Virus record (IMG/VR): IMGVR_UViG_3300024518_003629 | Location: 1-35,541 of that record | Direction: 5' to 3' (one strand) | Source of the DNA: a virus | Length of the DNA stretch: 35,541 nt | Shown here: in pieces, positions 1 to 35,541 of the stretch | Numbering within the stretch: position 1 is the stretch's first letter | Layout of the letters: every line of letters begins with the position of its first letter | Notes under the pieces: model-generated | Seen by the model: only the letters and a program-made list of their open reading frames with translations | Told to the model about the DNA's origin: nothing | Database searches by the model: none | Made by a program: the position numbers and the translations under genes

Positions 1-49
1 TAACCAATTGTTCGTAAATTACGGTTGCTATTCCTCTGTTCAGTTCCAT
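1..49 (-). other. 5' end of the loader-like gene after circular closure
   Basis: ATG at 49-47 with ribosome-binding site AAAGGA (65-50 region). The 14 codons here join in frame to the gene at 35138-35541 once bases 1-9 and 35533-35541 are merged. This stretch overlaps the 3' part of the initiator in another frame. Confidence 0.7.
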
Positions 50-806
50 TTGTTTCCTTTTGTTGGTTGGCTAGTTCTTGCATGAAATCGTCTTGAAGGT
101 GTTGTATTTGAGATTTAGGTTTTTCAACTTTTGGTAATTCTTGTTCCCAACAGCGTTTATTTAACCAAGTAGAAAGACCTTTCCAGCTCGGACAAAATGC
201 GTCAATTTCTGCTAAAAACTGTTTATGTTCGATTTCTTTATTGAGGGCTGGAAGTAATTTTGGAAGAATTTCTTTGAATTCAGATTTGTATTTTTTCTTA
301 AAGTTTTTCCATTCTGTTTCATATCCGTTTTTAACTCCTGGAAAAACAGAACGAAAACTTTCAAAATCACTATTAATTATTTCATTCTTAACCTTCTTCT
401 CTTTCTTTATATTCTTGTTTGTGTTCACTGGTTGTTCATCTGTTGTTCGTTGGTTGTTCACTGGTTGTTCATTTGGTTGTTCATTTTCTTGATAGGACCC
501 CCAGTTAACCACTGATATCAAACGGCTACGGTTAGATTTCTGTTGTTCAATCTGTTGTTCGGTTTTCAAACACTTTATGATACGCTCAACCTTTGACTCT
601 TGAATTCCGGTTTGTTTAGAAAGTGACCCTCTAGACGTGATAAATTCACCTGGTTTTAAGGTTATTATCTTACCTCCAAAATTGGACCGATAAGGCGTAT
701 GTGTTGCTAAAAGTAGGAAGGTAATCCATAGATTCATAAAATCTGAATCATTAGATTTGGGGTGGTCTAAGAGTTTTCTGTGTAGTTTTATCCAACCTTG
801 ATTCAT
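1..806 (-). CDS. Lambda-O/DnaD-like replication initiator (replisome organiser), 3' end cut by window edge
   Basis: The ATG at 806 has a Shine-Dalgarno (AAGAAGG) about 5 bases upstream. 268 codons are visible. After circular closure the frame adds ten codons and stops at 35502-35504, giving about 278 residues. Residues 1-106 look like the winged-helix N-terminus of phage replisome organisers: a MNQGWIKLHRKLL start, a GEFITSRGSLSKQTGI helix-turn-helix, and a strand ending VVNWGSYQ. A Q/N/T-rich linker (about 107-130) and a basic stretch follow, then a C-terminal domain of unknown fold. Such proteins bind origin iterons and recruit the helicase loader. Here the linker-coding DNA itself carries iterons, as in lambda O, and a loader-like gene starts inside its last codons. 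The initiator role is inferred from fold, iterons and neighbours. Confidence 0.8.
   Translation of the reverse strand, partial: MNQGWIKLHRKLLDHPKSNDSDFMNLWITFLLLATHTPYRSNFGGKIITLKPGEFITSRGSLSKQTGIQESKVERIIKCLKTEQQIEQQKSNRSRLISVVNWGSYQENEQPNEQPVNNQRTTDEQPVNTNKNIKKEKKVKNEIINSDFESFRSVFPGVKNGYETEWKNFKKKYKSEFKEILPKLLPALNKEIEHKQFLAEIDAFCPSWKGLSTWLNKRCWEQELPKVEKPKSQIQHLQDDFMQELANQQKETNGTEQRNSNRNLRTIG
420..561. repeat. Iteron array, probable origin of replication inside the initiator gene
   Basis: The octamer GTTGTTCA/G starts at 431, 442, 453, 464 and 476, spaced 11, 11, 11 and 12 bp, about one helical turn. A degenerate copy is at 420, and two more copies lie at 542 and 554. Eleven-bp spacing is not a multiple of three, so the repeats fall in different reading frames and give different peptides (NEQP, VNNQR, TTDEQP). 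The DNA, not the protein, is being conserved. An AT-rich stretch at about 355-420 lies beside the array, as in lambda-type origins. The origin function is inferred. Confidence 0.75.
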
Positions 807-856
807 GTAACCCTTCTTTTTTGTAACCCGATTGAAGACATGGCGGCTGGGGTTAC
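807..856 (-). promoter_or_regulatory. Leader hairpin that can hide the initiator ribosome-binding site
   Basis: In the minus-strand transcript GTAACCC (856-850) is followed by two copies of its complement, GGGTTAC at 829-823 and at 813-807. The second copy overlaps the Shine-Dalgarno of the initiator and touches its ATG (806). Pairing with the first copy leaves the site open; pairing with the second covers it. The 7-bp complementarity and the 16-nt repeat period are seen directly. The switch is inferred. The initiator frame stays open upstream to 911 but has no ATG or GTG there, so I keep the start at 806. Confidence 0.5.
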
Positions 857-934
857 GCAGCAATTCCGAGAGCAACCAAGGATACTTTACACCACGATTT
901 AAATTAAATTAATTATTTATCATTTGCAATGTGT

Positions 935-1096
935 TTATACTAAAAAAGCACTGACTAAAAATATTGCTGAAATAGCACTAAGAGGCATTGTTATACAAGC
1001 GATTAATTCAGGAGCTATTTGATAATGATAACCTAAAAGAGCTATTATCAAAGCTGACCCTAAACACAGAATAAATCCTATCACCCTTCCCCTCAT
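935..1096 (-). CDS. Small two-helix membrane protein (53 aa), holin candidate
   Basis: The ATG at 1096-1094 overlaps the TGA of the upstream gene (TGATG) and follows a G-rich ribosome-binding site. The product starts MRGRVIGFILCLGSALI and has two hydrophobic segments (about residues 5-22 and 31-53) separated by a short polar YHYQIAPE turn. Basic N-terminus, hairpin topology and size fit a class II holin or another small phage membrane protein, but no lysin gene is adjacent. The stretch 857-934 below it is AT-rich and holds no further gene that I can see. Confidence 0.6.
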   Translation of the reverse strand: MRGRVIGFILCLGSALIIALLGYHYQIAPELIACITMPLSAISAIFLVSAFLV

Positions 1097-1449
1097 CAAA
1101 CCCCCCTATCGCTGCTTCTAATACAAGTTGCAATTTTAAATAAATTTGCTGTGTTAACTTCTAGCTTTCGTAAAAATGGGATTTCGTCTTTTTTTACATA
1201 AATATTTCCATACAACATTGAAACCATTCTTGGACGAATTATTAAAAACGTTAAATAATTGGAAAAATCTTCGTGTCCTTCTTCGTATTTTTCATAACAC
1301 TCTTCAATATCATCTAAGTCCGTCCTGGTTCCATGAATTCCAGAAGTTCCAAACATTATGAAGTTCATATCATCAACACCATCTTCAAAATATTCTTTTA
1401 AATAATCAACTGATTCTTCTTTTATGTGAATGTTTTTATAGTGGCTCAT
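1096..1449 (-). CDS. Hypothetical acidic protein (117 aa)
   Basis: The start ATG at 1449 overlaps the upstream stop (ATGA), so the gene is translationally coupled. The protein is acidic, with runs such as DLDDIEECYEKYEEGHEDF around residues 44-62 and a GTSGIHGTRT stretch just before. It has no membrane segment and no motif I recognise. It belongs to the replication-unit run of overlapping small genes. Confidence 0.75.
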   Translation of the reverse strand: MSHYKNIHIKEESVDYLKEYFEDGVDDMNFIMFGTSGIHGTRTDLDDIEECYEKYEEGHEDFSNYLTFLIIRPRMVSMLYGNIYVKKDEIPFLRKLEVNTANLFKIATCIRSSDRGV

Positions 1450-1601
1450 TGCTTACCTTCTTCCTTTAATACTTCTAACATCCTTTCTAAGTCTTTTTTA
1501 GAAAGCTTTACTTCATAGAATACTCCAGAAAACGTATTACCAAATACGATAATATTATCTTTTTCTTTATAAAAGAGACGCCCTTCTTCTGTTTCAGTCA
1601 T
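1446..1601 (-). CDS. Hypothetical small protein (51 aa)
   Basis: The frame begins MTETEEGRLFYKEKDNIIVF and ends KEEGKQ. Its TGA overlaps the ATG of the next gene by four bases (ATGA). A beta-rich N-half is followed by one charged helix (LSKKDLERMLEVLKEE). The ribosome-binding site is weak (AGAGGATAAGA). Overlap, codon content and orientation support a real gene. Function unknown. Confidence 0.65.
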   Translation of the reverse strand: MTETEEGRLFYKEKDNIIVFGNTFSGVFYEVKLSKKDLERMLEVLKEEGKQ

Positions 1602-1616
1602 TCTTATCCTCTAATT

Positions 1617-1784
1617 TCATAATAGCCTTTTGGGTTTATTTATCTTAACGGTATCCTCACACCTGCCCGGTTTATCTTTCATGTTTTTAATTCGCTCAAA
1701 GATTTCAGTTTCTTCTTTCATATCCTGAAATAATTGCTCATTTGCTTGTTTTATTTGTTCTTCTGATATTTTAGGTCTATACAT
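1617..1784 (-). CDS. Hypothetical small helical protein (55 aa)
   Basis: I place the start at the ATG at 1784, which is preceded by AAAGGAAAAAAT, a good ribosome-binding site. The frame is open further upstream but that extension runs through noncoding DNA and the end of ssb. The product is one long charged helix (residues 7-36) followed by a basic Lys/Pro-rich tail. The 112-base gap above it (1785-1896) holds a weak GC hairpin (CCCCT/AGGGG near 1884-1900) after ssb and nothing else I can define. Confidence 0.6.
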   Translation of the reverse strand: MYRPKISEEQIKQANEQLFQDMKEETEIFERIKNMKDKPGRCEDTVKINKPKRLL

Positions 1785-1896
1785 ATTTTTTCCTTTATTT
1801 TCAACACAATTAAATCTCAAAACCTGGTTCTGTGATTTAAAAAGAGAGATAGGGGGTTGTGCGTATATATGAGAGAATGCCCCTACCTCCCAGGGG

Positions 1897-2223
1897 TTAT
1901 AACATTTGAATGTTGTTTGCAATTATTTCTGTTCTATATTTCTTTTGTCCTGTTTGTGGGTCCTCCCAAGAGCGGTAATTAAGTTTGCCCTCAATAAATA
2001 AAGGACTACCCTTTTTAAGGTAGTTCTCTGCTATTTCAGCTAATCTTTTATAACACGCTATATTGTGCCATTGGGTACTCTCTTTCTTTACACCTTGGTT
2101 ATCAGTGTATTTCTCTGTCGTAGCAACTGAAAAGGAAGCTGTTTTTGTTCCTGTATTTGTGCTTCCTATTTCGGGCTCTTGGCCAATGTTTCCAATCAAA
2201 GTTACTTTATTTAAAGTTGGCAC
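1897..2223 (-). CDS. ssb: Single-stranded DNA-binding protein, OB fold, no acidic tail
   Basis: Classic bacterial or phage SSB features: NKVTLIGNIGQEPE near the N-terminus, TASFSVATTEKY, STQWHNIACYKRLAEIAENYLKKGSPLFIEGKL and the RSWEDPQTGQKKYRTEI strand. I choose the GTG start at 2223 (VPTLNKV) because GAGGGG lies 7 bases upstream. The in-frame ATG at 2238 has no ribosome-binding site. At 108 residues it is shorter than the usual 120-180 and ends straight after the OB fold (ANNIQML), so the acidic DDDIPF-type tip that recruits host repair proteins is missing. It overlaps the coiled-coil gene by 17 bases and should protect ssDNA in phage replication or annealing. Confidence 0.93.
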   Translation of the reverse strand: MPTLNKVTLIGNIGQEPEIGSTNTGTKTASFSVATTEKYTDNQGVKKESTQWHNIACYKRLAEIAENYLKKGSPLFIEGKLNYRSWEDPQTGQKKYRTEIIANNIQML

Positions 2224-3178
2224 ATCTAATCCCCTCATCTAAAATTGATTTCACTTCAGTATACATTTGTTTGTTTACATTTGATTTGAATTCATATTTG
2301 CTTTTAAGTTCAGCCAAATCTTTTAACAAGTCTTGCACCTTTTCGGAATCACCTTTATTCAAATCAGCTTGAATCCTAGCTTCTTCTTCCTCTTTGGCTT
2401 TTAATTCAGCTTCTTTTTGGGCTTTTATCTTATCTTCGAGTTTTTTTCTTTCTTCAGCTTCTTTTTTTAGTTTAGCTTGATTTTCTGCTTGCACCCTTCT
2501 ATTCTCTGCGTGAAGTTCAGCCTCTCTAAAACGTTGAAACTCAAGCTCTTTTTTGCGCTCAGCTTCTTTTTCTGCAGCTTCTGCCCTAAGCTTTTCATTC
2601 TCTTTATAAACACGTTGCCTTTCAGCTTTAACCTTTTCCTCTTCTTCCTTGGCTTTCTGAGCGGCTTCTTCTCGTGTTTTAAGAAGAAGCTCATGATTTG
2701 TTTTAGCACCTGAAAGAAAGATTCCCCAAAACTTTTCGGACATATCACCCAAATCATCTGGAATAGGGTTTACACCATACTTCATTAAATCTTTAGCTCT
2801 AGAAGCTTGAACGGTTTGAATTCGTTCCTTTTCTATGTTCTCATAGTGCTTTTCAATCTCTTTTAATTTATCCTCATTTCCTTTAGATGCCATAATTTGA
2901 GCATTTTTCCAACCATCTACAAACCTCCCCCCCTTTAGGTAAAACTCTTTTAGCTTCTTATGAACTTCTGCTGTGCCAGTCCTGACTTTAACGTATTTAT
3001 TCCGAAGCTTTTTAGCTTCTTCACAAACTTCTTCAGTGATATCTTTTTTAATAATATCATTGTAATCCTCTTCTAAATCTTTCATTTTATCCAACATCGG
3101 AATGAATAATTCAGAAATCTCCTTTGCTTTTGTCGATTCTAAACCATATTCTGTTGGGTTTACTGTCATTAATTCCAT
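2207..3178 (-). CDS. Coiled-coil phage protein (323 aa) next to ssb
   Basis: The N-terminal domain (1-165) starts MTVNPTEYGLESTKAKEIS and contains TEEVCEEAKKLRNKYVKVR, FVDGWKNA and a segment ending YGVNPIPDD. I recall related proteins beside ssb and annealase genes in other phages (a DUF1351-like group), where their role is unknown. Residues about 166-275 form a long K/E/A/Q-rich coiled coil, and a short helical tail follows. MELMTVN may really begin at the second Met. The stop-start contact with the upstream gene (TAA then ATG) suggests coupling. A recombination or replication accessory role is inferred from context. Confidence 0.8.
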   Translation of the reverse strand: MELMTVNPTEYGLESTKAKEISELFIPMLDKMKDLEEDYNDIIKKDITEEVCEEAKKLRNKYVKVRTGTAEVHKKLKEFYLKGGRFVDGWKNAQIMASKGNEDKLKEIEKHYENIEKERIQTVQASRAKDLMKYGVNPIPDDLGDMSEKFWGIFLSGAKTNHELLLKTREEAAQKAKEEEEKVKAERQRVYKENEKLRAEAAEKEAERKKELEFQRFREAELHAENRRVQAENQAKLKKEAEERKKLEDKIKAQKEAELKAKEEEEARIQADLNKGDSEKVQDLLKDLAELKSKYEFKSNVNKQMYTEVKSILDEGIRCANFK

Positions 3179-3508
3179 TTATCCAAATTCCTTTTTTAGT
3201 TGAATGTATTTTTCTTTTCTTTCTTCTTTCTCTTGAATTTCTCGTGCTTTATTTCTTTCTTTTTGTTCTCTTGTCATTGATTCTAAACGTTTTTCATACT
3301 CTTTTTTATCCACAACACCTAAACAAAGAAGCTCTGCAAGGTTGAGTTCTGACTCTTTGTAAAACTCCATTTCTAAATCGCCACAAAAAGACGTAATATC
3401 AACAACAGCAAATTTTCCACTTTTAAAATGAAAGCATATATATTCATCCTCTACTACCTTTTTTATAGTTTCACCCTGCATTGATTCAAAATCCATTATA
3501 AATTCCAT
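3179..3508 (-). CDS. Hypothetical protein (109 aa) with basic helical tail
   Basis: The ATG at 3508 follows AAAGGAATAAA. The N-half is beta-rich (EDEYICFHFKSGKFAVVDI) and the C-terminal 45 residues form a highly charged helix (TREQKERNKAREIQEKEERK). The MDFES Met four codons in is an alternative start. Its stop directly abuts the ATG of the coiled-coil gene, pointing to co-translation. I recognise no family. Confidence 0.75.
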   Translation of the reverse strand: MEFIMDFESMQGETIKKVVEDEYICFHFKSGKFAVVDITSFCGDLEMEFYKESELNLAELLCLGVVDKKEYEKRLESMTREQKERNKAREIQEKEERKEKYIQLKKEFG

Positions 3509-3517
3509 TTTATTCCT

Positions 3518-3907
3518 TTATGATAATTGTTCGTATAGAGTGTTCATAGCTTCTTTGTTTGGATGTTTTAGTAGTGTAATTGTAGATTTATCTTTAATCT
3601 TTATTTGCAAACAGTGAAACCTTAGCCATTTATTAGAATCTTCTTTTATGTGTCCGAGTTCAACTAAAGCATCAACAATGCACTGAGAAGATTCAACAAG
3701 CTCACCTTCATCATATCGCTTGTCGTTGTAGAATCTAGCCAGGGTCCAATAACTCAAACCCTCTTCTTCACCTTGATTCATAATCTCATTAAGGCTAAAT
3801 TTTATTACTTCGGAAAATTCCTCATAATCTATTATTACCCCGTTTTTATACACTGGCTTGTTTATAGTCGGGATATCCATATTGAAAATAAGAGCTTCAG
3901 ATTTCAT
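3518..3907 (-). CDS. RusA-like resolvase candidate with a degenerate active site (129 aa)
   Basis: Residues about 60-100 (ARFYNDKRYDEGELVESSQ, CIVDALVELGHIKEDSNKW) have the layout of the RusA Holliday-junction resolvase core, in which an R..DxDN segment precedes a helix, then DAL, a G.I turn and a DD/ED pair. Here DxDN reads DEGE, so one catalytic Asp and the Asn are missing. The C-terminal strand (LQIKIKDKSTITLLKHP) would fit the fold. If correct it would process replication or recombination intermediates with SSB. This is a hand comparison and could be wrong. The gene overlaps its upstream neighbour by ATGA. Confidence 0.7.
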   Translation of the reverse strand: MKSEALIFNMDIPTINKPVYKNGVIIDYEEFSEVIKFSLNEIMNQGEEEGLSYWTLARFYNDKRYDEGELVESSQCIVDALVELGHIKEDSNKWLRFHCLQIKIKDKSTITLLKHPNKEAMNTLYEQLS

Positions 3908-4230
3908 GATATTAAATCCACATATTTTTTATCACTGATATTTTTAGCCATTCTTCTCTTACTCATGTGTACATAACTATTATTATCTGTTGTCTCTTCT
4001 ACAGTGAATTTATTCACAACTTCCCCTTTTTTGTTTACTTGGCATATTTGCAATACTGCATTTTCAGTTGTTACCTCTAACTTCCCCATAAACTCCTTAA
4101 ATTTTTCAAAGTCCTGAAACTTTAATACTTCTCGTAAAAATCTTCCAAAAGCGTCGAAAGGTTGTTTTCCATGAATCTCTACTAATTCCTGAAAATTCTT
4201 TTTGATAATAAAAGTTTTTGGTATTAACAT
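3904..4230 (-). CDS. Hypothetical protein (108 aa)
   Basis: The ATG at 4230 is preceded by AGGAGAGCGGAAA, a strong ribosome-binding site. The protein starts MLIPKTFIIKKNFQELVEIHG, is mixed alpha/beta, and ends with a basic stretch (MSKRRMAKNISDKKYV). A second frame (4106-4348) overlaps its first 125 bases. No known motif. Confidence 0.75.
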   Translation of the reverse strand: MLIPKTFIIKKNFQELVEIHGKQPFDAFGRFLREVLKFQDFEKFKEFMGKLEVTTENAVLQICQVNKKGEVVNKFTVEETTDNNSYVHMSKRRMAKNISDKKYVDLIS

Positions 4231-4348
4231 TTTCCGCTCTCCTGATTAATTGTTGTAAAGCTCTTATCCTATCAGGGGCAGCGCCAAAAAACAACGCTTC
4301 TTTCAATTTGAATTTATTCCAATCTAATATACTGCTTTGTAAATCCAT
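4106..4348 (-). CDS. Overlapping out-of-frame gene (80 aa), first of the replication unit
   Basis: The ATG at 4348 lies about 18 bases downstream of the predicted transcription start and has a good AAGGGG ribosome-binding site. Residues 1-40 (MDLQSSILDWNKFKLKEALF, then a helical RALQQLIRRAEN) look like real protein. Beyond that the frame overlaps the 3904-4230 gene and becomes Arg/Trp/Phe-rich (SWKTTFRRFWKIFTRSIKVS), typical of an alternate frame. Either it is a small gene with a long overlap, or translation shifts into the next frame. Moderate support only. Confidence 0.5.
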   Translation of the reverse strand: MDLQSSILDWNKFKLKEALFFGAAPDRIRALQQLIRRAENVNTKNFYYQKEFSGISRDSWKTTFRRFWKIFTRSIKVSGL

Positions 4349-4358
4349 TTCTCAACCC

Positions 4359-4402
4359 CTTGTTATATATAAATTATATATAATATTTATATAAATATCA
4401 AG
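4359..4402 (-). promoter_or_regulatory. AT-palindrome promoter element, copy 1
   Basis: On the minus strand: TTGATA (4401-4396), a 17-bp spacer, TATAAT (4378-4373), a near-perfect sigma70 promoter. CTTG and CAAG bound the element and the middle is an imperfect palindrome of TATATAAAT-type sequence. Transcription would start near 4366 and open the replication unit at 4348. Shares its core with the elements at 6165, 7631, 32467 and 34983. Confidence 0.8.
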
Positions 4403-4423
4403 AAATATTATGTTAGGATTATA

Positions 4424-4825
4424 TTAATTTTGCGGTAAATTATAAATCGTTATTATACAATCCTTTCCTTTAATTATTTTAGTTAGTTCTTTTTCTGCGC
4501 TTCCTTGTATAACTTCCGGCTTAGGTCTAAACTTAGCCGTTAAAATACAGCCTTCAGTATTTAAATGTGTATTTCCCCCATGGAGTCTTATTCCTGTGAA
4601 TTGAGGGACATTTAATAATTCTGGCATTATCCTTTTAAATCGATTTGAATAAGAGGTAGTCACTTTATACTCACCTTTTATGATAGCCGTATGTTTTGGA
4701 ATTTTAATCCATTCAGGCCTCACAACATCTTCGAGGGTCCATGAAAACAATTCACCATCTAAATAAAGCTTTCCTATTGTTGTTTTAAGAAAATACTCAA
4801 GTCGATATAAATCTAATTTTATCAT
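4424..4825 (-). CDS. DUF5675-family protein, candidate cell-wall enzyme or endolysin (133 aa)
   Basis: The family pattern is clear: FSWTLEDVVRPEWIKIPKHT at 27-46, then GEYKVTTSYSNRFK, LLNVPQFTGIRLHGGNTHLN (70-89) and TEGCIL (90-95). The H82-GGN...T90-x-G92-C93 arrangement resembles the H..G..(S/T)xGC motif of L,D-transpeptidase-like folds. The family is named but its activity is, to my knowledge, unproven. No other lysozyme, amidase or endopeptidase is visible in the genome, so this is the best lysin candidate by elimination. I use the ATG at 4825 (AACAGG upstream) rather than the TTG at 4840. It is the last long gene of the 6155 unit. Confidence 0.85.
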   Translation of the reverse strand: MIKLDLYRLEYFLKTTIGKLYLDGELFSWTLEDVVRPEWIKIPKHTAIIKGEYKVTTSYSNRFKRIMPELLNVPQFTGIRLHGGNTHLNTEGCILTAKFRPKPEVIQGSAEKELTKIIKGKDCIITIYNLPQN

Positions 4826-4925
4826 TTTTAGCCTGTTCAATTCTAGAAACTAAAGATTTGTTCACTTTTAAAGTAATCAAACCCCTAGTTAATATTACTA
4901 TCTCATCCTTGGCGTAGTACTTCAT
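4797..4925 (-). CDS. Possible small overlapping gene (42 aa)
   Basis: The frame MKYYAKDEIVILTRGLITLK... bridges the end of the 4903-5172 gene and the start of the DUF5675 gene, overlapping both by about 20-30 bases. It looks like a small beta-alpha protein (KVNKSLVSRIEQAKNDKIRF). The ribosome-binding site is poor, and the frame is open upstream to 4985 with a basic, less plausible extension. The 77 bases it alone covers would otherwise be an unusually large gap in this unit. Confidence 0.45.
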   Translation of the reverse strand: MKYYAKDEIVILTRGLITLKVNKSLVSRIEQAKNDKIRFIST

Positions 4926-5172
4926 AAACGATTTTATATACCTGGTCAAAGTTAATAAGAGTCGATTCAATAATTTTTTCTTCAATAAAGGCCTCCGTTA
5001 TCTCAGTAGCTTTTTCATGTAAAGAAACCGTTTGCTTGTCCAATAAAGCTTCCACTTCCTCACGTCTTGCCCTCTCTAAATCCAATCTCAATTGCATTGC
5101 TTCCATTGCTTTAATCATGGGGTAATCCCCTCCCGGCTTATATTCTTTGTCTTGATAATAACGTTTTGCCAT
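4903..5172 (-). CDS. Hypothetical helical protein (89 aa)
   Basis: Starts MAKRYYQDKEYKPGGDYPMI and then becomes a long amphipathic helix (residues about 20-75: AMQLRLDLERARREEVEALL and the segment after it), probably a coiled coil. The gene sits four bases below the stop of the possible annealing-protein gene. Function unknown. Confidence 0.7.
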   Translation of the reverse strand: MAKRYYQDKEYKPGGDYPMIKAMEAMQLRLDLERARREEVEALLDKQTVSLHEKATEITEAFIEEKIIESTLINFDQVYKIVYEVLRQG

Positions 5173-5176
5173 ACAT

Positions 5177-5860
5177 TTAATCTAGATTATTTTGTTGAGG
5201 TTCTTCAGCGCTTGTTTGTTGAGCCTTTTCAGCACTCGCTTTCAGAGCTATTTCAATATGCTTATCGAATATTTCATTGATTCTTTTATCTTTGGTAAAT
5301 TTATCACCATAACCTTTCTCGCCTTTTTTCCATAAAATATCCAATGATTTAGGATTCTTTTGCACAATTTTACATTGTTTATCAAACTCTTCGTGATTTA
5401 GCTCTCTTGGCTTTTGTGGAGCTGGTTTCTTTATTTGGGGCTTTCTTCTTTGTTGTTGTTCTGAATACCCTTCTAACTCCTCCGCTAAGACCCCTTCACC
5501 AACTGCATCTCTAAGAGCCCTACCCTTTGCCCTAGTTTCCGCCATTCGGACAATATGAGGTTTTATGAAGTCACTTACATTACCTGGTGCAGCGTCCCCA
5601 ATCCCGGTAAATGTTTTTAATATTTCTTCCCCTAATTCCCCCTCATCCATTATCACAACAGCTCTAAACATTGCCACATTTTTATCATTTTCGTAGGGGT
5701 TCATAATCATTTCAGTTTCAATTGACTTTAAGCCCATCCTATGAGCCTTTTTAAGAACTCCGTTGTAAGTGACATAAGATTTACCTTTTATGTCAATCGT
5801 ATCACCGGCTAATTCATCTGGATGGATTGCATTTTCACGGTTATGTTTTCTTTCATTCAT
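5177..5860 (-). CDS. Recombination-type protein, possible Rad52/Sak-like annealase (227 aa)
   Basis: Residues about 22-130 hold a segment I associate with phage annealing or ssDNA-handling proteins: YVTYNGVLKKAHRMGLKSIE, a strand pair FRAVVIMDEGELGEEILKTF, then TGIGDAAPGNVSDFIKPHIV and RMAETRAKGRALRDAVGEGV. The basic RMAETRAKGRALR helix would suit DNA contact. The C-terminal 95 residues are a Q/K/P-rich linker and a helical tail ending in QQNNLD. Neighbouring SSB, RusA-like and coiled-coil genes fit strand annealing during replication. Family assignment is from memory of the motif only. Confidence 0.8.
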   Translation of the reverse strand: MNERKHNRENAIHPDELAGDTIDIKGKSYVTYNGVLKKAHRMGLKSIETEMIMNPYENDKNVAMFRAVVIMDEGELGEEILKTFTGIGDAAPGNVSDFIKPHIVRMAETRAKGRALRDAVGEGVLAEELEGYSEQQQRRKPQIKKPAPQKPRELNHEEFDKQCKIVQKNPKSLDILWKKGEKGYGDKFTKDKRINEIFDKHIEIALKASAEKAQQTSAEEPQQNNLD

Positions 5861-5861
5861 T

Positions 5862-6155
5862 TTAAGCTACCTCTATTTCATATGTGGCCACATATATTTT
5901 GTTTGAAAGTTTAGCTTCTAGCAAAGTGTACATCAAATTTTGACCATCATGCTCAAAGACTGAACTGGTCGGAAGCCCCATGTCATTTTGTTCGGTTGGG
6001 AATTGTATTTGTACAATGTTATCAACAATATCAATATCAATACTACCAGGTGCACAGTTATCTTCTAAGCCTACTACATTAATGTGAACCGTAATATCAT
6101 CTGATATTTCGTCACCTAATTCGTCTGCATCTACCCATTCAACTAATTCAATCAT
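5862..6155 (-). CDS. Hypothetical acidic beta protein (97 aa)
   Basis: First gene behind the promoter element at 6165-6209, with ribosome-binding site AGGGGAGA eight bases or so before the ATG at 6155. Very acidic N-half (WVDADELGDEISDDITVHIN, IDIDIVDN) and beta-strand pattern throughout. Its leading position and acidic surface would suit a DNA-mimic or inhibitor, but nothing in the sequence proves it. Confidence 0.75.
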   Translation of the reverse strand: MIELVEWVDADELGDEISDDITVHINVVGLEDNCAPGSIDIDIVDNIVQIQFPTEQNDMGLPTSSVFEHDGQNLMYTLLEAKLSNKIYVATYEIEVA

Positions 6156-6164
6156 TATTCTCCC

Positions 6165-6209
6165 CTTGTTTGATATATAAAATATATATAATAATTATAT
6201 AAACACAAG
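6165..6209 (-). promoter_or_regulatory. AT-palindrome promoter element, copy 2
   Basis: Minus strand: TTGTGT (6208-6203), 16-bp spacer, TATATT (6186-6181), followed by the TTTATATAT arm and CAAACAAGGGG, which merges into the ribosome-binding site of the 6155 gene. Same core as the elements at 4359, 7631, 32467 and 34983. Confidence 0.75.
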
Positions 6210-6211
6210 GG

Positions 6212-7093
6212 CTAAAATAACTCTGGGATAGATTTCTTTACTTTCATGATAACATGTCTTTTTAATTGTTTGTAATCAATTTGAGGGTCTTTATTTTCCT
6301 TAATGAAATTCCATGACTCCTCTCTGATAAGGTCATAATAAACCGTGTTAAGTAGTCTAGGAATATATTTAGTTCTCCAACCGTCTTCAGCATTCCGAAT
6401 CTTCTCATAGACCTTTTGAACAAAGTGAGGGGTGATATATTTATCTGTAATTTTCTTTTCTACAGCCAATTTTTCTTTAATATCCAAAGGGTCATTCATT
6501 GCTCTGTGTTTATCTTTGAATTCATTTCTCACAATTTTAGCCCAAGTTTGACGGCCATATTTATTTTGATAAGAATAATTCTTAAGCACAACCCCCTCAC
6601 CAATTCCTTCATCAATTAGATAAGTGTTTTTCTCACACATTTCATAAAGAGTTTCTGGTTTTGCGTCTTCAATTCTACACAAAGGAGGAATGAATTCTAT
6701 TTCAAATTCTCTTAAAACATGGGCATAGTCATTATAATGAATTACCCCACTTGGACCGTAAACATCAAATACATAGAACTTTCTCCAAGCTGTTTTTCTA
6801 TATGTCTTCAAAGAATGAGGGATTAACCATTCACCAAATAAACGCCAATCAGGATAGAGTAAGAGCAAATTGGCAAAACGCTCATCTTCAAGAATAGCCT
6901 TCATAAATCCTTGATTGTCATCATCTAAGGAAAGCTCACGATTTCTTGAACCACACTTTAGCTCGTTCCCTTTTCGCCATACAGAGCCGTTTGACCCGTC
7001 TAGTTTAGGGAATACATAAACAACGCCCTCTTCAATTCCTTTTGTTTCTACAGTTTCATATCTTTCAACATGCTGATATCTTTTGAAATTCAT
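6212..7093 (-). CDS. Rnl2-type RNA ligase (293 aa)
   Basis: Nucleotidyltransferase motifs in order: motif I K30-LDG (adenylated lysine), motif III FGEWL (86-90), motif IIIa FYVFDVY (106-112), motif IV EGVVLKN (166-172) and motif V WAKIV (184-188). A helical C-terminal domain of about 100 residues follows, as in T4 Rnl2 (334 aa). It would seal 3'-OH/5'-phosphate RNA ends using ATP through a lysyl-AMP intermediate. The ATG at 7093 follows CAGGAGATAGA and lies 23 bases below tRNA-Ser, which points to repair of nicked tRNA. I see no polynucleotide kinase/phosphatase partner in the window. Confidence 0.92.
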   Translation of the reverse strand: MNFKRYQHVERYETVETKGIEEGVVYVFPKLDGSNGSVWRKGNELKCGSRNRELSLDDDNQGFMKAILEDERFANLLLLYPDWRLFGEWLIPHSLKTYRKTAWRKFYVFDVYGPSGVIHYNDYAHVLREFEIEFIPPLCRIEDAKPETLYEMCEKNTYLIDEGIGEGVVLKNYSYQNKYGRQTWAKIVRNEFKDKHRAMNDPLDIKEKLAVEKKITDKYITPHFVQKVYEKIRNAEDGWRTKYIPRLLNTVYYDLIREESWNFIKENKDPQIDYKQLKRHVIMKVKKSIPELF

Positions 7094-7115
7094 TCTATCT
7101 CCTGGTTAAAATGTA

Positions 7116-7200
7116 AAGAGAATGAAGGAATTGAACCCTCGCCAGTTTTATCTGGGCCACGCCTTAGCAAGGCAGCACATTACCACTCTGTCAATTCTCC
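7116..7200 (-). tRNA. tRNA-Ser (anticodon GCU)
   Basis: Class II tRNA. Acceptor stem GGAGAAT pairs with ATTCTCT, and the D-arm contains GAGTGGTAA. The anticodon loop is TTGCTAA with GCT at the anticodon positions, flanked by GCC/GGC pairs. The long variable arm is CCAG-ATAAAA-CTGG, and the T-arm is GAGGG-TTCAATT-CCTTC. No CCA is encoded. It reads serine AGC/AGU codons. It sits between a tRNA-like element and the RNA ligase. Confidence 0.9.
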
Positions 7201-7209
7201 GTCTAAAAG

Positions 7210-7281
7210 GCCGTAGGGAGGTATCGAACCCCCTACTTTTATGTCTAGACTCCCACCTGGGCTCTACGGCATGTCTACGGC
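7210..7281 (-). tRNA. tRNA-like element or decayed tRNA, no assignable anticodon
   Basis: The 3' half is tRNA-like: T-arm GGGGG-TTCGATA-CCTCC directly followed by acceptor strand CTACGGC. The matching 5' strand GCCGTAG occurs twice, at 7281-7275 and 7270-7264, as an 11-bp tandem repeat, giving 72 or 61 nt. The middle does not form normal D and anticodon arms. It folds instead as one imperfect hairpin (TAGA/TCTA plus CCC-AGGT-GGG). No 5-bp stem with a T33 loop could be found by hand. It may be a pseudogene, or a tRNA mimic processed with the downstream tRNA-Ser. Confidence 0.5.
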
Positions 7282-7293
7282 ATTATACCCCAA

Positions 7294-7464
7294 TTAATTT
7301 CTAGTGTATAGTCTTTTAAGCTGTTTAAAGTTTAACATTCTGTCCCTAACACACCCTTTTTTAAGTTTTTTAACGCCTAAAAAAGCTGTGTACAAAACAA
7401 CTCTTTCTTCTTCCGTTTGGCTTAGAAGATATTTTCTTAATTGTTTTACTCGTTTTCCATTCAT
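7294..7464 (-). CDS. Small basic phage protein (56 aa)
   Basis: Starts MNGKRVKQLRKYLLSQTEEE and ends NFKQLKRLYTRN. The ATG at 7464 overlaps the TGA of the regulator gene (ATGA). Very basic and helical. The NGKRVKQLR start and the CVRDR...LKR end resemble a widespread group of short phage proteins of unknown function. It lies directly before the tRNA pair. Confidence 0.7.
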   Translation of the reverse strand: MNGKRVKQLRKYLLSQTEEERVVLYTAFLGVKKLKKGCVRDRMLNFKQLKRLYTRN

Positions 7465-7622
7465 ACTTTTAGTTTTTTCTTTTTAAAATCTTTACGTAAA
7501 AGTTCCATAACGTAAGCGGTCATGTTTCCCCTATGGCCCGCTAGTTTGGAAGCTGCTTTAATTGTCTTTTTAAACGCTGGCTCCATCCAAAATAGGACGG
7601 AGGTTATTTCTTCACTTTCCAT
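7461..7622 (-). CDS. Ribbon-helix-helix-like small regulator (53 aa)
   Basis: A beta-strand region (residues 5-12, ITSVLFWM) is followed by helix 1 (PAFKKTIKAASKLAG), a turn (HRGNM) and helix 2 (TAYVMELLRKDFKKKK). This is the MetJ/Arc layout with the common S/T-A-Y-V-x-E-L-x-R helix-2 signature. Such proteins bind operator palindromes as dimers through the strand. The start ATG at 7622 follows AGAGGTTTGC. Its own upstream region carries the palindromic AT element at 7631-7672, which makes it the best candidate for the protein that reads the five-copy element family. That link is inference. Confidence 0.75.
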   Translation of the reverse strand: MESEEITSVLFWMEPAFKKTIKAASKLAGHRGNMTAYVMELLRKDFKKKKLKV

Positions 7623-7630
7623 GCAAACCT

Positions 7631-7672
7631 CTATATGTTATATAGGTAATATATAATAATTATATAGGCTTG
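7631..7672 (-). promoter_or_regulatory. AT-palindrome element, copy 3 (no clear -35)
   Basis: The core TATATAATTATTATATATTA matches the other copies, but at the usual -35 spacing the sequence is AGTCAA, not TTGAnA, and the flanking CTTG is on the opposite side. It lies directly upstream of the ribbon-helix-helix gene and just after the receiver-domain gene. It could be a weak promoter or an operator for autoregulation. Confidence 0.6.
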
Positions 7673-7673
7673 A

Positions 7674-8048
7674 CTATACCTTTCTACATTTGACATTAAT
7701 TAGAAAGTCTATATGTGAAGTTAAATCTTCCATTTTATCTTTACATAAATAAGTGTCATAACCACTTAAGCCTGCAACTGTGGTAATGCTTTCTTCATGT
7801 CCTGTAAGGATTAGGAGGGGAATTCTAAACTTAAACTTAAGCTCAACTAGCTCCTGGTTTAGTTTATAGCTTTTGTCAGGCAAGTTAACATCTAATATGA
7901 TTAAATCATACCTGTTTCTTTTAAGGGCTTCTAGTCCCTCTGTAAGGGTGTATTTTGATTCACAGTCATAATGGCCTTCGACCTCCATTTTAGACTTTAT
8001 ACCATAACAAAACCCTTCATTGTCATCTATTAGGATTATCCTTTTCAT
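7674..8048 (-). CDS. Stand-alone response-regulator receiver domain (CheY-like, 124 aa)
   Basis: All phosphorylation-site residues are present: acidic pair D8-D9 (IILIDDNE), phosphoacceptor D53 (LIILDVNLP), Thr82 (LLILTGH) and Lys103 (YLCKDK). Length equals one receiver domain, with no output or DNA-binding domain. In bacteria these domains take phosphate from histidine kinases and signal by protein contact. No histidine kinase is in the window, so phosphate would have to come from the host. The gene overlaps the 3' end of the membrane-protein gene by 26 bases and is the last gene of the late unit. A role in late control or host signalling is inferred. Confidence 0.92.
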   Translation of the reverse strand: MKRIILIDDNEGFCYGIKSKMEVEGHYDCESKYTLTEGLEALKRNRYDLIILDVNLPDKSYKLNQELVELKFKFRIPLLILTGHEESITTVAGLSGYDTYLCKDKMEDLTSHIDFLINVKCRKV

Positions 8049-8535
8049 TTTGTGGCATTTCTTTCATAAAAGAGGAAAATATTTTTATCAATTCTGCATG
8101 CTGTGCATCTTGTTTAGTGCTAATATCCAACATCCACTCTGCTGCGAACTCTCTATCACTTCCTTGTGTTCCAACTAGCTTATCATAAATAATAAATTTA
8201 GGTTTTACAAAGCTTTTCCACTCTTCAAATATTCTTTTTAGTTCTGCTTGTTCTTTCCTCATCTCTCTTACTGCAACCCATATCTCTTCTTGTTCCTTTT
8301 CTCGTTCTGACCTAGCCTTTAGTAGGGGGAACAATTTAAAGAGCTTAAAAGCCTTAGAAGATGTTTTTCGAGTGAGGATAAATATTATTGCTGTGAGAGC
8401 TACACAAATAAAAGCTAGAATTCGCCATTCAATAGGCCAGCCCTCATATAAAATGATGCTCTCATTGGCAATATGTACACCTTCCTCAATGAACTCTAGT
8501 TCTGAGACTTGTATAAGAGGAACAGTATCAGACAT
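8023..8535 (-). CDS. Single-pass membrane protein with cytoplasmic coiled coil (170 aa)
   Basis: Acidic N-terminal 30 residues (ELEFIEEGVHIANE), one transmembrane segment at about 37-55 (WRILAFICVALTAIIFILT) followed by a basic stop (RKTSSKAFKLFK), then a helical or coiled-coil region (REKEQEEIWVAVREMRKEQA, about 76-105) and a soluble C-terminus. An N-out/C-in topology is likely. It starts in a TAATG overlap with the tail-module gene and overlaps the receiver-domain gene, so the two are co-expressed at late times. It could be a holin-like or lysis-control protein or the membrane partner of the receiver. Confidence 0.8.
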   Translation of the reverse strand: MSDTVPLIQVSELEFIEEGVHIANESIILYEGWPIEWRILAFICVALTAIIFILTRKTSSKAFKLFKLFPLLKARSEREKEQEEIWVAVREMRKEQAELKRIFEEWKSFVKPKFIIYDKLVGTQGSDREFAAEWMLDISTKQDAQHAELIKIFSSFMKEMPQNEKDNPNR

Positions 8536-9323
8536 TAATTATCTACAACAATAATGTCAAAATCAGCTGAACCTGAAATATCAGCAGCAGAAGCAATACC
8601 ATTCATTTTTATAATAGCAGGGCCTTCAATTTCAAATTCTGGGTCAAAAGGGTGATCATCACTAGATTTTCCATTACTCTGGACCCCTATTGCATGGTCA
8701 GACCTAAAATTTGTTAATTCTACTGTTGGATTATCGTTTATAAGTAAACGATAAGTAATTGCAGCGGTTGACCCAGATGATTTCAAAATAGTTGCACTAA
8801 AAGCAGTAAGATAAGCTTTTTGAATAGATGGGATTCCATAAATAGCCATTTGTGTGCTCCCTATTCCCGGAAGAATAGCGGCTGTCACTGTACTATCTGT
8901 CTGAGCTGTGGCTGTAATTGTTCCAACATTTATATTAGTAGCCCCCCACGTTTGAACTTTCATTCTATAAATAATTACATAAGCGTTTGATGTTGCAACA
9001 TCAGTTGTACCATTCAAAGTAACTGTTTCTGATACTTCAGCAGTTGCCCAAGATGTTAATCCAAAAATTTTAACTGTTTGAGCTCCCACACCAACCGGGT
9101 CTCCATCGTCACTAGTGGAAGAACTAACAATATTATGTAGCCTCGCTTCAGTTGGGGCTACCCAAATTTGCTGTGTGGGTGTTGCATCTGCTCTATCCCA
9201 AACATCTGTAGGCGTAGCTTGAATACCAGAATCAGCAAAACCCCATTTATTCTCACTCCTCATGCCCGGAACGAGCCCTCTAGCTATGTCAAGTTTTGAC
9301 ATGCCATTTCCTTGCTTTTGCAT
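8535..9323 (-). CDS. Virion structural protein, beta-rich (262 aa)
   Basis: N-terminus KLDIARGLVPGMRSENKWGF, then long Thr/Ala/Ser-rich beta segments (GATNINVGTITATAQTDSTV, PGIGSTQMAIYGIPSIQKAY) and an acidic end DFDIIVVDN. I recall similar proteins among late structural genes of environmental podoviruses, as decoration or tail-associated proteins. I keep the ATG at 9323 because of the TAATG junction and GAGGT upstream. The ATG at 9302 (MSKLDIA) has AAGGA seven bases upstream and is a serious alternative. Confidence 0.78.
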   Translation of the reverse strand: MQKQGNGMSKLDIARGLVPGMRSENKWGFADSGIQATPTDVWDRADATPTQQIWVAPTEARLHNIVSSSTSDDGDPVGVGAQTVKIFGLTSWATAEVSETVTLNGTTDVATSNAYVIIYRMKVQTWGATNINVGTITATAQTDSTVTAAILPGIGSTQMAIYGIPSIQKAYLTAFSATILKSSGSTAAITYRLLINDNPTVELTNFRSDHAIGVQSNGKSSDDHPFDPEFEIEGPAIIKMNGIASAADISGSADFDIIVVDN

Positions 9324-9691
9324 TATAAAGATACCTCGGTTTCTATAGTGTAAGTAATTGTATAGGTTATTTTACCACCCGTATCAGCTTTTAGATGAAC
9401 GGCATCGCCCGACTTTAACACGTGTAAATCACCACTGACGCCTACATAAGAAGTATTATCAGCAATAGAAAGGTTTACAAAAGTCTTGTTCCCTCCCACT
9501 CCAGCTGTTGCAGTGCCACCGTTTTTAACTAAATAAGCGTCAATTACATCACCCCCTCCAGTATTATCATTTACTAGGTTAAAGCTTTGCATTTGAAAAA
9601 CATATCCATCAGGGAATGTAGAAGGACACGTTAAGACCGCAACTGCAGCAGTTGTAATTGTTCCCTGTACTGTTATATTATTAGCACCCAT
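9323..9691 (-). CDS. Small beta-rich structural protein (122 aa)
   Basis: MGANNITVQGTITTAAVAVL followed by Gly/Thr-rich strands and a GKITYTITYTIETEVSL end, compatible with a jelly-roll or Ig-like virion decoration protein. It lies between tailspike and membrane-protein genes in the late unit. The start at 9691 directly follows the upstream stop. No known family identified. Confidence 0.75.
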   Translation of the reverse strand: MGANNITVQGTITTAAVAVLTCPSTFPDGYVFQMQSFNLVNDNTGGGDVIDAYLVKNGGTATAGVGGNKTFVNLSIADNTSYVGVSGDLHVLKSGDAVHLKADTGGKITYTITYTIETEVSL

Positions 9692-9934
9692 TTATTTTAA
9701 ACTCCTTGTTGTGATTAAATCCGCTTTACTGTAAGTTGTTGCATTCTTTCTCGCTTCCTTCATCACTCCAGAATTCACGAGCTCTAGAAACTTTGTATCT
9801 AAGAAATCTGCAACGTAATCTTCAACCGTTGAATCATCTGCTCCACTTAAAGCCAAAACGGAAGCTTTCAGTTTGTTGTAAACCTCTGTTTTTTTGCCAT
9901 CTAGTAAAGTTACTGTAAATATTTTATTAGCCAT
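9692..9934 (-). CDS. Hypothetical small late protein (80 aa)
   Basis: MANKIFTVTLLDGKKTEVYN opens with two beta strands, then helices (VEDYVADFLDTKFLELVNSG) and a basic tail. Follows the tailspike by nine bases with GGGGTAACA before the ATG. Likely a virion or chaperone component by position only. Confidence 0.7.
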   Translation of the reverse strand: MANKIFTVTLLDGKKTEVYNKLKASVLALSGADDSTVEDYVADFLDTKFLELVNSGVMKEARKNATTYSKADLITTRSLK

Positions 9935-9943
9935 TGTTACCCC

Positions 9944-12334
9944 TTAAGACATGTTTTTAGCTATTGTTTTTCCCATATATACGGTTCCATCCCATATCAA
10001 TTCTACTAAATCTACTGCATTTATTGCGTTTGTAGGTACAAAAGCCCCATCTGTTGCATCCCAAATAACCGTTCCCGGCCAGGTAAAAGTTGTAGTTGGA
10101 GTAGACGAGCCTTGACTAAACTTAATGAAATACCTTGTTACAACAACGGGATTACTTAAAGTTACTGTTGAAATAGTGGCTTCGTCACTTAAATCTAAAA
10201 GAACACCTTGCCCTGAATTCCAATTAATAGCTAGGGTAGTGCCGGAAGCAACAACCCCCTGACCTAAAAAAGAGTCTTGACCATTTACAAAGAAATTTCC
10301 ATTTGGAATCGATACATTTTCACTAGTATCTATTTTAATTCCGTTGTTGGTTCCTAAAGAACCTGAATTACTAATAACAAAAGCATCTGTATCAGAATTA
10401 TGTAAACCAAAAGTCCACCCCCCACTTGTGCCAATTCTAGCACCAAAGTAAGAGTCACCCGTTGTTTCACCACTTGGAACAGATGTTATTATTCCAGAAC
10501 TAGTAGAGCTTGCATTTTGTTCGTGAAGTAAGGCACCTGTAGCAAAACTTAAATCCTCATTAGCCCAATAAGCTTTGCTTCCTTTAAAGCTGACCTCGTT
10601 AAAATTTCCAGAAATAGCAGAATAGTTTGCTCCGTCTGGCTCTAATGTTGAATCATCAGAAGTTAAAGCACCAACAAATAAATTCATTGTGCCACCTGTG
10701 ACTACATTAAAAGTACTCGTTGGGCTGGCCGTTGTAGTTAAAACATGAGCATGCAAAACAGATAAATCTAATGTATTTGTAGCATTTAACTTAAAAACTG
10801 AATTTGTTCCTGGGTCATCAAGAAATAGAGAACTGATACAAACAGAACCACCATTCATTAAGAAAGCATTTGTTAAAGAATCAACCACACTACCAGAAAA
10901 GAATAAAGAAGAGGCATTTTCAACTGTAACCCCGTTTTCTTGGTCATTTATAGACACTCCACTACATACAACCCCTTCGGCACCATTTACATATAAACCA
11001 CTAGTTCCGGAACCTTTATCAGAATCTAAAACACAGTTATTTAAATTTGCTCTAACTGTAGCAGAATCAAAAGCGATTCCATATCGTTGAATGTTTGTTG
11101 TTCTTACATTTGTGATATTTGTATCAATAGCAGTTGCTAGACTTATTCCATCTTGGAATCCAGAAATATAAACATTCTCTATCTCTAAGCTTTGGCAATC
11201 GTTTGTAGCAATTGCAATGTTAGTTTTAGCAGCATCACTTTGAAAACCTATATCCCTAATCGATGCAAAATCAACCGTTGTTCCTGTACTTAAATCAAGT
11301 GCATTATCAGAGTTTACAGCATGTTTAATTTGAGTTGTAAGAGGGCCAGAGCCAACCAGCTGAATATTATCAGTGGTTATTTGTAGGCTTGAACCAATAT
11401 TAAATACACCCGCCCTTAATTTTACTGTTTTAAGTTCTGCGCTTCCAGCTGCTGCATCAATTGCGGCCTGAATCTCTTCAACATCATCCGTTGTCCCATC
11501 TCCAGTAGCTCCAAACCATTCTCCATAAATAGCATCAGAAGATCCTTCTCCAAATACATAACTTCCAGCACCTGTAAAAAATGTACCACAAGTTTGGTCT
11601 ATTGTGGAGTTTATTGTAAGGGTTGTTCCACCATCTGCACTTAATTTGGCATCCCCACCCCTTCTTAAACTTAATCCAGCTGGAAAAGTAACGCTACTTG
11701 AAAACTTAAATGTTCCATTATCGAATAATATGTCATGCTCTTGCCCTGAAACACTCACATAAGTAATTACTTTACTGACATTTGTTTCGTCATCTGTTGC
11801 ACCGTCCCCAGTAACTCCAAACCATTTAACATTAATTGGGCCTTCAAATAATCGAATCCAACGCCCTGTCCCACTATCAGGAGCGAAAACAATTCCTCCA
11901 TCAGCTGTTGCGCTACTATCTGGGTCAAAATAAAACAACCCTCCGCCTCCATCACCTGCAGTTGTAAAGCCTGTGACCATGGCCATAACACTAGTTCCAT
12001 TTGCTCCAGGGTTAACAGCAGTCATCAAAGCAATTGATTCATAACGCCTAAAGTCTTGAGCTGCTGAAGAGATATTATCTACCGTCCAGACATCAACCTC
12101 AGCATCCGTTCTTAGTATAAATTTATAAGAACCATCTTCTAGCCAAATATCAGCTTCACCCCTGGAGTTTAAAACCGTTGGGTGAGCATTTGCGCTTACC
12201 GAAGATTGACTTGGGAATGTATCCTTTGGGTTAGAAGTTCCCGCTGCAAAAGCATATAGTTTATAACCGTTGGCAAGATTCCCACTAGTATCTAAAGCCT
12301 GAAACTTTGGCCAGGGTGTTAAAACATTCGCCAT
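9944..12334 (-). CDS. Tailspike with two pectate-lyase-type beta-helix modules (796 aa)
   Basis: The N-terminal 90 residues (PWPKFQALDTSGNLANGYKL, ADIWLEDGSYKFILRTDAEV) form a virion-attachment domain. A linker contains WFGVTGDGATDD (GDGATDD at 176-182) and a second EWFGATGDGTTDD (278-284). GDGxxDD is the usual first turn of pectate-lyase-like beta-helices, so the module start is present twice. The rest is repetitive strand-turn sequence to about 560, then a chaperone-like or lectin-like end (PVVVTRYFIKFSQGSSTPTT). Position after the three ejection-type genes equals that of P22 gp9. It should bind and perhaps cut a surface polysaccharide. The ATG at 12334 is in a TAATG overlap with GGAGG upstream. 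Confidence 0.88.
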   Translation of the reverse strand: MANVLTPWPKFQALDTSGNLANGYKLYAFAAGTSNPKDTFPSQSSVSANAHPTVLNSRGEADIWLEDGSYKFILRTDAEVDVWTVDNISSAAQDFRRYESIALMTAVNPGANGTSVMAMVTGFTTAGDGGGGLFYFDPDSSATADGGIVFAPDSGTGRWIRLFEGPINVKWFGVTGDGATDDETNVSKVITYVSVSGQEHDILFDNGTFKFSSSVTFPAGLSLRRGGDAKLSADGGTTLTINSTIDQTCGTFFTGAGSYVFGEGSSDAIYGEWFGATGDGTTDDVEEIQAAIDAAAGSAELKTVKLRAGVFNIGSSLQITTDNIQLVGSGPLTTQIKHAVNSDNALDLSTGTTVDFASIRDIGFQSDAAKTNIAIATNDCQSLEIENVYISGFQDGISLATAIDTNITNVRTTNIQRYGIAFDSATVRANLNNCVLDSDKGSGTSGLYVNGAEGVVCSGVSINDQENGVTVENASSLFFSGSVVDSLTNAFLMNGGSVCISSLFLDDPGTNSVFKLNATNTLDLSVLHAHVLTTTASPTSTFNVVTGGTMNLFVGALTSDDSTLEPDGANYSAISGNFNEVSFKGSKAYWANEDLSFATGALLHEQNASSTSSGIITSVPSGETTGDSYFGARIGTSGGWTFGLHNSDTDAFVISNSGSLGTNNGIKIDTSENVSIPNGNFFVNGQDSFLGQGVVASGTTLAINWNSGQGVLLDLSDEATISTVTLSNPVVVTRYFIKFSQGSSTPTTTFTWPGTVIWDATDGAFVPTNAINAVDLVELIWDGTVYMGKTIAKNMS

Positions 12335-14226
12335 TATTGATTACCTCCGAATAAATCGCCTAAAGTTTGTCCTGTTAGCCCTAAGCCAACTCTTGCCGCT
12401 GATTGATTTTGTACAATATCTGAAAGAGATTGAGCCCCCTTTTCAGCTCCAACACCTAATCCAACGAGTCCAGCTTGAACCTTTGGACCACCTAAAACAC
12501 CTCCAACTATTGCACCCGGAACCCCTAAACTAGGATTTATTGCACTTCCAGCAGAAGCCCCCAAACCAAAAGCTAAGGTTGACTTCCCTGTACCGATTTG
12601 ATTAAATATTTTTGGAATACCTTCTTCACCAAACTGTTTAGCTAGGCTAGTCAACTTGGCTCTTTTAGTAAAATCTTCCCCTAGTATTTTTTCAATTCTT
12701 CCTAAGACTAATTGTCTAGATTTTTTATTCTTTCCATATAGGTTATTAATAAAAGTTTCGACTCTACCAAGCTGCACAGAGGGGTCACTCCCTAAAAACC
12801 TGTATAAATCATCTCTTGCATCAAGGGTTCCTGTTAAAGATTTCATGGCCTGTTCATATTGTGGCTGCCCTTTTGCCGCGCTCAATAAATCTGTTTTAGC
12901 TTGAAGCCTCACTTCTTTAAGGGCATCATTTAAAGCATTTGCCTCTGGCCTCCCCCAGTCAATAACAGCGTCTAATCTCTTCCTAAGTTCAAAATAATCT
13001 TTTGCTGAAATTGAAATAGGCTGACCACCTGTTGTAATTGGCTTACCTTTTGGCCCAAAAAGCTTACTTGTTTTTGTGCTCATTTTTTTTATCAAATCGT
13101 TAAGGACTTTATTAACAGGGGCTTCTGGGCCAATCGGTCCAATTATCGCCTCTAATCCAAAAGAATCTTTTCCTTTCAACACCTCAATCTGAACATCTTT
13201 TAATTTTTGTAAAAGATTTTTAGTTGAAATTGTTGGCATTGCATCCAATGATTTATTTATAACTTCTGATTCTGGTAACACTAAATCATTCACCTTATCC
13301 AAAAGGTCTTTTCCTATTTCAAACCCTTTACCAGCAAATTCTTTCATTTTCTTAGCAGTTGGACCAAATCCAGTTCCAAAAGCTTTTAGTGCGTCTTTGC
13401 TCACCCCAGAGATTACTTCAGCAGATTGTTGTAAAATTGGATTCACAATCTTCTTCATACCTTGGGCGCTTAATACAATTCCTCCCGGAATAAGGGCGTT
13501 TGTTGCTACATCAAACCCAAATTGACCGGGAGAAACTTTTTCTCCTTTCAATACGTTTTCTGCTTGTGTTATTGCACCACCCAATGAACCCTCAACAGCT
13601 CCAGCAGTAATCAAACCTTTAATTCCACCACCAACAGCTTGCATTATTTTAGCTGCAATCCCTGTGCCTGTAAAGGCCCCTAAAATAGGTGTAGCTGGAC
13701 TAATTAGCATTGATTCAAAAAACCCTTCTCCCTCCGTTTCAGCTAAATCTTCTAAAACAGTGTTTATTTTATCTCGAACAGCTTCAACAGGTAAACCCGT
13801 TTCCTGAGCTATTGAGTCAGGGGATATACCATAAGGGGCTAAAACTTCCTCACCTAACCGGCCGAAAGCAACCATTTCTTCTAATTTTTCCTGTGCTTGG
13901 GCTTCTGACTGAGCCTTTACGCCTGTTTTTAAAGTCCTCCCCATTCCACTAGCTACATCTAAAACACCCGCAACACCTCTTTCAAAAAACCCTGCTTCTT
14001 CTGCACCCGCTTTTCTACTTCTTGGAAGAGCCGCTTCTAATAAATTAGTAGGAGGCCCTAAAGGTTCTTGGGGAATTTGTTGTTTAGCTTGTTGAGCTTC
14101 AAGTATGCCCGATGTAGTTAAATCACCAAACTTTTCATGAGCCAATTGAATCAACTCAAACCTATCTTCCGGGGATAAATCGGGAGAGTTATTAATCTCT
14201 TCTAGTGCTTCTACTAAACCAGCCAT
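12334..14226 (-). CDS. Ejection (internal virion) protein, P22 gp16-like by position (630 aa)
   Basis: Gly/Ala-rich amphipathic stretches (GTGIAAKIMQAVGGGIKGLI at about 188-207, FGLGASAGSAINPSLGVPGA and GVLGGPKVQAGLVGLGVGA near the C-terminus) are typical of proteins that leave the capsid and insert into the host envelope. The rest is helical and charged. It is the third of three consecutive ejection-type genes before the tailspike, matching the P22 order gp7, gp20, gp16. Assignment rests on composition and order, not on a clear motif. Confidence 0.75.
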   Translation of the reverse strand: MAGLVEALEEINNSPDLSPEDRFELIQLAHEKFGDLTTSGILEAQQAKQQIPQEPLGPPTNLLEAALPRSRKAGAEEAGFFERGVAGVLDVASGMGRTLKTGVKAQSEAQAQEKLEEMVAFGRLGEEVLAPYGISPDSIAQETGLPVEAVRDKINTVLEDLAETEGEGFFESMLISPATPILGAFTGTGIAAKIMQAVGGGIKGLITAGAVEGSLGGAITQAENVLKGEKVSPGQFGFDVATNALIPGGIVLSAQGMKKIVNPILQQSAEVISGVSKDALKAFGTGFGPTAKKMKEFAGKGFEIGKDLLDKVNDLVLPESEVINKSLDAMPTISTKNLLQKLKDVQIEVLKGKDSFGLEAIIGPIGPEAPVNKVLNDLIKKMSTKTSKLFGPKGKPITTGGQPISISAKDYFELRKRLDAVIDWGRPEANALNDALKEVRLQAKTDLLSAAKGQPQYEQAMKSLTGTLDARDDLYRFLGSDPSVQLGRVETFINNLYGKNKKSRQLVLGRIEKILGEDFTKRAKLTSLAKQFGEEGIPKIFNQIGTGKSTLAFGLGASAGSAINPSLGVPGAIVGGVLGGPKVQAGLVGLGVGAEKGAQSLSDIVQNQSAARVGLGLTGQTLGDLFGGNQ

Positions 14227-15500
14227 TATTTACCTAATTTAAATTTATCTATTAAACGTTGTTTTTCAGTAGCCTGCTTTTGAGCAACTTCTTTATCAGA
14301 AACAATAAAATCTTTCAAAGCCGTTGCTTTAACAGGGTTAAAGTTTTTTGATTTCAATTTTGAGTTTGTATCATTAAACAATCGTTCCTCTAATCTATTC
14401 AGCTTGTTTATAGCTACTTCTGGACCCTCCCAAATCAATTTTAATTTTTCTGGGCTACCAGTGATAGCATTTAAAATATCCAAATCTGGACCAGCTAAAA
14501 CACCTAAATCCGCTCCTTCAGGCCCTTTTTCCAATAGTTGCAAACTTCTAAGCTCTGAAGAAATAGCGGCAATTCTTGGGTCAGATGCATTAAAAATTGC
14601 TCCTATAGCTTTTATCTTGGACATTTCATTTAGTGCAGTCTTAGCCCTTCTAATTCCGTCTGTTTTTCGAGAAGAAAAAGAAATAATTGATTGTCCTTTT
14701 TCTACATCTTTTTCAGAAATAGATTTTCCTTTTTTAACTGTAAGAATATCTGGAAGCCTAGATTTAAGCTCTGTTTGTTTTTCAGTGCGTATTCTAGCAG
14801 ATTTTTCCTCTGGAGTTTCAGCAATCTTTCTTGCTTGTAACCTGTCTAAAAAATCCTTATTCGTGTCGTTTCTTCGGATTAGAGAGTTTACAGTATTTTC
14901 AACTTCTGGAGTATATTCAGGAGTTTCAGACCCAAACCTTTTAACTATTTGTTCCGGGGTAAATATCCCTTCGTCAAGCAAATCTTGAATTCCCGTGTGC
15001 AATCCAGCTTCTCTTTCTTCTAAAGGGAGTGAAATAATACCTTTACCAATACTAGCCGCAAGACTAACTCTACTTTTTGCGGCATCTAATTCTTTTTGCT
15101 CTGTTTCTTGAGCAAGTTTGTCTAGTTCTGCAATGCGTTTCGATTTAGCGTCTTCTTCTTCTTCTGCTTTTATATCGAACTCTTGTTGCCTTTGAGCCAA
15201 CTGTTGTCTAGCTAGTTCACGAGCTTGAAGCTCTCCACTTATATCAAGAACTTTAGAACCTAGTCCTTTTTCTGCTAAACTACTTAAAAGTTCTCCTGGT
15301 TGTTGAAGTGCTCCCGTTTCAGGGTCGAATTGTGCTGTAGAAAAAACATCCTGTAGAGTTTCTTGTCTCTTCCTCTCTGCTCTTCGCGCTCTTCTTTCAT
15401 CTAGAACATTTACAAGATTCAAACCTTGTTGAAGCCCTTGAAGAGTGTTGTCCTGACTTGGAGAAACCGCACCTAAAATAATATTCGGGTCAATGGCCAT
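14226..15500 (-). CDS. Ejection protein, P22 gp20-like by position (424 aa)
   Basis: MAIDPNIILGAVSPSQDNTL, then LQQGLNLVNVLDERRARRAE, a start typical of phage DNA-transfer proteins. Long helical, Lys/Glu/Gln-rich body (residues 70-150 coiled coil). Flanked in TAATG overlaps by the Q-rich and Gly/Ala-rich ejection-type genes. The expected role is helping DNA cross the envelope after adsorption. Confidence 0.75.
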   Translation of the reverse strand: MAIDPNIILGAVSPSQDNTLQGLQQGLNLVNVLDERRARRAERKRQETLQDVFSTAQFDPETGALQQPGELLSSLAEKGLGSKVLDISGELQARELARQQLAQRQQEFDIKAEEEEDAKSKRIAELDKLAQETEQKELDAAKSRVSLAASIGKGIISLPLEEREAGLHTGIQDLLDEGIFTPEQIVKRFGSETPEYTPEVENTVNSLIRRNDTNKDFLDRLQARKIAETPEEKSARIRTEKQTELKSRLPDILTVKKGKSISEKDVEKGQSIISFSSRKTDGIRRAKTALNEMSKIKAIGAIFNASDPRIAAISSELRSLQLLEKGPEGADLGVLAGPDLDILNAITGSPEKLKLIWEGPEVAINKLNRLEERLFNDTNSKLKSKNFNPVKATALKDFIVSDKEVAQKQATEKQRLIDKFKLGK

Positions 15501-16342
15501 TATTTAATTCCACCTTGTAAGGCCAAAAGAGGGAGTAGTTGCTGAATAGTTCCGAATGGGCCACCCATAGCTCTACCCTGTGCAATTTCACGAGCGGAGC
15601 TAATATTGCCTAATGCCTGTTGACTTTGGGCTAGTTGTTGCCCTTGTCCTACAAACTGACCACCGATTGAAGAAGCCAATTGAGGCCCAACGTTTGCGAG
15701 CCCTGCTAATGTACTTATTGGGGCTTGTTGTTCTGCAAATTGTTGACGCCTTCCAGCTAATAATTCACCAAACCTTTGACCCTGTGTTTGTGCTGCGAGT
15801 TGTTGCTGTGCTAAATTCTGCCCAAACTGTTGACCTTGTTGAGACTGAAAACGATTAAAAGCTTGCCCCGCTTCTTGAGAGGCTAACCCTTGGTTAAACC
15901 TTAAAGATTCCTTTATGGCTCTTCCACCTAAAGCCCTACCTTTAGATGCTCCAAATCTTTCCAAAGCTTGTTCACCTTGTTGCTGTCTAAATTGAAAACC
16001 TGGGTCTTGTCCTAATATATCTTGAAGGGTGAATTGTTGTTGCCCTTGTTGGGGTTGAAAAGCTTGCGTTCCAGGTTCCAATGCTTGAGGCTGTTGCCCT
16101 AGTTGTTGGGTTGTTAAATCTTGTAGCGTTTGAAATGCTTGTTGCCCTCGTCTTAGAAAGGGTTGTTGAATTCCTAAAGCTTGTTGGAATTGTTGTTGTT
16201 GTTGCTTTTGTCCCTTTTCAACTGCTCTTGTTTGAATCCTTGCCGCATCTCTAGCAGATTCACCTTCAATTAAATTTTTAGCTATTCCAGAAGCTAATAA
16301 CCCGCCACCAATCGCTAAAGCTGTTCCCGTTGCAACCGCCAT
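15500..16342 (-). CDS. Q-rich ejection protein, P22 gp7-like by position (280 aa)
   Basis: Starts with a hydrophobic Gly/Ala segment (MAVATGTALAIGGGLLASGI), followed by an extremely Gln-rich body (QQQQQFQQALGIQQPFLRRG, DPGFQFRQQQGEQALERFGA), with LGGRAIKESLRFNQGLA and an N-terminal membrane-active helix. This matches the general look of phage DNA-transfer proteins. The Gln runs make the DNA rich in CAA/CAG repeats (TTG/CTG on the plus strand), which explains the low complexity there. Confidence 0.8.
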   Translation of the reverse strand: MAVATGTALAIGGGLLASGIAKNLIEGESARDAARIQTRAVEKGQKQQQQQFQQALGIQQPFLRRGQQAFQTLQDLTTQQLGQQPQALEPGTQAFQPQQGQQQFTLQDILGQDPGFQFRQQQGEQALERFGASKGRALGGRAIKESLRFNQGLASQEAGQAFNRFQSQQGQQFGQNLAQQQLAAQTQGQRFGELLAGRRQQFAEQQAPISTLAGLANVGPQLASSIGGQFVGQGQQLAQSQQALGNISSAREIAQGRAMGGPFGTIQQLLPLLALQGGIK

Positions 16343-16809
16343 TAATCTAACTCCTTAACATAATGAGTCTCTATTTCTCTATACCCTTTTTTTGTATAGA
16401 TAGACTTTAATTTTTCAGGCATTAATTCATTAAGATGAACCATTGTTAATCTTTTAACCCCTAATTCCTCACTGATTTCTTCAAACCTATTTAAAAGCCG
16501 AAGCCCTCCGCCCCTATGCTCTTTTCTCATATACCAAAACGTTTCTGTAGCAGATAGCTCACCATCTAGAATATCTTCATAAAAGATAAAGCCAAACATT
16601 CCAACGATTTCGCCTTTTTTATGAGCTTTTAATATTATTCCCGTTCCGTTATTGTAGAAGTTAATCCAATTTCTTTTGAAAACATCTTCTTTAAATGAGA
16701 AAGAGCTGTTCGATTCTTCAACAAACTCATAGCCTAGAGGGTATAATTGCTCGATATCCTGTACTTCTAGGATATCTATCTGTAATTTTTCATTAATTGT
16801 TTCTACCAC
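16342..16809 (-). CDS. GNAT-family acetyltransferase (155 aa)
   Basis: The acetyl-CoA loop is RGGGLR at 99-104 after beta-4 (SATETFWYMRKEH), followed by helix 3 (LLNRFEEISEEL) and beta-5 (RLTMVHL). This is motif A/B of GNAT enzymes over the full domain length. It sits inside the tail module between the fibre-like and ejection-type genes, so it may modify a virion or early host protein, or act only as a structural fold. Substrate unknown. Confidence 0.85.
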   Translation of the reverse strand: MVETINEKLQIDILEVQDIEQLYPLGYEFVEESNSSFSFKEDVFKRNWINFYNNGTGIILKAHKKGEIVGMFGFIFYEDILDGELSATETFWYMRKEHRGGGLRLLNRFEEISEELGVKRLTMVHLNELMPEKLKSIYTKKGYREIETHYVKELD

Positions 16810-16892
16810 TATGTTCCTTATTGTGTACTCGTTTGCATATAGTGGTAGCTATAAGAAGGGGGGGTGAGTACTTTCTATTAATATAATTAAAA
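16810..16892. other. Noncoding gap inside the late unit
   Basis: This 83-bp gap is one of the few in the late region. It has a G-run on the plus strand (about 16857-16866) and an AT-rich half next to the fibre-like gene stop. I found no U-tract terminator and no -35/-10 pair at good spacing. It may mark an acquisition point of the upstream fibre gene. Confidence 0.4.
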
Positions 16893-17369
16893 TTAAATAA
16901 TAATCCTATAGTTTCCCGTAATTGATATTGAATCAGTCACAGTTGCCCATGTTGGAGTATAATGTCTTACCTTCCCATTTAATGTACCTGTGCTCTTTAG
17001 AACAGGCCCTGAACCGATACTAATATTGGTTGATATATTGTCTGTTTGGCCTTGCCCATCAACAGCAGAGAGAAAGGGTAAATTATTTATATATGTGGTT
17101 CCCGCTGTACTTGAAGTGTTTGTACCTGGAACAATTTTTACATCAAAAAAGACCATGGTATTGAACCTATAATAATTTCCTGTAATTGTTGCCGTCCCTA
17201 CTTCAGTCAAACTCGTAAACGTTGGAGTGAATGATATGACTTGACTATTTCTTTGCCCAAGCATCTTTTCAATACTTGTAAACCATTTTCCCCACACAAG
17301 ACCTAAGCCATTCATTCCGAATAATTGGGATTGAATAGGTGCTGGGTTTATATATTCTTTTGCGTCCAT
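16893..17369 (-). CDS. Fibre or needle-tip protein (158 aa) at the P22 gp26 position
   Basis: The N-terminal 40 residues (MDAKEYINPAPIQSQLFGMN, WGKWFTSIEKMLGQ) look like an attachment helix. Residues 45-158 are a beta domain with FTPTFTSLTEVGTATITGNY and a SISITGNYRIII end, a sequence style I know from receptor-binding ends of phage fibres. In P22 gene order this slot holds the tail needle. A short needle with a beta knob, as in Sf6-type needles, is plausible but inferred. Confidence 0.72.
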   Translation of the reverse strand: MDAKEYINPAPIQSQLFGMNGLGLVWGKWFTSIEKMLGQRNSQVISFTPTFTSLTEVGTATITGNYYRFNTMVFFDVKIVPGTNTSSTAGTTYINNLPFLSAVDGQGQTDNISTNISIGSGPVLKSTGTLNGKVRHYTPTWATVTDSISITGNYRIII

Positions 17370-18517
17370 TAATTTCTTAAAGCCTTACTTTCAATTGTTC
17401 CACCCGTAATAGCTACTTTCACCTTGGATGTAGTTTGAATTTCATAAACTCTATTTCTTGATGTTCCGAGCCTATCCCACCTAACCCTAGTTTCATACTC
17501 TCCTTTTTTACCCATTGAGCGCCAATGCTCATTTCCCCAAGACCTAGCCCCATTTTCTGACCATCTAAGTCTTATTTGTGGGTCTACATCTGGACCAGCC
17601 ACAATAGTGTAATTAACAGCTGAGCTCGTTCCTTCAGTTGTTGTCAAAGTGACAGGATGAACCCCCAATTCTAAACCGGGAACCGTCACCCCTGTTATTA
17701 AAGTGGGGTTGTATGTTGTTCCTGTAACTGCCGTTCCATCAAAATCAATTGTGGGGTCAGCAATTGAAGGAGAATTTAAAAGGTTTGTTCTATCTGAAGA
17801 GGTTAATAAATAATTATCATAATATCTGAAATCATCAATTTGACCGTCAAAATAATTAGCAACTCCAGAACCATAATCTGAAGCACCTACCCTTAAAAAT
17901 CCTGTTGTAGAATCAAAAGTTGAAGATGTACCAGGGCCAATAGTTGAAACATTATCAATATAAACAGTAGTTAACATTGTTCTAGGAGAAGAAAAAAGGG
18001 TTCTAGTTACGATAATATTATACCAAGTATCAACAACCATTGAGCCACCGCGAGCAGTAAAACTAGGAGGAGTATTGGGTCCATAGTAATAATTTATCCT
18101 ACCTGAAGCATCCACATAAAGAGTTTGAGCGTTAGTGTCTACAGTTGTATCTCCATTTTGGAAAATAACCATTGAATCCCTTAATACGTCCATCTTAATC
18201 CAAAAAGACATAGACCAAGTTCTTAAATCATCAGTGGTCCCCATAATTCCAGGGTGGGTTAAAGTGCTCGTTACATACTGAGAAGTTCCATTTAAATTTA
18301 TTGCTTGATTTATTTTACCCGTTACATATGTGGGAGAACCCGAACTCGTTTGAGCGTAGTTTCCTAATGCGTCTGTATCATCCCCGTCAAAACGTAGGTG
18401 CATACTTCCAGCGTTGCCAACTGTAGGTTCTACTTTTAAATCGGTTCCTATTATTCCAAATGTAGAACCAACAATACCCCTATTGGGTTGTAAGCTTGTG
18501 ATTGCTGGGGCGGTCAT
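17369..18517 (-). CDS. LamG domain inserted in a TIG/IPT domain, fused to a gp10-type C-terminal domain (382 aa)
   Basis: Residues 1-30 (PAITSLQPNRGIVGSTFGII) are the first strands of an IPT/TIG Ig-like domain. Residues about 38-248 are a concanavalin/LamG domain (MHLRFDGDD start, RTWSMSFWIKMD, DTWYNIIVTRT, NYFDGQIDDFRYYDNYLLTS). The TIG then resumes (TGVTVPGLELGVHPVTLTTT, SSAVNYTIV, to about 310). Residues 313-382 copy the separate 77-aa gene just upstream in transcription (18517-18750). The last domain should dock on the tail; the LamG could bind glycan. Confidence 0.82.
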   Translation of the reverse strand: MTAPAITSLQPNRGIVGSTFGIIGTDLKVEPTVGNAGSMHLRFDGDDTDALGNYAQTSSGSPTYVTGKINQAINLNGTSQYVTSTLTHPGIMGTTDDLRTWSMSFWIKMDVLRDSMVIFQNGDTTVDTNAQTLYVDASGRINYYYGPNTPPSFTARGGSMVVDTWYNIIVTRTLFSSPRTMLTTVYIDNVSTIGPGTSSTFDSTTGFLRVGASDYGSGVANYFDGQIDDFRYYDNYLLTSSDRTNLLNSPSIADPTIDFDGTAVTGTTYNPTLITGVTVPGLELGVHPVTLTTTEGTSSAVNYTIVAGPDVDPQIRLRWSENGARSWGNEHWRSMGKKGEYETRVRWDRLGTSRNRVYEIQTTSKVKVAITGGTIESKALRN

Positions 18518-18750
18518 TAATTCCTCAATGGCTTAGTTTCGATTGTTCCGCCTTTTATTGCAACTTTTACGGGAGCCGTTACCCTTATCTCATAAATCCT
18601 GTTTCTCGCTACACCTAAACGATTCCATTTTATTCTCTTTCTATACTCACCCTTCTTGCCCATTGGAAGCCAATGTTCATTACTCCAATTTCTGGCTTTA
18701 TTATTTGACCATCTAAGCATTATTTGGGGGTTAGATTCTGCTTCAGCCAT
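18517..18750 (-). CDS. Detached C-terminal domain of a gp10-like tail factor (77 aa)
   Basis: NPQIMLRWSNNKARNWSNEH, then MGKKGEYRKRIKWNRLG, RNRIYEI and PVKVAI. I know this block as the C-terminal end of P22 gp10-type packaged-DNA stabilisation proteins, where it is part of one chain. Here the preceding 414-aa gene ends in GVGLTS-stop and this frame restarts at the overlapping TAATG, in the -1 frame relative to it. By hand count about 48 of 70 residues match the C-terminus of the LamG protein. Confidence 0.82.
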   Translation of the reverse strand: MAEAESNPQIMLRWSNNKARNWSNEHWLPMGKKGEYRKRIKWNRLGVARNRIYEIRVTAPVKVAIKGGTIETKPLRN

Positions 18751-19994
18751 TAGCTTGTTAACCCCACACCTGTTTCCATAACAATTTGTAAACTATTATG
18801 TCTTACTCTTTTTTCATCTGAATCTATGTGCTGACAAGTTCTAATTCTTGGTATTCTATCCCCATTATCATCATAAGTATTTGTATCAAATTCATAAATA
18901 AGAGGTTTACTGTGGTCTCCAACTAATACTTTATTGAATGCTGAAATAGCATTTATTCCTCTATGCTTCTTGAGGTTTCCCGTTGAGGGTTGTAAATAGG
19001 CTTTCTCATGCCAAACCCCTGTAACTTCATCATAACAAAATGTCATTTCGTCAGCTTGGAATGATAATGTATAAACTGGATGCCCTTCTAATTCGTATGT
19101 ATACCCAACAGCATCTTCAGGAGTAGACATTTCATTTATCTTTCTTTCAATTGGGTGGGTACTTATTCTTTGTGATTGAAAGTTTACACTTTTGTAAATG
19201 CTACCAATTCCTTGTTCACTTCTTCCCAACCAGAAAATAGAATCATTCATTTTGGCAGCGGAATATCTAGCCAATATACCACGCTCAATTATAGCTCCTG
19301 GTATTCTTTCCATTGGGAAATCGTTGTTTCCCGTATCCTGAAAAACTTCAACACCATTTGAACCAAGCAACCAAATGTTTTGATTAGTGATTAAGAAAGA
19401 TTCAATTATATCCGGGTTGCTTTCAGCTGTTCCGAAATCTAAAGCGTTCCATGTAGTACCATCCAACAGCCCAGAGATAAAGAAGTCTTGTGTATTAAGT
19501 TGATTAACTAGAAAGAACTGGTCTAAGAAACCTGCATGTGTTGGAGAGCTTGGAAACCCTCCAGAGTTTGGAAAGTTGGTTGTGTTTATTTCCAATAATG
19601 TATTAGTGGTTAAAGTAAGTAGATATCCATTGAACCCATCCACAATCAACAACTCAGAACCATTATCAACCATACTGACAGTTCCAATAGTTGTATTAAT
19701 TGTACCTAGATTTGTTTCTATTCCTGAGCTATTAACCTCATAAAGAATATTTCCAGATACTGTAAAATACCTTCCTTTTGCTGTTTTATATTGACCCCTA
19801 ATCCCTCCGCCTGTAGTCAAATTGGCAAATAGCTTTAAGCCTGGAGTTCCGTACATTATTTGACCATCTGTATTTTGAGACTCTGGAGGAGCGTATTCTA
19901 AATATAGATTTACAGACCTTTGAGCCGCAAATGGTAAACTTCTGGCCTCATAAGCAGGCCCAAGAAAAGGAAACTTCAAGAAATAGTACTCCAA
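18750..19994 (-). CDS. P22 gp10-like tail factor (packaged-DNA stabilisation), body domain (414 aa)
   Basis: The N-terminus MEYYFLKFPFLGPAYEARSL...FAAQRSVNLYLEY and the beta-propeller-like body (GTPGLKLFANLTTGGGIRGQ, NIWLLGSNGVEVFQDTG, FWLGRSEQGIGSIYKS) are characteristic of the family that forms the tail hub between gp4 and the needle or spikes. It stops at VMETGVGLTS, where relatives continue into the RLRWS..G block; that block is the next gene. Overlaps the gp4-like gene by 19 bases. Confidence 0.87.
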   Translation of the reverse strand: MEYYFLKFPFLGPAYEARSLPFAAQRSVNLYLEYAPPESQNTDGQIMYGTPGLKLFANLTTGGGIRGQYKTAKGRYFTVSGNILYEVNSSGIETNLGTINTTIGTVSMVDNGSELLIVDGFNGYLLTLTTNTLLEINTTNFPNSGGFPSSPTHAGFLDQFFLVNQLNTQDFFISGLLDGTTWNALDFGTAESNPDIIESFLITNQNIWLLGSNGVEVFQDTGNNDFPMERIPGAIIERGILARYSAAKMNDSIFWLGRSEQGIGSIYKSVNFQSQRISTHPIERKINEMSTPEDAVGYTYELEGHPVYTLSFQADEMTFCYDEVTGVWHEKAYLQPSTGNLKKHRGINAISAFNKVLVGDHSKPLIYEFDTNTYDDNGDRIPRIRTCQHIDSDEKRVRHNSLQIVMETGVGLTS

Positions 19995-20689
19995 TAAAAG
20001 TCTTCGTCAAGCCCATCAGAAAAAACATCATCAAATATTGTAGGAGTTCTTTCATAATCATTATTAACATCTTCAAGAAGTGCTTTAAGTCTACCCGCTT
20101 CATCTTTTACAGCTTGTTCAACTGGAGCCCCGTATTCATAACTCAACCTAATAGCTAAGGCATAGATTAAAGCATATTCATAACCAGGCGGCAAGCTAGC
20201 AGAAGTTGCCAACGTTGAGAAAGCTGTAAATTGTAGTTCACTTGTAAAATGAAGAGTATTAGCAGTGTTTGGAGTTGGATACAATGTTATTGTTCCATTT
20301 GGATACCCTGGATTATAAAACAATGTACTAGGAATATCTGATTTATTTGTTTTCTGGAAAATTCTATCAAATTCACCTTTATTGACAACCCTTAAACTAT
20401 AATCGACGTTGCTAGAATCACGAATAAAAGCCGATATAATTCGGGTTGGTCTCGTTGTGTCAATAGTGGCACCTGAACCAATTGTATAACTGGCCGTTGT
20501 TGCTACTAATGTATGACTTCCCTCTGTCTTCTGGAATGTCATCAACTTCTCAATTGACCACGATTCTAGAATATAATTTAAAACAATCCTAGCATCTTCT
20601 GATTGAGATGCCTGAAGTGTTTCACCATCCGCTAATATTCCTGTGAGCCTAAAGGCCCTATTGATTAGCTCCTGTGCTGTTGCTGCCAT
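19976..20689 (-). CDS. P22 gp4-like tail accessory/head-completion factor (237 aa)
   Basis: TAQELINRAFRLTGILADGE at the N-terminus, a conserved SEDARIVLNYILESW helix, a middle beta section (PSTLFYNPGYPNGTITLYPT) and LPPGYEYALIYALAIRLSYE fit the gp4 family that closes the portal and begins tail assembly. The ATG at 20689 has GGAG about nine bases upstream; a TTG at 20707 is possible. Neighbours on both sides follow P22 order. Confidence 0.86.
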   Translation of the reverse strand: MAATAQELINRAFRLTGILADGETLQASQSEDARIVLNYILESWSIEKLMTFQKTEGSHTLVATTASYTIGSGATIDTTRPTRIISAFIRDSSNVDYSLRVVNKGEFDRIFQKTNKSDIPSTLFYNPGYPNGTITLYPTPNTANTLHFTSELQFTAFSTLATSASLPPGYEYALIYALAIRLSYEYGAPVEQAVKDEAGRLKALLEDVNNDYERTPTIFDDVFSDGLDEDFYWSTIS

Positions 20690-21146
20690 CTTCATCATCT
20701 CCTTCAATAAGGATTTCAGTTTGTTTTATCATATTCAATAAGGAAAACTTTTTATCTAAATCTTCACCTAAATGTACAGAAACAAGCTTTTCCAACTCGG
20801 ATTTCTTAGCACTCAATTCATCACCTCTAAAGGTTTTGCTATCAACAGAGTCTTTAAAATCATCCAGCCATTGAAGAGTTTTTACCGAACTAGCTAAACT
20901 AGTCACTTCAACCTTAGGAGCTTCTTTAGCTTTTTTTAATTCAGCTTCAAATATTCTGCTTTCTTTAGGGCTTTTCTTATAGTTCTTTGAAACGTATTCA
21001 TCGTAAGATGCTTCAGTTTCAATGAGAACACTATCACATATCCCACTAACTTCTCTATGAAGCCACTTTCGTTCAAAGCTCTCTTCTCTTAAGAGAAATT
21101 CTTTTTTAAACAACTCTTTCAACTTTAAATATTCTTGGTCTGTCAT
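20658..21146 (-). CDS. Hypothetical helical late protein (162 aa)
   Basis: First gene after the terminator-like hairpin at 21160-21187. Start MTDQEYLKLKELFKKEFLLR with AGGAATAGA upstream. Fully helical, Lys/Glu-rich, ending in a low-complexity GDDEDGSNSTGANQ tail. It overlaps the gp4-like gene by 32 bases. Its place between decoration and head-completion genes suggests head or neck assembly; no family seen. Confidence 0.75.
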   Translation of the reverse strand: MTDQEYLKLKELFKKEFLLREESFERKWLHREVSGICDSVLIETEASYDEYVSKNYKKSPKESRIFEAELKKAKEAPKVEVTSLASSVKTLQWLDDFKDSVDSKTFRGDELSAKKSELEKLVSVHLGEDLDKKFSLLNMIKQTEILIEGDDEDGSNSTGANQ

Positions 21147-21159
21147 TCTATTCCTTTCT

Positions 21160-21187
21160 AAAAAAGGGGTCTAAATTAATAGACCCC
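21160..21187 (-). terminator. Rho-independent terminator after coat and decoration genes
   Basis: A perfect 8-bp stem, GGGGTCTA (21166-21173) and TAGACCCC (21180-21187), with a 6-nt loop, followed in the minus transcript by six U (21165-21160). It lies 7 bases past the stop of the decoration gene. No promoter is visible before the next gene, so partial read-through probably lowers downstream expression relative to coat. Confidence 0.88.
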
Positions 21188-21193
21188 TAAAGT

Positions 21194-21664
21194 TTAAGCT
21201 GCAACCGCTTTGATTATCGCATAATTAATAACTATTGCCCCTGTTTCAGCCGTTCCAGCTGCCACATTGTTATTAATAACAGTGATTTCAAAAGTGCCTG
21301 CTGCCGTATCAGTTACAACAACATCAGTATTCAATGCTACTGCATCTCTAAAGCTAATCACAATAACATCTGCTTCAGCAACTGAAGAGTTTGTAACTGT
21401 GAATTTAGCAGAAGCTTCAGCCGCGAGCGAAGAATTATCTGTTGTTATTTGACCACAAATACTATTAATTGTTACACCTGTTGCTCTACTTGTTATTTGA
21501 GTAACAGTTGAACCCGCTCCCGTCTTGTACCCTATGCCCAATGAAGAGCTACTTGAGAGTACAGAAGAAGTAGTTGACAAAGGTCCACGAATAGAAGTGG
21601 TTTCATCCGCTCCGTAATCAATGGTATTTGTACCTGCTGCGTTTGTATTTGGATTTGTTCCCAT
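21194..21664 (-). CDS. Head decoration-type structural protein (156 aa)
   Basis: Thr/Ser/Ala-rich beta protein: GIGYKTGAGSTVTQITSRAT, GVTINSICGQITTD, AKFTVTNSSVAEADVIVISF and an AIVINYAIIKAVAA end. Proteins ending this way are common next to coat genes and are thought to decorate capsids. Follows the coat gene by 10 bases with AAGGAG upstream and is followed by a strong terminator, as for an abundant product. Confidence 0.82.
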   Translation of the reverse strand: MGTNPNTNAAGTNTIDYGADETTSIRGPLSTTSSVLSSSSSLGIGYKTGAGSTVTQITSRATGVTINSICGQITTDNSSLAAEASAKFTVTNSSVAEADVIVISFRDAVALNTDVVVTDTAAGTFEITVINNNVAAGTAETGAIVINYAIIKAVAA

Positions 21665-21674
21665 TTTTTTCTCC

Positions 21675-22865
21675 TTATGCTCCCCAAAGCCTTACAGCCC
21701 AACGAGGAATTACTGTTATGAAACCATATAAAATATCTAAGCGGTAAAGCATGTCATCATTTTTACCGTCCCAAACTTTGGCCAATCGCATAGAGATACC
21801 GTCAAAATTCATCCTTGACTCGAAATCTGTCATACCTGGAAGAGGTAAATCAACAGTTGCAATAGTAAAGGCTTTTTTATGATAAATCATGTTTTGGTCA
21901 AAAGCAGTTGAATTAGTTCCTAACTCAGCAATAACAGCACTAGAAGCTGGAAGAGCATCAACATTTTGAAGAGGTCCCTCAGCATACATGGCAGGGTCAA
22001 CAGAAACTGTTCCCGCTCCGCCTGCATAGTCAGCCGTAACAGTAAATTCTTTCAATCCGCCAGTAGTTTGTTTACTAAGTGGATTAACTTGGTTTACTGC
22101 TGCAACAGTAAGGATATCACCTTTTGTGAAGGTTCCCGTTCCTGTTGTTACTGATAAGGTACTAGCCCCTTCAGAAGCTGCCGTATTTATAACATAGTTC
22201 CCATCTCCAGTTCCAACCGTATGACGATTAACATTCACAGACTCTGCAAATTCTAATCCAGCCATTGTTCCCATGTTACCAGTAACAAATTGATTTCTCA
22301 ATTGGCTTCTGTCTTCGAAACGATTTGTTCCAAGACCGTTAACTAGGGCACTCATTCCATCAGGAGAAAGAACCGCTGAGCGTTCAGTTTGAGGGGTTGA
22401 ATTTTTTGTCAAATATGCTTTTGCATCTGTAAAAGGAAGCATAGTTGCTGGATGAGTTCCGGGTGTTCCTGTATGGTTTGCCACTTGTTGGTAAGCATCT
22501 GTAAAGCATTCATATTCAATCCCACTAGATAAAGTATTCATTGCGGGAGTAATAATTTGTTCGCTAAACATTGAAATGTCTTGCTCTAGTTCTGCCGTTG
22601 AGAAACGAAGGTCAACACCGCGATACCTGGTTTTACTCAAAGTAACACTTTGTTCCTTGTTGTCTTGTACGTCCACTGTTTTACCTGAACGCATTTTATA
22701 TTCTTTTGGCACCTGAATCTTAACAAAATCACCTGCTTTTGCACCTGCTACTTCATAGGAGTCATCATACTCTCTACCAATACCTTGCAAAAAGGGTGTA
22801 TTGTTCTTAAACTGGGCCAAACCTTCTTTGACAATTATATCTGCCGTGATTTGTTCGTTAGCCAT
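21675..22865 (-). CDS. Major capsid protein, P22 gp5-like coat (396 aa)
   Basis: P22 coat hallmarks: the N-terminal ADIIVKEGLAQFKNNTPFLQ arm, VQDNKEQSVTLSKTRYRGVD, FTDAYQQVANHTGTP, an Ig-like insertion region (about 220-290) and the end LPLPGMTDFESRMNFDGISM then DILYGFITVIPRWAVRLWG. Close to the usual 400-430 residues. It forms the T=7 HK97-fold shell on the scaffold encoded just upstream. Start at 22865 with AGAGGCTTAA before it. Confidence 0.95.
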   Translation of the reverse strand: MANEQITADIIVKEGLAQFKNNTPFLQGIGREYDDSYEVAGAKAGDFVKIQVPKEYKMRSGKTVDVQDNKEQSVTLSKTRYRGVDLRFSTAELEQDISMFSEQIITPAMNTLSSGIEYECFTDAYQQVANHTGTPGTHPATMLPFTDAKAYLTKNSTPQTERSAVLSPDGMSALVNGLGTNRFEDRSQLRNQFVTGNMGTMAGLEFAESVNVNRHTVGTGDGNYVINTAASEGASTLSVTTGTGTFTKGDILTVAAVNQVNPLSKQTTGGLKEFTVTADYAGGAGTVSVDPAMYAEGPLQNVDALPASSAVIAELGTNSTAFDQNMIYHKKAFTIATVDLPLPGMTDFESRMNFDGISMRLAKVWDGKNDDMLYRLDILYGFITVIPRWAVRLWGA

Positions 22866-22885
22866 TTAAGCCTCTTGGTTTGTAT

Positions 22886-23671
22886 TTATCCGAACCTCTG
22901 TTTATAATAATCATCAACAGAGGTGTTTTTATTCCTCATGCTCGGCTTACCAGGAGTTTTTTGGGTCCTACCAGGATTGATAGGTGCAGGTGCCTTACTT
23001 TTTGGTTTTTGTTTCCTTTTTTTAGGGCTGGCAAGGGTGCCCTTGATTCTTCCGAGTTCCCAAACTAATTCTTCTCCTTCCATGGATTTTAAATCGTTTA
23101 GTTCATCGGGGTGCATGCCTAGGTAATACAGAAGTCTTGCACCCGTTTTCTTTGCGCCCATGATTTTTGACCCCAACTCGGAATCAATATCAACAGAAAT
23201 TGAGTGTATTACTTCAGAAAAGTCTTCGTATTCGTCACTAACTTCGTCCATTGCTACAGCGAAATTATGTTTAATATCTATTTCTTTTTGTGCGGCTTGT
23301 GTTTTTTTATTCTCTTTATCCGCTTTCTCTTGGTTCTCATCCCATTTTTTTTGGGCTTCTCTTCGCCCTACTTCCTTATAATATTCTTCTTCGGATTCAA
23401 AATCAACTAATCTCAAAGGTTTGTCATTAGAGCCATTCTTTAATTTATTTAGTTCTTCTTCAGCTCGCAAAGCTCTTTCTTCAGCTGCGCTTGCCCTTCT
23501 AGAAGCATCTTTTTCTTTTTTATGAAGACCATCAATCCGTTTTTGATTTTTGGATACCCATTTATCACGAGCTTCTTCCTTTTTCTGCTCTTCAGTTTTT
23601 TCTTCGTTAGATTCTTCTCCAGAATTTTCTTCTAGTTCTAAATCTTCAATTGTTTCTTCTTCATCTAGCAT
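22886..23671 (-). CDS. Scaffolding protein, P22 gp8-like (261 aa)
   Basis: Highly charged and helical. An acidic N-terminus (LDEEETIEDLELEENSGEES), coiled coil at 55-80 and 115-135, and a basic C-terminus (SPKKRKQKPKSKAPAPINPG) of the kind that binds coat during procapsid assembly. Located between portal and coat as expected for scaffold. Confidence 0.88.
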   Translation of the reverse strand: MLDEEETIEDLELEENSGEESNEEKTEEQKKEEARDKWVSKNQKRIDGLHKKEKDASRRASAAEERALRAEEELNKLKNGSNDKPLRLVDFESEEEYYKEVGRREAQKKWDENQEKADKENKKTQAAQKEIDIKHNFAVAMDEVSDEYEDFSEVIHSISVDIDSELGSKIMGAKKTGARLLYYLGMHPDELNDLKSMEGEELVWELGRIKGTLASPKKRKQKPKSKAPAPINPGRTQKTPGKPSMRNKNTSVDDYYKQRFG

Positions 23672-23686
23672 GGTTTTTACTCCAAG

Positions 23687-25759
23687 TTATGCGGGTTCAC
23701 CGCGAGGTTTGACTAATTTGTCAATCGAAACGGATTTACCCGCCTTGATTAGTTCCTCTCCTAGTTCCCCTCTAGAATCAATAACTTGTGTTAGAACGTC
23801 CTTCTCATCCTGTCTATCTTGTAATTCTAATTTAGTTTCGTTATCCAGTTTCTTACCAGCCAACATTGCCTGGTTTTTCTCATCTGCTATTTCTCTTTGG
23901 ATTTCTTGATTTTTTATAAATTCTTTTAACTGTTCGTTCTCTTGTGAGAGAATATCAACTTGTCCCTTACTTTGAACGAGTAACTGGTCTTTTTCCGCTT
24001 CACTTAAGTTTTCACTCTCTGGGTCTGGGAATATTTCAGGGTTTGTTTGTCTAAGTTTAGCTTGTGACCTATCAGCCCATTCTTCACTGCCATTAAAATC
24101 TTGACCTCTAATAATTAAATCAGCTCCAAGTGCTGCCGCCTCTGGTAAAGCTTGAGCTGTAGCTTGCATAGCTTCAGCGGCATCTTTACGTTTAGTTGCA
24201 AAGTCTGGACCAACATCAATATCAACGTCATATCTTCCAACATTTAAATGAAACAAATCCCCTTCATTGTCTTCACCTGGCTCAGCGTTAAAAGTAACCA
24301 TCTCTTCAACGCCATCATCACCTAAGATTCTAGTGGACCGCTCAACATCCATAATTTTTCTAATGATATCAAAAACTACCACATATGTTTGCTTGACTGA
24401 CATATTGAAATTATCAATGAAATCATACGTTGTTATTTCACCCTGAGCCACCCTATTATCAATCGCTATTCCTGATATTTCTTGCCCTTGGTCTCCAACA
24501 ACTCCATCTGACATTCCCATTGTATCTTTAATATCTATCTCAGATGATTGTGCTGCTGCAATATATCCAATTGGAGCATCTGGAGGGGGTACGATTTGAG
24601 GGGCTGGAACTAAAACACCACCAATTGCGATTGGGTCGTATTCTTTTGTTTGAGTTGGGTTTCTATTCCCATCTTTCCAACCTGGGTCTGATTTAAATTG
24701 GCCCTTGGCTCCTATGTATTCTGTTTTATTAGCTTGATTAAGTTTCTCAGCTTCAGAGCTTCGCCAATAATTGTACATTCTTTGTGAATCTTTGGATTTT
24801 CTAATGAGTGAAAGAAGATACAATTTATTATTAATTACCTTCCTTCTACCAAATACACCAATAATAGGAAACAATGTTCCCGGTAAATCTTCTTCTTCTA
24901 ATACTTCAATCGCGTTTAGTTTGGCCCAATGCCAGGTTTTTCTAACTGTTGGTCTTGTGTTCCCGGTTATAATCGAATCAAAATCAATCCCATCTTTTAC
25001 CATATCGGATTTAAAAGCAATGATTTCTTCATCTGGGTCTTCTGCTTTGGGGTCAGTATATTCAATCAGTTCATCATGAATCTTTTTCATGTAGTAATAT
25101 TCAACAACTCGAATAAAGTCTTTACCCATCCATGATTTTTTGGAATCCCCTAGATTATTTCCAGAGAAATCATTCATTTCTGCATCTGGAAACTCTTGTT
25201 TGAATTCATCTTTGGGCATATCGTGAGTAATAAAACCCCATTCACAATCGCTAGCCGTTGGGCTTTCATAACTTGGGTCTAATACAACTGAGTTGGGATT
25301 GACGATATATTGAATGTCAATGTCTTGGTCAAAAGAATCATCACTTACAAACTTTGTTAATACTCTATAGAATCCAAAGGAACTTTCAACAGCATTCTCA
25401 AAAGCTTGGGCCGCAACCATATCAAATTTTGAATTCTTTAGGGATTGTTTTATAAGTCCTTTGATTTTATCAGCTGTCTTTTTATCTGACTTATCATCTT
25501 CCGGAGATATTTTAACACCGGGTTTATTTAATCGTACTTCGTTTGATATTCTTTTTAGATATTTGAATTGTTTATTAATTTCAAGACAAGGGCGGTTTCT
25601 ATCTCTTCGCCTTCTGTTTTTCTTCATCTTGTCTGTCCATGAAGAAATATATAAGAACTTTTGGTCTGATAATGAGTTTTCTACATTATGAACATTCGCA
25701 TCTGAGCCAGCCTTATACCTGTCAACAGCCTCCTGAATAAAGCTATCTTGTGCACCCAT
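23687..25759 (-). CDS. Portal protein, P22 gp1-like (690 aa)
   Basis: Contains features I associate with P22-type portals: KFLYISSWTDKMKKNRRRRD near the N-terminus, CLEINKQFKYLKRISNEVRL, ASDCEWGFITHDMPKDEF, MYNYWRSSEAEKLNQANKTE and GISGIAIDNRVAQGEITTYD-type crown sequence, then a long helical barrel (about 590-680). Length matches P22 gp1 (725). The dodecamer forms the packaging and tail vertex. The start is in TAATG with the 27-codon mini-gene, whose end supplies the AAGGA ribosome-binding site. Confidence 0.93.
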   Translation of the reverse strand: MGAQDSFIQEAVDRYKAGSDANVHNVENSLSDQKFLYISSWTDKMKKNRRRRDRNRPCLEINKQFKYLKRISNEVRLNKPGVKISPEDDKSDKKTADKIKGLIKQSLKNSKFDMVAAQAFENAVESSFGFYRVLTKFVSDDSFDQDIDIQYIVNPNSVVLDPSYESPTASDCEWGFITHDMPKDEFKQEFPDAEMNDFSGNNLGDSKKSWMGKDFIRVVEYYYMKKIHDELIEYTDPKAEDPDEEIIAFKSDMVKDGIDFDSIITGNTRPTVRKTWHWAKLNAIEVLEEEDLPGTLFPIIGVFGRRKVINNKLYLLSLIRKSKDSQRMYNYWRSSEAEKLNQANKTEYIGAKGQFKSDPGWKDGNRNPTQTKEYDPIAIGGVLVPAPQIVPPPDAPIGYIAAAQSSEIDIKDTMGMSDGVVGDQGQEISGIAIDNRVAQGEITTYDFIDNFNMSVKQTYVVVFDIIRKIMDVERSTRILGDDGVEEMVTFNAEPGEDNEGDLFHLNVGRYDVDIDVGPDFATKRKDAAEAMQATAQALPEAAALGADLIIRGQDFNGSEEWADRSQAKLRQTNPEIFPDPESENLSEAEKDQLLVQSKGQVDILSQENEQLKEFIKNQEIQREIADEKNQAMLAGKKLDNETKLELQDRQDEKDVLTQVIDSRGELGEELIKAGKSVSIDKLVKPRGEPA

Positions 25760-25842
25760 TACATTGTCCTTTTGAGGTCAGAGATACTCATATGTACATA
25801 AAATAGATTAATTATTTCCTGTTTGGCAATTTTATTATTCAT
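25759..25842 (-). CDS. 27-residue mini-gene between TerL and portal
   Basis: The frame MNNKIAKQEIINLFYVHMSI... fills the whole gap exactly. It starts in the TAATG at the TerL stop and ends in the TAATG at the portal start. Helical (KQEIINLFYVHM). It may encode a peptide, or serve only to carry ribosomes from TerL to portal so that the portal site (AAAAGGACAATGTAATG) is reached. Confidence 0.5.
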   Translation of the reverse strand: MNNKIAKQEIINLFYVHMSISDLKRTM

Positions 25843-27260
25843 TAATTACCCATCCAGCCATCATCAGAGGCGTAGTAGAAGTCTTGATGGGGTGCCTCTT
25901 CCTCTTCTCGTTCCTTAATTATGGGTGTTGCATAAGTCATTGCTAGGGCATCTCCATTATCTGGAGATTTAAGCCCCCGCCTTTTCATATCTTGCTTTTT
26001 CTCTAATTGAAGCCTGTTTTTATTATCAAAGCCATATTCAGGAGCGGTTAAATCAACCTTCATTTCATCACTGTAAGGTAAGTCTACCCCCGCTTTAAAG
26101 GCATCCTTCATTGTGTCCCACATTTCTATACGCTTATTGAAATATTTAATTGGGTTGTTTGCTTTCCTTCCTCCGTTTATTTCTTGAACTACTTCCGGGG
26201 GGATTAACTGCTTAACTCGGTCAACAACTCCACCTCCAACACCGTCTCCATCTATAAATATGGCCTCTGGTTTGCGCTCTTCATAAAATTCAACAATCTT
26301 TCCCGCTGTCACCATCGTGTCAACACCTCGCCAGGTTTGAATTGGTTCAACCTTTCTACCCTGCCTAACAGCTAAAGCATTTTGGTCATCCCCAAACCTT
26401 GCGATATCAACACCGAATATAATTGGAAACTGTTCATAACCTAAAGCCTCATACAAAAAGCAATCCTCTACAACTTCAGAAGATATCAATTGGTTTGAAC
26501 CTGCCCTTGGGAATTGTCCTTTTATCCTAATTCTGCAGAAATCCGAATCTTCCCCATAGTCCTCAATCCATTCTTTTATTTGACCCTTATCCGAAATAGA
26601 AACGTCTCTCGAATCAACCTGCATTGTTTTCCATCTATGTGCAAGCTTCCCCCAACATTCTTTAAACCTTCCAGTATTTCTAGTGGGATTCCCAAAGGCA
26701 ACCCAACGAGCTCCAGCTGTGGTCATTGCACCCTCTGAAGTTTCCCAAATGTTATCAGAAATGGCGCTTGCCTCATCAAATAAATAAAGTACATGGTCTT
26801 CATGAGTTCCCGCAAAGGCTTCAGGATTCTTTTCGCTCCATGGAATAGCAGAAGCAAACCAAGTATCAGGGGCGCTTTTCATATAAAACTTAGTTGCTAT
26901 TTTCTCATACCAACTCTTATTGAGGGCCATATTATTTATTTTAGATAGCTCTCTCCAGGTTTTAGTATCTAATTGGGATTTGGTGTTTGCAGTAACAACG
27001 ACTTGAGGTTCTGGCCTGGTTGACATAAACCAATGAATAATAACAGCTATTTCAAATGTTTTACCGATTCCATGCCCAGAAGCAACAGCAATTCTTTTAT
27101 TATCAACCAAGTTCTCTAGCATTTCTTTTTGCCAGTCTTCTAGGTTTTTTATTCCGAGTACATCGTAAGCATAACCAACCGGATTTTGGAAATAGTTTTC
27201 CGTTATAAATGCGCCATCATCCAAATTACTTATTCCATTTCTGTTTAATTTGGTCAGCAA
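25842..27260 (-). CDS. terL: Terminase large subunit (472 aa)
   Basis: ATPase: Walker A SGHGIGKT (61-68), Walker B VLYLFDEAS (157-165) and a coupling motif in FGNPTRNTG (189-197). Nuclease: GVDIARFGDDQ with D285, FIDGDGVGGG with D337/D339, and a C-terminal acidic residue in SPDNGDALAMT. A headful-type terminase of the P22/T4 class would explain the circularly permuted assembly. Overlaps terS by 35 bases. Confidence 0.95.
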   Translation of the reverse strand: MLTKLNRNGISNLDDGAFITENYFQNPVGYAYDVLGIKNLEDWQKEMLENLVDNKRIAVASGHGIGKTFEIAVIIHWFMSTRPEPQVVVTANTKSQLDTKTWRELSKINNMALNKSWYEKIATKFYMKSAPDTWFASAIPWSEKNPEAFAGTHEDHVLYLFDEASAISDNIWETSEGAMTTAGARWVAFGNPTRNTGRFKECWGKLAHRWKTMQVDSRDVSISDKGQIKEWIEDYGEDSDFCRIRIKGQFPRAGSNQLISSEVVEDCFLYEALGYEQFPIIFGVDIARFGDDQNALAVRQGRKVEPIQTWRGVDTMVTAGKIVEFYEERKPEAIFIDGDGVGGGVVDRVKQLIPPEVVQEINGGRKANNPIKYFNKRIEMWDTMKDAFKAGVDLPYSDEMKVDLTAPEYGFDNKNRLQLEKKQDMKRRGLKSPDNGDALAMTYATPIIKEREEEEAPHQDFYYASDDGWMGN

Positions 27261-27687
27261 TTGATATTTCTCCAGAGTGTTTAACTTCTTGTGGAGTGTA
27301 TTTAGCTGTCATTTTATTGCAAATGTCTAAGTATTTGGCTCTAGCCTGATGGTCTGCATAAATCTCTAAATCAAATTTGGGTTCACCTTCTTTTGCATTT
27401 GGATTCTTTTTCCACTTTTCAAAGGTTGCTTCTAGCCCTTCAACCAATACCATTAATATTTTGTCTTCAGGCATTCCGAGCCTAGCTAGTTTCTGAATAG
27501 TATTTTCTTCTATCTGTTCTTCAACCTTTTTAGCAAGACTTCCCTTAACCCAACCTTCTTTACTTATTTTAGTTTTTATTGAAGGTACTGATATCGTATG
27601 CTTTTTGGATAAGTCTTCAACACTCTTAAATTTACCGCTTTCATAGTCTACCCTAGCTCTTTTCCAAGCTGCTTTACTATAAGCCAT
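27226..27687 (-). CDS. terS: Terminase small subunit (153 aa)
   Basis: The N-terminal helix-turn-helix ARVDYESGKFKSVEDLSKKH, then ISVPSIKTKISKEGW, is the DNA-binding domain of many TerS proteins. A helical oligomerisation region follows, with a C-terminal tail (QIKQKWNK) that would meet TerL. Start taken at the ATG at 27687 (TAATG junction, GGAGTGGG upstream); an in-frame GTG at 27696 is less likely. It should recognise the pac site. Confidence 0.88.
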   Translation of the reverse strand: MAYSKAAWKRARVDYESGKFKSVEDLSKKHTISVPSIKTKISKEGWVKGSLAKKVEEQIEENTIQKLARLGMPEDKILMVLVEGLEATFEKWKKNPNAKEGEPKFDLEIYADHQARAKYLDICNKMTAKYTPQEVKHSGEISIADQIKQKWNK

Positions 27688-27887
27688 TAAACCCACTCCA
27701 TTCCGTTATAGGTTTTAATTTCATATTCATCTCTCCATAAGTCGCCTATGATTGGTTTCTCTGGTTTAGGTAGTTCAGCGATAAAACAGGTGTACATTTG
27801 AATTATATCTAGAGGTAAGAGGTTTTCAGTTGGATAACCTTTTTCAGTTAAAAACCTTTTGGCTTCTTTGATGGTTATGGTTTCCAT
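27687..27887 (-). CDS. Hypothetical small protein (66 aa)
   Basis: METITIKEAKRFLTEKGYPT suggests a beta strand followed by a helix. Joined to neighbours by TAATG at both ends, so it is part of the late transcript ahead of terS. Function unknown. Confidence 0.72.
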   Translation of the reverse strand: METITIKEAKRFLTEKGYPTENLLPLDIIQMYTCFIAELPKPEKPIIGDLWRDEYEIKTYNGMEWV

Positions 27888-28081
27888 TATTTAGTAGTCT
27901 CTTTGTATACTTCGTCTAAAATGTTTTTATCAATTTCGTCTGCTATTTTATTAGCGAAGTCTTGAATAAGTGTTGAAGTGCATTTTTTTCTATGTTCTTT
28001 AATATCTCTTGTTATTAGTCCTCCACATTTATTGCATGAGTACTTCAGCATTTCTTCAATGGTCATTTTTGCTTCAATCAT
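27887..28081 (-). CDS. Small zinc-finger-like protein (64 aa)
   Basis: C16-x2-C19-x10-H30-x3-C34 (CNKCGGLITRDIKEHRKKC) forms one C2HC metal site, followed by a helix (LIQDFANKIADEIDKNILDE). TAATG at both ends. A nucleic-acid or protein-binding role near terS is plausible only by motif. Confidence 0.75.
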   Translation of the reverse strand: MIEAKMTIEEMLKYSCNKCGGLITRDIKEHRKKCTSTLIQDFANKIADEIDKNILDEVYKETTK

Positions 28082-28308
28082 TAGCTTTTAATCCTAGCAA
28101 TCTTTTCATTTGGTTTAGGTGAGTATCCATAAGGAAAATCAACCGTTCCATTTGGGTTTATTTCTAGCCAACATTCAATAGTATCATTAATAAATGACAC
28201 TTCATTTTCTATTGCTTTGTCTAGTTTTTCATTCCAGTTAGTACTGGGCCTTTTACTTATCTCATTAGCCTTATTCTCAATTGTTGTTGTGTTAGAATCT
28301 TTGCTCAT
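28081..28308 (-). CDS. Hypothetical first gene of the late unit (75 aa)
   Basis: MSKDSNTTTIENKANEISKR is polar and disordered. Then comes a helix (EKLDKAIENEVSFINDTIEC) and a Pro-rich end. It is the first gene after the terminator at 28349-28378. The predicted -10 ends about 8 bases before its ATG, so the mRNA may have almost no leader. Confidence 0.7.
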   Translation of the reverse strand: MSKDSNTTTIENKANEISKRPSTNWNEKLDKAIENEVSFINDTIECWLEINPNGTVDFPYGYSPKPNEKIARIKS

Positions 28309-28315
28309 TATATAG

Positions 28316-28344
28316 AATCTATATATTTATTCAATATAAGTCAA
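28316..28344 (-). promoter_or_regulatory. Probable late promoter
   Basis: Minus strand TTGACT (28344-28339), 17-bp spacer, TAGATT (28321-28316). It lies in AT-rich DNA between a terminator and the first late gene. It is only partly similar to the five AT-palindrome elements, as expected if it is controlled differently. The short distance to the ATG is odd. Confidence 0.5.
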
Positions 28345-28348
28345 ATTG

Positions 28349-28378
28349 AAAAAGCCCAGCTCAATTAAGAACCGGGCT
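28349..28378 (-). terminator. Rho-independent terminator closing the early accessory unit
   Basis: Stem AGCCCGG/CTGGGCT (28378-28372 with 28359-28353 in the minus transcript, one G-U pair), 12-nt loop, followed by five U (28353-28349). It separates the early block from the late promoter. Confidence 0.85.
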
Positions 28379-28400
28379 CTGTAGGGGGGAGAGAAAAAGT

Positions 28401-28547
28401 CTATTTAGTTTCTGTGTTTGTTAATTCTTCTGGAGTTTCCCAACATTGGCAGCTTGTATTAGTTGGGATGGGTGTTAATCCAAACCAGAATTGGTTTTGG
28501 GTGTATTTTGTTTTGCATCTTCTACAATAACCTGTACATAATTCCAT
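28401..28547 (-). CDS. Cysteine-rich mini-protein (48 aa)
   Basis: Five cysteines at 4, 8, 11, 33 and 35 (MELCTGYCRRCKTKY and TSCQCWETPEE) suggest a small zinc-binding fold. The ATG at 28547 follows AGAGCGAATAA, a moderate site, and the gene overlaps its neighbour by 26 bases. Last gene before the early terminator. Confidence 0.65.
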   Translation of the reverse strand: MELCTGYCRRCKTKYTQNQFWFGLTPIPTNTSCQCWETPEELTNTETK

Positions 28548-28674
28548 TTATTCGCTCTTCTAGTGTTGATTCTTTTTGTTTTTGTTTAACTTCTATTTCT
28601 CTTTTTAACTTAATAGCTTTTTCATTCCAATTAAGTAGAGATTCCAAACCATCTTCAGGGTATATATCAATCAT
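28522..28674 (-). CDS. Hypothetical helical protein (50 aa)
   Basis: MIDIYPEDGLESLLNWNEKA followed by a Lys/Glu/Gln helix to INGIMYRLL. ATGA overlap with the upstream gene, 26-base overlap with the cysteine-rich gene. No known motif. Confidence 0.6.
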   Translation of the reverse strand: MIDIYPEDGLESLLNWNEKAIKLKREIEVKQKQKESTLEERINGIMYRLL

Positions 28675-28874
28675 TCTTCTTCTTTGAACCAGTAGTCTAC
28701 TAGTAGTTTAAGTTTTATCAGGTCATTTTGTGCGATTGACAATACTCGTCCACCAACAACAAAAGATATTCCATGCATATCAAAATTAACTGAAGTGCAC
28801 CAGTCTTTATTAATCCCGTGTGAACATTCCATTTTTTTGAAGAGTAGTTCTTTAGCTTTGTCTAGGTTAGTCAT
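28671..28874 (-). CDS. Hypothetical protein (67 aa)
   Basis: Helix (MTNLDKAKELLFKKM), then a beta pair (VNFDMHGISFVVGGRVLSIA), then a C-terminal helix. The layout resembles the next gene (28867-29124), which also has a helix, a central beta pair around a Cys/His segment and a final helix, so the two may be diverged copies. ATGA overlaps on both sides. Confidence 0.65.
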   Translation of the reverse strand: MTNLDKAKELLFKKMECSHGINKDWCTSVNFDMHGISFVVGGRVLSIAQNDLIKLKLLVDYWFKEEE

Positions 28875-29124
28875 CGTATTCCTTTGTTTTAATGTTGTCT
28901 AAGAAGTTTTGTAAGGTTTCAAAATCGTTTATGTGGAGGGTTAGGCTTTCCTCTCCTTTACTAAGAGTGAATTCACCGTTCTCACTTAATGAAGCTCGTA
29001 AAGTTTCTCCATCACAGATGGCGTGACAATGAGAGATAAAGCATTTATTTTTTTCTAACTCTTCTTGAAGTTCTAAGTATTTCTTATGCTTGGTTAGTGC
29101 TTTTTCAAGATGTGTTCTAGTCAT
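28867..29124 (-). CDS. Hypothetical protein (85 aa)
   Basis: The N-terminal helix carries KALTKHKKYLELQEELEK, then CFISHCHAICDGETLRASLS, an amphipathic beta pair and a final helix (FETLQNFLDNIKTKEYDD). The Cys/His cluster CFISHCHAIC could bind metal. Overlaps both neighbours by a few bases. Confidence 0.65.
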   Translation of the reverse strand: MTRTHLEKALTKHKKYLELQEELEKNKCFISHCHAICDGETLRASLSENGEFTLSKGEESLTLHINDFETLQNFLDNIKTKEYDD

Positions 29125-29324
29125 TTCATTTTCCTCTTAAGTTCTTTAAGCCCTTCTTTAAATGGTTTAAACTTGGGTTCTTTTATGCCTTTAATCTTGA
29201 TTGTTCCGCCCCTTTTCTTTTTAAACCTGAGTGATATGGGCTCTACTTCACCTTTTAATTCAGAATAGTTTTCTCTAGCCCAAATTATTGAAGTTGTTTT
29301 ACCTTCTAATTCACATTTAATCAT
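29121..29324 (-). CDS. Small very basic protein (67 aa)
   Basis: I use the second Met (ATG at 29324, MIKCELEGKTTSIIWARENY) because AAGGA lies eight bases upstream; the ATG at 29330 is too close to that site. Rich in Lys/Arg (RFKKKRGGTIKIKGIKEPKF), which suggests nucleic-acid binding. Coupled to its neighbours. Confidence 0.6.
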   Translation of the reverse strand: MIKCELEGKTTSIIWARENYSELKGEVEPISLRFKKKRGGTIKIKGIKEPKFKPFKEGLKELKRKMK

Positions 29325-29457
29325 TCTCATATTCCTTTATAATTGCTTTAGCTATTTTAGGGAAGTCTTGCTTTCTGATATGAAGTTTACCAGACCAATC
29401 AGAATACAACCATTTTGGGCTACTCATTATATCTACTATTCTCTCTTCTGTTATCAT
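29317..29457 (-). CDS. Hypothetical small protein (46 aa)
   Basis: MITEERIVDIMSSPKWLYSD followed by a basic helix ending KAIIKEYEND. It fills an otherwise empty 120-base gap, starts in an ATGA overlap and ends eight bases inside the next gene, whose ribosome-binding site it carries. Function unknown. Confidence 0.6.
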   Translation of the reverse strand: MITEERIVDIMSSPKWLYSDWSGKLHIRKQDFPKIAKAIIKEYEND

Positions 29458-29651
29458 GGGGTGATCTCCTTTCTTAATGCCTCTAGTGCTTTGTCGACAT
29501 CTTGATATAAAACATCTAAAACGAATGTGTAATAAATCTCATTAATAGGGCCTTTCAATAAAGCTTCTTGAACTTCTATTTTTTCATACATAGTTAAGGA
29601 ACCCCATAACTCTATAAACTTGAGTATTTTATCTTCTCTAGTTTTACTCAT
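29454..29651 (-). CDS. Hypothetical helical protein (65 aa)
   Basis: All-helical, MSKTREDKILKFIELWGSLT onwards, ending ALEALRKEITP. Stop and start share ATGA with the downstream gene, and the upstream stop is directly adjacent. No known family. Confidence 0.65.
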   Translation of the reverse strand: MSKTREDKILKFIELWGSLTMYEKIEVQEALLKGPINEIYYTFVLDVLYQDVDKALEALRKEITP

Positions 29652-29990
29652 CTATTCTTTGTCCCCTGTGTCCTTAATATATTCCCACTCTCTTTTAGGT
29701 TTTTTCCCTATTATTTTTAAAGCAAAGTTTAAATTTTCAAGTTGTAATTTTCTAATTTCTATTTTATCGAGAATAATTTTTCTGTATTCATTCCTTTTTT
29801 CCACATTGTAAATAGTGCCTTTTATGTGCCAGCTGTGCTTCCAGTCATCCATGTCTATCATAGAATTTAAGAATTTTTCTTTAACCCTATCAACATTGTA
29901 GTAGTTTGATGAGTGGTGTATTTCTAGCCCATCGCGTTTATTTTTAAATAAATAATTTTCGCCATCCATATAAAAATTTAGTGTGCTCAC
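29652..29990 (-). CDS. Hypothetical protein (112 aa)
   Basis: Beta-rich start (MSTLNFYMDGENYLFKNKRD) with a His/Trp/Tyr-rich middle (DDWKHSWHIKGTIYNVEKRN) and a long C-terminal helix (YRKIILDKIEIRKLQLENLN). Overlaps its upstream neighbour by ATGA. I recognise no family. Confidence 0.68.
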   Translation of the reverse strand: MSTLNFYMDGENYLFKNKRDGLEIHHSSNYYNVDRVKEKFLNSMIDMDDWKHSWHIKGTIYNVEKRNEYRKIILDKIEIRKLQLENLNFALKIIGKKPKREWEYIKDTGDKE

Positions 29991-30286
29991 TGTTCTTTCC
30001 TTTCTAATTGTTTAGCCTCTTTGACTATTCTTTTTAAATATTCCTGTATTGTTTCCGAGTGTACAATATGAGATTTAAGAAATACTCTTCTCCAAGAGCC
30101 CTCGTAATCACCCCAAATCCCTGCGCCCTCTTCGTAAATTACAACCTTAGCCTTGGGCGCTAACTTTTCAAACTCCTCTTTACTTAAATCACAAAACCCC
30201 TCACAAACTTTACTCTTCACTCTAATTTTAGCTTGACTAGGCGTTCGGAAACAGTAAAATGAATTATTCTCTTGTATGCAGGGCAT
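29987..30286 (-). CDS. Hypothetical protein (99 aa) behind a structured leader
   Basis: Start at the ATG at 30286 (MPCIQENNSFYCFRTPSQAK) because GAGAGGATAAT precedes it; the longer frame would run through the structured region. Four cysteines in the first half (C3, C12, C28, C32) could form a metal site, followed by a Glu/Lys/Trp-rich second half. The leader at 30302-30418 may control it. Function unknown. Confidence 0.68.
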   Translation of the reverse strand: MPCIQENNSFYCFRTPSQAKIRVKSKVCEGFCDLSKEEFEKLAPKAKVVIYEEGAGIWGDYEGSWRRVFLKSHIVHSETIQEYLKRIVKEAKQLERKEQ

Positions 30287-30301
30287 TATTATCCTCTCTC
30301 T

Positions 30302-30418
30302 CTTATGTGAAAGTGTATAGAGCAGGCAGCAAGCTAAAATCCGTTTTATTACTGACACCCATGTTGCCTTCCGGAAGGTGGATTACACATAAGTATGCAA
30401 ACTCACCACTGCTCTATA
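30302..30418 (-). ncRNA. Structured leader or small RNA with pseudoknot-like interleaved repeats
   Basis: Two inverted repeats interleave: CTTATGTG (30302-30309) with CACATAAG (30386-30393), and TATAGAGCAG (30316-30325) with CTGCTCTATA (30409-30418). Order A-B-A'-B' cannot nest, so both pairings together would form a pseudoknot. A 12-bp palindrome CCTTCCGGAAGG (30367-30378) lies inside. The 30287-30436 gap has no good gene; only a 19-codon frame starts at 30361. Confidence 0.5.
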
Positions 30419-30436
30419 TACTATTCCTTTAGTTGT

Positions 30437-30616
30437 TTAATTCAAAGAAGCCCTTACAAAACAATCTTTTGCTTCTAAAAGCTTTCTTAATCCAGCCGAT
30501 TTCTCTGCACAATCTGGCAATACGTGGTCCATTTCTTGGGCTAATACGCAAATGGGTTTTGAAACCTCCTGAAGTTTTTCAGGTAAATGTTCGTATTTAA
30601 AATATTTTATAATCAT
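30437..30616 (-). CDS. Acb2/Tad1-hairpin-like small protein, anti-defence candidate (59 aa)
   Basis: MIIKYFKYEHLPEKLQEVSK, then helix (PICVLAQEMDHVLPD) and helix (EKSAGLRKLLEAKDCFVRAS). The pattern F-x-Y...P...Q...A..LP...E.S..L.KL.EA matches the two-helix hairpin I know from Acb2-type sponge proteins that bind cyclic nucleotides of CBASS and Thoeris defence. The final W/N/A-rich motif of Acb2 is replaced by KDCFVRASLN, so ligand binding is not assured. Start preceded by AAAGGAATAACAAT. Related short phage proteins are common and mostly unstudied. Confidence 0.72.
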   Translation of the reverse strand: MIIKYFKYEHLPEKLQEVSKPICVLAQEMDHVLPDCAEKSAGLRKLLEAKDCFVRASLN

Positions 30617-30628
30617 ATTGTTATTCCT

Positions 30629-30826
30629 TTATTGTTTAGCTCTTAATTTTTCTATTTCACATTGTCTTTCTGTTTTCCCCGATTCTATACATTGTAATTT
30701 TATCAGTTTTCTATTCTCTACCCTCTCAAAAGCTCTGCTTATGCTTTGAAGCATATTGCTCACACAAAAAGTTAATGCGATTCCGCAAAAAATAGGAATC
30801 CAGTATTTCTTTAAAAAAGTTTTCAT
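30629..30826 (-). CDS. Small inner-membrane protein (65 aa)
   Basis: Basic N-terminus (MKTFLKKYW), one transmembrane segment at about 10-28 (IPIFCGIALTFCVSNMLQS), then a charged helical cytoplasmic or periplasmic tail (FERVENRKLIKLQCIESGKT). Overlaps the YopX-like gene by ATGA. It could be a superinfection or lysis accessory; nothing specific is visible. Confidence 0.65.
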   Translation of the reverse strand: MKTFLKKYWIPIFCGIALTFCVSNMLQSISRAFERVENRKLIKLQCIESGKTERQCEIEKLRAKQ

Positions 30827-31281
30827 ATTATTTCCTTAATTAAATGCTTATCTTCATGAATGTTGCCTATTTGTATTATCCCATCATCACTTGGAAGAGT
30901 GTTTAAAGGTCTTCGCTCTGGATATATTTTATTAATCTCTTTCGCATAAAACCCCCAAGCACTTGAAATCCCTCCATATTGGTCATCAAAAGAATGCTCT
31001 CCAAACTTCACAACCCATGTGCGTCCTATTTCCTTTCCACTACAGCTTTTCCAAGGGTTTTGAATAAAATCATCCTTAAATATTTTCTTGTCGTTCTTAT
31101 CCTTACGGTTTGTGTATTGCATTGTTTTTATATCTAAATCTCTGCCTACCTCTTCGATAAGTTTTGGCATTGCTAGTTTATTTCCTAATGCTTCCCAATC
31201 ATAAAGGAGTATTGAAAAAGGTTTTATTCCTACATTCTGATACATTTTACCTTCATACCATGCTCTAAACTCTAATTCCAT
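30823..31281 (-). CDS. YopX-family protein (152 aa)
   Basis: Family features in order: FRAWYEGKMYQNVGI near the start, MQYTNRKDKNDKKIFKDDFI in the middle (the YTGLKDKNGKEIYEGDI-type beta-barrel signature) and IIQIGNIHEDKHLI at the end. YopX proteins are common in phages of Gram-positive and Gram-negative hosts; their function is unknown. Confidence 0.85.
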   Translation of the reverse strand: MELEFRAWYEGKMYQNVGIKPFSILLYDWEALGNKLAMPKLIEEVGRDLDIKTMQYTNRKDKNDKKIFKDDFIQNPWKSCSGKEIGRTWVVKFGEHSFDDQYGGISSAWGFYAKEINKIYPERRPLNTLPSDDGIIQIGNIHEDKHLIKEII

Positions 31282-31282
31282 T

Positions 31283-31483
31283 CTATAACTCCTCTAACCA
31301 ATCTTTCATTTCTTGAATAAGCGCTTCTTTTATTGTTTTTTTTGCTTCCGAAATAATTTCTAGGGGTTGCTCATAATCAAAAACATCTCCTAAATCTTTT
31401 TTAATTTTAAAAATGGGAGCAACCCCAATAATATCATGAGACATTGATTCTTTATTGTAAACAATTCTGTAATCAAATTCCAT
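31283..31483 (-). CDS. Hypothetical protein (66 aa)
   Basis: Beta-strand start (MEFDYRIVYNKESMSHDIIG), then an acidic middle and a helical end (AKKTIKEALIQEMKDWLEEL). Adjacent to the YopX-like gene with a one-base gap and AGGAGTTATAGA after its stop. Function unknown. Confidence 0.65.
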   Translation of the reverse strand: MEFDYRIVYNKESMSHDIIGVAPIFKIKKDLGDVFDYEQPLEIISEAKKTIKEALIQEMKDWLEEL

Positions 31484-31484
31484 T

Positions 31485-31967
31485 CTAGTCTATCTCCTTT
31501 AGTTGTGTGCCGCATTTAGGGCAGAAGTTTGTTTCTTCTTTGATTGTTTTTGCAACATATTTTCTTGATATGTCTAAAGCGTAATTAGAAATAGTATTCG
31601 TATGTTTACACTTAGCTCTTAGCTCCATGAGTTTCTTAGCTTTTATGTCTTTAATTTCTTGTTTAGTTTTAAATCTTAATTGAATTCCATCTCTAATTTC
31701 TGGGTCTTCAGATAATTCCAATTGCTTCTTTTCTTCTTTCCAAGCTTTGCTTTTCCAAAAATCAAGTACTTCTAATTGTTCTTCGTTAAGGGTTTTTTCT
31801 ATTGCGTCAAATTCTTGACATTCTCCAGCTGATAAAAAAGGAGGGCCTTCTTCTCCTTTTTCTTCTCTCTCTAATACTCTTTGAAGTAAATCCTTACCTT
31901 TTTCTGTTAAACCCCATGAATCGACTCCATCGTTATTCCATATTACACCTTTAAAATATTCACTCAT
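31485..31967 (-). CDS. Hypothetical protein with C-terminal zinc ribbon (160 aa)
   Basis: The N-domain starts SEYFKGVIWNNDGVDSWGLT, with a helical acidic middle. The C-terminal 45 residues hold CKH and FCPKCGTQL, a split zinc ribbon. Long charged helix at 60-110. The start at 31967 follows GGGAGAGAGAA. The zinc ribbon suggests nucleic-acid or protein binding; role unknown. Confidence 0.75.
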   Translation of the reverse strand: MSEYFKGVIWNNDGVDSWGLTEKGKDLLQRVLEREEKGEEGPPFLSAGECQEFDAIEKTLNEEQLEVLDFWKSKAWKEEKKQLELSEDPEIRDGIQLRFKTKQEIKDIKAKKLMELRAKCKHTNTISNYALDISRKYVAKTIKEETNFCPKCGTQLKEID

Positions 31968-32069
31968 TTCTCTCTCCCTTAAATACAGTGTAGGGGGTTT
32001 CCCCCCCGATACTTACAACAGATTCACCTAGTTAAAAGTAAGCACCCCACTCTGGACACTGATTTTTAT
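31968..32069. other. Noncoding gap with GC hairpin and CAGTGT inverted repeat
   Basis: A GGGGG-TTT-CCCCC hairpin (31992-32004) lies beside CAGTGT (31985-31990), whose complement ACACTG is at 32055-32060, so the outer repeats enclose most of the gap. No U-tract follows on either strand and no gene of credible size fits. It could be a transcript-stability or protein-binding structure. Confidence 0.45.
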
Positions 32070-32447
32070 TTATTTGTTGTAATAATCGAAACAAACACTT
32101 TCAACTTCGTAAAATTGAACAAAGTTATTGGCTGTAACAACTGCAATTCTCATATCTTCTGCAATTAGATTATCACCTTTTTCACTTGGTTTAAATGAGG
32201 GTGGAAAAACTTTCAATACAACAGCTGGCGAGCCAATAGCGGGACATCTATATCTTGTTTTACCTCCAACGTTTTTCTGTGTTATCACATCCCCTTCTTT
32301 AAATAAAGGTTCTTTCAAGCCACCGATTAAATCAGAAATCATTTCTAATTGTTCCTCTTTGCTCATGCTTACTGGCTCATCCTTCCCGCTGCGCGACCCT
32401 CTTTCTTCCATGTCTCGTTCCATTCCTTCAAGTAATTCTTTAAACAT
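32070..32447 (-). CDS. Hypothetical early protein (125 aa)
   Basis: First gene after the AT element at 32467-32509, with CAAGGAGTTAAG before the ATG at 32447. A helical charged N-half (LLEGMERDMEERGSRSG) and a beta-rich C-half (KEGDVITQKNVGGKTRYRCP, AVVLKVFPPSFKP) that looks like a small barrel. No family recognised. Confidence 0.72.
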   Translation of the reverse strand: MFKELLEGMERDMEERGSRSGKDEPVSMSKEEQLEMISDLIGGLKEPLFKEGDVITQKNVGGKTRYRCPAIGSPAVVLKVFPPSFKPSEKGDNLIAEDMRIAVVTANNFVQFYEVESVCFDYYNK

Positions 32448-32466
32448 CTTAACTCCTTGTTGTTGT

Positions 32467-32509
32467 TTGTTAATATATAAAATATATATAACTATTATAT
32501 AAATCCAAG
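32467..32509 (-). promoter_or_regulatory. AT-palindrome promoter element, copy 4
   Basis: Minus strand TTGGAT (32508-32503), 16-bp spacer, TATATT (32486-32481), then the TTTATATATTAAC arm. Same geometry as copy 2 and placed just upstream of the 32447 gene start. Confidence 0.75.
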
Positions 32510-32516
32510 CTTTTAT

Positions 32517-32921
32517 TTATTTATTTTCCAATTCCAATATAAGGTCTTTATCTACTAGGATTAATCTTTCTTCAAGCTGTATGAATTCTAAGACTTTGTA
32601 ACCAGGTCTATTAATGTACTGTGCTGTATCAAGAGTACAGTTTGTAATATTTTTGATTCTTAAGTCTTCTAAAAGGAGTAGATTACTTTGAGTTGTATAA
32701 GAATAAGTTTGGATGTTTATTAGGCATGTATCAGAATAGAGCTCTATGCTATACTCATTTTTACTAAAAATATGTACCTGTGTGGAATCTTTTTTATAGG
32801 TTCCTTTTATGGCTAATGGTTCTACTTGCTCTCCTTCATGGGTATGCGGAGTTAGTGGGTTTTCTTCCTTAATAGCACAACCAAGTAAGAATATTAGTAT
32901 TAAATAGTATCGGTAATCCAT
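32517..32921 (-). CDS. Phage-encoded lipoprotein (134 aa)
   Basis: A short signal peptide MDYRYYLILIFLLGC has a lipobox (LLGC, Cys15). The mature chain starts CAIKEENPLTPHTHEGEQ and is then beta-rich (STQVHIFSKNEYSIELYSDT) with two further cysteines. Strong ribosome-binding site (GGAGATTAACGA). Lipoproteins carried by phages of Gram-negative hosts often block receptors (superinfection exclusion) or act in lysis. It is expressed from the early block, which favours exclusion. The function is inferred. Confidence 0.8.
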   Translation of the reverse strand: MDYRYYLILIFLLGCAIKEENPLTPHTHEGEQVEPLAIKGTYKKDSTQVHIFSKNEYSIELYSDTCLINIQTYSYTTQSNLLLLEDLRIKNITNCTLDTAQYINRPGYKVLEFIQLEERLILVDKDLILELENK

Positions 32922-33175
32922 TCGTTAATCTCCTGTCTAAGTGAATCTAAAAAGGTTTTTTCTGAAGCTGTTTTAATTGTAGGTTGGTGTACTGTTTTTT
33001 CATCGTACCAATTATATTGTCTTGGAGCAGCAGCCTCCATATGGCCGCCAAGACTACCTAAAACTTCAGCTTGAAAAGCGTTCCCCATCGCCTGCGCGCC
33101 TCTTTGTCTACACCTTTGTTCATTAAGAGAGCGAGTTAAAATATCAGCATTAAAACCTAAGCTAGCCATAGCCAT
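32900..33175 (-). CDS. Hypothetical protein (91 aa)
   Basis: MAMASLGFNADILTRSLNEQ, then an Ala/Gly-rich basic stretch (RCRQRGAQAMGNAFQAEVLG) and an acidic helical end overlapping the lipoprotein start by 22 bases. Starts in a TAATG overlap. MASLGF at the third codon is an alternative start. Unknown. Confidence 0.65.
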   Translation of the reverse strand: MAMASLGFNADILTRSLNEQRCRQRGAQAMGNAFQAEVLGSLGGHMEAAAPRQYNWYDEKTVHQPTIKTASEKTFLDSLRQEINEWITDTI

Positions 33176-33555
33176 TATCTTTTCTCGGTTATTTTCATAT
33201 TTACATTGGGAAGGGCTTCAGAGAGTTTGTCATAAACTGCTTTTAATTCAACCTTTCCTTCTTTGATTAGCTCCATTTGTTTCTCATGGTATTGTCTTTC
33301 AAGTTCTCGCTCTTTCTCTTGGTAGTCCCTTTGCATGACTACTAGTTTTTTGTCTAATTCTAATTGGTCTTTTTCTTGTTTCATTTTAACAAGATGTTTG
33401 ATTTCTTTTTCTTCAAGCTTCTTTTGAAGCTTGAGTTCTGCCACCTCGTCTTTAAGTTTGATAACTTCGCTTTTTAAAGAAACCTCCTTCTTTTCGTCTT
33501 CAAAATAAATGGCGTCTCGAATAATGTTAATTAGTGTTTTTTTTGTGAAAATCAT
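33175..33555 (-). CDS. Coiled-coil protein (126 aa)
   Basis: Residues about 20-105 form one continuous coiled coil (KSEVIKLKDEVAELKLQKKL, QRDYQEKERELERQYHEKQM). A hydrophobic N-terminal segment (MIFTKKTLINIIRDAIYF) could be amphipathic. It overlaps the HNH gene by four bases (ATGA). Function unknown. Confidence 0.7.
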   Translation of the reverse strand: MIFTKKTLINIIRDAIYFEDEKKEVSLKSEVIKLKDEVAELKLQKKLEEKEIKHLVKMKQEKDQLELDKKLVVMQRDYQEKERELERQYHEKQMELIKEGKVELKAVYDKLSEALPNVNMKITEKR

Positions 33556-33812
33556 GTTGCCTCCTTGATTTTTCTTAGTTGTTTTTTTGTTATTTTTGGA
33601 AATCTCTTACCGTGCGCGTGGTCATGGTGTTTTCTACATAGGGTTATAAGATTGTTGTGTTCATCACCTCCGCCTTGGGATTTAAAAACGATATGGTGGG
33701 GAGGGTCTAAAAAAAATTCACAACCTTTTCCTATTTGACAATATGGATATAATTCAAAATATTCCTTAACTAGTTTTTTATCTCTTATTATCTCTTTTTT
33801 CGGAAACATCAT
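33552..33812 (-). CDS. HNH endonuclease, free-standing (86 aa)
   Basis: The HNH core is complete: HHI (39-41), the Gly-rich loop KSQGGGDEHNN with N54, and LCRKHHDHAHG with H62/H63 and H67. Cys25, Cys31 and Cys59 may hold the structural zinc. Short HNH proteins cut or nick dsDNA and near terminases assist packaging. Here it is in the early block about 4 kb upstream of terS in transcription, so a packaging role is less certain. Ribosome-binding site AGTAGGATAAT. Confidence 0.88.
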   Translation of the reverse strand: MMFPKKEIIRDKKLVKEYFELYPYCQIGKGCEFFLDPPHHIVFKSQGGGDEHNNLITLCRKHHDHAHGKRFPKITKKQLRKIKEAT

Positions 33813-33825
33813 ATTATCCTACTGT

Positions 33826-33888
33826 TTACATAATTCCAAACATCAGAACCATAAAAAGCTTTTTTTTCCACTCGGTTTCGTTAATCAT
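33826..33888 (-). CDS. Possible 20-residue hydrophobic mini-gene
   Basis: The frame MINETEWKKKLFMVLMFGIM starts in an ATGA overlap with the coiled-coil gene and ends just above the HNH ribosome-binding site. A basic patch followed by a hydrophobic helix suggests a membrane peptide. It may instead be a chance frame in a 72-base gap. Confidence 0.35.
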   Translation of the reverse strand: MINETEWKKKLFMVLMFGIM

Positions 33889-34178
33889 TTGTTAACCTTC
33901 ATGAGTTTGTTTATTTCTTTTTCGTATTCCTCTGGGCATGCTTGCCAGTTTCTAACATTCTCTAATATTTTCATAGCACTATCAAAGTTTTCTCTTAAGG
34001 TCTTCGTTTCTTTAAGGTTACTTTTTGCTTGGTCATACCAAAATAATTTAGTCCCAATACACCCCTCTAATTCCTCGTTAAGTACCTTATTTTCTCTAGT
34101 GAGTCTTACTATTTCTTTTTCCTGGTCTTCGTTATGAGTCTTAAGGACTCTTAGTTGTTTTTCTAACTCTTCTGACAT
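33885..34178 (-). CDS. Coiled-coil hypothetical protein (97 aa)
   Basis: MSEELEKQLRVLKTHNEDQE forms a coiled coil to about residue 38. A second helix with TLRENFDSAMKILENV and a C-terminal CPEEYEKEINKLMKVNK follow. Its ATG directly follows the upstream stop (TAA ATG). Unknown function. Confidence 0.68.
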   Translation of the reverse strand: MSEELEKQLRVLKTHNEDQEKEIVRLTRENKVLNEELEGCIGTKLFWYDQAKSNLKETKTLRENFDSAMKILENVRNWQACPEEYEKEINKLMKVNK

Positions 34179-34337
34179 TTATTCCTCCAAGGGTACAAAG
34201 GTTTCAGTTTTTATTTTGTAATTACTATAAATTAATCCACCAGGAACGCGACAAACAATATATATGGTTGGTCCAACCGATACCTCTTTGAAAGAGTGGA
34301 TTTTCATGTTTATTAACTCTTCTTTATTGTTAGTCAT
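34179..34337 (-). CDS. Hypothetical beta-rich protein (52 aa)
   Basis: Short N-terminal helix, then strands IHSFKEVSVGPTIYIVCRVP and LIYSNYKIKTETF. Overlaps the upstream gene by eight bases and fills a 150-base gap. It ends with CTTGGAGGAATAAATG, so the next gene uses its tail as a strong ribosome-binding site. Function unknown. Confidence 0.65.
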   Translation of the reverse strand: MTNNKEELINMKIHSFKEVSVGPTIYIVCRVPGGLIYSNYKIKTETFVPLEE

Positions 34338-34632
34338 TTAATTTTCCTAGTATTAGGAGTCTTTTATGTTCAGGAATTAGATTTACTATTTCTTCAAAAG
34401 ACGGAGCTTTCTCTTCTCCTAAAAACTCTTTTCTAATATTATCTACAAATCCTAATTCATGGGTAAATACAGCCCTTCCAAGTTCTTTTTCTAAACACAT
34501 ATGAAAATGAGAAAAATCCATGCAAAGCTTTTCTTGAAAAAGTTGAAACTTCACAACTTCATTTGGTGTCCATTTTTTCCATACTTTACTTTCTGCAAGC
34601 TCTATGGCTTGTTTTTCTGTCAGTTCTTTCAT
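34330..34632 (-). CDS. Conserved small phage protein (100 aa)
   Basis: The segment SKVWKKWTPNEVVKFQLFQE, then KLCMDFSHFHMCLEKELGRAVFTHE, is a pattern I have seen in other phage genomes (W..w....v.FQLFQ..LC..F..FH...E..L.R.V.THE). The fold and role are not known to me. A helical C-terminus with PSFEEIVNLIPEHKR follows. ATGA overlap upstream. Confidence 0.72.
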   Translation of the reverse strand: MKELTEKQAIELAESKVWKKWTPNEVVKFQLFQEKLCMDFSHFHMCLEKELGRAVFTHELGFVDNIRKEFLGEEKAPSFEEIVNLIPEHKRLLILGKLND

Positions 34633-34967
34633 TCTTCAACCTCTATAGGGGATAAACCTTCTGCTAGCATATAATCACAGTTATGAAAATCTGCTTCTGC
34701 TTCTTCTGGAGTTCTGTAGATGTCTGAAAGGCGCCATTCTTTAGTAGTTCTGTATCTGTGTAAGTATTTCTCAACTGTTTTCTTAGGTTCTATGTAGAGT
34801 TCCCAAGGCCAGCAATAGAAACAGTGCATCTCATTTTTTTGGTTATCTACACAAAAAAAAGCATTTGTTCCGAGGTATAACACTATAACCCAAGAATCTT
34901 TTGACCATTCGCCATGCCTAACTTTGTCCCCAATATTAAACTTTCCTATAAACTCTTCTCTAGTCAT
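34629..34967 (-). CDS. Hypothetical early protein (112 aa)
   Basis: First gene after the element at 34983-35023, ribosome-binding site AAGGAGAGAGCAAA. The N-half is a beta-barrel-like domain (FNIGDKVRHGEWSKDSWVIV, CYCWPWELY region with clustered Cys/Trp) and the C-half is helical (RLSDIYRTPEEAEADFHNCD). Unknown function; the first gene of an early unit often acts on the host. Confidence 0.72.
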   Translation of the reverse strand: MTREEFIGKFNIGDKVRHGEWSKDSWVIVLYLGTNAFFCVDNQKNEMHCFYCWPWELYIEPKKTVEKYLHRYRTTKEWRLSDIYRTPEEAEADFHNCDYMLAEGLSPIEVEE

Positions 34968-34982
34968 TTTGCTCTCTCCTTC

Positions 34983-35023
34983 GTTGTATATAAATATTAT
35001 ATAATTAATATATAAACATCAAG
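34983..35023 (-). promoter_or_regulatory. AT-palindrome promoter element, copy 5
   Basis: Minus strand TTGATG (35022-35017), 17-bp spacer, TAATAT (34999-34994), flanked by CTTG. It drives the first early accessory unit at 34967. The stop of the 39-aa gene lies inside the element. Confidence 0.75.
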
Positions 35024-35138
35024 ACATTTTTTCAAATTCTGCAATTTTCTTTAATCTGTCCTTTACTCTCCATACTCTCACTTGGTTTATTGAAAAGCCA
35101 ATCATTAAACCCATTAGAAAAGCAGTTGAATTTTCCAT
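35019..35138 (-). CDS. Small protein with hydrophobic N-half (39 aa)
   Basis: MENSTAFLMGLMIGFSINQV is hydrophobic, then comes a basic helix (RVWRVKDRLKKIAEFEKMS). It starts in a TAATG overlap with the loader-like gene and ends just inside the promoter element. Probably the last gene of the replication unit. It could sit in the membrane; role unknown. Confidence 0.55.
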   Translation of the reverse strand: MENSTAFLMGLMIGFSINQVRVWRVKDRLKKIAEFEKMS

Positions 35139-35541
35139 TATCTAGTCCTTTTTTTGGTTAGTCGCTTTATTATTTCTTGAATATCGTGTTTTGGTTCTGG
35201 CTCTTTAGCCATTTTAAGGTACTTCTTGTGTTGTGGATGTTCTGGGGGGTACTTGTCAGCGAAAAGCCAACATTGTTGTTCCCACGACATTGCAGGCTCA
35301 TCATAGGGTAATTTATAGCAGTCTGAAGAGTTTCTTTCCTTAAGAGCCATCCAAATTTCTTTAATCTCTCTGGGTTTAGGCATAAACTTTCCCTTAGCTC
35401 GGAATTCTTTAAAACAATCTCTAAGTATTTCAGGGTCGTGATTTTCCGAAAAGTTCTCTTCTGCCCAAGTATTAGCTTGAATCTTAAGGGTATCCTCTGA
35501 ATCAATTTTTTTTCCTAGCGATATATGGGTTATAACCAATT
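35138..35541 (-). CDS. Helicase-loader-like replication protein, 5' end wraps to position 49
   Basis: Within the window the frame is open to the end. Across the circular junction it extends to an ATG at 49-47 with AAAAGGAAACAA upstream, giving 147 residues that begin MELNRGIATVIYEQL. The segment NHDPEILRDCFKEFRAKGKFMPKPREI resembles the helical core of G39P-type and lambda-P-like loaders (a helix, then F.P...EI). It starts inside the 3' end of the initiator gene and follows it, the order of initiator-loader pairs in lambda-like and SPP1-like phages. The helicase it would load must come from the host. Confidence 0.7.
   Translation of the reverse strand, partial: LVITHISLGKKIDSEDTLKIQANTWAEENFSENHDPEILRDCFKEFRAKGKFMPKPREIKEIWMALKERNSSDCYKLPYDEPAMSWEQQCWLFADKYPPEHPQHKKYLKMAKEPEPKHDIQEIIKRLTKKRTR
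35533..35541. repeat. Terminal overlap identical to bases 1-9
   Basis: TAACCAATT occurs at both window ends. Merging the copies gives a 35,532-bp circle in which two overlapping genes read through the joint. This is what a circular or headful-packaged, permuted genome gives after assembly. Confidence 0.75.

Follow-up and report, generated by a model that had tools for sequence, protein, structure and literature searches.

A putative phage replication origin of 11-bp-spaced iterons and AT-rich 9-mers inside a DnaD-like initiator gene

Introduction

The counterparts of the locus reported here are origins that lie within the gene of their own initiator. The initiators of Tuc2009 and TP901-1 bind direct repeats in their own genes, which serve as the origin (PMC8965321); the lambda origin lies inside its initiator gene (PMC7466680), as does oriL of SPP1 (PMC6316719), and the four Rep boxes of pSK41 fall within rep, again placing the origin inside the initiator gene (PMC5703833). 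Given these precedents from lambda, SPP1, pSK41 and Tuc2009, the intragenic kind of origin is therefore already known. With initiators of the RepA_N type, the iterons are for the most part described as direct repeats with inverted repeats inside them (PMC7145576). Single-strand AT-rich motifs that recur next to initiator sites are known as the DnaD recognition element and the TrfA 13-mers (PMC10201434, PMC4081077). The plasmid pPR9, which has a phage-like initiator, was shown to replicate (PMC5703833); we considered it as a functional yardstick and dropped it, as its helix-turn-helix (HTH) is unrelated and it has no 11-bp array.

Here we describe a repeat array in the initiator gene of IMGVR_UViG_3300024518_003629, a whole IMG/VR virus record of 35,541 bases (the window). 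From its sequence, the modelled protein and the analogous systems above, we propose, with a probability of about 0.86, that this array and the AT-rich 9-mers beside it constitute a putative phage replication origin inside the initiator gene.

Genome and initiator gene

The record encodes the proteins expected of a tailed phage (portal, major head protein, terminase large subunit, head closure, and a tail depolymerase-like protein). Nearly all of its genes lie on the minus strand, and because of this GC skew is not diagnostic here: the first-pass annotation had proposed that a cumulative minimum near 450 would support the origin, and the detrended circular skew instead reaches its minimum at 14,021 and its maximum at 1,041. 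The two ends of the record (1-9 and 35533-35541) are identical over 9 bp (TAACCAATT), and the initiator frame, read through this overlap, continues for 10 codons to a TGA that overlaps the TTG of an ORF in another frame. If the overlap is a true circular junction, the initiator would stop at about 35502, some 278 codons from its ATG at 806. The 9-bp ends and the frame across the junction would be consistent, as weak evidence, with a genome that is circular, or circularly permuted, and opened within the initiator gene. Elsewhere in the record, two ORFs (17369-18517 and 18750-19994) match different parts, C-terminal and N-terminal respectively, of the head-closure family PHROG 578 and have a small ORF between them, so that this gene is possibly split or interrupted; an RNA ligase family gene (6212-7093; PHROG 548, E 1.3e-41) is also found within this small phage genome.

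The features of the initiator region, with domain limits taken from an AlphaFold2 model, are as follows.

3..806, minus strand: initiator gene, with its ATG at 806, crossing the record end
489..797, minus strand: codons of the winged-helix DNA-binding domain (residues 4-106; pLDDT mostly >90 there)
Within 489..797, minus strand: predicted recognition helix (about residues 70-82) and wing strands (86-90 and 95-99)
3..374, minus strand: codons of the helical C-terminal part
1897..2238, minus strand: SSB gene, upstream of the initiator (Pfam SSB, 2.7e-35)

The initiator protein (P0001) matches the DnaD-like helicase loader profile PHROG 2514 over residues 24-165 (E 3.3e-35). It had been described as an O-like winged-helix protein, and the winged helix is borne out by AlphaFold2, which gives a confident winged helix (residues ~10-105), a helical C-terminal part and, between them, a poorly ordered linker; as to the likeness to lambdoid O, Phage_rep_O (PF04492) scores 17.6 bits, under its gathering cut-off of 28.7. 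No RepA_N profile (PF06970) appeared among the Pfam matches of the initiator at E 0.01, and a sequence search of the PDB with the family profile gave no convincing match. By fold, the initiator resembles the DNA-binding domains of CAP (Z 9.9) and the N-terminal domains of the RepA_N initiators 4pt7 and 4pql (Z 8.4, 93-100 residues aligned), Z values that do not separate RepA_N from CAP-type domains. The region encoding the poorly ordered linker is that of the main iteron array.

The helical C-terminal part is common at length to only one close relative (L003), in which the gene after the initiator reads as a DnaC-type AAA+ loader; elsewhere among the relatives this position is taken by a DnaC-like loader gene in L110 and by a DnaB-like helicase gene in L114. 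The gene next to the initiator in the window (35138-35539) had no recognisable helicase or loader match in the family libraries or the fetched loci. Judging from the model, the helical C-terminal part is probably the contact to helicase or loader.

Iterons in the window

The word GTTGTTCR has seven exact copies in the record (both strands scanned), all of them within 431-561 and in one orientation; dinucleotide shuffles of the record hold 1.8 copies on average and never reached seven. No second array was found elsewhere in the record. On the coding (minus) strand the word reads TGAACAAC, and its copies are arranged as follows.

431..483, minus strand: main iteron array, with units at 431-438, 442-449, 453-460, 464-471 and 476-483, in steps of 11, 11, 11 and 12; reads NEQPNEQPVNNQRTTDEQP
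542..561, minus strand: iteron pair, with units at 542-549 and 554-561 in one step of 12, whose codons read EQQIEQQ in the first wing strand
420..427, minus strand: degenerate last unit, TGTGTTCAC at about 420, GTGAACACA on the coding strand

A codon listing places the degenerate unit at the same position in most relatives. The pair sits 66 bp from the main array, across non-repeat codons. The iterons had been said to ignore the reading frame of the gene, which is correct for the 11-bp steps, as these take in every one of the three frames: the copy at 453 stands in the second, the one at 442 in the third, and those at 431, 464, 476, 542 and 554 in one common frame. The array is therefore translated as NEQP-VNNQ-RTTD-EQPV. 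It is not correct for the 12-bp steps, which follow the reading frame because the copies that flank them share it (EQPNEQP; EQQIEQQ).

With the protein held fixed, seven copies of GAACAAC arose in 1 of 2000 codon-usage draws of the window gene, and a chain of five units at 10-13 bp in 2 of 2000. A stricter chain (a 6-mer four times at exactly 11 bp) was met in 49 of 2000 synonymous shuffles (2.5%). The signal from the window is thus significant yet modest, since repeats are already favoured by the peptide, and for this gene alone the DNA-level repeat signal is suggestive rather than overwhelming.

Conservation of the array among relatives

Viral contigs were searched for relatives with the whole protein and with an N-terminal alignment that left out the repeats, and a scan of bacterial genomes added prophage-like relatives and their hosts. 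One cultured relative is the Pseudomonas phage KLEP17-4. The representative set comprises 55 initiator genes with no more than 60% identity to each other, most of them retrieved by an N-terminal motif outside the repeats. Where hosts are given for metagenome contigs (Parcubacteria, Phycisphaerae, Methanoperedens), the binning may be at fault; likewise, two initiator relatives (L139 and L144) lie in contigs binned as Nealsonbacteria and Parcubacteria, where misbinning is possible, and if the binning is true, phages of CPR bacteria use this initiator. Two public vB_LmoS records, MZ361825.1 (10548-10665) and MZ361826.1 (L157), also carry odd labels: in one the origin stretch is annotated as 'tail tape-measure', and one gives Hydrogenophilus as host, both apparently errors of annotation or labelling.

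The layout 12 - 66 - 12 - 11 - 11 - 11 is nearly unchanged in many of the 26 first relatives. Across 97 loci, identity exceeds that of synonymous shuffles at lag 11 (z 16.5) and lag 22 (z 14.3), and in the array region of the 55 representatives lag-11 identity is 0.516 vs 0.395 in the shuffles (z 18.1), with z 13.6 at lag 22. Lags 9, 10 and 13 gave no signal in the same region, nor did lags 11 and 22 in the N-terminal or C-terminal codons of these genes. At least three units in at least two frames are present in 39 of the 55 representatives, where 1.3 are expected. Selection on the DNA of the array, beyond the peptide alone, is shown here by these comparisons. The helically spaced repeats in a winged-helix initiator gene that the first-pass annotation picked out are thus confirmed, and they are conserved at the DNA level across a large family. 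Three relatives (L086, L088 and L096) carry the array at 12 bp, in frame and in up to nine copies (peptide TEQQTEQR).

The iteron word itself varies. Many phages have GAACAAC; elsewhere the unit is GACCAAC, GCACAAC, GGACAGC, GACGGAC, AACCAAC, ACAGCAGACGG, CATCAGACGGA or others. The pair tracks these changes, being 0.860 identical to the array of its own phage, vs 0.795 +/- 0.006 when permuted (0 of 20,000 permutations), and, among variants only, 0.822 vs 0.741 +/- 0.008 (0 of 20,000), a test inflated to some degree by shared ancestry. Such concerted, non-tandem change of pair and array is the pattern expected if a single protein reads every site. Relatives without the pair differ in the residues of the first wing strand and retain the array. 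Over 117 bp, array and tail share 80% DNA identity with a Listeria-type phage, while the two initiators are only 34% identical over 136 residues. Covariation of protein columns with iteron bases was only slightly higher in HTH and wing than in the rest and is not decisive.

AT-rich 9-mers beside the array

The neighbouring AT-rich stretch that had been pointed out is real: a 60-bp segment at 354 is 80% AT, a value that only 1.2% of the record reaches, and across the family the AT content climbs to ~0.77 directly after the array. Within it lies one further feature.

381..416, minus strand: four AT-rich 9-mers, AAGAATATA AAGAAAGAG AAGAAGGTT AAGAATGAA, whose AAGAA starts are exactly 9 bp apart

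AAGAAT occurs 97 times in the tails of the 55 relatives, vs 24 +/- 4 expected with the protein fixed (about 4-fold), mostly at 9-bp steps and mostly in frame 0, although also in frame 1; in the tails of L002-L107, readings from the other frame are KEL (L002, L006) and QEC (L053, L068). Since the word is over-represented with the protein fixed and sometimes stands in another frame, it is a DNA-level element. Codon choice in the tail is shifted (AAG 0.62 vs 0.31; AAT 0.90 vs 0.53), and avoidance of A-runs could partly cause the preference for AAG over AAA. Unlike the iteron words themselves, AAGAAT is common to phages with differing iterons. From this layout, the 9-mers at 381-416 are a probable, still putative, unwinding element; that a protein reads one of their strands, as TrfA and DnaD do, is a guess by analogy.

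Proposed mechanism

If the array and the 9-mers act as an origin, the N-terminal winged helix would bind the units as monomers arranged head to tail, one to each turn of the helix and all on one face of the DNA. The resulting initiator-iteron complex would wrap or strain the DNA and so melt the AT-rich 9-mers at 381-416, where the initiator or its partner would hold one single strand, and the helical C-terminal part would recruit the helicase via a loader. A site within the gene would keep protein and site linked through recombination.

More tentatively, and at less than even odds, the same layout may represent one origin code for the whole family, in a broad set of phages whose hosts are Firmicutes, Proteobacteria, Bacteroidetes and perhaps CPR bacteria. 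Such a code would couple an 11-bp iteron, specific to each initiator and drifting along with it, to an AAGAAT single-strand element that is shared and does not drift; some of the iterons would lie in the codons of the DNA-binding wing, so that recognition surface and target constrain each other.

Alternative explanations

The array could be an autoregulatory operator, at which the initiator blocks transcription of its own gene or limits its synthesis while replication starts elsewhere, and intragenic sites of a DNA-binding protein would indeed show repeats and concerted variation of just this kind. That reading leaves aside the AT-rich 9-mer block that adjoins the array across the family; moreover, the record offers no second array, and the characterised counterparts act as origins (PMC8965321, PMC5703833). 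We therefore consider it unlikely as an alternative to the origin, although the two roles of the array may coexist. An RNA-level element in the initiator mRNA, which the array enters by being transcribed along with the gene, is less likely still: the RNA fold of the window is ordinary (z -0.58), and duplex DNA better explains the helical pitch and the concerted words.

To two further explanations we give very little weight. Peptide repeats of a flexible Q/N-rich linker could by themselves generate the DNA repeat; the linker is repetitive, and the strict word chain does turn up in 2.5% of this gene's synonymous shuffles. However, the period of 11 bp runs through three frames that encode different amino acids, and the agreement between frames is not explained by protein-level selection. 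Given z 18 relative to synonymous shuffles in the 55 lineages, the synonymous-codon nulls rule out the protein as sole cause. Functionless tandem duplication by slippage has in its favour that some loci (L009, L014) have expanded cleanly, in multiples of 11 or 33 bp, but a pair that lies 66 bp off, past non-repeat codons, and nevertheless tracks the array is not explained by tandem events, and the 12-66-12-11-11-11 spacing is conserved in many distant phages; as sole cause it is rejected.

Implications

Intragenic origins have so far been known from a handful of phages. An 11-bp periodicity above synonymous shuffles in linker codons provides a simple signature that locates the probable origin, and it does so for most members of a phage group that is very large and mostly uncultured. 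The odd linker peptides of the NEQPxNNQRTT type are explained as a side effect of reading an 11-bp word in all three frames, and the naturally diverged initiator-site pairs offer material for work on changes in specificity. Three features may be new to the literature: the breadth of the layout, the pair encoded in the wing and the AAGAAT block that these phages have in common.

Comparison with known origins

A lambda-like origin had been proposed for this locus, and the comparison with lambda ori in gene O holds in principle and place: in both, the iterons lie mid-gene with an AT-rich stretch on their downstream side. It does not extend to pitch, as the annotated lambda iterons are 18 bp long and 20-24 bp apart, with no 11-bp chain, whereas the steps here are 11-12 bp. 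The SPP1 gp38/oriL system is likewise similar in working principle and place, but SPP1 has a second origin, oriR, in contrast to the one array found in the window record. The TTCTT-rich strand of the window holds several TnnT motifs, although the likeness to DnaD and TrfA is one of pure analogy.

Closer parallels in spacing come from two lactococcal phages. The rep gene of Tuc2009 (Rep2009/orf16), in which the annotation places the origin, holds four units spaced by exactly 11 bp (0 of 2000 shuffles), and ORF11 of r1t likewise holds four at this exact spacing. Both thus share with the window at least four units at 11-bp pitch inside a DnaD-like initiator gene, and r1t also has AAGAAT repeats just after its units, in steps of 15 bp rather than the 9 of the window. 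An iteron pair in the codons of the DNA-binding domain was not found in Tuc2009 or r1t, and BLASTP of the window's DNA-binding domain against initiators of the Tuc2009/r1t type, Tuc2009 Rep included, gave no match below E 0.5. No 11-bp array was found in TP901-1, though its repeats are reported as the origin. With RepA_N initiators such as pSK41 Rep, the window protein shares a winged-helix N-terminal domain, a linker that encodes the sites and a helical C-terminal domain; the window units, unlike RepA_N iterons, are short direct repeats. Tuc2009 and r1t, with their 11-bp units, and RepA_N plasmids such as pSK41 are nearer models for this locus than lambda.

Follow-up and report, generated by a model that had tools for sequence, protein, structure and literature searches.

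Three TATATA hexamers at 11-bp spacing mark five putative promoters of an unclassified phage, with a diverged copy at its late promoter

Arc of phage P22 is a small phage repressor of the ribbon-helix-helix (RHH) class; its half-sites, separated by roughly one helical turn, are located inside a promoter, and it acts at one control region. RelB, another RHH repressor, is reported to bind as dimers to 6-bp repeats that share one helix face and whose spacing is essential; its E. coli operator relO contains four [A/T]TGT[A/C]A hexads forming two adjoining 12-bp half-sites, extends from -10 to +17 and controls one operon (available part of PMC2812701). In mycobacteriophages a single repressor acts at many sites throughout the genome, the stoperators, which are asymmetric and also stop elongation (available part of PMC9283540). 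The phage described here resembles all three. Like relO, its elements are repeated 6-bp sites on one helix face at a promoter; unlike relO, they consist of three TATATA hexamers at 11 bp that overlap the spacer and the -10 box, and they recur at six promoters. As in the Arc operators of P22, to which the phage appears related in type, the sites are about one turn apart inside the promoter, but the operator sequence differs and no Arc-like ORF is detectable in the window. As with stoperators, one phage repressor, here putative, would serve many sites across the genome, but in the form of multi-hexamer arrays at promoters only. The operator type as such has precedents; what is new is the occurrence of such sites at six promoters of a single phage, in versions of three and of two hexamers. 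An open-access literature search, with most subscription journals outside its scope, returned no paper linking an RHH operator to TATATA, and the available portions of the open-access literature on phage RHH regulation did not contain this arrangement.

The window, that is, the whole stretch of DNA analysed, is a single virus record with a 36% G+C content and its main genes on the minus strand.

IMGVR_UViG_3300024518_003629, positions 1 to 35,541 (35,541 bases): IMG/VR record of an unclassified phage

The families of its portal, scaffold and coat proteins suggest a P22-like podovirus; the nearest phage match of its terminase (52%) is a predicted methanogen virus. The sequence taaccaatt is present at both ends of the record (1-9 and 35533-35541), a 9-base overlap that suggests a complete, circularly permuted genome.

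At five places the minus strand has the same layout, a perfect TATATA hexamer occurring three times at a start-to-start distance of 11 bp, with two variable 5-base linkers in between.

E1, 4366..4402, minus strand: CTTG and hexamers at 4366/4377/4388; TTGATA-17-TATAAT; upstream of ORF 4106-4348
E2, 6174..6209, minus strand: CTTG and hexamers at 6174/6185/6196; TTGTGT-16-TATATT; upstream of ORFs 5862-6155 and 5177-5860
E3, 7639..7676, minus strand: no CTTG; hexamers at 7639/7650/7661; weak TAGTCA-17-TATATT; upstream of ORF 7461-7622
E4, 32474..32509, minus strand: CTTG and hexamers at 32474/32485/32496; TTGGAT-16-TATATT; upstream of ORF 32070-32447
E5, 34987..35023, minus strand: CTTG and hexamers at 34987/34998/35009; TTGATG-17-TAATAT; upstream of ORF 34629-34967

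All 15 hexamers are perfect and the spacing is exactly 11 bp, with linkers and flanks that differ among the copies. TATATA is its own reverse complement; the array can therefore be read equally as direct and as inverted repeats. The five elements all lie between ORFs, face one direction and end 16-26 bp ahead of a start codon. A repeat finder, unprompted, recovered the five copies as one repeat family. The pattern TATATAANNNTTATATAWWWTWTATATA, with up to 3 mismatches allowed, matched the five element places only (12 strand matches, compared with 0.00 in 100 dinucleotide shuffles). Leave-one-out position weight matrices (PWMs) gave each left-out copy a score of 21.1-37.5, above everything else in the window; the top non-element place was always 28307 on the minus strand (14.7-18.5), followed by scores of at most 12.8. 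No further TATATA triple at 11 bp is present in the 35,541-base window. The five-copy family proposed in the first-pass annotation, facing one way before the first genes of units, is thereby confirmed, and scanning the window with a motif built from the five copies, as it had suggested, returned intergenic elements and no other full triple. Its TTGnnn-16/17-TATATT/TATAAT/TAATAT pairs are found in the four copies E1, E2, E4 and E5; the CTTG it gave to all five precedes hexamer 1 by 4 or 5 bases in these four and is missing from E3, and the "palindromic centre" it saw over the -10 box understates the regular three-block structure. A role as RNA hairpins was rejected, the E4 region folding no better than shuffles (z -0.23).

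The -35 and -10 hexamers stand 16 or 17 bp apart, within the 16-18 bp expected of sigma-70-type promoters. The E1 pair matches sigma-70 at 11/12 positions and is the best such match in its half of the window; E2, E4 and E5 have partial pairs with TTG, as read from the sequence, and E3 a weak one. The distance from CTTG to the hexamers varies by 1 bp, as expected of a -35 box recognised independently of the array. An RHH operator is expected to consist of short repeats that overlap a promoter and follow one another at roughly one helical turn, and here 15/15 hexamers keep the 11-bp spacing. We consider it probable (about 0.6) that the elements combine two control functions, each being a sigma-70-type promoter overlapped by a three-hexamer operator, probably for an RHH repressor. 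The promoter part would be CTTGnn as the -35 box with an AT-rich -10 box, and the operator the three TATATA blocks on one helix face; hexamer 1 would lie in the spacer, hexamer 2 would reach into the -10 box and hexamer 3 would sit close to the transcription start. A small DNA-binding protein, in all likelihood an RHH one, would then occupy neighbouring hexamers as adjacent dimers and keep RNA polymerase out.

The same elements could be read as plain strong sigma-70 promoters in which a conserved AT block aids melting or fits the host polymerase, with no repressor involved. TATATA melts easily, and both the E1 match and the flexible -35 spacing agree with this reading, which we nevertheless regard as unlikely. 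Generic sigma-70 scans were no richer than shuffles (49 sites vs 52.8, and 49 vs 55.9), so the conserved block far exceeds what sigma-70 needs. Sigma-70 alone does not predict perfect conservation within the spacer and downstream of the -10 box, and it leaves perfect spacer hexamers in a fixed 11-bp phase unexplained. Since a bare promoter needs no perfect, phased hexamers at these positions, a hexamer-reading protein likely acts at the elements. Matches of the array in other genomes, described below, also weigh against plain promoters, four of five TTGAC-array matches fronting RHH operons.

The top non-element place of the PWM scans is the late promoter, which turned out to contain a sixth copy next to a hairpin.

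28309..28344, minus strand: sixth, diverged element; hexamer 1 degenerated to TATTGA, the other two perfect and still spaced at 11 bp
28351..28380, minus strand: strong terminator-like hairpin of the intrinsic type (z -4.67), just upstream of the late promoter

On the minus strand the late promoter reads TTGACT-TA-TATTGA-ATAAA-TATATA-GATTC-TATATA, in the same register as E1; an alternative promoter pair, TTGAAT-16-TATAAT, uses the same hexamers. The PWM score of the late element is 16.9, compared with a maximum of 13.6 over 40 Markov genomes. Outside E1-E5 it holds the sole 11-bp TATATA pair of the window, and such a pair arose in 2/300 order-3 Markov simulations of the genome minus its elements. 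The ATG of ORF 28081-28308 follows hexamer 3 directly, with no space for a ribosome site, so that this start is tentative and the message may be leaderless. The unit starting at 31967 (block 31967-28401) is without an element and is preceded by a hairpin-rich 102-bp gap.

These two observations change the earlier picture. The late promoter had been called different, and it in fact carries the same array with hexamers 2 and 3 intact; the elements had been said to mark every non-late unit, and block 31967-28401 has none. Of the shared repression proposed earlier, there is good support for promoters overlapped by a common site, and one repressor is the best interpretation. The data do not support a purely early programme, as a weaker copy stands at the late promoter and a large non-late block has none; the sixth copy at 28309 rules out an early-only regulon. 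One repressor would impose a common threshold on five units and a different one on the late genes, because five promoters have the full operator and the late one a two-hexamer version. A more specific proposal, that a single RHH-class repressor too diverged for current profiles runs all six promoters and that hexamer count (three vs two) orders transcription, is tentative, and we think it unlikely in this full form. If it were true, the phage would run much of its early and late transcription from one operator type, with thresholds set by hexamer count.

The candidate regulator named by the first-pass annotation is the first gene behind E3.

7461..7622, minus strand: 53-aa ORF, a regulator candidate by position only

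Its place is that expected of an autoregulated repressor; otherwise its assignment as the regulator is a guess. A low-confidence model (mean pLDDT 65) contains two helices, residues 15-28 and 34-49. Searches of Pfam, PHROG and PDB gave no match for the protein, and its model returned nothing from Foldseek. By eye it looked RHH-like, which profiles do not bear out: it ranks 114/214 among the window ORFs against an RHH profile built from 32 RHH loci. The family libraries, run on part of the window ORFs, and the RHH profile, run on all 214, identified no credible RHH protein that could be a cognate nearby regulator. The best-scoring ORF (hhalign E 4.9e-4) matched over 28 columns and lies antisense to the large ORF 9944-12334. 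Possible regulators are a diverged RHH protein, a protein of another fold and a host protein. Just before E3, at the end of the structural region, ORF 7674-8048 (minus strand) encodes a response-regulator receiver domain on its own (PF00072, 45.1 bits, cut-off 30.2).

The same array was searched for in cellular genomes. CTTG followed by the array gave 12 matches in genome_contigs. Two of them, in Doudnabacteria and homologous to each other (L364 and L367), are operons of an RHH antitoxin and a RelE/ParE-like protein; a third, from DPANN (L365), is probably another such operon, with an RHH match over 18 columns only, and the other nine are without such support. TTGAC followed by the array was found in 4/379 genomes in the phylum of a Doudnabacteria genome, and the reversed pattern in 0. 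At all four loci (L405-L408, two already among the CTTG-array matches and two new) an RHH-like ORF starts at the array (profile E 8.5e-7 to 5.5e-4), 18-28 bp away in three and with the array overlapping the listed ORF start at L408. A RelE/ParE-like ORF then follows, with Pfam ParE over the cut-off for one. Three of the four antitoxins seem to form one family, and the loci therefore amount to about two independent cases. The phylum of G005 gave 1/199 (a Clostridia locus before a pyruvate-kinase-like gene) and that of G004 0/299, for a total of five matches in 877 genomes, 4/5 at RHH-antitoxin/RelE-ParE-like operons. L405-L408 resemble the phage elements in having, right at the first gene, three TATATA hexamers at 11 bp inside a TTGAC promoter; they differ in having a single copy that fronts a toxin-antitoxin-type pair, whereas the phage has a multi-promoter set.

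Viral contigs (viral_contigs) were scanned for TATATA triples at 11-bp spacing, with 12-bp spacing as the control. Each scan gave at least 120 matches, and the 11-bp set also contains 36 stretches from a pattern modelled on this window. Many viral contigs contribute to few families, and the IMG/VR arrays adjoin varied genes. Among the matches listed, the array is followed after 9-22 bp by an RHH gene in three unrelated viral families (L017, L018 and L151), the gene at L017 belonging to the Arc family (26.4 bits, cut-off 20.4). Neighbours with an RHH-profile E of at most 1e-3 numbered 23/117 proteins at 11 bp vs 0/70 at 12 bp; counted by cluster, the figures were 4/73 vs 0/58 (one-sided p ~0.09), or 4/17 vs 0/20 for clusters starting within 30 bp (one-sided p ~0.04), all among the matches listed. 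One of the four RHH clusters (L048) is a doubtful ORF cut by the locus end, which makes the cluster test weak by itself. In all, the array fronts RHH genes at 4/4 loci in one phylum and, among the matches listed, in three viral families, with weak cluster-level statistics. Two ORFs of L371, L033 and L340 had appeared RHH-like by eye and failed or were weak on the profile. At L041 (11714-12647), judged separately from the neighbour-protein set, a triple array has a ParA-like gene and an RHH-like ORF as neighbours, which may together form a partition system that relies on this type of site. If the operator reading holds, TATATA-11-TATATA-11-TATATA would be a usable marker for RHH regulators and antitoxins that annotation has missed, in phages as well as in bacteria with small genomes.

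These parallels bear on who might read the array. It could be the target of a phage activator or an RNA-polymerase-modifying factor giving middle-type timing, since it is common to several unlinked units whose -35 boxes are partial matches only. However, the array covers the spacer, the -10 box and the start region, where bound proteins usually block polymerase, and the operons that parallel it elsewhere are of the antitoxin type, for which autorepression is usual; we judge activation improbable. Still less probable is silencing by a host nucleoid protein of the H-NS or MvaT kind. Such proteins silence AT-rich foreign DNA, and one preferring TpA-rich DNA might recognise arrays of such extreme TpA content, but the 11-bp register and the 15/15 perfect hexamers are more exact than they need. 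We reject an archaeal host with the TATATA blocks as archaeal TATA boxes, to which the terminase match to a predicted methanogen virus might point, because one TATA box with no -35 would suffice there and we see three boxes, CTTG at a near-fixed -35 distance in 4/5 and P22-like portal and coat families. The operator reading, with a repressor probably of the RHH class, is the one we prefer.

Relatives of the phage did not extend the element set. Searches with the terminase, the portal, the 53-aa ORF, 7294-7464 and 5177-5860 found no close relative phage, giving distant ones only (best 55%) or nothing, so the elements could not be compared across sister phages. The first-pass annotation had suggested scanning relatives for the motif, and the terminase and portal relatives (L009-L015 and L052-L125) contain no 11-bp TATATA pair; no relative with the same element set was found. 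Another virus, IMGVR_UViG_3300035507_000297 (24-27% G+C; L019, L022 and L051), has several paired TATATA arrays at 11-bp spacing, with no RHH neighbour seen by the RHH profile.

Between E2 and E3, a stretch at 7203-7273 (minus strand) is tRNA-like, inspection by eye showing a T-arm and acceptor ends that match, and was called neither by ARAGORN nor by cmscan at E up to 1. Beside it, at 6212-7200 (minus strand), tRNA-Ser(GCT) adjoins an RNA ligase (phrog_548, E 1.3e-41), in what looks like a tRNA-repair pair.

Follow-up and report, generated by a model that had tools for sequence, protein, structure and literature searches.

The locus analysed here raises the question of why a phage would encode a stand-alone receiver domain in overlap with a small membrane protein at the end of its tail genes. 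About half of our confidence is given to the reading that the two genes form a late-expressed membrane-protein/receiver unit of the phage lysis equipment, which would modulate lysis.

Genome and gene order

The window, i.e. the whole stretch of DNA that was analysed, is the virus record IMGVR_UViG_3300024518_003629 (35541 bases). A 9-base overlap (AATTGGTTA, minus strand) is shared by positions 1-9 and 35533-35541, and the ORF 35138-35539 continues in frame over the joint (joined by eye) into a frame with an ATG start at the left end. Because of this terminal overlap and the reading frame that spans the joint, the window may be a whole circularly mapping genome, for which 9 bases are weak evidence. 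The capsid, portal, gp10-like and terminase genes matched the P22/epsilon15 kind (phrog_283, phrog_156, phrog_578 and phrog_5902). The relatives of the terminase and the portal in IMG/VR had at best 55% and about 35% identity, respectively, over long stretches, and the MCP scan for relatives gave none. The closest annotated terminase (52%, versus window 25842-27260) was that of vir555 (BK063671, L048), a record that assigns a Methanomicrobiales host; the other vir555 genes look bacterial-phage-like, and it may be worth checking this host assignment. In the window, the gp10-like protein of head closure (phrog_578) was split over 17369-18517, 18517-18750 and 18750-19994: its C-terminal region makes up a 77-aa gene of its own and recurs in the final part of a 382-aa gene.

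All of the main genes lie on the minus strand. The tail gene run consists of 9944-12334, 9692-9934, 9323-9691 and 8535-9323, followed by 8023-8535 and 7674-8048. The features used below are as follows.

9944-12334, minus strand: tailspike/fibre-like protein, its N-terminal region resembling (by eye) the tail genes that precede the lysis cassette in the related loci L144 and L145
8535-9323, minus strand: last tail/fibre-type gene ahead of the pair (phrog_8198), its stop overlapping the membrane-protein start (TAATG)
8023-8535, minus strand: single-pass membrane protein, 170 aa, ATG start, predicted N-out/C-in
8023-8048, minus strand: overlap of the membrane-protein and receiver genes
7674-8048, minus strand: stand-alone CheY-like receiver, 124 aa, ATG start (PF00072)
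4424-4840, minus strand: DUF5675 protein (PF18925, 80 bits) that carries an H-x-G...G-C motif and is a candidate cell-wall enzyme
935-1099, minus strand: 54-aa ORF with two TM segments and without PHROG match, possible (unproven) holin

The receiver gene was followed by a 51-base gap, and no convincing terminator was found. A tRNA-Ser(GCT) gene (7116-7200) adjoins an RNA ligase gene (6212-7093), and these two are perhaps a tRNA-repair counter-defence pair.

The receiver

The receiver scored 45.1 bits against PF00072 (curated cut-off, 30.2) and was the sole PF00072 domain in the window record. The original prediction was correct in describing this ORF as a receiver that keeps the acidic pair D8 and D9, the phospho-acceptor D53, T82 and K103 and has no output domain; a DNA-binding domain was likewise absent, position 100 was the aromatic Y100, and K103 was followed by D, not by the usual P. 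The AF2 model (pLDDT 83, pTM 0.80), built on five sequences of which four came from the Alteromonas phage group, had the five strands and five helices of the alternating alpha/beta receiver fold, and its top fold matches in the PDB were receiver domains with a probability of 1.00. By sequence, the nearest proteins were OmpR-type receivers, e.g. PmrA/BasR and CtrA, with 38.8 bits to PmrA versus 21.7 bits to the receiver of Alteromonas phage R8W. Since it is nearer to the OmpR-type cellular receivers than to other phage receivers, the window receiver looks, on sequence similarity, like a separate acquisition from the receivers of other phages.

The view that such phage-borne receivers are rare fits the present data, in which none of the 68 records related to the window phage had PF00072 above the cut-off. 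The 40 loci that encode relatives of the tail protein ahead of the pair likewise lacked it, and the single-protein scan of IMG/VR viral contigs with the window receiver found no relative. No HATPase_c domain, and so no histidine kinase that would make up a full two-component system, was found in the window record.

Several of these features would suit a decoy, the second function originally proposed, in which the receiver drains phosphoryl groups from a host histidine kinase and so dampens, late in infection, a stress response of the host, with the membrane protein as its anchor near the membrane kinases. The active site is intact and uncoupled from any output domain, the phage has no kinase of its own, and the likeness of the receiver to OmpR-type receivers of cells, PmrA among them, means that a host kinase could accept it as a partner. 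A late place at the end of the operon suits a phosphate sink poorly, and with the evidence from other phages given below the decoy is considered rather unlikely.

The membrane protein and the overlap

The membrane protein had one strong TM segment (residues 37-55, mean hydropathy 2.36). Its N-out/C-in topology was predicted because Lys and Arg are absent from the acidic residues 1-36 and a stretch rich in both follows right after the TM segment. The cytoplasmic helical domain is plausibly a coiled coil: the heptad score was reached by 5.6% of the shuffles in crude heptad statistics, and AF2 placed a helix at 78-120 with a mean pLDDT of 43, in a model that was not used. Thus, the single membrane pass of the original description was confirmed, and the coiled coil received weak support from these two values. 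No relative of the protein was detected in Pfam, PHROGs, NCBIfam, the phage collection, IMG/VR and GTDB genomes at the sensitivities used, and none of the holin/hemolysin families of Pfam, PHROG and NCBIfam was matched.

The existence of both genes, their coordinates and their overlap of 26 bases were as predicted, and the two genes close the run of tail genes. The overlap suggests, from the gene arrangement, a coupled translation of the membrane protein and the receiver.

Membrane-protein/receiver pairs in Alteromonas phages

It had been stated that no phage system was known to pair a receiver with a co-translated membrane protein. That statement was overturned by about ten sequenced Alteromonas phages of several unrelated genome types, in which the gene directly ahead of the receiver gene encodes a small protein of membrane or helical type. 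The two genes usually overlap by 4 bases, and lysis genes (holin, lysozyme, M15 peptidase, DUF5675 and spanins) surround or adjoin them. Nine named Alteromonas phages and a metagenomic relative were each searched whole, and each genome had one receiver; the comparison set is accordingly dominated by phages of one host genus. No histidine kinase over the cut-off was found to be phage-encoded.

The pair of phage R8W was found through a weak tblastn match. There, the class II holin gp46 lies just before gp47, whose product of 98 aa has a single TM segment and a helical tail in the cytoplasm. The last 4 bases of gp47 overlap the start of gp48, which encodes a stand-alone receiver of 153 aa. The gp43-gp44 pair of H4/4 has the same 4-base overlap and a class II holin just before it, and in R9Y1 (_13/_12) and the metagenomic relative (L142) the overlap is again 4 bases, with a GH108 lysozyme as the next gene. 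The partners of R8W and R9Y1 were homologous (pairwise E 8e-11). R8W gp48 has been annotated as PhoB and as an auxiliary metabolic gene (PMC8228385), and a role of this kind, e.g. in a PhoB-like response to phosphate limitation, has that published annotation in its favour. It is nevertheless highly improbable here: the window receiver has no DNA-binding domain within its 124 aa, R8W gp48 is too short for a PhoB-type one, and the genes sit in lysis regions.

The partner in XX1924 and PB15 has an N-terminal coiled coil and a C-terminal TM segment as in XhlA, with a match to phrog_937 ('hemolysin') in XX1924. Here the genes overlap by ATGA and the receiver is followed by DUF5675 or an M15 peptidase, after which XX1924 has a 3TM holin and PB15 a nearly identical gene. 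In V22 (gp29-gp30) and A5 (gp10-gp11) an Rz-like spanin gene overlaps the receiver end and an amidase or endolysin is close by, with partners whose N-termini are merely weakly hydrophobic. The receivers of V22 and A5 have been described as CheY-like and as class II auxiliary genes within a host-recognition module (PMC10579305, PMC7289586). Their treatment as host-function genes in those papers, together with the CheY-like architecture, favours a mimic of a host single-domain regulator of the CheY/DivK type, acting on motility or the cell cycle before release and lying near lysis genes through late timing alone. This explanation leaves the constant membrane or helical partner unaccounted for, and the best sequence matches of the window receiver among solved structures are OmpR-type, not CheY; we consider it distinctly unlikely.

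V19 and R22Y have an 11-base overlap, and their DUF5675 and holin-like genes are encoded on the other strand. By alignment, their receivers have lost the acceptor Asp and the Lys and kept the acidic pair, and the overlapping membrane gene has been retained. This weakens the decoy, as the pair was kept in receivers that can no longer accept phosphate at that Asp; the consistent lysis neighbourhood is also left unexplained by a phosphate sink. Phage pseudo-receivers of this kind, still paired with the membrane gene, lie at L130 4998-5450 and L134 4001-4465. DUF5675 adjoins the receiver or lies within 2 kb of it in XX1924, V19, R22Y and V22.

The soluble domain of all partners was predicted to be cytoplasmic, the compartment in which a receiver would also reside; for most of them the crude heptad statistics left a coiled coil unproven. 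The expected conservation of the pair was seen in the Alteromonas phages, since homologues of the partners in the phage collection occurred only beside a receiver; the window membrane protein itself had no significant match among the 7921 ORFs of the collected loci and no significant homology to the Alteromonas-phage partners (R9Y1_13 included). The arrangement itself is shared, with a small single-TM protein encoded directly upstream of the window receiver. The all-group receiver alignment was too divergent for scanning.

The two window genes might also be chance neighbours, with a membrane protein that serves in superinfection exclusion or as a structural accessory and a receiver that was recently acquired as a passenger. 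In keeping with this, the membrane protein is an orphan, and the absence of the receiver from the 68 related records points to a recent or rare gain. On the other side stand the same arrangement in several other phage groups, the overlap of the two genes and the fact that just about 3% of the genes of the window phage encode small single-TM proteins. In seven such genomes, the window included, these genes make up about 6% (35/555), for which reason it is unlikely that chance put one immediately ahead of the receiver gene in four or five lineages; no firm probability is attached to this, given the abundance of membrane genes in lysis regions. Chance neighbourhood in the window is therefore regarded as unlikely.

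Most receiver matches in the 'phages' collection were left out, as they look like host DNA filed as phage (not checked singly): unannotated OR8xxxxx records of Listeria, Staphylococcus and Enterococcus, Acinetobacter MD-2021a, and faecal MT83xxxx contigs. Stenotrophomonas phage Bhz63, with an OmpR-type regulator that has a DNA-binding domain, a kinase fragment and an adapter-like read-through, was set aside. The histidine-kinase fragment of Bhz63 (L132 4717-5547) contains GVQTCALPIF, which resembles a translated sequencing adapter at a misassembly.

The post-tail position in related phages

L144 and L145 have a portal like that of the window and no receiver, and carry a TM/coiled-coil protein and a lysis cassette right after the tail genes. 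In L144 a 157-aa protein (5175-5648) with a TM segment and a long helical domain overlaps the fibre gene by 25 bases and is followed by a two-TM holin-like gene, a spanin-like pair and DUF5675. The cassette of L145 consists of an XhlA-like protein, DUF5675 and a 3TM holin; XX1924 has a gene set of the L145 kind with the receiver between the XhlA-like gene and DUF5675. DSL-LC05, a relative by its capsid, has a peptidase and a holin in the post-tail slot. Because this same slot holds the lysis cassette in L144 and L145, the window membrane protein is the positional equivalent of the TM/coiled-coil proteins of lysis cassettes; its sequence comparison with the L144 protein was negative.

DUF5675 was found in the endolysin position at window 4424-4840, L144 4085-4495, L145 3469-3861, L129 2438-2836 and L134 5045-5440. 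The family, whose H...G-C motif resembles that of L,D-transpeptidase-type enzymes, is a candidate for phage enzymes that act on the cell wall.

A possible role of the pair in lysis

The lysis link of the original prediction gained independent support from the receivers in or beside the lysis cassettes of unrelated phages and from the window slot, which in two portal relatives is taken up by lysis genes; the phosphorylation gating that went with it is putative. The link is suggested by gene context. As the window membrane protein has no detectable sequence relative, it is by position and architecture that this orphan would be a lysis protein.

In the favoured reading, the membrane protein would act like the small TM/coiled-coil proteins of lysis cassettes (holin helper or antiholin class, as XhlA/BhlA). 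The receiver made from the same message would bind its cytoplasmic domain, and this putative contact would bring membrane failure forward or put it off. Among the phages that have the pair, most might have their receiver phosphorylated by host kinases or acetyl phosphate, there being no phage-encoded kinase; this would change the binding, so that host physiology would bias lysis timing. Phosphorylation is not universal among the pairs, as the V19 and R22Y receivers lack the phospho-Asp. Because these two phages keep the pair without it, binding seems more basic to pair function than phosphorylation, and a phosphate sink is unlikely as the general function. Against the lysis reading count the weakly hydrophobic partners of V22 and A5 and the distance of about 2.8 kb between the window receiver and DUF5675, the nearest candidate; in contrast to the Alteromonas pairs, no recognised lysis gene adjoins the window pair, and beyond DUF5675 no lysis family was found nearby.

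A broader idea, held tentatively and at clearly less than an even chance, is that a CheY/OmpR-type receiver was repeatedly taken up into phage lysis cassettes, beside a membrane protein whose helical domain is cytoplasmic, with host phospho-signalling setting the moment of lysis. Known lysis timers are holin/antiholin ratios, membrane energisation, and periplasmic and DNA signals. With a receiver in the lysis unit, phage exit would be tied to host kinases or the acetyl-phosphate level, and this would explain the 'CheY/PhoB auxiliary genes' of marine phages, which have been annotated without a tested function. Cultured Alteromonas phages carry the pair, which makes the idea directly testable.

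Comparison with known systems

The component parts are already known, and what is new here is the receiver-in-lysis-cassette pattern. In the openly licensed papers searched, neither a receiver placed in a lysis cassette nor a named membrane partner was found, and control of lysis timing by host phospho-signalling is not described. The lysis regulator and pinholin of N4 (gp62/gp63) are similar in that a cytoplasmic regulatory input acts on a membrane lysis protein (PMC12642591), whereas in N4 the name 'Receiver domain' was given by the authors to a part of the pinholin and does not denote a CheY-like receiver. The XhlA-XhlB-XlyA cassette of PBSX likewise has a small membrane protein predicted to work with a holin (PMC5589764); it has no receiver, and the window protein matches none of the holin or hemolysin families.

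In V22 gp29-gp30 and A5 gp10-gp11, as in the window, a small helical protein and then a CheY-like receiver follow the tail fibre and chaperone, but the partner is weakly hydrophobic, the genes are separated by gaps of 1-2 bases without overlap, and the phages are contractile or N4-type. XX1924 and PB15 share with the window a coiled-coil/TM protein followed by an overlapping receiver, with reversed topology. The pairs of R8W, H4/4 and R9Y1 differ from the window in that their membrane proteins have no detected sequence similarity to the window protein, and their receivers, which are extended at the C-terminus, resemble the window receiver no more than cellular receivers do. They are like it in that a single-TM N-out/C-in protein is encoded upstream of, and overlapping, an intact stand-alone receiver at the end of the tail module, where these pairs adjoin a holin or a lysozyme.

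Follow-up and report, generated by a model that had tools for sequence, protein, structure and literature searches.

A P22-like tail hub with its C-terminal domain in a separate gene and a second copy of that domain on a LamG protein

Two questions are raised by the locus described here: whether a P22-like virus of bacteria encodes its tail hub in two pieces, and what a second copy of the smaller piece, joined to a lectin-like domain, might do in the same genome. The window, by which we mean the whole stretch of DNA analysed, is an entire virus record of 35.5 kb with 36% GC. Its - strand carries a P22-like structural module in which terminase, portal, scaffold, P22-type coat (21675-22865; PF11651, E 1.5e-35) and tail adaptor are followed by the split-hub genes. 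The adaptor (19976..20707, - strand, pI 4.7), assigned to the gp4/SU10-adaptor type from PF24175 (E 3.5e-10) and its charge, directly adjoins these genes and is the presumed docking partner of the C-terminal domain of the hub. As the first-pass annotation had it, three ORFs lie next to each other on this strand: a hub body, a free domain of 77 residues (free77) and a LamG protein. The next gene downstream of the LamG gene (16893..17369, - strand) encodes a 158-aa protein, p158, that matches phrog_13144 (E 3e-4); its likeness to the tail proteins usually found beside gp10 is at the level of motifs alone, and with a profile E of 0.48 we do not claim it as their homologue. A GNAT acetyltransferase gene lies within the tail operon at 16342-16809, and an annotated acetyltransferase gene also directly follows the hub in Xanthomonas phage PBR31. 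Elsewhere, the window contains a tRNA gene (7116-7200, - strand) and a 124-aa ORF (7674-8048) that resembles a two-component receiver domain in its sequence (IILIDDNEGF...LIILDVNLPD). Close relatives identified through the terminase showed no gp10 in the stretches examined.

The 77-aa gene had been read as the domain that normally ends gp10-like proteins, and the body as stopping just before it; profile searches bear out both readings. The body (18750..19994, - strand, 414 aa as an ORF) matches PHROG 578, the head closure Hc3 or gp10 family, over columns 5-400 (E 1.6e-96), the propeller region included, and also scores against PF11134 (E 3.6e-7). Judging from the family alignment, the TTG at 19979, and not position 19994, is the probable translation start, which gives a protein of 409 aa (MKFPFLG...). 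free77 (18517..18750, - strand) covers columns 402-472 of the same family (E 8e-17), the two matches parting exactly at the border between body and C-terminal domain. The same alignment places the end of the body within a linker loop, where it reads GVGL-TS against the GVGL-TTGQGSDP of the family. The stop codon of the body and the start codon of free77 share one nucleotide in the motif TAATG (18748..18752, - strand). This 1-nt overlap recurs between free77 and the LamG gene (18515..18519, - strand), between the LamG gene and the gene after it, and at several further junctions of the operon.

Is such a split peculiar to the window? With the window's own C-terminal domain as bait, 205 full relatives (175 + 30) were recovered, all of them single ORFs. 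This bait was biased: divergent C-terminal domains gave split loci, and the notion that the split is unique to the window was rejected. The first other case was found through PHROG 19101, whose last 70 columns match the trans-encoded domains better than PHROG 578 does. It consists of a free 74-aa C-terminal domain whose gene directly follows that of a 961-aa hub; this hub contains an Ig domain and apparent lectin-type repeats. The 74-aa domain in turn served as bait for many more. In the final non-redundant survey of 271 other loci, the hub is a single ORF in 232, while the C-terminal domain occupies a separate ORF in 38, either as a small gene overlapping or adjacent to that of the body or attached to another domain (L264:6877-9986 (G367:C20), L265-L270, L274-L279, L281-L284, L286, L287, L291-L303, L306, L307, L309-L313, L315-L317 and L321). 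What had been taken for a local oddity is thus recurrent, and with 38 further loci split, the presence of body and C-terminal domain in one chain is no requirement in the wider PHROG 578 family. The free domains are proteins of about 68-79 aa, one of them cut by a contig end, and in 31 of the 31 examined the start codon lies no more than 13 nt from the stop codon of the body; the overlaps are of the ATGA/GTGA type in 12, of 1 nt in seven and longer in four. The split of the hub in the window is genuine, as the first-pass annotation had held, and it is not unique.

The surveyed loci also show what can be added at this seam. In 93 of the 232 one-ORF hubs, more than 25 aa are inserted just before the C-terminal domain. 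In most split loci the body extends beyond the propeller by 90-570 aa, which comprise He_PIG Ig domains, WD40-like propellers and a weak LamG match; an extended body is paired with a free C-terminal domain in L264-L270, L274-L279, L281-L284, L310 and others. Three loci follow another pattern (L295:3931-5204, L297:3916-5198 and L302:3928-5195). They have a short body like that of the window and no free copy; their C-terminal domain is found on a 213-217 aa protein, behind a domain of about 140 aa and a Pro-rich linker, and the two halves of the hub are separated by a gene for a glycosyltransferase, of family 2 in L295. A C-terminal domain supplied in trans can therefore ride on a foreign domain, as it does in the LamG protein of the window. 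These relatives, in which the body or the trans C-terminal domain bears a foreign domain, support the earlier suggestion of a route to new tail appendages. Insertions of another sort, about 150-320 aa near body column 122-160, were seen in the one-piece hubs of L192:1988-4219, L195:2093-4219, L218:1829-4198 and L048:2087-4216; they are placed much as T7 and SU10 place nozzle domains within the propeller, and some match tail fiber or decoration families.

On a 136-row tree of bodies, the split or intact state changes at least nine times, and seven of these changes are required by branches with good support; they may run in either direction, as gains or losses of the split. The window falls among 79 intact rows (SH-aLRT 97), with no split hub among its near relatives, and its C-terminal domains are 57% identical to fused domains against 40% to trans ones when two contig-edge fragments are omitted. 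We favor, short of proof, an independent fission in the lineage of the window on the strength of these sequence comparisons; in an AU test on an 83-row tree, a shared origin of the window and the other splits was not rejected (p 0.35). One-piece hubs nested within a split-hub clade were observed in L271-L273, which suggests re-fusion or repeated fission there.

The protein encoded after free77 (17369..18517, - strand, 382 aa) is composite. Its LamG (concanavalin A-like) domain, residues 77-237 (17807..18289, - strand), scores 49.6 bits against PF13385 (E 6.2e-13), well above the cut-off of 27.6. The flanking segments, residues about 4-36 (18410..18508, - strand) and about 255-304 (17606..17755, - strand), each fall below the PF01833 cut-off when searched alone (E 0.012 and 0.0067, respectively), but score 28.5 bits when joined (E 1.5e-6, columns 1-83 of 84, cut-off 20.9). 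Since the joined flanks amount to a near-complete TIG domain, the protein is best described as a TIG domain with a nested LamG domain, followed by the second C-terminal domain at residues 308-381 (17375..17596, - strand), of which residues 310-378 match PHROG 578 columns 402-470 (E 1.5e-13). A model of the TIG and LamG part was of low confidence (pLDDT <50) and was left unused; no homologues of the LamG part were found in annotated phages.

The PHROG 578 C-terminal domain is thus present twice in this genome, and the first-pass count of about 48 matching positions in 70 was correct: free77 and the LamG-borne copy align without gaps and share 49 of 77 residues, and their alignment score of 277 lies far above the highest value reached in 1,000 shuffles, 47. 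In a tree of 75 C-terminal domains the two are sisters (support 100/98), on equal branches of 0.34 and 0.35 above a long common stem, which places the duplication within the lineage of the window. Third codon positions are 44% identical and dS is saturated, against a dN of 0.27 and 64% protein identity, and the conserved residues of the domain are present in both copies. The duplication is therefore old, and both copies have long been maintained under purifying selection. Two copies in one genome were seen in the window only, and a free copy alongside a LamG-borne one is without independent precedent among the 271 other loci.

What does this domain do? Structural matching assigns the gp10 C-terminal fold to both copies. 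A model of free77 built from 58 sequences (pLDDT 77) finds its five strongest PDB matches in C-terminal segments of hubs of the gp10 family (P22 gp10 403-472, Pan3 367-440, P22 again in 9jg6, Sf6 gp8 371-472 and Pam1 363-436), with Z scores of 5.3-5.6 against 4.0 for the best unrelated entry. The model of the LamG-borne copy (pLDDT about 90) matches solved C-termini of the family at Z 5.4-5.7, among them Sf6 gp8 406-472 (Z 5.7, rmsd 1.7) and Pan3 372-440. The match of free77 to the platform of T7 gp12 (669-790) is weak, at Z 3.2, and within background. In T7, the platform is electropositive and the adaptor electronegative; fibers dock between propeller and platform, a 6-fold nozzle meets a 12-fold adaptor, and each platform contacts two adaptor subunits differently (PMC6702177). 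The platform of SU10 gp17 is made from both ends of the chain and likewise contacts two adaptor subunits (PMC9509320). The charges in the window fit the T7 pattern: free77 has a net charge of +11 (family mean +2, maximum +9) and the LamG-borne copy of +6, while the adaptor stands at -11 and the body at -17. By analogy from T7 and SU10 to gp10, the C-terminal domain is probably the platform half through which the hub is seated in the adaptor ring. The "docking domain" of the first-pass annotation thus has indirect support, from the alignment of free77 with solved gp10-family C-termini and from the adaptor contacts made by the equivalent C-terminal platforms of T7 gp12 and SU10 gp17.

These elements can be assembled into a model that we consider the likely one. 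The C-terminal domain would act as a plug that packs on the N-terminal strands of the body, contacts the negatively charged adaptor ring, and so completes the platform and seats the hub on the adaptor. The seam ahead of the plug tolerates inserts in one-piece hubs, and cutting the chain at this point would leave body or plug free to gain new domains. In the window, free77 would be made as a separate chain from its coupled gene and join the body non-covalently, as a platform half supplied in trans. After the duplication of its gene, the second copy was fused to a TIG domain with nested LamG, which would have left the phage with a bare plug and a second one bearing a TIG-LamG head. The LamG protein would use its own platform half to dock where hub and adaptor meet, either in place of free77 in some of the six subunits or in addition to it, and would thereby display a lectin-like domain, possibly one that binds sugar, at the tail collar. 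One could go further, more speculatively, and imagine that P22-like phages repeatedly turn the adaptor-docking half of their hub into an exchangeable plug, and that the bare and lectin-bearing plugs of the window give rise to mixed hexameric collars, within a particle or across the population.

The most serious objection to this model is that the LamG protein might stay outside the virion, either as a by-product of recombination or as a competitor or chaperone that acts on the hub during assembly only. Its confinement to the one genome with two C-terminal domains and the want of LamG-part homologues in annotated phages would suit such a fate. We nonetheless regard it as unlikely: saturated third positions together with 64% protein identity and a dN of 0.27 speak for long purifying selection on the domain, the gene is part of the tail operon and is coupled to its neighbours by overlaps, and in L295, L297 and L302 the protein combining a foreign domain with the C-terminal domain bears the sole copy and so must supply the hub function. 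Alternatively, the LamG protein could dock elsewhere than free77, for instance on adaptor faces left free by a ring of 12 adaptors meeting six hubs, and the two would not compete. The symmetry mismatch of T7, with a platform that touches two adaptor subunits differently (PMC6702177), offers room for this, and the charges of the two copies are unequal (+11 and +6); the conserved residues, however, are kept in both, a pattern most simply explained by shared contact surfaces, and we hold separate sites to be rather improbable. As to the split itself, the overlap of the two frames at the junction might allow body and free77 to be made normally as one chain by programmed frameshifting. This we consider very doubtful, as the junction (GTG GGG TTA ACA AGC TAA TG) is without a classic -1 slippery heptamer and in most other split phages the C-terminal domain gene is preceded by a body with 90-570 aa of additional domains. 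That a normal one-piece gp10 was broken by a frameshift error of sequencing or assembly is scarcely credible: an indel of one base would be enough to unite the frames and the near relatives on the tree are all unsplit, but the TAATG overlap is of the kind found at many junctions of this operon, joining the frames leaves 2-3 residues in excess of the family loop, and the 38 other split loci have similar overlaps.

These findings suggest that the P22-like tail hub is modular at one precise seam, which bears inserts in 93 of 232 one-piece hubs and is cut in at least 38 loci. Such modularity, if true, would explain how podophages acquire Ig, propeller and lectin appendages while the DNA channel stays undisturbed; the trans C-terminal domains of the 38 loci, in particular, suggest a modular way to hang new parts on a phage tail. 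A rule for annotation can also be drawn, namely that orphan genes of 70-80 aa that directly follow gp10, and that probably carry the label hypothetical, encode half of the hub. A phage with two copies, for its part, would provide a direct test of whether a symmetric hexameric tail can hold two kinds of subunit. The kind of hub is already known; no split hub was found in the annotated phage collection searched, and we found no published description of one in the open-licence literature, so that the trans plug and the duplicated, lectin-headed plug appear to be new within that scope.

Comparison with known systems places the window hub closest to those of P22 (gp10), Sf6 (gp8), Pam1 and Pan3 (PF11134, PHROG 578), with which it shares the body profile, the position of the gene after the adaptor and the fold of the C-terminal domain. 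Those hubs are made as one chain, whereas the window has a separate gene for the C-terminal domain and a duplicate of it on the LamG protein. The nozzles of T7 (gp12) and SU10 (gp17), likened here to the window hub, combine a propeller with a C-terminal adaptor-binding platform and showed no link to it in sequence in this analysis. PHROG 19101 resembles the C-terminal domains of the window in its last 70 columns and matches tail proteins of the GTA TIM-barrel type in its first 518; the profile, encountered via L223, L233-L250 and L252, combines a GTA TIM-barrel region (columns 8-518) with a gp10 C-terminal domain (519-595), hinting at another plug-bearing protein, and no full-length member with both parts was found in about 960 genomes and six GTA-TIM phage loci. 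The other split hubs (L264 and others, L295/L297/L302) have, like the window, a coupled small gene for a trans C-terminal domain or that domain on another one. They differ from it in having a single copy each and, for the most part, a body with an additional Ig, WD40-like or LamG-like part, whereas the body of the window is unextended.

Follow-up and report, generated by a model that had tools for sequence, protein, structure and literature searches.

A 59-residue viral protein and its family, a remote and previously unannotated sister branch of the Acb2/Tad1 hairpins

The locus studied here raises the question of whether a very small viral gene, likened to the Acb2/Tad1 hairpins in a first-pass annotation of its sequence, is truly related to these proteins, and which ligand its product might then bind. 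The window, meaning the whole stretch of DNA analysed, is a 35,541-base IMG/VR virus record in which every called gene lies on the minus strand. The open reading frame annotated at 30437-30616 was confirmed in its coordinates, its strand (-) and its length, the product being 59 amino acids followed by a stop (MIIKYFKYEHLPEKLQEVSKPICVLAQEMDHVLPDCAEKSAGLRKLLEAKDCFVRASLN). A Shine-Dalgarno-like AAAGGA (30625-30630, minus strand) can be read directly from the sequence 8 nt 5' of the ATG. The gene sits in a row of small genes, which include one with a YopX domain; the row ends at a strong terminator-like hairpin of 12 pairs (28380-28351, minus strand), and the packaging genes lie beyond that hairpin. 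Its assignment to an early block in the first-pass annotation is uncertain. The distance to the downstream putative terminase small-subunit gene, which was assigned by position only, is about 2.7 kb. Terminator-like sites in the region 27000-35541 were more frequent than expected (11 observed versus 4.6 expected), while the count of promoter-like sites near the hairpin gene was no higher than chance. A nucleotide megablast search of the hairpin gene region against phages gave no match.

Some other genes of the window may be recorded here. The terminase large subunit (TerL; 25842-27260, minus strand) has its best match in the phage collection in BK063671.1, a virus assigned to Methanomicrobiales (52% over 92%), followed by Pseudomonas phage AF and epsilon15-like phages. 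The gene at 7674-8048 (minus strand) encodes 124 amino acids resembling a stand-alone response-regulator receiver domain (IILIDDN...LIILDVNLPD), which is unusual for a phage, and a GNAT-like acetyltransferase sequence is found at 16342-16809 (minus strand) within the run of structural genes.

The 59-residue open reading frame is a real gene, far above chance expectation. In tblastn searches at E up to 1, homologues were found in 369 phage records, with the top match at 79% identity (E 3e-22), and the same search with Acb2 yielded 322 phage records. Furthermore, the gene was confirmed in at least 580 IMG/VR stretches and was present in 25 plasmid records and, as judged by a search with the single pattern RKLLEAKD, in 195 genome stretches. 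The carriers include Erwinia jumbo phages and phages of Vibrio, Acinetobacter, Rhodobacter, Gordonia and Mycobacterium, among others, with the gene in varying positions, and the family also occurs in prophage-like loci from several bacterial phyla. The window protein gave full-length profile matches to phrog_1761 (2.6e-30) and phrog_5120 (1.3e-24), two families without function, and neither Pfam, NCBIfam nor PHROGs holds a name for the family. The closest gene pairs have dN values of 0.008-0.023 against dS values of 0.30-0.71, which indicates strong purifying selection on the 59-residue protein.

Near-invariant residues among the relatives are F6, H10, L11, L15, S19, E38, R44, K45, L46, E48 and A49, and K50, D51, V54 and R55 are likewise conserved. 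Since the bacterial loci were retrieved by the pattern RKLLEAKD, the invariance of this pattern in them reflects how they were selected. Conservation is more fairly counted in set A2, the divergent members found by tblastn (42-75% identity), which this selection does not touch; in A2 the start Met, L15, E38, R44, K45, L46, E48 and A49 are invariant. Several bacterial genomes hold two family copies, namely Silvania confinis (loci L231/L261), Xenorhabdus szentirmaii (L221/L226), Stenomitos rutilans (L224/L225) and Pseudescherichia vulneris (L216/L218), and in Acinetobacter NZ_CP104448.1 the gene is found at four places; these multiple copies presumably belong to separate prophages. At one phage locus (L041:2162-2437, plus strand), two genes downstream of the family member, a 91-residue protein is encoded whose N-terminus is rich in Cys and whose C-terminus is a half-hairpin (EHRAVKKLEDALFWLKHSIRK). 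This protein weakly matches phrog_1454 (E 0.004) and is possibly a second hairpin protein of the same phage.

The pattern of the F-x-Y-x-x-L-P...AEKS...KLLEA type on which the first-pass annotation was based is indeed present in the translation. The profile search that it proposed as a check, however, did not bear it out at the level of the single protein: the Pfam model of the Acb2/Tad1 hairpin, PF24729, does not match the window protein, which as a single query also retrieved nothing from Pfam, NCBIfam or the PDB. At E up to 10, PF24729 matched 13 of 70 family members, about as many as were matched by Occludin_ELL, an unrelated eukaryotic helical model. The curated cut-off of 27 bits was reached by none of the 70, the best score being the 16.4 bits of the AGM2 member, whereas Vs.4 of phage T4, a proven Acb2, scores 71 bits. 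Because this cut-off is not reached and two near-constant features are absent, the family is not to be filed as a member of PF24729.

The proposed kinship stood when whole profiles were compared. HHalign aligned the broad family with eight accepted short PF24729 hairpins at probabilities of 93.9/95.5% and scores of 38.3/42.5 (single-comparison E 1.5e-07/1.3e-08), where the top score among 40 column-shuffled or reversed controls was 13.2. Against a set of 12 sequences that includes Acb2 and T4 Vs.4, the probabilities were 80% and 84%, and the alignment covered 55-58 columns, from the F-x-Y motif to the C-terminal half or the end of helix two. No match was returned by hhalign when the family was compared with Acb2 proper alone, which means that the link between the two is visible only via the short PF24729 hairpins. 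A bridge is provided by phrog_1454, which contains such short hairpins (the Lactococcus 1706 hairpin matches it at 2.1e-16) and matches the window protein (0.0013) and, weakly, T4 Vs.4 (7e-4). The member from Brevibacterium phage AGM2 matches phrog_1454 at 3.9e-06 and PF24729 at 0.011. Moreover, phrog_1454 found the family gene in every one of 15 virus records (E 4e-06 to 0.005), these records being related and thus non-independent. The register of the alignments holds both the N-terminal F-x-Y and the P-x-x-x-E-K-(S/A)...L..A pattern. A PF24729 gene above the cut-off did not co-occur in any of 48 virus records, many of which are fragmentary.

Profile searches of the PDB were less informative. 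The A1 family profile gave weak unrelated matches only, and the match to PDB entry 9ptq (E 0.67-1.2 in the whole PDB; 42 columns with A2) is suggestive only. Matches to Gp22 and to a designed coiled coil were set aside as partial helical matches. In the PDB sequence set, 9ptq was the sole short Acb2 homologue matched and none came from the present branch, so that the earlier remark that the short type is poorly studied was a fair one.

The predicted structure agrees with the profile comparisons. The AlphaFold2 model of the single chain (pLDDT 96.7) is all-helical, with a short helix followed by two long antiparallel helices that form a hairpin. The short N-terminal helix is modelled for residues 2-6 (IIKYF; 30599-30613, minus strand) and overlaps the F-x-Y-x-H-L-P motif of residues 6-12 (30581-30601, minus strand), which was delimited from the alignments. 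Residues 13-32 (30521-30580, minus strand) make up the first predicted long helix, including Ser19-Lys20, and residues 37-56 (30449-30508, minus strand) the second, which carries the conserved EKSAGLRKLLEAKDCFVRA. An antiparallel two-helix hairpin with a short N-terminal element is thus predicted, as in PF24729, and the Acb2 protomer has been described as having the same arrangement (PMC12043709). Among the structural neighbours of the model in BFVD, the named ones outside the family were mostly 'Acb2/Tad1 hairpin domain-containing' proteins, the first of them at rank 7 with a probability of 0.99. A Foldseek search of the PDB with the window model did not list Acb2 or Tad1 chains, and the chains returned by Foldseek combined with VIA-align were all helical but unrelated, with middling Z. 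When the modelled Lactococcus 1706 hairpin served as a control query, T4 Vs.4 came top of the PDB list, but at an E of no better than 1.0; a two-helix protein this small is therefore hard to place by this search. Profile-profile alignment, the bridging phrog_1454 and the predicted structure together support the view that the family is a remote homologue of the Acb2/Tad1 hairpins, with common ancestry with the PF24729 hairpins apparent at the profile level. The family is a remote sister branch of these hairpins that was previously unannotated. The first-pass annotation named the fold correctly; the cyclic-nucleotide sponge that it proposed is a hypothesis.

We compared five positions that are either linked to ligand binding or invariant among known hairpins; one of these, the N-terminal Tyr, is kept and four are changed. 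The columns of Acb2 Lys26 and Arg67, which we take to be nucleotide-contact residues, hold Ser19 in the window protein and Ala/Pro37 across the family, respectively. The near-invariant Thr of the known hairpins (T-x-L, second helix) is replaced by Arg44 in all members counted. Tyr8 of the window protein falls in the Acb2 Tyr8/Tyr11 column; in T4 Acb2, an exchange of Tyr8 for Ala disrupts the binding of cyclic dinucleotides (PMC12657218). Leu58 occupies the column of T4 Phe82, a residue that stacks on the ligand (PMC12657218). The tail had been singled out as unusual, and rightly so: the short PF24729 members carry an ANAxIAR-type tail that is absent from the family, the window protein ending in KDCFVRASLN and the family having VRA-x-L in this place. 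These column changes are consistent family-wide, and a new constant set, consisting of His10, Ser19, Glu38, Arg44, Lys45, Glu48, Lys50, Asp51 and Arg55, stands in place of the lost positions. Any ligand therefore probably differs from that of the characterised Acb2, and the four changed columns fit the previous suggestion that the protein might bind a different ligand or none.

In its relatives, the family gene mostly has the same orientation as its neighbours (127/146 upstream, 121/147 downstream). Rz spanins, endolysins, terminase large subunits and minor head or morphogenesis proteins are among the products encoded directly upstream, and the head protease, the scaffold and the terminase small subunit among those encoded downstream. 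A recurrent order of holin (-3), lysozyme (-2) and Rz (-1) relative to the family gene was observed in enterobacterial prophages, and an amidase is located at -1 in actinobacterial loci. A lysis, terminase or head gene lies within three genes at 43/157 family loci versus 6/80 Acb2 loci, a contrast that is biased upward since the same reference set, used for both, was built from loci of the hairpin family. Acb2 neighbours belong mostly to unnamed families. The position of the family gene is nonetheless variable: it lies beside baseplate genes in Dickeya phage JA33, Alteromonas phage AD45-P4 has it in an array of small genes, and a Vibrio phage carries it behind the gene for the major capsid protein. 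Of 19 carrier host genomes, taken without a matched control set, two contain a SMODS-type CBASS cyclase.

We give an even chance to the reading that the protein is a sponge that derives from Acb2/Tad1 and takes up a different messenger, in which the remote homology and the hairpin fold are supported and the oligomer, the ligand and the counter-defence role are inferred. The 59-residue protein would be a minimal, diverged member of the helical-hairpin superfamily that assembles into an oligomer, as Acb2 and Tad1 do; pockets between its subunits would take up a nucleotide-type immune messenger and thereby keep it from its bacterial effector. It would have retained the ancestral N-terminal aromatic Tyr8, with the other compared positions replaced, and its ligand would not be that of the characterised Acb2. 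Both the scattered carriers and the shifting positions of the gene are as expected of a counter-defence gene. Against this reading stand the lack of any Pfam score above the cut-off, the absence of Acb2 and Tad1 from the PDB Foldseek hits, the four changed positions, the frequent late-gene neighbours and the presence of a CBASS cyclase in only two of the 19 host genomes. More specifically, and only tentatively, the family may represent a large, third, unannotated Acb2/Tad1 branch that sequesters a messenger bound by neither Acb2 nor Tad1 and that, being often encoded in the late region, is made when capsid-triggered defences fire. ThsB of Thoeris senses the major head protein (PMC12043709), and phages with acb2 deleted can escape CBASS via capsid mutation (PMC10419184), so a late location is, as a conjecture, compatible with the sponge reading: a sponge made together with the head genes would be present at the moment of alarm. 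Another functional reading is that the same CBASS or Thoeris messengers are still bound by what would be a functionally ordinary Acb2 or Tad1 despite sequence drift, for which one could invoke the aromatic conserved at the T4 Acb2 Tyr8 position, the same predicted hairpin and the ability of one sponge to bind several messenger classes (PMC12043709). The changes in the Lys26, Arg67, invariant Thr and T4 Phe82 columns, all of them consistent across the family, make this improbable in our view.

The frequent lysis, terminase and head neighbours leave room for a role in virion assembly or lysis. According to the main rival explanation, which we consider rather unlikely, the hairpin scaffold has been re-used in a late-programme accessory factor, acting for example in lysis timing or in head or terminase assembly, which would bind a protein and no nucleotide. 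The upstream and downstream late genes speak in its favour, as do the holin-lysozyme-Rz order in enterobacterial prophages and the actinobacterial amidase, but neither partner nor position is fixed, as the baseplate genes, the small-gene arrays and the small genes upstream of the terminase in the window illustrate. Moreover, the lysis-packaging junction is also a common location of accessory cargo genes. Finally, the resemblance to Acb2/Tad1 could be a convergence of two-helix hairpins in an unrelated protein. Such hairpins are common, the sequence matches are weak, a eukaryotic helical family is matched by as many members and Foldseek on the PDB finds unrelated helical chains only. We nevertheless judge this very improbable, because the shuffled-column controls score threefold lower in HHalign, the two motifs are aligned in register and the named BFVD matches are concentrated on one family.

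With respect to its frequency in phage records, this unnamed family, spread across many phage groups, is about on a par with Acb2. If its members are sponges, the strict conservation and the altered positions would point to one conserved ligand, which is probably no messenger of the characterised Acb2, and the protein would offer a direct handle for finding that messenger. As Acb2 also triggers the Panoptes system (PMC12657218), the distribution of an Acb2 cousin bears on the evolution of decoy systems.

Among the known systems, Tad1 (PDB 7uav, 8kbb-8kbh) has a C-terminal helical hairpin of the same superfamily as the family described here, but also an N-terminal beta-sheet domain (PMC12043709) that the all-helical 59-residue window protein lacks; Tad1 binds gcADPR. 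Acb2 is a homohexamer that binds cyclic di- and trinucleotides and inhibits CBASS. With Acb2 (T4 Vs.4; Pseudomonas phage p26; PDB 7uq2, 8h2j, 8ixz) the family has in common the Tyr of the Tyr8 (T4)/Tyr11 column and, in the case of T4 Acb2, KL-x-EA.....RA; it differs from Acb2 in having Ser19, Ala/Pro37 and Leu58 in the Lys26, Arg67 and T4 Phe82 columns, in the absence of an extended inter-helix segment and in the late-gene neighbourhood of many relatives. 'Acb2 homolog 43' (9ptq, 76 aa) is the nearest solved relative by profile, though at an E no better than 0.67, and retains a REKS...TKLEEA pattern that is altered in the family; this solved structure hints at a family-wide survey, for which no paper was found in the literature searched. 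Compared with the short PF24729 hairpins (phrog_1454; Lactococcus 1706, Paenibacillus and Gordonia phages), the family has a first helix that is about 4 residues shorter, a score below the Pfam cut-off, A/P instead of R and R instead of T in near-constant columns, and the tail KDCFVRASL instead of MWANAAIAR. Both groups nevertheless share the F-x-Y motif, a two-helix hairpin, a similar size and (R/A)-E-K-(S/A)-x-A-(I/L)-x-x-L-x-x-A in helix two.
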